A stretch of 26,457 nt of DNA, taken from positions 1 to 26,457 of the IMG/VR virus record IMGVR_UViG_3300042509_003225; one strand, written 5' to 3'. Each line of letters starts with the position of its first letter. Positions within the stretch are counted from its first letter, which is position 1. The DNA is from a virus. Below the pieces are notes generated by a model, which made no database searches, was not told where the DNA came from, and saw only the letters and a list, made by a program, of their open reading frames with translations. The translations under genes were made by a program, and so were the position numbers. Shown one piece after another: positions 1-26,457 of this stretch.

Positions 1-3000
1 AAAGGAGCTCCTGTTCTAACTGGAGTAGCAGGACCAGGATTTAATTGCTCTAACAATAATCTCACAAGTCTTCAGTACGTTCCAACCATTCCTAATGGAG
101 CAAGTTTTGACTGCTCTTTTAATCAAATAACCAGTTTACAACACTTTTCTGCTGCAGGGAATGTACACAACTTTTATTGCATGTGGAACAGTTTAACTAG
201 TCTGCAAGGCTTTAATGTTCCAGGAACTCTTCAAGAGTTTGACTGTAATCGAAATCACCCACTAACTAGTTTGCGTTACGGTCCTACCGACAAACAGCTC
301 GTCTCGTACAATTGTAGCAATCTACCTAACTTAACGAGCTTGCAATACTTACCTCAAAGCATCACGACTCTAAGAGCAGAAAATACAGGCATTACAAATG
401 TAAATTATATGCCTTGCGCAGGAGTAAATTTTTTCCTTGGAGGAAAAATGTTTCCTGTGACTGCTGACCAATGTGGAGTTAAATGGGTATATTTAAACAA
501 CACAAGAACAGCAGAGGTCGATTTTCTTGGAGCCTATAGTACAGGTTACTTCTCCCCTAAAGGAACGCTGGCTACAACCTACTCAACTACTACTCCTCAA
601 AAAGCCATAGACACAGGAGATTTCTATACCTACGCTAACGGCGTACCCACAAAAGTTAGAGATGGTGTTTTGTGGAATGGCGCTTCTATATATTACGTGG
701 GAGGCAAATACAAAGTGGATGGCAGCCATTCCACTCCAACAGGAATTCAAGGAGACTTGCTGTCCCTTAATATAGCTGACGTGGTTTTTACAGGTACGTT
801 ATCCTTAAGTCCGGGCAGTTACACATCGCTAGGCCTTCCTAGTGAAATAGGAACTTTGATAGTAGTGCCTAATTCGCTGACTTCTGTTGTAGGTACTGCA
901 ACCATAGGTACGCTTATTTTTTCAGGAAATGTACAGTTACCTGAAAGTGAGTATAACAAGTGGAATTTCACGTCGTTTCAATTGTTAAATGGCAGCTTTA
1001 CAACTGTAAGCATTCCTAATGTGTCGGGAGATGTTCTAATCAGTAACACAGCAATCTCTTCATTATTATCTATAGGGAATGTAGGAGGGTCATTGACTGT
1101 ACAGTCAGCCAATTACGGAGGTGGATATATAGCTAACATTGGAACTGTAGCAGGGACGACGACTTTTTTGAGTGTAAGAGTCGCCGAAGTAACTATAGCA
1201 GGAACCCACACATTTCTTGCGTCAATAATGCCAAATTTAACTAAGGTAACTATAGGAGGATCCTCAATGAGTAGTGTAGAATTCCAGAACGCTGCACAGC
1301 TAGCGCAGCTGGATCTACCTCAAACTGTAAATAGGCTGGTGTTAAATAACACAAAACTTACCGACTATACTAATTTTCCCTGCACTATAAGTCAATTTTC
1401 TAATGCTTATGCTGCGGCGCAAAGTGTGACCTCTGTCGATAAGTGTGGGGTATGGTGGTTTTATAACAATAATACGAGAGTAAAGGCCCTAGGAGTAATG
1501 TCCATAGGGTACTTTACCACGGCAGGAGTCAAAGACCTCACATACTCAAACTCTATTCCTCAAACAGCCTTAGACACAGGAGATTTCTATACATTCAGCA
1601 ATGGAACTCCTACCATGGGACGCAAAGGTTTAGTAATCTTGCCATACTTGGCGCCCGTACAGGTTTCATACGACAGTGTAACTCAAAAATTCACTGTTCC
1701 GTCCGTGAGCTGGAATGTGCCGTACGGACCAAACTTCACAATCGGATATGCAGACTTTTCTAATGTCACGGTTCTAGGTGATTTAAACATAACCTTTCCT
1801 AGCGGGCAAGCAATAATTTACGACTATCCTGCCAGCTATGCTCCAGTTGAAGTAACGGGTACACTACGATATAGAGCAGCGCAGGGTTCTGGTATATCGA
1901 AAACCTATGCTGATCTAAGTCATACTGCAAGAAAAGTAGGAAATTTAGACTTTGGAGAAAATACCGACATTTCTAGACCCGTTGTAGAGTTGTTGTCTTT
2001 TGCAGGTTGTCCTACGGTAACAGGAGAATTCACTTATGGGAGTTCCTTCACGCTGCCTCCCAGCTTTTCTACATTTCCTGCAGGAGTTCAGATAAATACT
2101 TTTAACCTTTTTGTAACCAGAGCTAATGGTTTGATAAATCTTAGCGCGCTTCCTACCTCTATTGTAACTTTTAGATTCAGCGGGAGTGGAAATTTTGGAG
2201 TTGGCAATATTCCTGCAAATGTACAGAACATTACATTGAATGTCGGCGTATTTGGGACGACGTCCGATCTCTCAACACTACCTGCTACACTAAATAGCCT
2301 TACGATAACAGGGACCGGGCTTATACGTAGAATGCTAACGAATGCTCCATGCACAATAAACAGTATAAGTTTACCTGGATTGCAGAGTCACGAAAGATTA
2401 ATAGTTCCAGACCGTTGTGGAGTTTGGTGGAGCTACTCTTCAACAGGAAGGACGCAAGTACAGCAGAGCATGGCTTTAAGTATAGGCTACTTTGATCAGA
2501 CTTTAGACGCCATATCTACAACATATACGAACTCTACTCCTCAAAAAGCCGCAGACACAGGAGACTTCTATACCTACGCTAACGGCGTGCCTACTAAGGT
2601 AAGGGACGGACGCGTATCTAATTACATACATAATAATGGCTACCCGTATACTCAGGTATATACCTTAGCTTCGTACAATTCTAGCAAGCAGCTGTATGTT
2701 GTGAATGATCGTGTGACCCATGGAAATTATGATCCTCAAGGCACAGGTTTGACTGCTAACTTGGCTGATTGCTTGCTTACCGACTCTCTTATAACGCTTT
2801 CATACCTTCCGGACAGATCCAACGCGATCATGCCTCTCCTTCCCCGCGAAGTTCAAGGGGATGCTCTTATGACGCTAGAGAGGGCAACCAATTTCACAGG
2901 ACTTCCACGAGTAATTATAGGGTCTTGTTCTCTGGAGTACTTATCCATCTCGGAGGCAAACATGGACAGTCTCGCTAGCAATTTTCCTACTTATATTGGA

Positions 3001-3213
3001 GGTAATTTATTAATAAGGTACTCTACCGGGGTAGATTTTGGTGCCACTCCAAAAACCATATTAGGAAACATCAGCGTGGTCAGCCTTAAAAATAACAGCT
3101 TGATCGACTCTCGAGTATCAAGCATAACCTCCACAAACGGGAAAAGATTAACGGTCACTAGTACAGGCAAAATATACGAGTACAATAACGGCACGTACTC
3201 TCTTATTAACTAA
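1..3213 (+). CDS. Leucine-rich-repeat-like surface/fibre protein, 5'-truncated by window edge
   Basis: Frame 1 is open from base 1 with no stop, so the gene starts upstream of the window; the ATG at 181 is only an internal Met. The first ~140 visible residues form degenerate repeats of about 22 residues with an LTSLQ core and an FxCSxN element, an LRR-like pattern. Then come three copies of a ~62-65-residue module starting CGVxW and ending near DTGDFYTYxNGxPT, separated by beta-rich, Thr/Ser/Gly-rich segments with further degenerate repeats. No transmembrane segment or enzymatic motif is visible. Such mosaic repeats are typical of secreted adhesins or phage fibre proteins. The gene is followed after 8 bases by a glycosyltransferase, so it may be that cluster's glycosylation target (inference). 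Many NxS/T and Ser/Thr-rich stretches are present. The exact family is not recognised. Confidence 0.85.
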   Translation, partial: KGAPVLTGVAGPGFNCSNNNLTSLQYVPTIPNGASFDCSFNQITSLQHFSAAGNVHNFYCMWNSLTSLQGFNVPGTLQEFDCNRNHPLTSLRYGPTDKQLVSYNCSNLPNLTSLQYLPQSITTLRAENTGITNVNYMPCAGVNFFLGGKMFPVTADQCGVKWVYLNNTRTAEVDFLGAYSTGYFSPKGTLATTYSTTTPQKAIDTGDFYTYANGVPTKVRDGVLWNGASIYYVGGKYKVDGSHSTPTGIQGDLLSLNIADVVFTGTLSLSPGSYTSLGLPSEIGTLIVVPNSLTSVVGTATIGTLIFSGNVQLPESEYNKWNFTSFQLLNGSFTTVSIPNVSGDVLISNTAISSLLSIGNVGGSLTVQSANYGGGYIANIGTVAGTTTFLSVRVAEVTIAGTHTFLASIMPNLTKVTIGGSSMSSVEFQNAAQLAQLDLPQTVNRLVLNNTKLTDYTNFPCTISQFSNAYAAAQSVTSVDKCGVWWFYNNNTRVKALGVMSIGYFTTAGVKDLTYSNSIPQTALDTGDFYTFSNGTPTMGRKGLVILPYLAPVQVSYDSVTQKFTVPSVSWNVPYGPNFTIGYADFSNVTVLGDLNITFPSGQAIIYDYPASYAPVEVTGTLRYRAAQGSGISKTYADLSHTARKVGNLDFGENTDISRPVVELLSFAGCPTVTGEFTYGSSFTLPPSFSTFPAGVQINTFNLFVTRANGLINLSALPTSIVTFRFSGSGNFGVGNIPANVQNITLNVGVFGTTSDLSTLPATLNSLTITGTGLIRRMLTNAPCTINSISLPGLQSHERLIVPDRCGVWWSYSSTGRTQVQQSMALSIGYFDQTLDAISTTYTNSTPQKAADTGDFYTYANGVPTKVRDGRVSNYIHNNGYPYTQVYTLASYNSSKQLYVVNDRVTHGNYDPQGTGLTANLADCLLTDSLITLSYLPDRSNAIMPLLPREVQGDALMTLERATNFTGLPRVIIGSCSLEYLSISEANMDSLASNFPTYIGGNLLIRYSTGVDFGATPKTILGNISVVSLKNNSLIDSRVSSITSTNGKRLTVTSTGKIYEYNNGTYSLIN
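472..666 (+). repeat. CGVxW / DTGDFYTY protein module, copy 1
   Basis: This codes for a 65-residue module: CGVKW start, an NNTR element, an STGYF element, a PQKAIDTGDFYTYANG core and a KVRDG end. It recurs at 1444 and 2416 in the same gene. Confidence 0.85.
1444..1629 (+). repeat. CGVxW / DTGDFYTY protein module, copy 2
   Basis: Second copy of the module, 62 residues: CGVWW start, NNNTR, MSIGYF, PQTALDTGDFYTFSNG and a diverged GRKG end. It is the most diverged of the three at its C-terminal edge. Confidence 0.85.
2416..2610 (+). repeat. CGVxW / DTGDFYTY protein module, copy 3
   Basis: Third copy, 65 residues: CGVWW start, LSIGYF, PQKAADTGDFYTYANG and a KVRDG end. Its last ~20 residues are nearly identical to copy 1, which suggests duplication or gene conversion. 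Confidence 0.85.
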
Positions 3214-3221
3214 AACTTAGT

Positions 3222-5282
3222 ATGCGGTTTAAAATACCTGGCAAGGAAGATGTAGATCTTTCTCAACTCCTCAGCGTACAAGTGGCAGGAGTCGAGTTGC
3301 TTCAAGGGAGAAGAGTTGTGAAGTTTACGAAAAGTCTTGATGCCGACTATGTTAAAAGTAACAAGTACTTTGAGGTAGCCGACAATTTACTGTCTGACAA
3401 GACAGAGATACAGTTCACGTACAGACTCAACGGAGAAATCAAGACGGTCTCTGTGGACAAGCGGAAACATCTACAAGATCTTTTCTACGACTATGCAGAA
3501 AAATATAAAGACCTGTATCTGTTCGACTGTGCGGAGAGCTTACTTTCTTTGCCTTGCTATATAGTTGATACAGGAATAGGTATAAATACAGCTGAAGAGC
3601 ATTTACGCTCTGCGGGGTTTAATTCTATAACTTTTATTCCCTCGAGCGATATAGAAAACATACAAGACAGAATCACGTACAATCACGGACAAGCATGGAA
3701 AAAAGCTGTTGAAGAAGAACACAAAAGATTTTTGATAGTAGACTCTGACTGTGTGTTCACTTCAAATTTTTTTAATTCGCTACTAAATATTAAAGGAATA
3801 GTTCCTGAGCTGGTCGACGTCTTGTTTCTAGGAGGAAGGCACCCTATCTCTATTGAGACAGAAGCAAACTATAGTAATTTCGTAAAGCTTGATGCTTGCT
3901 TCGCCTACATAGGAACTAGGGAAATTTTATATGAGTGGATAGGTAAGGTAGCAAATAGTGAGAAGCAGCTTCAGCTAGCTAGCGTAGTTTCAACTAGCGG
4001 AGTCAAGCAGTTCGCTCTAACGCATTCTCCTTTTTTAAGTGAAAACTTTAGAGACTTCAGGCTGCAGAGTTGTGGAGATCTTGGACTCGCATATAAAAGC
4101 AAGAGTAGCACCAAACACTACCCGTTAGCTTTTCATGATGAGGATATCAGAGAATTAGACTCTTCCTTCTGGGTTCAGGTTTATCCTGAGACTGAGTATG
4201 AGTTTAACACAGGAGAGTATCTGTTGTGGGAATCTCCAGATAAAGACAATGTGGACAACATCATAAAGAAGTTTACATTTCCCTCTGCGGGTGTTCTTAC
4301 GGTTAACGATGCAGTAGTCTGCGGAAGAGGTCTCGTGTTTAATAGAGACACTTCTACAAGGTACGGAGGAGTAACACAGCTAGGTACCGTAAGATTGCGT
4401 ACGCAAAAAAACTCAGAAACAAAATTAACCTGGTTTGGTAAATGCAATTTAGATAATAATCCAGACATTCCCCTGGAATACAAGGGAGGAACCGCATTAA
4501 ACATGACAAAACTTTTTGGAAACAACAATCTTTGTCACGCGTTACTAGATTCAATGGGCTGCGGGATACATGTACTAAATAAAGCTAAAATAGATTTGCA
4601 GTCGTTTGACTGGTATATAGTGCCCTCTTTTAAAAACAACATAATTTCCTCCCTGTATAAAAAGCTAAACCTAGCTAAAAATAAGTTAATTCATTGTGGC
4701 TTGAAATATGATCCTGTTACAAAGCAAACAAAAGCCACACACAAGAATGGCTTTATTTTTGACTCTGTTACATCGCCTACTTTTAGCGGGTTCGGCAGAC
4801 TATACCGCAAAGATACATTTTTGGATCTCCGGGAGTTATTTAAAGAGGAAATGAGTTCCGTTAGAGAACCGTACCGGTTGATATATCTTTCTAGAGAGGG
4901 AGGAGGAAGAGACGTACACAACCTCGAACCTTTTGAGGACCTGCTTGCTTCTCTGGGATTTGAAACAATATACGCAAGTAATCAAGCAGATCTCCCGAGG
5001 ATCATGCAAGAAGCTTCCGTGGTTATAGGCTCACACGGAGCTGCGATGGCAAACTGCGTGTTTTGCTCAACCAAAACTACTCTGATAGACTTGCTTCCTG
5101 CTTATTATATTGCTCCGTACTATATGAGCTTAGCTGACTCAGTAGGATTTAAATATTATGGTATCGTTTGCGCTGAGAGCGAACCCAATAAGAAAGTTTC
5201 TAGCTCTGCGCCTCACGCACAAAGAAGCATGTTTGTTAACACAGACAAATTAAAAAGTTTTTTAGAAACAACCGTACTGTAG
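3222..5282 (+). CDS. Two-domain glycosyltransferase: GT-A-like N-terminal half plus GT61 (DUF563) C-terminal half
   Basis: 686 residues. The C-terminal third matches GT61: a RLIYLSREGG element before a GRDVHN stretch, a GFETIYAS segment, and the hallmark GSHGAAMANCVF at about residue 603. These are the nucleotide-sugar-binding features of that family. The middle region (about 100-300) looks like a separate GT-A-type domain with FLIVDSDCVF (DSD near residues 174-176), a likely metal/sugar-nucleotide site. The first ~90 residues are unassigned and may be an adaptor. The start lies 8 bases after the fibre gene, without an SD sequence, so the two are probably co-transcribed. The protein probably transfers two different sugars in sequence; donor and acceptor are unknown. 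It is cytoplasmic, with no membrane segment seen. GT61 is secure, the N-terminal GT assignment moderate. Confidence 0.85.
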   Translation: MRFKIPGKEDVDLSQLLSVQVAGVELLQGRRVVKFTKSLDADYVKSNKYFEVADNLLSDKTEIQFTYRLNGEIKTVSVDKRKHLQDLFYDYAEKYKDLYLFDCAESLLSLPCYIVDTGIGINTAEEHLRSAGFNSITFIPSSDIENIQDRITYNHGQAWKKAVEEEHKRFLIVDSDCVFTSNFFNSLLNIKGIVPELVDVLFLGGRHPISIETEANYSNFVKLDACFAYIGTREILYEWIGKVANSEKQLQLASVVSTSGVKQFALTHSPFLSENFRDFRLQSCGDLGLAYKSKSSTKHYPLAFHDEDIRELDSSFWVQVYPETEYEFNTGEYLLWESPDKDNVDNIIKKFTFPSAGVLTVNDAVVCGRGLVFNRDTSTRYGGVTQLGTVRLRTQKNSETKLTWFGKCNLDNNPDIPLEYKGGTALNMTKLFGNNNLCHALLDSMGCGIHVLNKAKIDLQSFDWYIVPSFKNNIISSLYKKLNLAKNKLIHCGLKYDPVTKQTKATHKNGFIFDSVTSPTFSGFGRLYRKDTFLDLRELFKEEMSSVREPYRLIYLSREGGGRDVHNLEPFEDLLASLGFETIYASNQADLPRIMQEASVVIGSHGAAMANCVFCSTKTTLIDLLPAYYIAPYYMSLADSVGFKYYGIVCAESEPNKKVSSSAPHAQRSMFVNTDKLKSFLETTVL

Positions 5283-5285
5283 TTT

Positions 5286-6245
5286 ATGAGCGACAAATCT
5301 TTGTTTGTAGTCGTACCGTATTTTAATTTTGTAAATTACTCCTCAGGATTAAAAAATCTAAACAGGTTTGTAAGCCAGATGGCTATGTACCCTGACATTA
5401 AAATGGTGTTGGTAGAAGGATACAGAGAGACTAGCCTGCCTGATTTTACAGAAAAAATTTTCAAGCATATTAAAGTTCATCTTCCTAGCGTTTTGTGGGT
5501 CAAAGAAAATTTAATAAACATAGGCGTAGCTAGTTTGCCTGATGATTGGAAGTATGCCTCTTGGATAGACAGAGATATTTTATTCACAAATACAAGCTGG
5601 GTAGAGGAGACTATCCAGCAGCTAGAATACAACGATCTCGTGCAGCCTTGGACCTCTTGTGTTTTTTTAGATAAAGATCACCTTCCTGAAACTATAACAA
5701 AACACACGGAGTCTGTTGTTTTTGCTGAAAGCTTTTGTAGCTTTTTTGCGAAAAACACAATGACTACAGATAACTGGCATAGAGCCACGCCTTCCACGAT
5801 AGGAAGGCTTACCACTAATGTATGGGGAGGACATCCAGGACAGGCCTGGGCGATAACCAGAGAGTTCTATACAAAGCTAGGAGGATTGTACGACAAAGGG
5901 ATTGTAGGAGGAGCAGATTCACTAATCCTGATAGCTAAGTTAAAACTAAAAAGTACAGGCATGCTGGCTGGGATTGCTGAGGATGCTGCAGAGCATATAG
6001 GAAAACTGACCAACGCTCGAATATCTAGTGTGCGAGGCTTGGTTTGTCACTATAGTCATGGAGAGATTGAAGACAGGAACTATACACACAGACATAAAAT
6101 ATTGACGAACAATCAGTACAGTCCTGAAACTTGTTTAAAATATACCTCAGAAGGAGTTTTGACCTACAGAGAGCAAAATACAGCTCTCGAGCAAGAAGTT
6201 TATAACTATTTTAAAATGCGTAAAGAAGATGGAAATAACCAATGA
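5286..6245 (+). CDS. GT-A fold glycosyltransferase
   Basis: 319 residues. It starts with a VVVPYFNF strand typical of GT-A enzymes and has ASWIDRDILF, in which D95-R-D97 is the likely metal-binding DxD-type motif. A GGLYDKGIVGGAD segment at about residues 199-212 resembles the acceptor-side motif of GT2/GT7-like galactosyl- and N-acetylgalactosaminyl-transferases. A C-terminal HYSHGE element could supply the metal-binding His. The gene lies 3 bases after the GT61 fusion gene and overlaps the methyltransferase by 17 bases, so it belongs to the same operon. Sugar donor and acceptor cannot be read from the sequence. No SD sequence precedes the ATG. Confidence 0.8.
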   Translation: MSDKSLFVVVPYFNFVNYSSGLKNLNRFVSQMAMYPDIKMVLVEGYRETSLPDFTEKIFKHIKVHLPSVLWVKENLINIGVASLPDDWKYASWIDRDILFTNTSWVEETIQQLEYNDLVQPWTSCVFLDKDHLPETITKHTESVVFAESFCSFFAKNTMTTDNWHRATPSTIGRLTTNVWGGHPGQAWAITREFYTKLGGLYDKGIVGGADSLILIAKLKLKSTGMLAGIAEDAAEHIGKLTNARISSVRGLVCHYSHGEIEDRNYTHRHKILTNNQYSPETCLKYTSEGVLTYREQNTALEQEVYNYFKMRKEDGNNQ

Positions 6246-6810
6246 CTCTAGACTGGTCAGCATTACCCTGGAAGGGACACAATACATATCCTTGCGCTAT
6301 ATGATGCCTTGGAATCCTCTGAGCCCTAAAGGAATACAAGGCCTGCTTCATTTGGCTCAAGATGTGCAGGAGAAGGCAAAACATAAAAGTATATGGGTCG
6401 AAATAGGCACACACCACGGAGAGGCGGCAGCGCTGTTATTAGGGTTTAGATACATAAAAAAGCTACATTGTGTAGACATACTGGAAAATTCTTTAAGCGC
6501 TAGAAGATTGAAAGATGCTATACGTGAGGGCCGCTGCGTGCTCCACAAAAAATCATCACTAGATTTTTCTGAGGAAATAGATCAAGTTGACGTAGTGTAC
6601 ATCGACGGGAACCATAACTATGGGGATGTAAAGTCAGACATCGCTGCATGGTACGACAAAATTCCTTCTGGTGGAGTACTTGCAGGACACGACTATAATC
6701 AGGTAAGCTGGCCTGGCGCAGTAAAAGCAGTAGATGAATTTTTAGCTAATAATAAAGAGCTCACCCTACAAAAGTATATAGATTCTAGTTGGGCTATATT
6801 TAAACCGTAG
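6229..6810 (+). CDS. Class I SAM-dependent methyltransferase
   Basis: 193 residues. SAM-binding motif I is WVEIGTHHGEAA (about 57-67). The acidic end of beta2 is LHCVDI (79-84). Motif IV is VVYIDGNHNYGDVKSDI (122-138), and a GGVLAGHDY strand follows (148-156). This arrangement (YIDGxHxYxxVxxDI, then GGxxxGHD) is characteristic of the Methyltransf_24 / sugar or O-methyltransferase group often found in glycan clusters. It probably methylates a sugar hydroxyl made by the neighbouring transferases (inference). The start overlaps the preceding gene by 17 bases, implying coupled translation. It is the last gene before a 100-base gap with a hairpin. Confidence 0.85.
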   Translation: MEITNDSRLVSITLEGTQYISLRYMMPWNPLSPKGIQGLLHLAQDVQEKAKHKSIWVEIGTHHGEAAALLLGFRYIKKLHCVDILENSLSARRLKDAIREGRCVLHKKSSLDFSEEIDQVDVVYIDGNHNYGDVKSDIAAWYDKIPSGGVLAGHDYNQVSWPGAVKAVDEFLANNKELTLQKYIDSSWAIFKP

Positions 6811-6833
6811 CAGGTTAAATTAAATTGCTCGAT

Positions 6834-6863
6834 TCTCTGTAATATGTTATATATTAACAGAGA
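6834..6863 (+). promoter_or_regulatory. Imperfect inverted repeat in the 6811-6910 intergenic gap
   Basis: TCTCTGTAATAT pairs with ATATTAACAGAGA across a 5-base loop, with one bulged A. No T-run follows on the plus strand, so it is not a standard intrinsic terminator. The stem contains TGTTATATA, which resembles an extended -10 element, so it could be a promoter/operator or an RNA processing hairpin. It sits at the junction between the methyltransferase and the beta-solenoid gene pair. Confidence 0.45.
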
Positions 6864-6910
6864 TTATGAGCAAAAAAACAAAGTATTTTTAACTTCGGAG
6901 ATACTGATGC

Positions 6911-7348
6911 ATGAAGGTGTATCGGTATTTTTTTATGCTTTATGCAGCTCTCATATTTATTTTTGTTGTTATGCCGCTATTGACTAAATTTACAGATATC
7001 AGACGAGCTTCTGGAGTTCTAGACAAGTTCTCTAGAACCAATCCACTATACTTCTATGCCGTAGGCAGCGACACACAGTGGACTAATCTGGCTAACTGGT
7101 ATAAAAATCTTAGCCGTAAAACAAACGCAACGAGTTTACCGACCAGTTCATCAAAAGTTACATTACTCTCTAGTTGCGCAGCGAATCTAGACTCTTCGAG
7201 TTGGGTAACGCCTAAAAGCATATATCTAGAAAAAGATGTTACCTTGACCCTAACGTCTACCGCAGCCACACCTCCAGCTTTTTCTTGTTCAGTGTACGGA
7301 GAAAGGTCTGCAAGACTAATAGCAAATAATGTAGCTCTGCGACCTTAG
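6911..7348 (+). CDS. Membrane-anchored protein with start of a beta-solenoid
   Basis: 145 residues. Residues about 7-25 are a strong hydrophobic segment after a Lys/Arg-containing start, either a signal anchor or an uncleaved signal peptide. After a polar linker comes WTNLANWYKNLS and then a SSKVTLLSS segment, resembling the DxxWxxxxNW plus PxxxDxV start of secreted beta-helical proteins. It ends abruptly in RLIANNVALRP. A CGGAG at 6896-6900, 10 bases before the ATG, is one of the few SD-like sites here. The next gene starts 1 base after the stop and continues with beta-solenoid-like sequence, so the two may form one functional unit or a split gene. Function unknown; likely surface- or virion-associated. 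Confidence 0.7.
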   Translation: MKVYRYFFMLYAALIFIFVVMPLLTKFTDIRRASGVLDKFSRTNPLYFYAVGSDTQWTNLANWYKNLSRKTNATSLPTSSSKVTLLSSCAANLDSSSWVTPKSIYLEKDVTLTLTSTAATPPAFSCSVYGERSARLIANNVALRP

Positions 7349-7349
7349 T

Positions 7350-8837
7350 ATGGCTGACCAGAATCAAATATTTGTAAACACCACACTGAATGCGGGAGCA
7401 ACTCTGCACACTACTGTGCACGGAGAGGTGGAAATAAACGAAGGAGGAGGCAATTGCGGTACGGTGATAGGAAATATTAACGTACGCAAAGGAGGAAATC
7501 ACGGGAAAAGCTGTCCAACAAGCACACTATGTACAGGGAAAGTGGTTGTCGACGCTGAGGGAGAAATATATGGTCAAGTCTTGGGAGAGGTTGTTCTCAA
7601 TGCAGGAGCGATAGCTGGTAGTCCTAATCAGCCTGCAGTAGTTACAGGAAAGGTAGTGATACGGAATAACGCTATAATAAATAACGTAACAGTATATGGT
7701 GACGCCAGAGTTCAGAGGCTTGCAAATACAGCTAACGCAGCGATATACGGAGCAGTTACCGAGTATAAAGTTGGTCCTTACATAAACGCGTATTATGGAG
7801 ATAACGGAGAGATTGCTTCCGCTACGGTAATAAATCTGCCTACCCCTGCTCTGGATGGTCCGGCTAATGTATACTACAATTACTCTGCAGGGTCTTCTAA
7901 TCCTGCTAATGGATATTACAGCACTGGGAGATATTTAAATGGAGGTATCACTACTGTACCTGTGCCTACGCCTCGCCCAGCAATAGACGATGGGATATTC
8001 AGAGTATACAACGTCGCAGGAAGAGATAATGCTCCGACGCAAACACCAACAACCCGAGTTGCCAGTGGAGTATACAGCAACGGCTACTTTCAATCTGGAA
8101 CTTTTTACTATCCAGCTTTTGGAGAAGTTAAACCTAGCGTGCCTCTAGATATACCTGCAGCAGCGAACAGGAGAGTGTATTTCCAAGGAGCCGACGCTAT
8201 TTTTGATGCATACTCTGGACTAAACGCAGGAACAGGAGGAACACCCGAATATGTTCCTGCTGACCCTGGCGGGACAGCTACAGGATCGGCGGCTTTTGCT
8301 GCAGGGACAGATCGTTGGGAAGGAGACACAGCAGGCTGGAGTGGATATAGCTCGAGAGGATGGGTGTCGGGGCCTTATACTACAGGATTTTACAATAACG
8401 GGTATTTAAGTACCCCTCCAACAGGAACAGGGTTTACGAAAACTATCGATGGAAACCTCATAAGGTCAACTACAGGAACGCAGACTTCTGAAACTACACT
8501 GGCTGCAGCACGATACAACTCAGCTGGAGAGCCTCTAGAGCTTAACAAAGGTTACCTGGGCAATGCCTACGGAGGTTCCACGTCTTCTCGTAAGGAAATA
8601 TGGGTACCACAAAATCAGACACTCGGCTTAGATGCGGAGGTATTTGCAAATCCAAATTTATCGACACCTCTAGCTCAGGACTTCAGCTACAACAACTTTA
8701 TTTACTCAGTAAACTTATCAGGAGTTATCGACGAGATTACTCCTTTACCTACAGGATATACTTCTACCACTCCAATAGCTGGGATGGGTAGTTTCCCCAA
8801 TTCAACAAATTCAGGTTCTACAACCATAGTTATATGA
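7350..8837 (+). CDS. Beta-solenoid (bactofilin/hexapeptide-like) fibre-type surface protein
   Basis: 495 residues. Roughly the first 150 residues show short-period beta repeats (GEVEIN, GKVVVDAEGEIYGQV, GEVVLNAGAI, GKVVIRNNAIINNVTVYGDA), typical of a right- or left-handed beta-solenoid. The remainder is Gly/Thr/Tyr-rich with several copies of a motif of the type YxxGYF...DxGxFxxY..G, also seen in the first protein of the window. No signal peptide is present; the preceding gene carries the membrane segment. The stop overlaps the next start in an ATGA junction (8834-8837), linking it transcriptionally to the following glycosyltransferases. It is probably a structural or adhesion protein and a candidate glycan acceptor (inference). 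Confidence 0.75.
   Translation: MADQNQIFVNTTLNAGATLHTTVHGEVEINEGGGNCGTVIGNINVRKGGNHGKSCPTSTLCTGKVVVDAEGEIYGQVLGEVVLNAGAIAGSPNQPAVVTGKVVIRNNAIINNVTVYGDARVQRLANTANAAIYGAVTEYKVGPYINAYYGDNGEIASATVINLPTPALDGPANVYYNYSAGSSNPANGYYSTGRYLNGGITTVPVPTPRPAIDDGIFRVYNVAGRDNAPTQTPTTRVASGVYSNGYFQSGTFYYPAFGEVKPSVPLDIPAAANRRVYFQGADAIFDAYSGLNAGTGGTPEYVPADPGGTATGSAAFAAGTDRWEGDTAGWSGYSSRGWVSGPYTTGFYNNGYLSTPPTGTGFTKTIDGNLIRSTTGTQTSETTLAAARYNSAGEPLELNKGYLGNAYGGSTSSRKEIWVPQNQTLGLDAEVFANPNLSTPLAQDFSYNNFIYSVNLSGVIDEITPLPTGYTSTTPIAGMGSFPNSTNSGSTTIVI
7869..8021 (+). repeat. Divergent copy of the GYF/DxGxF module in the beta-solenoid protein
   Basis: The encoded segment has YYSTGRYLNGG, then RPAIDDGIFRVYNVAG. This parallels YSTGYF...PQKAIDTGDFYTYANG in the first gene of the window. 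The match is by eye and partial. Confidence 0.5.
8361..8477 (+). repeat. Second divergent copy of the GYF/DxGxF module
   Basis: Encodes PYTTGFYNNGYLS followed by FTKTIDGNLIRSTTG. It shares the GY-plus-aromatic and (K/A)xIDxG spacing of the module, but more loosely than the copy at 7869. Confidence 0.35.
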
Positions 8838-9895
8838 TAACCGAAGAAAAATTGCTTAGTGCTCTGCACACAGCTATAGATGACACAACTACGGAACATA
8901 TTAAGCTTGTGGACTCAAGCGTGTGGCGAGATGGAGCAGCTCCAGAAGTGGAGTTACCCACAGACCGCAGAGCTATCTGGACTGAGCCTTATCCTGGAAT
9001 ATACATCATCAACGTCAACGGAGTAAGACATTTCAAAAAGCAGTTCGGATCGATTCAAGAGCTTTTTAAAAAGGCGGTAGCCGCGAATTACACGATAAAT
9101 TCTTTAGCCTTTGACGTGCCTTCGAAGCCCAGACTTTTTAACTTTAAAAGTACAGAGAAAACTAGTGTAGCCATAATTACTATGTTTTCTCCAAAAGCCT
9201 CAAGAGACTGCTGGTTAGAATTTATTAAAAATGTGCAATTTCCTGACGATGTCGAAGTTGATGTGATTCTGGGAGATAATAGCGGAAACACAAACGTAAA
9301 AAATCTACAAGTTCAGCTAAAGAGTGAGTTGTCTTTAAAATATAGAGACATACACATTTTAGATTTGGGAGACCCTTACGAGGTTAAACCTGAAGACCAC
9401 TATCTAGAAATGCACAAGCATGCTCATGTGGCTGTGAATTATTCGATACTGCTGCAAGAACCCTCCAAGCACTTCGACTATATACTAAAAATAGAGGACG
9501 ATATGGAGCCTCCAGAGGACGGATTTGTAAGACTCTACGAGCAGATAAAAAATTTAGAGAAACAGAAAAAGAAAGTGGCTTGCGTAGGAGGGTACTATAG
9601 GCAGAAACTGGACCCTTCGACACCATGCCTATCTATGCAACCTTTCATATGGGGTAAGACTCCCAAAATTGAAGACATGCAGCCTAGACTGATACGGGTA
9701 GAGATGCAAGGAGGAGGATTCTCTTTGTACAACTGTAAAGCGTTACAAGAGGTGCTTCCGTATAGGCTGACGTTTAAAAGACCTCACGGTAATTTTTATA
9801 TGACTGGCTGGGACGGTAGCATTGGAGAAGAATGGTCAGCGTCTGGATGGGAACAATACTGCGACGGAACACTTTTTTGTAAGCATCATTTTTAA
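8834..9895 (+). CDS. GT-A fold glycosyltransferase (GT2-like)
   Basis: 353 residues. An N-terminal extension of about 110 residues has no recognised fold. The catalytic domain starts with VAIITMFSP. It has an acidic metal-binding motif in LKIEDDME (E221-D222-D223), then a GGGFSLYNC segment and a YMTGWDGSIGEEWSASGW stretch. It ends in CKHHF, whose His residues could complete the metal site. This order (DxD, GGxF, WDxxIGE, final His) fits an inverting GT-A enzyme. The start overlaps the stop of the fibre-like gene by 4 bases, suggesting translational coupling, and the next transferase begins 3 bases after its end. Specificity unknown. Confidence 0.8.
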   Translation: MITEEKLLSALHTAIDDTTTEHIKLVDSSVWRDGAAPEVELPTDRRAIWTEPYPGIYIINVNGVRHFKKQFGSIQELFKKAVAANYTINSLAFDVPSKPRLFNFKSTEKTSVAIITMFSPKASRDCWLEFIKNVQFPDDVEVDVILGDNSGNTNVKNLQVQLKSELSLKYRDIHILDLGDPYEVKPEDHYLEMHKHAHVAVNYSILLQEPSKHFDYILKIEDDMEPPEDGFVRLYEQIKNLEKQKKKVACVGGYYRQKLDPSTPCLSMQPFIWGKTPKIEDMQPRLIRVEMQGGGFSLYNCKALQEVLPYRLTFKRPHGNFYMTGWDGSIGEEWSASGWEQYCDGTLFCKHHF

Positions 9896-9898
9896 GCC

Positions 9899-10693
9899 AT
9901 GAACTACCTTTCTGCCACAACCATAGTTAAAAATGAAAAGCACTATATTAAAGAGTGGCTGGCTTACTACAAGAGCATGGGAGTCGAGCAGTTCTATATC
10001 TTTGATAACGGATCCACGGACGGAACAGAAGACGAAGTGTATGATTTACCCTTTTCGGACGATATAAACTTCATAGACTTTAAACTAAATAAAACAGACA
10101 AAATTGCTTCCGCTTATAACTTCGCAGTTGAATACTTTAAGAGCAAAACAGAGTGGATGATATTTTGTGATCCTGACGAGTTTTTTATACCTCAAGCTGT
10201 GGATGATTTGAGGAAATTTCTTGAAGACTACGAGGAGTTTTCTGGAGTAGGCGCAAACTGGAGAACGTACGGATCTTCTGGACACATTCTGCGACCAGTC
10301 TCAGGTCTTTGTGTTGAGAATTTTTTAAACAGAGGCAAAGACGACTGGTGCGTGAACTTGCACGTCAAAAGCATTGTAAAACCTAGCGAGGTGATAGGTT
10401 ATCTAAATCCTCATGTATTTAATACTTTAAAAGGAACTGCTGACGAGAACGGAGAATTAATTAAAGGAGAAACTCCAGGTAGACTAGAAGCTGTTAATGG
10501 GAGTAAGATAAGAGTTAATCAATATTTTACAAGAGCTTACGAGGATTATCTAGAAAAGTACAGAGCTAGCGACAAAACTTCGAGTAACTTTAAAGAACGT
10601 GCGGATATTGATTGGTTTGATGCCTACGACATTAATGAAGTCTATGACGATACCGCAAAACAATACGCAGAGCAAATAAGACAAAATTTATAA
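9899..10693 (+). CDS. GT92/DUF23-type glycosyltransferase
   Basis: 264 residues. It opens with SATTIVKNEKHYIKEWLAYY and then GVEQFYIFDNGSTDGT. This is the signature of the GT92 (DUF23) / Glyco_tranf_2_4 group, in which the NEKxYIxEWLxYY helix follows the first strand and DNGSxDGT ends the second. The metal-binding motif is CDPDEFF (D91-P-D93-E94). A conserved NLHVKSIVKP segment and an NPHVFN element follow. It lies between two other transferases with 3-base and 1-base gaps. Family membership is clear; donor sugar and acceptor are not. Confidence 0.88.
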   Translation: MNYLSATTIVKNEKHYIKEWLAYYKSMGVEQFYIFDNGSTDGTEDEVYDLPFSDDINFIDFKLNKTDKIASAYNFAVEYFKSKTEWMIFCDPDEFFIPQAVDDLRKFLEDYEEFSGVGANWRTYGSSGHILRPVSGLCVENFLNRGKDDWCVNLHVKSIVKPSEVIGYLNPHVFNTLKGTADENGELIKGETPGRLEAVNGSKIRVNQYFTRAYEDYLEKYRASDKTSSNFKERADIDWFDAYDINEVYDDTAKQYAEQIRQNL

Positions 10694-10694
10694 T

Positions 10695-11507
10695 ATGGAA
10701 AAAATTCCCTGGTTCATCTGTCTTAACGACAGAAAAAACATATATAACGATCTAGCTAAAATAGCGGCCAAATCGTCGGAGGTGTGCGAAAATTTTGACC
10801 GTTACTGTCTGTATGCTGGAGAAGACCAAGCATTCGTAGATTACCTTACAGGTACAGGAGTCACAGTCATTAAACATAAATCGACATTTACTGACGATAT
10901 AAACAAGACAAATCGAATCCCTGGTGAAAAACTATTGATGCAGGGTACGTATATGCGTATGGATATTCCAAAAGTAATGCATGAGCGCGGACTAGACTAC
11001 TCGCACTACTTCTATACAGATACTGACGTAATTTTTCAGAAAGACCCATATACCGAACTTGTAGATAATCTACCCTCCACTATAGCAGCTACAGGAGAAT
11101 TTACAGAGCAAGGCAATGTTAAGAACTTGTTTAATGCAGGAGTTATGCTGTGTAACACACGATACATGTACAACAGTTACGAAGATCTTATACAGTTTGT
11201 AAAACTAGGTAAGTACAACTTTCAAGCTCATGATCAAGGAGCTTTAAATATTTTTTACAAAGACGCAGTCTGCAAATTTTCAGATCTTCTTAATTGGAAG
11301 ATTTACTGGGGAATTAACAAAGAAGCTTATCTTGTCCATTTTCACGGACTTAAAATAGACCGTCTGGAAGACTTTGTTACCCTGGACCGTGAAAAGTTTT
11401 TACAAAAATGGCCTATGATTAGGCATATTGTAAACTACAAGCCAGACACAGGCGAAGCGCTTAACTATTACTACAACACATATAAACAACAGCTAGCTTC
11501 TTTGTAA
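10695..11507 (+). CDS. GT8-like glycosyltransferase, tandem paralogue 1
   Basis: 270 residues. It starts IPWFICLND and has FYTDTDVIFQ (DTD at 109-111), LFNAGVMLCN (about 145-154), a HDQGALN element and HFHGLK near the C-terminus. DxD, FNxGxMLxN, DQxxLN and HxxG are the GT8 retaining-transferase motifs, the last His binding the metal. It probably transfers glucose or galactose (family knowledge, not visible here). The next gene is a clear paralogue with all motifs in the same order. The ATG follows TTATAAT with no SD sequence. Confidence 0.85.
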   Translation: MEKIPWFICLNDRKNIYNDLAKIAAKSSEVCENFDRYCLYAGEDQAFVDYLTGTGVTVIKHKSTFTDDINKTNRIPGEKLLMQGTYMRMDIPKVMHERGLDYSHYFYTDTDVIFQKDPYTELVDNLPSTIAATGEFTEQGNVKNLFNAGVMLCNTRYMYNSYEDLIQFVKLGKYNFQAHDQGALNIFYKDAVCKFSDLLNWKIYWGINKEAYLVHFHGLKIDRLEDFVTLDREKFLQKWPMIRHIVNYKPDTGEALNYYYNTYKQQLASL

Positions 11508-11509
11508 TT

Positions 11510-12313
11510 ATGAGCTCAATACCCTGGTTCATCTGTCTTAATGATCTATATCAAGAGCAAGCAAAAGTGGCTGTAGCTACTGCCGAAATTTGTAAAAACT
11601 TTAAGCGCTATTGTCTGTATAACGGCAATGATGAGGCTTTTGTTCGTTTCTTGGAGAGCTATGAGGTGACTGTAATAAGAGGAGAGTGCGCTATACATGA
11701 CGAAATCCACGAGTATGTGTCTGACCCTAACGAAGTGCGCACAGCCTGTTCCACATATCTTAGGTTAGATGTTCCTGTTGTACTTAAAAAGCTCGAGGTT
11801 AAAGCATCGCATTATCTGTATACGGATGTGGATGTTCTTTTCCAAAGTGACCCGTACGAGTTACTCAACAGCTATTTGCCAGAGACTTTTGCTGCTGCAG
11901 GAGAGAACGCTAAAAATTGTGATGTAAGCAAACATTTTAATGCAGGAGTGCTGTGGTGCAATAGTGAGTACATGCTCGAAACATACGACGCGCTCATCAC
12001 AAGCATTACAGATAAACAGTTTAAATTCGCAGGAAGAGACCAGGGAGCTCTGAATAGCTTTTATAAGACCTCAGTTAAAAAGCTTAGCGATCTATTGAAT
12101 TGGAAAACTTACTGGGGTATAAATGATGATGCAAGCATTATACATTATCACGGAATGCAGAGCGATCGTGCTGAAAAACTGATTGAGCTTGGAGCCTCTC
12201 TTTTTGCTGAACGAATCCCTGGATTAAAGCCGCTGGTATGTCATAGTAAACACGCGGAGGAATCAATAATTCACTATTATCGTAAATTTCAAAGCCTGCT
12301 AAAAACTTTATGA
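11510..12313 (+). CDS. GT8-like glycosyltransferase, tandem paralogue 2
   Basis: 267 residues, homologous along its whole length to the preceding gene: IPWFICLND start, LYTDVDVLFQ (DVD at 106-108), HFNAGVLWCN, RDQGALNSFY, LLNWKTYWGIN and HYHGMQ. All GT8-type motifs are intact, so both copies should be active, perhaps on successive positions of the same glycan. At the DNA level a 20-base stretch encoding PWFICLN is identical in the two genes although most of the rest has diverged. The stop overlaps the sulfotransferase start in an ATGA junction. Confidence 0.85.
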   Translation: MSSIPWFICLNDLYQEQAKVAVATAEICKNFKRYCLYNGNDEAFVRFLESYEVTVIRGECAIHDEIHEYVSDPNEVRTACSTYLRLDVPVVLKKLEVKASHYLYTDVDVLFQSDPYELLNSYLPETFAAAGENAKNCDVSKHFNAGVLWCNSEYMLETYDALITSITDKQFKFAGRDQGALNSFYKTSVKKLSDLLNWKTYWGINDDASIIHYHGMQSDRAEKLIELGASLFAERIPGLKPLVCHSKHAEESIIHYYRKFQSLLKTL

Positions 12314-13218
12314 ATATTATCTACAATAAAAAACACGACTACGTGATGTGTTACGTGCCCAAGGCAGGATGCAGCCTCATGCGTAAAATATACAAAGACT
12401 TTCACGAAGATGAGTACTCTTCTTGGGACGGGCTTAATTTCAGCTCGCTATTTGTTACCGGCAACGACAAGCCTCAGGTCTATGCAACAAGCAACAAGTT
12501 TATTTTGGTTAGGAATCCTTATAAGCGAGTACTCAGCGCCTACTATGATAAGTTCTTACATGTCCAGGGAAGCCAAACAACTCTTTCTGTAAAGTTTGTA
12601 AATTTATTTAAATTGTACTGTATTACAAAAGATGCAGAGCTGGTAGCCACTGCTTCAGACAATGACGAGCTGCATAGATTGTCTCCGTCATTAAAATCAT
12701 TGATCAGAAAGGCGAAGCTGCCGATCAACCTAGGTGATGTGCCTGACGACTTTGATACTTCGTTTAGAAGGTATCTGGAGTTTTTAAAGTTCTTTAAAGC
12801 TAACGGAATCTTCAATCTCGAAGAGCACCACGAACTTCAGTGCTTTTATCCCTACCCTGGCTGGGAGCTCGACAGGATTTTAAAAGATATATATGTAATG
12901 GATATTGAACGTCTTCCTGACGGTGTAGCAGAGTTTTACGGAAGATTTTTAAGCGAAGGGGATCTTGCCCGGATAAAAGAGCTGACTGCACAAAATTTAA
13001 AAGTACATGCGAACAGGAACAGCACCGCCCCTAAAAAAGATCTGAGAGGCAGCATTTCTGCAACCACACACGGAGACGAAATTGTGAAATTGGCTACAGA
13101 AACCAACACACTACCAGATCATTTCACTATGTTTGATCCGGACACAGAGAGCTTGTTTTACGAGATATTTGCAAAAGACTTTACCGCGTTTAACTATAAG
13201 AGAATGTATGAAAAATAA
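12310..13218 (+). CDS. Sulfotransferase, PAPS-dependent carbohydrate type
   Basis: 302 residues. The 5'-phosphosulfate loop is VPKAGCSLMRKIY (16-28) and the 3'-phosphate-binding segment is FILVRNPYKRVLSAYYDKF (64-82), matching the RNPYxRxxSxY signature of the Sulfotransfer_2 (HNK-1 / chondroitin-type) family. These enzymes move a sulfate from PAPS to a sugar hydroxyl. Its place among glycosyltransferases, with overlapping start and end, argues that it sulfates the glycan this cluster builds. No membrane anchor is present, unlike eukaryotic Golgi relatives, so it acts in the cytoplasm. PAPS would have to come from the host. A heparan-type subfamily assignment cannot be excluded. Confidence 0.87.
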   Translation: MNIIYNKKHDYVMCYVPKAGCSLMRKIYKDFHEDEYSSWDGLNFSSLFVTGNDKPQVYATSNKFILVRNPYKRVLSAYYDKFLHVQGSQTTLSVKFVNLFKLYCITKDAELVATASDNDELHRLSPSLKSLIRKAKLPINLGDVPDDFDTSFRRYLEFLKFFKANGIFNLEEHHELQCFYPYPGWELDRILKDIYVMDIERLPDGVAEFYGRFLSEGDLARIKELTAQNLKVHANRNSTAPKKDLRGSISATTHGDEIVKLATETNTLPDHFTMFDPDTESLFYEIFAKDFTAFNYKRMYEK

Positions 13219-14209
13219 AATTTGTTTGGTTCTTCCCTATTACGGACCGTTTCATGCCTACTTTAATTTGTTTCTACATAGTGTAGGCAGAAACAAAGAC
13301 TTTTTTGATTTGTTGCTGGTTACAGATCATCCTGTGCCCGATCTACCCTCGAACGTTTATAACAAAATCTATTCAGTTGATGAGGTAGGTAAGAGAATAA
13401 CTGCAGCTATCAAAGATTGGTTTTCGGTAGATGTGGCTACACCCTTTCCTGAAGGCAAGATGTCCAACGGAAGACCGGCGCTGTATAAACTGTGCGATTA
13501 CAAATTTCTTTATGGTGACGTGTTTGCTGAAGAATTGCAGAGCTACCCTTATTGGGGGTTTGTAGACTGCGATCTTATTTTTGGAGATGCTTCCAAATTT
13601 CTTCAAGACTTTGAACAATACGACTTTATAGGCAACAGAGGTCATCTTTGTTTTTTAAAGAAAGGGGACAAAGCTAAAAATATTTTATTGGATGTGTCTA
13701 ACTGGCCAAATCACCCAAATTACATGCCGTCTAGACTAAAAGAAGCCAAGGAAAGTATCCCGAAGACTAGAGATCAACACCTACTAGATGAGGGATGGTT
13801 TCAATGTACACTTAAAATGTATGCCGGACTTTATCCTGATAAGTTCAAGTATTTTTATACTGCTTACTCGGGAATAGTGGCAGACACTTATCACCCAGGA
13901 GCTGAAAATAAATTATATTTTGATAAGCTACAGGCCAGGTTTGAATTCCCTGAAAAGCTACCAAATGGAGTAGCTCAAACAACTTTTAAAAATTTTGAAG
14001 AGCAGTATTTTGCGTATTTAGACGGCAGGGTTTTTCGCAAGAGCTTTGCAAATGCTTACGATTCTTGCGAGCACTTGTATGTACATCTCATAGGACGTAC
14101 GTCTTATGCTAGCAATAATGTCGGATTCAAAGACTACGACTCAAAACTGAACTTCACCATTAAACCTATTTTAACCTTCGACAAAATCGAAGAAGACTAC
14201 GAAATCTAA
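13208..14209 (+). CDS. DUF6625-like glycosyltransferase
   Basis: 333 residues from the ATG at 13208, chosen because the KICLVLPYYG strand begins immediately after it; an in-frame ATG at 13133 would overlap the sulfotransferase by 86 bases and add no conserved sequence. Features: LPYYGPFHAYFNLFLHS, LLLVTDHP, KLCDYKFLYGDVF, then YWGFVDCDLIFGD (D120-C-D122), a DxD-type metal site. This order is what I recall of the DUF6625 family, found in bacterial and phage glycan loci. It overlaps the sulfotransferase by 11 bases and is the last gene of the glycan block. Confidence 0.82.
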   Translation: MKNKICLVLPYYGPFHAYFNLFLHSVGRNKDFFDLLLVTDHPVPDLPSNVYNKIYSVDEVGKRITAAIKDWFSVDVATPFPEGKMSNGRPALYKLCDYKFLYGDVFAEELQSYPYWGFVDCDLIFGDASKFLQDFEQYDFIGNRGHLCFLKKGDKAKNILLDVSNWPNHPNYMPSRLKEAKESIPKTRDQHLLDEGWFQCTLKMYAGLYPDKFKYFYTAYSGIVADTYHPGAENKLYFDKLQARFEFPEKLPNGVAQTTFKNFEEQYFAYLDGRVFRKSFANAYDSCEHLYVHLIGRTSYASNNVGFKDYDSKLNFTIKPILTFDKIEEDYEI

Positions 14210-14236
14210 GTATTGCCTGATTAAATAATAGGGCAA

Positions 14237-14258
14237 ATTTATGGTATAATATATTGAT
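14237..14258 (+). promoter_or_regulatory. Extended -10 promoter, shared motif copy A
   Basis: A perfect TGN-TATAAT extended -10 (TATAAT at 14245-14250) lies 53 bases upstream of the ATG at 14304, with no convincing -35. Twenty-one of 22 bases match the element at 18925-18946, including the downstream ATATTGAT that host sigma factors would not normally require. Confidence 0.7.
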
Positions 14259-14303
14259 ACCTAGACATGTTGTCCTGGTAGCCTTTTAACCACCCAACAA
14301 AAC

Positions 14304-14858
14304 ATGAACGTTAAAATTAACCTGAATAAGTACTTCACTGAAAGCCAGCTCAGCCGCGTCAATGTCGATGCCGCGACTTTGGTCGAAGCCGCAGAAAATG
14401 CTTTTAAAACCAGAGCATTTACAGAAGGAGACAAGCCTGACACGTACCTGATAACCATTCCCACAGAATGGGTGAATCCGGTACTTGTTACTTTAAAGCC
14501 TGGAGATACAGGAACGTTTACGTTCGAAGCCAGACCCGGAGTAGATGAACTTCCGTCGAAGCGCCTGCGAGCTGACGCTTCTCTAACTCCTGATCCGTTT
14601 GACTCTGCGGAGCTCGTGATGTACGGAAGAACTGCTCTGGGGAGAGATGCGACACACGAAGATTCAACCTTCGAGCTTGTGACTATAATCACGAAGCAGG
14701 GCACTGGTCCGCAGCCAATCCATCCTGACACTCTCATCAAGAATTACTTCTTGCTGCCTGGAGGTTCACCGATGGCGATCTCGGTCGACGAGTTTGCTGT
14801 AAGACTCAAGCAGAGCTATGTGTTCTGGGCCGACAAAGTGATACTCGCGGACAGATGA
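14304..14858 (+). CDS. DUF3228-like protein of unknown function
   Basis: 184 residues, cytoplasmic, no membrane segment. The second half has ELVMYGRTAL, FELVTIITKQG, QPIHPDTLIKNYFL, and an EFAVRLKQSYVFWADK end. The order (VxxYxRxxL, then a WxIV-type strand, P.T..RN, GGS, and a final YxxSVxFW helix) resembles what I recall of DUF3228. The match is from memory and would need a profile search. It is the first gene after the promoter at 14237, with a ~47-base leader and no SD sequence. A 67-residue ORF follows 1 base after its stop. A shadow ORF on the opposite strand (14261-14740) is rejected. Confidence 0.7.
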   Translation: MNVKINLNKYFTESQLSRVNVDAATLVEAAENAFKTRAFTEGDKPDTYLITIPTEWVNPVLVTLKPGDTGTFTFEARPGVDELPSKRLRADASLTPDPFDSAELVMYGRTALGRDATHEDSTFELVTIITKQGTGPQPIHPDTLIKNYFLLPGGSPMAISVDEFAVRLKQSYVFWADKVILADR

Positions 14859-14859
14859 T

Positions 14860-15063
14860 ATGTGCTCTCCATACATGCCTAACCCGCACGGAAGCGCGAG
14901 GACTATCGCAGAATCTGCGAATGCCCGAAGCAGCATGCTCAGAGACGAGGATTATTGGCAGCCCATAATCATGGAGCGGCCTTGGTTGTTTCCTCAGCTT
15001 AAAAGGACTGGGGTATGGGACACCCTAGGACGCATTAGAAAGAGAGGTAAAAAACGTCCCTGA
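14860..15063 (+). CDS. Small hypothetical protein, 67 residues
   Basis: It starts 1 base after the DUF3228-like stop, in the same transcription unit, and ends 32 bases before a strong terminator. The sequence is polar with a basic tail (RKRGKKRP) and a DEDYWQPIIMERPWLFPQL centre. No known motif is recognised. The tight spacing and the terminator right behind it support a real gene. The basic tail could bind nucleic acid (weak inference). Confidence 0.6.
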   Translation: MCSPYMPNPHGSARTIAESANARSSMLRDEDYWQPIIMERPWLFPQLKRTGVWDTLGRIRKRGKKRP

Positions 15064-15094
15064 AGCCAGGCTAAACAAGAGTTAGGCATACAAG

Positions 15095-15126
15095 AAAAGG
15101 GTGGAGATATTCTCCGCCCTTTTTTT
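15095..15126 (+). terminator. Rho-independent terminator
   Basis: AGGGTGGAGA (15098-15107) pairs with TCTCCGCCCT (15111-15120) with one G-U wobble and a 3-base TAT loop, preceded by As and followed by a run of Ts to 15126. It ends the 14304-15063 transcription unit. Confidence 0.92.
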
Positions 15127-15155
15127 AGCTATTAGGTGGCTTTTAGGCTAGAACC

Positions 15156-15164
15156 TGCTATTAT
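15156..15164 (+). promoter_or_regulatory. Extended -10 element directly before a start codon
   Basis: TGC-TATTAT (TATTAT at 15159-15164) sits 6 bases before the ATG at 15171, immediately after the terminator. If transcription starts 6-7 bases downstream as usual, the mRNA would begin at or next to the ATG (leaderless). No good -35 is seen. Confidence 0.45.
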
Positions 15165-15170
15165 AGAAGT

Positions 15171-15431
15171 ATGCGATTGCTGCCTGCCAATATAGTTAAG
15201 CTAGCCAAGTCTTTAGAGCTTAGAAAGCTTATTGAGGCCAAGGAGCGGTCTGACGCAGGCGACTACACAACAAAAAATAAAATACTTCAAGACATTCTTA
15301 ACAAAAGCCCCAAGCAGTTTAAGATAGACTCAAAGTTAAATGAAAAATATGTAGGCATAACGCATATTCCTTCCGGATTTAAAATACACACGCAAAGAAA
15401 GCTGATTCCTTCAAATATAGAATATAAATGA
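15171..15431 (+). CDS. Small hypothetical phage protein, 86 residues
   Basis: The N-terminal half is helical and charged (LLPANIVKLAKSLELRKLIEA). The C-terminal half has a compact pattern YVGITHIPSGFKIH followed by a basic QRKLIP, which looks conserved and beta-rich but which I cannot place in a named family. It is the first gene after the terminator at 15095 and overlaps the next gene by 4 bases (ATGA). The start may be leaderless. It shares an operon with PhoH. Confidence 0.65.
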   Translation: MRLLPANIVKLAKSLELRKLIEAKERSDAGDYTTKNKILQDILNKSPKQFKIDSKLNEKYVGITHIPSGFKIHTQRKLIPSNIEYK

Positions 15432-15874
15432 AAGTTAAACAGGTTTGCGAAGAGTTGTTAGGTGGTAGAAAGTACCCGCTAACTTCACTACTTGGAGAAG
15501 TTATAGAAGCGTTACAGGCTCTGTTAAAGCTGGACTTTAAAGAGTTCTTAGGAGAATTTAGGCAAATCATTTTTGAGCTTCAAATACATATACATCAAAC
15601 AACAGGAGCAGATTTTGACCTCTTGTTTTGCACTGATGTAATTAACGAAGGATACCTTAGGCGAAAGGTGTGGATAGAGCTGTTCTCCCTGTTTGATATC
15701 CCGTTTCACAATAAGTATCTGATTAACGGAAGTAATTTTCGCAGAGCCCATAAGATAAAAGCAGCGTTTAAGCTGGCTGGGCTAAGATTAAATGTCCTGC
15801 ACGCGGTAAGTCTGAGTGAAAAATACAAACAGATTTATCCGGACAATCCAACCAAAGGCATATACGTAAAATAA
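15428..15874 (+). CDS. Hypothetical protein, 148 residues, mostly helical
   Basis: The start overlaps the previous stop in an ATGA junction, and the stop is 1 base before the phoH start, so it lies in the middle of a three-gene operon. The first half contains LLGEVIEALQALL and FLGEFRQIIFEL, helices with acidic pairs faintly like all-alpha NTP pyrophosphatases (MazG type). The full ExxE...ExxD signature is not present, so that is not claimed. The second half has a VWIELFSLFDIPFHNKYLI segment and a basic NFRRAHKIKAAFKLAGLRL stretch. Function unknown. Confidence 0.65.
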   Translation: MKVKQVCEELLGGRKYPLTSLLGEVIEALQALLKLDFKEFLGEFRQIIFELQIHIHQTTGADFDLLFCTDVINEGYLRRKVWIELFSLFDIPFHNKYLINGSNFRRAHKIKAAFKLAGLRLNVLHAVSLSEKYKQIYPDNPTKGIYVK

Positions 15875-15875
15875 T

Positions 15876-16631
15876 ATGACAAAACCAAAAACGCCCGCAA
15901 AACCAGACACTAGCCCTAAGGTGTACCAGAGAGAAAAAATTTCTTTCGAGCTTAAAATTCGCGAGCTTCCATGGACCGAAAAGCAAAAAGCTTTAATTGA
16001 GCTAGGATCAGCTAGAGACAGCAGAATTATCTTCTTGTCTGGTCCTGCAGGAAGCAGCAAGACCACCTGCGCAATGAGAATCGGACTAGAGATGTTAAAC
16101 AGTAAGAAGGTGTCCGACCTTGTCTTTGTGCGGGCTGCTGTAGAGTCTGCAGACTCAAAGCTCGGCTATCTTCCTGGAGACATTAACGGAAAGTATGAGC
16201 CTTATATGGGACCTTTCGAAGATAAACTGGAAGAGTTGCTGTGTGCCGGAGATGTTAAAAAACTAAAAGCTGAAAATAGGTTTATCTACCAGCCCATTAA
16301 TTTTGTTAGAGGGGCTAGCTGGACAGCTAAATTAATTATAATCGACGAGTGCCAAGATCTAACAATTAACGAGATTCAGACTCTGATGACTCGTATAGGG
16401 AAGTTTACAAAAATGATTTTGTGTGCAGATCCCAAGCAGTCTGACCTACCTAAGAACAAACAAGGAGGCTTTGAAAAGTGCGCTCACATGTTCAATACTG
16501 TCGAAGCTCAGCAGTTCGGCATATATAGCGTAGCTTTTGATTCTTCGGACATTGTTCGTAGCGAACTCTGCAGATTCATAGTGAAAACTTTTGAAGAGAA
16601 TCCTGCAGTAATGGAGTCTAAAAAAAATTAG
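15876..16631 (+). CDS. phoH: PhoH-family ATPase
   Basis: 251 residues. Walker A is GPAGSSKTT (56-64). Then come VRAAVESADSKLGYLPGD, the PhoH-specific loop, and FVRGASWTAK before the Walker B LIIIDECQD (D157-E158). MILCADPKQSDLP follows. These match PhoH-like P-loop ATPases, common in large and marine phages and related to RNA helicase-like domains. Its role in phage infection is not settled (phosphate-stress or RNA-metabolism links are proposed). The C-terminal extension of some PhoH2 proteins is absent. The N-terminal ~20 residues are Pro/Lys-rich. The start follows AAAATAAT with no SD. The stop overlaps the convergent membrane-protein gene by 4 bases. Confidence 0.95.
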   Translation: MTKPKTPAKPDTSPKVYQREKISFELKIRELPWTEKQKALIELGSARDSRIIFLSGPAGSSKTTCAMRIGLEMLNSKKVSDLVFVRAAVESADSKLGYLPGDINGKYEPYMGPFEDKLEELLCAGDVKKLKAENRFIYQPINFVRGASWTAKLIIIDECQDLTINEIQTLMTRIGKFTKMILCADPKQSDLPKNKQGGFEKCAHMFNTVEAQQFGIYSVAFDSSDIVRSELCRFIVKTFEENPAVMESKKN

Positions 16632-17881
16632 CCTCTGATTATAGAGTTGTTGTCGCCTGATTGTATTGTTCTACGCTTAGTATCAGTATGTGGGTCTTCA
16701 GAGTCTACATGAGCTACAGGAAGACCTGATACCATATCTGTAGGAACGTCAATCCGTAAAGTCTCTGACACTGAAGCCGGAACAGGCGTAGAGTCTTCAA
16801 GAGCCCACAGAGGGTCTTCTGGAGCGGCATGCACTATGACAGGAGTGTAGGACACAACCTCAGGCTCAGGCGGGACGACCAGAACGGCAGGAGGAATTAT
16901 TTCTTCGACAAGTTCAGTCACTGCAGGTTCGTGCGCAACAGAAGCAGGAGCGATGTCGGGAGCAATAACAGGAGCAGAAGAGGGCGGAACAAATATAGGG
17001 GCTGGAGATGTAGATGGTGATGAAATCTCGCTGTACTCAGGCACCACTTCGGTCCTGAGTAGGTTTTCCAGCTCTTTCATCTCTGCTTCTTTCCGTGCGC
17101 TCCTAAGCTCAATAAGCTTGTTTAAAGCTAGAATTAGAGTGACTGCCAAAGGGTCAAAAACAGTAATCAGGGCAAATATAAAGTATTGAACAGAGGTATC
17201 TACGTCAGTGTTGAGTGCATTAGCTATAAATTTGAATGACCCTACGTCTGTAGTTGTATTCATAGCTATTTTTAAATCTTCTATCTCCCTGTCTACAGAT
17301 ATGCTTCTTTCTCTAGATTGGGAAATCAAAGCCTCTTTCTTTTGTGCTTCCTCATTAGCGTCGGCTATCGCCTTATAAGCCTGATCTCTGGGGGCTTTGT
17401 AGTTACCAGCATCTTTTACGCGCTGTTCTTGTGTTGTACGTATATCTGACAGCACTCTAACTCTTTCTGAGTTGTTGCTGATACTCTCAACCAGCGAGAG
17501 CTTCTCGTTCTCTAGAGTTTTTATTTTGGTTTCAAAAGAACTTACGGTGGTGGCGTGTGTTTGATAGGCATTTGTTAAAAAACCAAAAATACCCAAGCTA
17601 GTAACGCCCATTAAAACTAACACAGCACTACAGAGATAAACTTTAAGTAAAAATTTAATATCTTTCCAGTAGCTATGAAGAAAGCTAGCAGCAACAAGCT
17701 TTCCTATCTCCAGAGAGCTGGCCATTATGCCTATAGCCAGTGAACTTCCAGAAAATAATACAACAAGTCCTTTTATACTAAAAAAGGCAGCACAACCGGC
17801 CACAAAAAATGCAGAAAGAGCTACAAGTATAATAAATGCCATACCAATAATTGTAGTACATTTAATCCGCAAGCTCAACAC
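16628..17881 (-). CDS. Membrane coiled-coil protein with Pro-rich tail
   Basis: 417 residues from a GTG at 17881. Two or three hydrophobic segments lie in residues 11-105 (about 11-33, 38-57 and 79-103). A long charged coiled-coil region follows (about 110-215, e.g. KTLENEKLSLVESI and SVDREIEDLKIAM). Then comes another membrane segment (about 232-255), and a Pro/Val/Ala-rich tail ends in SIIRG. The arrangement resembles 'coil-containing' membrane proteins in large aquatic phages, function unknown. The start is uncertain: the GTG lies only a few bases after a terminator T-run, whereas the ATG at 17842 (residue 14) has TTGAGC and TACAAT 17 bases apart upstream, the latter 7 bases before the ATG. 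I favour 17842 as a possible true start but give the longer frame. Confidence 0.8.
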   Translation of the reverse strand: MLSLRIKCTTIIGMAFIILVALSAFFVAGCAAFFSIKGLVVLFSGSSLAIGIMASSLEIGKLVAASFLHSYWKDIKFLLKVYLCSAVLVLMGVTSLGIFGFLTNAYQTHATTVSSFETKIKTLENEKLSLVESISNNSERVRVLSDIRTTQEQRVKDAGNYKAPRDQAYKAIADANEEAQKKEALISQSRERSISVDREIEDLKIAMNTTTDVGSFKFIANALNTDVDTSVQYFIFALITVFDPLAVTLILALNKLIELRSARKEAEMKELENLLRTEVVPEYSEISSPSTSPAPIFVPPSSAPVIAPDIAPASVAHEPAVTELVEEIIPPAVLVVPPEPEVVSYTPVIVHAAPEDPLWALEDSTPVPASVSETLRIDVPTDMVSGLPVAHVDSEDPHTDTKRRTIQSGDNNSIIRG

Positions 17882-17886
17882 ATAAT

Positions 17887-17920
17887 AAAATGAGCCTGGA
17901 CAGGTAACTATCCAGGCTCA
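17887..17920 (-). terminator. Rho-independent terminator, minus strand
   Basis: TGAGCCTGGA (17891-17900) and TCCAGGCTCA (17911-17920) form a perfect 10-bp stem with a 10-base loop. On the minus strand the stem is followed by TTTTATTAT. It ends transcripts coming from 18885-17947. Confidence 0.85.
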
Positions 17921-17946
17921 TCATACATGGTCTCGTTCGCAATCGG

Positions 17947-18330
17947 TTAATTAGATATTTTTGCTCCCCTTATAGTCAATCGCAAAACAGGAGAATCTGC
18001 TCCAACGTAAGTTACGTTAGTTTCCACAAGCCCAGTCATTCTGGTCGTGCCTACAAAAACAGAGGCAGGGTTTATCGAGTCTCCTGGAATGAATGTGACG
18101 TTGCTGGGAGGATTAACACAGTTCAAGGCTTCGGAAAACTCACATCCTTCAATATTACATCTATAAGGGTTTTCGCACGACGCAGAACCGCAAAGCTTTT
18201 TTGGCTGCAGCGCCTGTTGGCTTTCGCTCAGCCAGGACAGAGCTTCATCAACAGTCAGGTTAAATTCCTTCAAAGACTCCTCTAACGCCTTCTTGTGATT
18301 CTTTTTAAGTTTTAATTGGGTTGTACTCAT
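17947..18330 (-). CDS. Hypothetical Cys-containing protein, 127 residues
   Basis: The N-terminal third is helical and Lys-rich (KLKKNHKKALEESLKEF), and a short helix follows. The middle has six Cys in the pattern C-x4-C-x4-C-x4-C-x6-C preceding a VNPPSNVTFIPGD segment (one further Cys within), possibly a small metal site. The C-terminal half is beta-rich, ending LRLTIRGAKISN. No family is recognised. The gene is 15 bases downstream of the adenosyltransferase on the same strand and is followed by a strong terminator, so the two probably share a transcript. The start follows AAAATTAAT with no SD sequence. Confidence 0.65.
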   Translation of the reverse strand: MSTTQLKLKKNHKKALEESLKEFNLTVDEALSWLSESQQALQPKKLCGSASCENPYRCNIEGCEFSEALNCVNPPSNVTFIPGDSINPASVFVGTTRMTGLVETNVTYVGADSPVLRLTIRGAKISN

Positions 18331-18345
18331 ATTAATTTTCAGTTT

Positions 18346-18885
18346 CTAGTTTTCTTCAAAATCAAAATACCTAGCTAGTAGATGGAGAAAATCACTCAGC
18401 CTATTGAGGTATTTTTTTAGTGTAGGTCTGACAACGCTGCCTTCAGCTTCTTCCATACGCAAAACAGATCTTTCTGCGCGACGGCAAACCTTAGAGGCGA
18501 AGTCTGCAAGCGAACCTCTTTTAGACTCTCCATACAGCACCCAGCCTTGCTGATCTAATTCAGACATGTTTTCAAGTAAAGAAACTTCAGCATCTAAAGA
18601 GTCTAGATCTTCTGTCTTTATCGAATCATATTTCAAAACATATTCATCACGCATCTCGGCTTCAGCTGCGATCTCTCCCATCAATAGAGTAAGCCTGTGT
18701 TGAATTTCTTTTAAAGAAGCTGCGTACTTGGGGTATTGATGAGCCTCATACTTCAGCATACCCATAGCAGCATTCAGCTCGTCAATGTCTCCCACAGCAG
18801 CGATGGCCGGGTCTGTCTTGCTTACCCTCGAACCGAACAATCTTCCTGTTTTTCCTTTGTCTCCTGATTTTGTAGCGATCTTCAT
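18346..18885 (-). CDS. pduO: PduO-type ATP:cob(I)alamin adenosyltransferase
   Basis: 179 residues, the usual length of the core enzyme. The N-terminal ATP-binding stretch is TKSGDKGKTG (5-14) with SRVSKTDP and VGDIDELNAAMG (31-42). The second half has YGESKRGSLADFASKVCRRAER (signature CRRAER at 134-139) and YLNRLSDFLHLLAR (159-172). These are the diagnostic PduO-family motifs, including the NRLSD/F element that helps form the active site at the trimer interface. The enzyme transfers the adenosyl group of ATP to cob(I)alamin, giving adenosylcobalamin. That is the cofactor of the class II ribonucleotide reductase encoded 650 bases further on the same strand (19531-21381). This pairing is the main clue to its role. 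It is the first gene of a minus-strand unit; no SD sequence precedes the ATG. Confidence 0.96.
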   Translation of the reverse strand: MKIATKSGDKGKTGRLFGSRVSKTDPAIAAVGDIDELNAAMGMLKYEAHQYPKYAASLKEIQHRLTLLMGEIAAEAEMRDEYVLKYDSIKTEDLDSLDAEVSLLENMSELDQQGWVLYGESKRGSLADFASKVCRRAERSVLRMEEAEGSVVRPTLKKYLNRLSDFLHLLARYFDFEEN

Positions 18886-18924
18886 AGCTCACAATCTTGT
18901 GACTCCTCACAGCAAAAGTCAAAC

Positions 18925-18946
18925 ATTTGTGGTATAATATATTGAT
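18925..18946 (+). promoter_or_regulatory. Extended -10 promoter, shared motif copy B
   Basis: TATAAT at 18933-18938 preceded by TGG, in a 22-base block matching 14237-14258 at 21 positions. It lies 22 bases upstream of the ATG at 18968. No -35 element at the normal distance is apparent. Confidence 0.72.
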
Positions 18947-18967
18947 GAGATCACCCGATTTTATTTT

Positions 18968-19453
18968 ATGATACCACTAACCGAAGACAAAAAACTAGAC
19001 TTGATAGACATGTTCGTCGCGGCTGTAGAGTCCGAAACGGTATGCAAAAACGCTAAACCGTACATGGAGATGATTAACGATGTGAATGGTGTGGCAGTGA
19101 TGCCTAGTAACTTCTGGGCATGTCCTTGTGGAGAGTGCCACCCTATGAGTTTTTTACAGGTAGCTGTGAACAGTCAGGCATTTGAAACTATCCAAAGATA
19201 TGTTGAAAAAATAATGACTACATTACCTCTCCATTCCGGAGCAGTGTTCACCACAGTATTCAAACCTGGAGAAATGGAGGATGCCGAACCTACGGTGCTT
19301 TGTTTGAAAAACTACGACAGCGAGTTCCCTGACCTCGAATATTCAAAGGTGGACAGGTACCACTTCAACTTGGTCAGCAGAAAATTAAAGGATCATATTA
19401 CCTTCTGGGAAGGCATTACAGATGCTTTGATAGCTATGCTTGGAACAGACTGA
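18968..19453 (+). CDS. Hypothetical protein, 161 residues, CPCGEC motif
   Basis: A monocistronic gene with its own promoter (18925) and terminator (19473). It has an acidic, helical N-terminus (EDKKLDLIDMFVAAVES), a FWACPCGECHPMSF segment at about residues 50-63 with three Cys and one His that could bind a metal, and a C-terminal LKDHITFWEGITDALIAML helix. No family is recognised. It lies between the adenosyltransferase and the reductase but on the opposite strand. Being singly transcribed with a motif-sharing promoter suggests early or separately timed expression (inference). Confidence 0.72.
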   Translation: MIPLTEDKKLDLIDMFVAAVESETVCKNAKPYMEMINDVNGVAVMPSNFWACPCGECHPMSFLQVAVNSQAFETIQRYVEKIMTTLPLHSGAVFTTVFKPGEMEDAEPTVLCLKNYDSEFPDLEYSKVDRYHFNLVSRKLKDHITFWEGITDALIAMLGTD

Positions 19454-19472
19454 TTTGAATTAGCGTGAACAC

Positions 19473-19516
19473 AAAAACACCCACAACAAAAGTAATTCGT
19501 TGTGGGTGTTTTTTTT
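19473..19516 (+). terminator. Bidirectional rho-independent terminator
   Basis: ACACCCACAAC (19477-19487) pairs with GTTGTGGGTGT (19499-19509), an 11-bp perfect stem with an 11-base loop, followed by seven Ts on the plus strand and flanked by five As on the other side. It therefore serves both the 18968-19453 gene and the converging reductase gene. Confidence 0.93.
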
Positions 19517-19530
19517 AGCTGTCAGCTACT

Positions 19531-21381
19531 CTACAGCTCTAAGCTACAGGCTCCTCCTGCACAAGCAATCTCTCCTTTGAAGTCAGTGTTATCTTTTCTT
19601 TCACGAATATCTTCAAATTTGAACTCGTCGGTGACGAGAGAAAAAGCCTTCTCTAAAATTTCAAAAATTTCAGGATGTGGAGGCTGGCTGTAGGGCAGGT
19701 ATTTATAGTCTCCGCCGTCATATGGAATGAGGCTGATACCATAATATGAATCTCTGTTATCTAGCATCCAGCGCTTGATCGCTTCTTTTTCATGCTCGTG
19801 GTAGTTTATGGTTAGACTGATGTTGTGGGTATTGTCTCCAACAATGTGCCCTGGAACAATCCAGCTGTCATACAATACTTTCACGCGCTCCAAACACTGC
19901 ACAGCGGTTTCCTGGCTTCTGAGGAGTGTGGTGTCATACAGTTTGATAGGAACCTGCATGATCATGTCGTTGCTGTTGAATGGATCTTCTGCAACAAAAG
20001 CAGGGAATTTCTTGGCTAAAGCTTTAGCCAGCGCGCTAAACTTATCCATACGTACACGACGCACATAACGAATCTCATGTCCTGCATGTACACCTGCAGT
20101 TGTTCCTAGCCAGCTGCTGCTGGTTCCTGAAGGTTTTGTGGTAGTTATTCGGCGAGCAGGGTTGATTCCCAGCTTTTGCGCCCAGAGCTTGTTTACCTGA
20201 ACTGCTACCTCTGCACCTTCTTTAAGGTTTTCTGGAGTCAAAATGGCTTGAGCTTCAGCTTGTCCTGTGATGCTCACCCCTAGCAACGCTTCTTCGTCTG
20301 CGTTCTTTTTCCACTCAGGCTGCACATATTTAAAGTCTGTATAGGTTGCTTGTAGTGTTCCTAGAATAGTCGCACTAACAACAGCCTTCAGCCAATCTTC
20401 TTTGCTGAAGCATTGAGCGGCATTAATTTCTGTAAGGTTGCAGACACCCATACTCTTGAGTGCAATCTCGTGACAAGGATTGAATCCCATCTCATCATCG
20501 TTGGTGAGACTCAGGCCAGGCTCTGCCTGACCGCCAGCAAAACAAGCATCAATTACCCTGCCTGCTTTTTCTCTAAAGTCTGGATCGTCTTTGCGTAGAA
20601 CAGCGGAGTTATTTGCACGAGCAAGCTCAGGATATTTTTCCCACCAGTTGTTTGCTTTGCAGTTCAGAAGTTCTTCATCATCCACATCGAACAGACTAAT
20701 CAGTGCTCCTCTACGAACGCCTCCGACAACAACGCAATCGGCAATCAAACAGGCAACGCGATGACATTCGAAAGGGGTGAGTTGCCGTCCGACAGCCTTC
20801 CTCAAAATTGCACGGACATTCGCATGCATCTTGATTAGAGCTTTCGGACCACTAGCTGTCCCTCCTGTACTCAAAGGAGCACCCATAGGACGAATGGGAG
20901 TATAGTCGAACTGCAGATCAGGGTTGCGGAAAAGTTCCAGCAAGCTATCGCACCAACCCTCTGCCGAGTCAGCCACAACATAGGGAGGGACCACAGCGCC
21001 TTCGGGAATAGCTCCTAGAGAAGAGATGTGTTTCTTTTTGACGCTGAAGCCGACACCTACACCGCTCATGCTCATGTAGAATAGGTCTGCAAAATCTCTA
21101 AACTTTGTGATGTTTAGGAAACTGCAATTAAACATTCGATTATTGCGACGCTCAATTGCTTCGCCAGCGAACTGGAAGCTGCGCATGCTGGGAACTACCC
21201 TACCGGCAAAAACCTGCTCGTATGCTTTTTCAATAGCTTCTGCATGCTCAGGAAACTTCCGGATATGCATCTGCATATTCCTATTTATAGTCTCCTCTTT
21301 AGACTCTCTGCGAAGCTCTTCAGGAAGATATTTTGCGTATGTGCGGTAGTGTACGAGTTTGCTTAGGAATTCCTTGCTCAT
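19531..21381 (-). CDS. nrdJ: Class II (adenosylcobalamin-dependent) ribonucleotide reductase, RTPR type
   Basis: 616 residues. It reduces ribonucleotides to deoxyribonucleotides using adenosylcobalamin to start the radical. Visible active-site features: MFNCSF (C86), and NPCHEIAL with N301, C303 and E305, followed by C314 in GVCNLTEIN. The C303-C314 spacing of 11 equals C408-C419 of the Lactobacillus leichmannii enzyme, and N, C and E sit at the same relative positions as N406, C408 and E410. TKPSGTSSSW and GVHAGHEIRYVRR match the phosphate-binding region. The C-terminal CAGGAC (C607, C612) is the redox relay pair. It is shorter than the ~739-residue Lactobacillus protein, as phage members often are; no intein is seen. 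Upstream on the same strand are the amidase-like gene and dCMP deaminase. Confidence 0.96.
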   Translation of the reverse strand: MSKEFLSKLVHYRTYAKYLPEELRRESKEETINRNMQMHIRKFPEHAEAIEKAYEQVFAGRVVPSMRSFQFAGEAIERRNNRMFNCSFLNITKFRDFADLFYMSMSGVGVGFSVKKKHISSLGAIPEGAVVPPYVVADSAEGWCDSLLELFRNPDLQFDYTPIRPMGAPLSTGGTASGPKALIKMHANVRAILRKAVGRQLTPFECHRVACLIADCVVVGGVRRGALISLFDVDDEELLNCKANNWWEKYPELARANNSAVLRKDDPDFREKAGRVIDACFAGGQAEPGLSLTNDDEMGFNPCHEIALKSMGVCNLTEINAAQCFSKEDWLKAVVSATILGTLQATYTDFKYVQPEWKKNADEEALLGVSITGQAEAQAILTPENLKEGAEVAVQVNKLWAQKLGINPARRITTTKPSGTSSSWLGTTAGVHAGHEIRYVRRVRMDKFSALAKALAKKFPAFVAEDPFNSNDMIMQVPIKLYDTTLLRSQETAVQCLERVKVLYDSWIVPGHIVGDNTHNISLTINYHEHEKEAIKRWMLDNRDSYYGISLIPYDGGDYKYLPYSQPPHPEIFEILEKAFSLVTDEFKFEDIRERKDNTDFKGEIACAGGACSLEL

Positions 21382-21411
21382 TTTTGTTTGTTATTGATGT
21401 GAGGTTTTATA

Positions 21412-21436
21412 GTACCCAAATATGAGGTTTGGGTAC
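21412..21436 (-). promoter_or_regulatory. Perfect 9-bp inverted repeat upstream of nrdJ
   Basis: GTACCCAAA (21412-21420) and TTTGGGTAC (21428-21436) with a 7-base spacer. On the minus strand it is followed directly by TATAAAACC, 30 bases before the nrdJ ATG, not by a T-run. It could be an operator over a -10-like TATAAA, or an RNA hairpin controlling nrdJ; nothing in the sequence decides between these. Confidence 0.5.
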
Positions 21437-21463
21437 AGAAAATTAATTTTTTACCGCAAAAAT

Positions 21464-22150
21464 TTACTTCTTGCCTTCTTCAATGCAACTCAACATAGAG
21501 ACACCTGACTGACTTAGATGGTTGAGCGCCCAAGAAGGAAAAGGCAAACTGTAGGAAGAGCTAGATGCATTACTTCCAGAAACTATAGTTGCACGAGCAG
21601 AAGCTTTTGGGATCAGCCTCGTAGTATTTTCAAGCATGGTGGTCGAGAGATCCCAGCGAGAGCATATATCTTTAAGCAATAAAACCAAGCTCGCCACTTG
21701 CTCTTTGCTGTAATCTGCCCAGTAGTTGTATCCTTTGAATTTATGTTCAAAAACTGGTCCTTTATATAGGTTAGAAGGATGTACATAACCAAAAGCATAA
21801 TACCGACTATTCTCCTTCTCCAAGTAAAGCTCATTACACAGATAGATACTGATACTGCTTTTGTTCAAGGAAGAGACCCGCTTGTCAGGTCCTAGATGAT
21901 TCGACCAGTAGTCCTCATCGAAGCAGCTAAATATTTCTCCTGACCTGCCTACGACATAATGCCCTGCTACCTTGTCTCCGAGAAGACCCCAGGTCTTCAT
22001 CAGATAGTTTTCACTATTCTGTTCAGAGGTATAGGAATATTTCGTTCTAGACAGGCTTCCATGCAAAACAATATTTGTTTTGTCTGATCGAGCTGACACA
22101 AAACTTTTAGAAGATATGTCAAACGGAGTGTGGTTTAAAGAGGTGCGCAT
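21464..22150 (-). CDS. N-acetylmuramoyl-L-alanine amidase-like (Amidase_2/PGRP) protein, possibly degenerate
   Basis: 228 residues. IVLHGSLS (H30) is the first zinc-ligand position. VAGHYVVGRSGEIFSCF (H64) and a WSNHLG element (H85) follow, as in T7 lysozyme-like amidases, then SISIYLCNE. A KGYNYWADYSKEQVASLVLLL helix is also typical. The expected C-terminal block (GHxDIxPxRKxDPG), which supplies the second zinc His and catalytic residues, is not seen. A Ser-rich SGSNASSSS stretch followed by PFPSWAL stands in its place. It may be inactive, or a divergent enzyme using other ligands. It would otherwise cut peptidoglycan at lysis or entry. The start overlaps the end of the dCMP deaminase gene by 32 bases; no signal peptide. 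Confidence 0.75.
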   Translation of the reverse strand: MRTSLNHTPFDISSKSFVSARSDKTNIVLHGSLSRTKYSYTSEQNSENYLMKTWGLLGDKVAGHYVVGRSGEIFSCFDEDYWSNHLGPDKRVSSLNKSSISIYLCNELYLEKENSRYYAFGYVHPSNLYKGPVFEHKFKGYNYWADYSKEQVASLVLLLKDICSRWDLSTTMLENTTRLIPKASARATIVSGSNASSSSYSLPFPSWALNHLSQSGVSMLSCIEEGKK

Positions 22151-22571
22151 ATGAGCTGTCTAGTTGCCTTACATTTATATTTAAACTGCTGGCTAGATGC
22201 AAGGCTGCTTGATCTCTGCCATATAGTTCACTGTAGATTATTTCTTTAACTCCGTGAGCTGCTGCCAGCTTTAAGCACTCCGTACATGGAGATAGAGTTA
22301 CGTAAAGATAGTGAGGCTCTCCCTGTTTTGTATATCTCAGACAGTTGTATTCAGCATGATCCACAAAAGGCCGTCGCTTATCTCTGTCTGACCAGTCTAT
22401 TTCAACTCCAGCCGGAGTTCCATTGTATCCGGTACCTATTGTTGAGTGGTCTGACTTAAATGCTGCAGCTCCCACTTGCACATAAGGATCAGGAGATCTT
22501 TGAGCTGCGGCATAAGCAAGTAAAAGCCCGTACTGATCCCAGTCGGGACGTGTTCTTTCTGTAGGATTCAT
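22119..22571 (-). CDS. Deoxycytidylate (dCMP) deaminase
   Basis: 150 residues. The zinc/catalytic motif is DHAEYN (H72, E74), with PCTEC (C96, C99) completing the zinc site. A GTGYNGTPAG segment (46-55) and VQVGAAAF before it are typical of the ComE/dCMP deaminase family. It converts dCMP to dUMP, the precursor for dTMP. It lies in the same minus-strand group as the class II reductase, so the two would jointly raise dNTP supply during phage replication. It overlaps the amidase-like gene by 32 bases and starts 6 bases after the 62-residue gene ends. The allosteric dCTP site of T4-type enzymes cannot be judged by eye. Confidence 0.93.
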   Translation of the reverse strand: MNPTERTRPDWDQYGLLLAYAAAQRSPDPYVQVGAAAFKSDHSTIGTGYNGTPAGVEIDWSDRDKRRPFVDHAEYNCLRYTKQGEPHYLYVTLSPCTECLKLAAAHGVKEIIYSELYGRDQAALHLASSLNINVRQLDSSYAHLFKPHSV

Positions 22572-22577
22572 GGTCGG

Positions 22578-22766
22578 CTAACCTAACACATCGAAGGCTG
22601 CACGACAAAGGGTTTTCAAGATCTTCTCAATCTCGTCGTCTTCAACTCTATCAAAATTCTTGAAAATTAATTTCTCCCCATCATAATCAACAGTCAAAGT
22701 GAAAACTCCATCATAGACGATAGTTATTTGCTCTGCTTCTGTATCGTAGTCAAATTCAAATCTCAT
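22578..22766 (-). CDS. Small hypothetical protein, 62 residues
   Basis: The start is placed at 22766 (MRFEFDYDTEAEQ) rather than the in-frame ATG at 22889, because the longer form would overlap the divergent RNA polymerase-like gene by 77 bases and its extra residues look like antisense. AAAGAG directly abuts the ATG. The protein is acidic, beta-rich at first (TIVYDGVFTLTVDYDGE) with a C-terminal helix (DDEIEKILKTL). No family recognised. It is likely the first gene of the unit that contains dCMP deaminase and the reductase. Confidence 0.65.
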   Translation of the reverse strand: MRFEFDYDTEAEQITIVYDGVFTLTVDYDGEKLIFKNFDRVEDDEIEKILKTLCRAAFDVLG

Positions 22767-22801
22767 CTCTTTCTGTTGTTTTTTTGTCAGATATACATTA
22801 C

Positions 22802-22807
22802 TATAAA
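22802..22807 (+). promoter_or_regulatory. Possible -10 (TATAAA) directly upstream of the RNAP-like gene
   Basis: TATAAA lies 5 bases before the ATG at 22813. TTGTCA at 22784 is -35-like but only 12 bases away, too short for a standard sigma-70 promoter. If active, the mRNA would be leaderless. Confidence 0.3.
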
Positions 22808-22812
22808 CTAAT

Positions 22813-23505
22813 ATGGCTCTAAGTAAACAAGAAAAAATAACTAAACTTAAAGAGAGTTTTAGAAACATGAAACTCGATGCTAGCGTCATGGGCAGGACTC
22901 TCGGGCTGACGACGACTTCTCTAAGTCCTCTCCTTGTGCTGAATGCTTCTCAAAAGCTTCTTAGAGTGTACGGAAGACAAGAGGAGCCTGATGATCGTGA
23001 TAACGTAGTCTTTTCGAAATTTTTAGGTCCTGAGGATTTTATAAAAGAACATATCGAACATGACGCAGGCAAGATTCAACTAAAAGCTAAAAACAAGCTA
23101 AGACAAAAAAGGAATCTTTCGTGGCTGCATGGAGGGTTTTTTAGTCCTCAGGTGAAGAGTGTGTTTGTCGGGAACTCGCTGGCTCAGAATATCGAGGGAG
23201 TAAATCCTATGGAGCAGTATATGCTTGCTCACAAAGTGACCAAGATGGGTATGGGAGGAATAGGATCTAGTGAAGCTATTCCAGATAGTTCTCGAGAAGT
23301 GAATGAGAGTCAGTTTGGATTACTTGATCCCATTCAAACCGTAGAGGCTACTACAATCGGAGTTGTAAACTTCTTTGTGAATAACGCACGCAAAGGAAGC
23401 GACGGAAAAATCTATCGCAAAGTAATAGATAACAGTACAGGCAAAGCCGTATGGATAGACCATCAGGAATTTTTAAGCTCTACTATTGATGTTCCTGAAC
23501 ACTAA
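22813..23505 (+). CDS. RNA polymerase beta-subunit fragment (fork / rifampicin-pocket region only)
   Basis: 230 residues. Residues about 129-205 follow bacterial RpoB (E. coli about 518-598) in order: VNPMEQYMLAHKVTKMGMGG corresponds to [20 protein letters not shown], then REVNESQFGLLDPIQTVEAT to [27 protein letters not shown] to IGLINSL, and KIYRKVID to ETPYRKVTD. Residues 58-85 (EPDDRDNVVFSKFLGPEDF) match the IDDIDH segment upstream of the fork. Catalytic parts of beta (the conserved lysines of the C-terminal half) and all of beta' are absent. Known precedents for divided phage beta subunits are phiKZ-like polymerases, but their pieces are larger. Here it could be one part of a multi-way split polymerase encoded elsewhere, or a domain mimic acting on host polymerase. 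The 3' end overlaps the converging gene by 23 bases. Confidence 0.85.
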   Translation: MALSKQEKITKLKESFRNMKLDASVMGRTLGLTTTSLSPLLVLNASQKLLRVYGRQEEPDDRDNVVFSKFLGPEDFIKEHIEHDAGKIQLKAKNKLRQKRNLSWLHGGFFSPQVKSVFVGNSLAQNIEGVNPMEQYMLAHKVTKMGMGGIGSSEAIPDSSREVNESQFGLLDPIQTVEATTIGVVNFFVNNARKGSDGKIYRKVIDNSTGKAVWIDHQEFLSSTIDVPEH

Positions 23506-24019
23506 CAGGGAGCCATTTATCTGCAGGACATTTTTCCAGAGGCAGCTTTAGTTTAGCTTTTGTAGAGCACCCACACAAAGTACAGCTGCCGGTATTGACA
23601 AAAGAAGCAGCGTCCCAAAACTCACAAGATTTGCAAATAGCTAGTCTTTGATTATACACTTCGTCACTAGCAAAAACGAACCCGCTTGCTGTAAAATTTT
23701 TTACTGCCTGTAGTAGTGTTTTTGCTTTTGTTAACGCAGATACTTTATTTGGCTGTACCGAAATGCTCTTGGCGGTCGCGGGTGGATTTTCTGTCTCAGC
23801 AACAAATCTAGCCCAGGTAGTGTTTAGCAAATCTTCTACCAAAGGATCAGAATCCAGTCGCGCCTTCCAGTAGTCAAACAATGCTCGAGGTCCTCGACTA
23901 TGTACGCGAGCAAACGCCCCTTTGTTTAGCCAAAGGTCACGTTTATCGGCACGCTCAGTCAAGGTCATGGCGTACATTACAACCTCAAGCTTTTCATATT
24001 TGGTCAATTCTTCTTCCAT
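23483..24019 (-). CDS. Phage zinc-ribbon-tailed protein
   Basis: 178 residues. The N-terminal ~110 residues are helical and charged. The C-terminus holds CKSC (C129, C132), then CTLCGC (C146, C149, C151) and KCPADKW (C164), the pattern CxxC...CxxCGC..K...CPxxxW, a small zinc-binding module seen in many myovirus proteins of unknown role. It probably binds zinc through four of these Cys. It overlaps the 3' end of the RNAP-like gene on the other strand by 23 bases. Eighteen bases separate it from the Cys-rich gene upstream on its strand. No SD sequence; an ATG-TAG minimal frame sits 5 bases before the start. Confidence 0.82.
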   Translation of the reverse strand: MEEELTKYEKLEVVMYAMTLTERADKRDLWLNKGAFARVHSRGPRALFDYWKARLDSDPLVEDLLNTTWARFVAETENPPATAKSISVQPNKVSALTKAKTLLQAVKNFTASGFVFASDEVYNQRLAICKSCEFWDAASFVNTGSCTLCGCSTKAKLKLPLEKCPADKWLPVSVQEHQ

Positions 24020-24037
24020 TGCTACATATTATTAACT

Positions 24038-24406
24038 TTAAACGAAGACGCAAGCGCAATTAGGACCTACAGGGGCTTGGCCGGAGCCACAAATACAACA
24101 CGGTTGACCGTTCGAGCATTGTCCGCAACCGGTGCCTGTTTCTCCAGGACAGCACTCGGGAGCAGGACACCGCGATCCTGATTTGCATGAGTTGTCATCT
24201 ATTGTAGCACATTCATTGTAATTGGATGCTGTAGGGTCGGTGCAACCTCGAACAGGATCAGTTGGATACGAGCAACATGACTTGTCGGAGCATGGAGGAG
24301 CAGTACCTGACGGGTCATAGTTTGTGGCACATTTGTCATCACAGCGTTGCGCCGGACAATTACATTTACACTCTGTACCTTGTATTACAGGAAATAACCA
24401 AGACAT
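24038..24406 (-). CDS. Cys-rich protein with GCTDPTASNYN motif
   Basis: 122 residues, more than 20 of them Cys. It contains GCTDPTASNYNECATIDDNSC, the consensus repeat found in some secreted proteins of aquatic bacteria and phage structural proteins, and a second half-copy (CATNYDPSGTAPPC). The C-terminus is Gly/Cys-rich (CCPGETGTGCGQCSNGQPCC). It lies between the long fibre-like gene and the zinc-ribbon gene, 7 bases after the former. The Cys density suggests disulfides outside the cell or metal binding, so a virion surface part is likely (inference). No signal peptide is visible. The start follows AATAATAAT with no SD. Confidence 0.75.
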   Translation of the reverse strand: MSWLFPVIQGTECKCNCPAQRCDDKCATNYDPSGTAPPCSDKSCCSYPTDPVRGCTDPTASNYNECATIDDNSCKSGSRCPAPECCPGETGTGCGQCSNGQPCCICGSGQAPVGPNCACVFV

Positions 24407-24413
24407 ATTATTA

Positions 24414-26457
24414 TTAGCTAGGAGTTGTCATTAATACCCAGGCAGTGCGGTTTGTACCATTAACACATATTGTAATTTGCTGAAAAGATGCGCTGCTAGG
24501 AAGACTTGCTGCGTCAAGCGTTATTGTTTTGGTTCCTGACCTTAGAGTTAAATCAGAAACGTTATAATTGCCTGTGTTTGCTCCGTCGGACAGAGATAAG
24601 CTGCTTGTACCTAGTGTCGATGTCTTTGTGCCTACACTAGAGGTAAAGTTACCTAGCGAAGAGTTTATGGCTATGCTGCCTCCTGCAGAAGCCGCAAGGC
24701 TAATGTTCTCATTGGTATATGTTCCTGTTTGCCCTCCATTATGTAAGGCTAAGGAAGAAGCATTAGAGTCAATTGTTACATACTTATTCCCTTTACGAAC
24801 TGTAAGGTCAGCAACGTTATAGTTGCCTGAGTTTGTTCCATCACTAAGAGACAGACTACTGACACCCAGAGTACAAGCTCCTGCAGAATCCTTTTCTATA
24901 TACAGACTGTTTGTTGAGAGAGTAGCCGAGTGGGACCCAAGATTAATAGACAGATCACTAACATTATAGCTTGCTGCGTTTGTGCTTCCTGTTCCTAGCT
25001 GCAGACTCAATGTTCCTAGAGTTGACGATACGCCTGAGGCGGAAATTAAGATGTTTGAGGTACTAGAAGCTACCGCACTTATGTATGTGTTTAGTCCTGC
25101 GCGGATAGTCCAGTCAGCTATATTGTAGTTCGCTGCTCCAGTAATTGTACCTGTACCTAGCTCAAGACTAGATGTGCCTAGTGTAGATGAGATTGTTCCT
25201 GTCGAGATGAGTATGTTTGGACTTGTTCCGGTACTAATTGCTACTGACCTGTTGTTACTGCCTCTTACTGTGACGCTTGAGTTTGTGTAATCGCTAGCGC
25301 TTCCTGATCCCTCTAATCGCAGACTGTTTCCTTTTAGTAGAGATTTACTAGAAGTTGAAGTGTCGTTGATTTCTAAAGTCTTGGTGTCAGCGCTGGCTGT
25401 AATTGTGTTGGTGCCTTTACGTAATGTAAGATCAGAAACATTATAGTTTCCGGTATCCGTCCCGGTACTTAACGATAAACTACTTGGTCCTAAAGAAGAG
25501 GAGGCCGAGCCGAGCACTATGGACGACGACGAGGCGTTTATAGTATTACTCGCACCGATACCATTATTGTAAACTAACAGGTAAGTTGGAAGCGTCTCGA
25601 CACCTATATTTGCACCTTGCTGCACTCCCAGTTTACCTAGCGTACCTTCAATATTTACACTGTAGTTTGAGCCGTCTCCTGAATATATGGAAGCTCCTGT
25701 TATTTTTGTGTAGTTTGTTCCTGAAATATTCGACCATATCTCTGTAGCTCCGACCGTAGCAGAAGATCCTGATCCGTTAGCTATTGAAAATTGCCCTACT
25801 CCGTATGTTGTGGATTCTGCTCCGTCACGCAGAATTATAGATTTGGGTGTAAAATTAGCTATATTTGTGCCGTCATTGAGGCTGAGAGCTCCATACGACA
25901 GCTTTGTTGTTTTGATTCCTACTCCGAGAGTCAGGCTAGGGTCTCCTGCCGAAGCGGATACGTACTTTCCTGTTGCTGCAATGTCTCGAATAGTAAAATC
26001 ACCTATGTTGTAGTTTCCTTTATTTGTACCGGAACCTAGTTCTAGACTTGAGGGACCTAGCGTTGAAGAGGCTACCCCAGAGGTTAAAGTTAGTAAAGCT
26101 GCAGTTAAAGCAGATGTTACTGACGCAGAAGAATAGACTGAAAGGCTGCCGGGAGTCAGTTTACCTCCTAGCGTACCTGCAGTTGCTTCCACCGTACCGT
26201 TCAGCCCTGAAATATCTACACTAGCCGTGCTGCCGTTGCCGGAGTAAATCCGTGATCCTGCTATATGTGTGTAGTTTGTGCTGTCGGTCTTTACCCAAAG
26301 ATTTCCTGCATAAAGCTGCGACTGTAAATTAGCGTCGTTATAATCTATGCCTGTTGCTTTATAAGCAGCGGATTTAGTTCCTTCTCTAACTGTGAGACTA
26401 GAGGGAGCAAGATCTGCTTTGTTTGTTCCGTCATGTATAGCTAGCGCTCCGTAACTC
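24414..26457 (-). CDS. Long repetitive fibre-like protein, N-terminus outside window
   Basis: The frame stays open on the minus strand to the window end (codon at 26456-26454), so the gene begins upstream of it on that strand; the GTG at 26192 is internal. About 680 residues are visible. They consist of degenerate ~35-65-residue beta repeats with the pattern STLGxSSLxLGxGT..xNYNVxDLTxRxG, at least six copies of the (N/S)YN(V/I)xD element, plus a longer supra-repeat with NYTKITGASIYSGDG and NYTHIAGSRIYSGNG. The C-terminus is FQQITICVNGTNRTAWVLM, a tail-like ending. This fits a trimeric beta-helical fibre or structural protein, rich in Ser/Thr/Asn and free of Cys apart from two. No enzymatic motif seen. 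Confidence 0.85.
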   Translation of the reverse strand, partial: SYGALAIHDGTNKADLAPSSLTVREGTKSAAYKATGIDYNDANLQSQLYAGNLWVKTDSTNYTHIAGSRIYSGNGSTASVDISGLNGTVEATAGTLGGKLTPGSLSVYSSASVTSALTAALLTLTSGVASSTLGPSSLELGSGTNKGNYNIGDFTIRDIAATGKYVSASAGDPSLTLGVGIKTTKLSYGALSLNDGTNIANFTPKSIILRDGAESTTYGVGQFSIANGSGSSATVGATEIWSNISGTNYTKITGASIYSGDGSNYSVNIEGTLGKLGVQQGANIGVETLPTYLLVYNNGIGASNTINASSSSIVLGSASSSLGPSSLSLSTGTDTGNYNVSDLTLRKGTNTITASADTKTLEINDTSTSSKSLLKGNSLRLEGSGSASDYTNSSVTVRGSNNRSVAISTGTSPNILISTGTISSTLGTSSLELGTGTITGAANYNIADWTIRAGLNTYISAVASSTSNILISASGVSSTLGTLSLQLGTGSTNAASYNVSDLSINLGSHSATLSTNSLYIEKDSAGACTLGVSSLSLSDGTNSGNYNVADLTVRKGNKYVTIDSNASSLALHNGGQTGTYTNENISLAASAGGSIAINSSLGNFTSSVGTKTSTLGTSSLSLSDGANTGNYNVSDLTLRSGTKTITLDAASLPSSASFQQITICVNGTNRTAWVLMTTPS
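24560..26457 (-). repeat. Degenerate tandem repeats within the fibre-like gene
   Basis: Coding repeats; at least six (N/S)YN(V/I)xD cores and about eight TLGxSSL-type cores, variable in length. At the DNA level they recur as blocks such as ACATTATAGTT and TAGTGT on the plus strand, but are diverged, so this is protein-level repetition rather than a perfect DNA array. Confidence 0.8.

Follow-up and report, generated by a model that had tools for sequence, protein, structure and literature searches.

The window, by which we mean the whole stretch of DNA analysed, is an IMG/VR-type virus fragment of 26,457 nucleotides (IMGVR_UViG_3300042509_003225). The region of interest holds genes for a predicted class II ribonucleotide reductase (RNR) and a putative PduO-type adenosyltransferase, with the following features in and around them.

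18346..18885, minus strand: PduO-type ATP:cob(I)alamin adenosyltransferase, 179 aa (PF01923, TIGR00636, AF2/Foldseek)
18886..18967, no strand assigned: divergent intergenic region, probable separate PduO promoter (inferred from gene layout)
18968..19453, plus strand: ORF of 161 aa between RNR and PduO, on the opposite strand to both (no Pfam match, no PHROG match)
19473..19513, no strand assigned: terminator-like hairpin, bidirectional, separating RNR from the convergent ORF (sequence, fold)
19531..21381, minus strand: class II (adenosylcobalamin-dependent, predicted) monomeric RNR, 616 aa (phrog_367, TIGR02505, 1l1l)
22119..22571, minus strand: nucleotide metabolism gene, dCMP deaminase-like, near RNR and PduO (PF00383, phrog_174)

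The sequence-only reading had placed the two genes on one strand about 650 bases apart; both ORFs are real, both lie on the minus strand, and the gap is 645 bp. Directly past the RNR stop, the hairpin has a folding energy of -25.9 kcal/mol (z -5.6) and A/T runs on its flanks. With this hairpin and an opposite-strand ORF in the gap, RNR and PduO in the window are probably not on one transcript. A promoter scan gave no signal above shuffles.

From its alignments, the 616-aa protein is judged to be a small monomeric class II RNR with a predicted dependence on adenosylcobalamin (AdoCbl). The best models were phrog_367 (E 4e-114) and the RTPR model TIGR02505 (E 5e-60), but the score against the latter, 203.4 bits, is under the curated cut-off of 340.05, and the window RNR is therefore regarded as a divergent RTPR-like enzyme. 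Its sole PDB match was the Lactobacillus leichmannii class II RTPR (1l1l), which shares the single-subunit architecture but has 739 aa. Residues C86, N301, C303, E305, C314, C607, and C612 align with C119, N406, C408, E410, C419, C731, and C736 of 1l1l, respectively, and these seven catalytic residues are invariant across a 14-sequence alignment. The window RNR has SLIP aligned with SLLP of RTPR, at what we take to be the Tyr-Tyr site of class I RNRs, and is without the radical-transfer Tyr-Tyr; NrdB (the class I beta subunit, PF00268) was absent from seven related contigs, some of which are fragments. Values of dN/dS for RNR among relatives were 0.02-0.03, indicating purifying selection, albeit from few unsaturated pairs. 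An AF2 model of the RNR was set aside because its pLDDT was 47.

By family and helix-bundle fold, the 179-aa protein is assigned as a PduO-type corrinoid adenosyltransferase. It scored 138.7 bits against PF01923 (cut-off 24) and 114.1 bits against the TIGR00636 equivalog model, above the cut-off of 108.45, and its sequence matches in PDB were PduOs, down to 3e-21. The AF2 model (pLDDT 90.2, pTM 0.85) gave top Foldseek matches that were all PduO (2zhz/6d5x/3ci1), with TM about 0.8. The gene is also under purifying selection among relatives (dN/dS 0.09-0.11, again from few unsaturated pairs).

The sequence-only reading had made its proposal depend on retention of the residues that bind ATP and cobalamin, and most of those checked are indeed retained. 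The N-terminal ATP motif TxxGDxGxT, Lys23, and Asp35 are invariant in 13 relatives and in the more distant locus L047, and the fold, the ATP motif, the arginines and glutamate of RRAER, and the NRLSD motif are common to the window PduO, human MMAB, and Lactobacillus reuteri PduO. In the human enzyme, Arg186, Arg190, Glu193, and Arg194 contact ATP and AdoCbl, with support from Ser217 (PMC9262797). The window equivalents of the last four, R135, E138, R139, and S164, are invariant, but the equivalent of human Arg186 (L. reuteri Arg128) is Ser131, adjoining Lys132. This loss is clade-wide: every protein of the window's clade, clade A below, has Ser or Ala at this position, followed by an invariant Lys, whereas the remaining RNR-linked viral clades, B, C, and D, have retained Arg, as have the cellular relatives. 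Clade A PduOs also have a Pro to Tyr change in the PG loop and a long stem branch in the tree. Loss of the Arg186 equivalent thus lowers the claim of ordinary catalysis but not that of family homology, and these substitutions make an altered function possible in clade A. A further difference from the characterised enzymes is at the position of L. reuteri Phe112, the aromatic residue that displaces the lower ligand, whose Ala and His variants are inactive (PMC6257451); it is a conserved Trp115 in the window PduO. This Trp was ruled out as a viral defect because the same residue is found in Verrucomicrobiota PduOs. Conservation across the deep clade argues for some function of clade A PduO.

The window itself has additional matches to PhoH, amidase, dCMP deaminase, an RNA-polymerase beta-domain, and a glycan-modification cluster. 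The last, at 3222-14209 on the plus strand, encodes glycosyltransferases (GT61, GT92/GT2, GT8), a methyltransferase, a sulfotransferase, and DUF6625, and reads as a phage glycan-modification island. The plus-strand ORF at 22813-23505 matches RNA polymerase Rpb2 domain 3, which, together with Rpb1 domains in relative G009, suggests a phage-encoded multisubunit RNA polymerase. G009 (L054-L064) also contains AAA_5 and DUF3150 domains, presumably the phage 'CobS/CobT-like' pair that is frequently labelled as B12 genes. Neither Rfam nor tRNA searches found anything in the window. Relatives of the window are up to 204 kb long, and because the largest carries tail and tail-fibre proteins, RNA polymerase Rpb1 domains, RecA, DNA ligase, and UvdE, the source is judged to be a large tailed phage. 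Searches of the window's group with phrog_2 and PF03237 found no terminase, so phage identity is based on the tail, RNA polymerase, and replication genes.

If the two genes belong together, they should co-occur in related phages, as the sequence-only reading had expected, and they do. Among 17 IMG/VR records with RNRs of 80-100% identity, 15 have PduO (50-100% identity) downstream of and on the same strand as RNR. One exception, G014, is a fragment whose contig stops about 6 kb past RNR. In the other, G008 (L014), a 503-bp deletion bounded by 7-bp repeats of AACTGGC (L014:8440-8560) has removed PduO, and the flanks are 95-98% identical to relatives; PduO is thus not always essential. RNR and PduO are as close as 5 bp (L013) and as far apart as 2.8 kb, and the gap is often occupied by opposite-strand ORFs. 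These gap ORFs vary between loci (L003, L008, L011, L017, L021), resembling an insertion hotspot.

The pairing also extends to several other virus lineages. A broad IMG/VR scan by PduO alignment, from which the best 80 of 204 viral contigs were taken, contributed to a pooled set of 79 viral contigs, all of them found through PduO scans without use of RNR. Of these contigs, 44 have a class II RNR in the PduO flank, always upstream and on the same strand; the median gap is about 600 bp. Nine RNR-less contigs have less than 2.1 kb of upstream sequence, leaving an informative set of 44/70; the 26 others have upstream sequence but no RNR within 10 kb, and in five of them an RNR occurs farther off. 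By comparison, a class II RNR neighbour was seen at only one of 80 cellular PduO loci, and there on the opposite strand. The linkage is far beyond chance (44/70 versus 1/80, Fisher p 2e-18), although related contigs are not independent and flanks were 10 kb for viral and 6 kb for cellular loci, some being shorter; a count of clades is therefore the better measure.

Motifs and the PduO tree distinguish four RNR-linked clades: A, containing the window, with L047 and L162 as a sister branch; B (L164, L167, L173); C (L169 and others); and D (L183-L220). In the tree, the supported branches require at least five changes of RNR label. The partner RNRs of clades A-D are RTPR-like, and monomeric in the window clade and L162, whereas the partner in L047 is a dimeric NrdJ over its cut-off; PduO was thus retained across a change of reductase type. 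Partner RNRs in other viral lineages, such as L165 and L173, exceed the TIGR02505 cut-off. Tight pairs occur in clades A, B, and D, with gaps of 5 bp (L013) and 20 bp (L173) and a TAATG overlap (L212, L218). Terminases in L162 and in clade B and D contigs confirm that these are phages; clade C contigs are short, and their phage identity is unconfirmed. Overall, the recurrent pairing involves no fewer than four clades of PduO and two types of class II RNR across several virus lineages. Two loci have further features. The RNR ORF of L162 (6470-9793) is 1108 aa long and contains an intein-like stretch at residues about 478-624. L047, on the 172-kb contig G018, also carries ThyX and a GMP reductase-like gene, and the closest matches of its NrdJ among phage records are the huge phages LR756501-LR756503.

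The closest cellular PduOs found were 36-45% identical to that of the window, and 78 of the 80 cellular records kept have Verrucomicrobiota in their titles. In the tree, the Verrucomicrobiota and viral-clade PduOs group together at 98 SH-aLRT, to the exclusion of nine other PduOs. The cellular scan was restricted to the sequence patterns of the family, and this kinship is therefore a hint to the host and not proof. The Verrucomicrobiota proteins share the Trp of the window PduO but, unlike it, retain both the PG loop and an equivalent of Arg186, and have no class II RNR neighbour.

Class II RNR phages had been described in the sequence-only reading as normally reliant on the host for their cofactor, and this fits the cultured ones: over a thousand of 50,697 phage records contain related RNRs, no genuine PduO was recognised in those 50,697 records, and most cultured class II RNR phages are without any recognised adenosyltransferase. 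Two PduO matches examined in the annotated phage collection were rejected as bacterial DNA, Bacteroidales-like in MT836462 and actinobacterial-like in MT838864, and the collection's Listeria, Enterococcus, Salmonella, and Acinetobacter phage records with PduO look like host DNA too. L156 and L237 from this collection read as bacterial chromosome, with cobyrinate synthase and methylmalonyl-CoA mutase genes.

The nearest precedent is cyanophage P-SS2 (Sullivan et al. 2009, PMC2784084), which likewise has a class II RTPR (TIGR02505 646.8 bits) and a corrinoid adenosyltransferase; the latter, however, is of the CobO/BtuR family, unrelated to PduO, and lies 14 kb from RNR in a single genome. In the available text of that paper, its authors regarded the role of such genes as unclear and drew no connection between RNR and cobO. 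Cobaviruses and RTPR-carrying virioplankton are likewise phages with a B12-dependent class II RNR, and are held to depend on host or environmental B12, the accessible text of the two papers mentioning no phage adenosyltransferase (PMC6775973, PMC10547690). A wastewater virome study includes cobA among viral metabolic genes (PMC11183165). We found no report of phage PduO-RNR pairing among the open-licence papers that the search covered. Each enzyme alone is ordinary; what stands out is that the pairing recurs convergently and that the active site of the window clade is remodelled.

The phage PduO probably makes AdoCbl for the phage's own class II reductase. A large tailed phage would thereby encode a two-gene dNTP module in which the reductase produces dNTPs via an AdoCbl radical, and PduO, at its trimer interfaces, would move adenosyl from ATP onto a reduced host or scavenged cobamide, Co(II) reduction probably falling to host flavoproteins. 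The reductase would thus have AdoCbl made or regenerated for it whenever a surge of phage DNA synthesis outran host supply, relieving a cofactor limitation. The analysis shows homology and fold, conservation of the catalytic residues of RNR, purifying selection, repeated linkage, and, in relatives, operon-like adjacency; PduO catalysis, its corrin substrate, the agent of Co(II) reduction, and delivery to the reductase are what we infer. We advance only tentatively the wider proposal that phages have repeatedly built a module of class II RNR and adenosyltransferase, and that the clade A site was remodelled for direct hand-over of AdoCbl or for a cobamide on which the host enzyme performs badly.

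Mutases and diol dehydratases are common clients of cellular PduOs, and the phage enzyme might by the same token serve host B12 enzymes during infection, e.g., methylmalonyl-CoA mutase, its linkage to RNR reflecting only a shared early-gene position. The nearest cellular kin being Verrucomicrobiota copies and the probable separate transcription of PduO in the window are consistent with such a role, but it is unlikely given that class II RNR is the partner gene in no fewer than four PduO clades, with coupled genes in several, and that an RNR neighbour is found at so few cellular loci. It is somewhat less probable still that the window-clade PduO has lost or altered its activity and acts for the reductase as an AdoCbl carrier, chaperone, or ATP-gated regulator. 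The clade-wide loss of Arg186/Arg128, the fixed Ser/Ala-Lys, the Pro to Tyr change, and the long stem branch all fit this, as does the behaviour of human MMAB, in which ATP binding triggers AdoCbl release and the client MMUT sensitises it (PMC9262797). Against it, the remaining ATP- and corrin-contacting residues checked are invariant, and the protein passes the TIGR00636 equivalog cut-off; clades B-D, moreover, keep the Arg, so the general function of viral PduO is probably catalytic. Finally, some phage-database PduO matches are plainly bacterial DNA, and one relative has deleted the gene, as might be seen if PduO were a passenger or an assembly or host contaminant without phage function. 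This is most improbable: the PduO clade is diverged and under purifying selection, and genes for tail, RNA polymerase, and replication are present on independent contigs of up to 204 kb, which rules out contamination as the origin of the linkage.

Many phages carry a class II RNR, and such phages are generally portrayed as reliant on B12 from the host. The pairing, mostly of adjoining genes, recurs in several unrelated lineages of uncultivated viruses; some viruses thus seem to carry their own cofactor activator instead of depending on the host, and a recurrent activator of this kind would alter the range of hosts that class II RNR phages can exploit. A viral PduO would also tie viral DNA synthesis to cobamide salvage, giving a testable prediction for burst size under cobamide limitation, and the clade A PduOs differ naturally at a position involved in human disease, MMAB Arg186.
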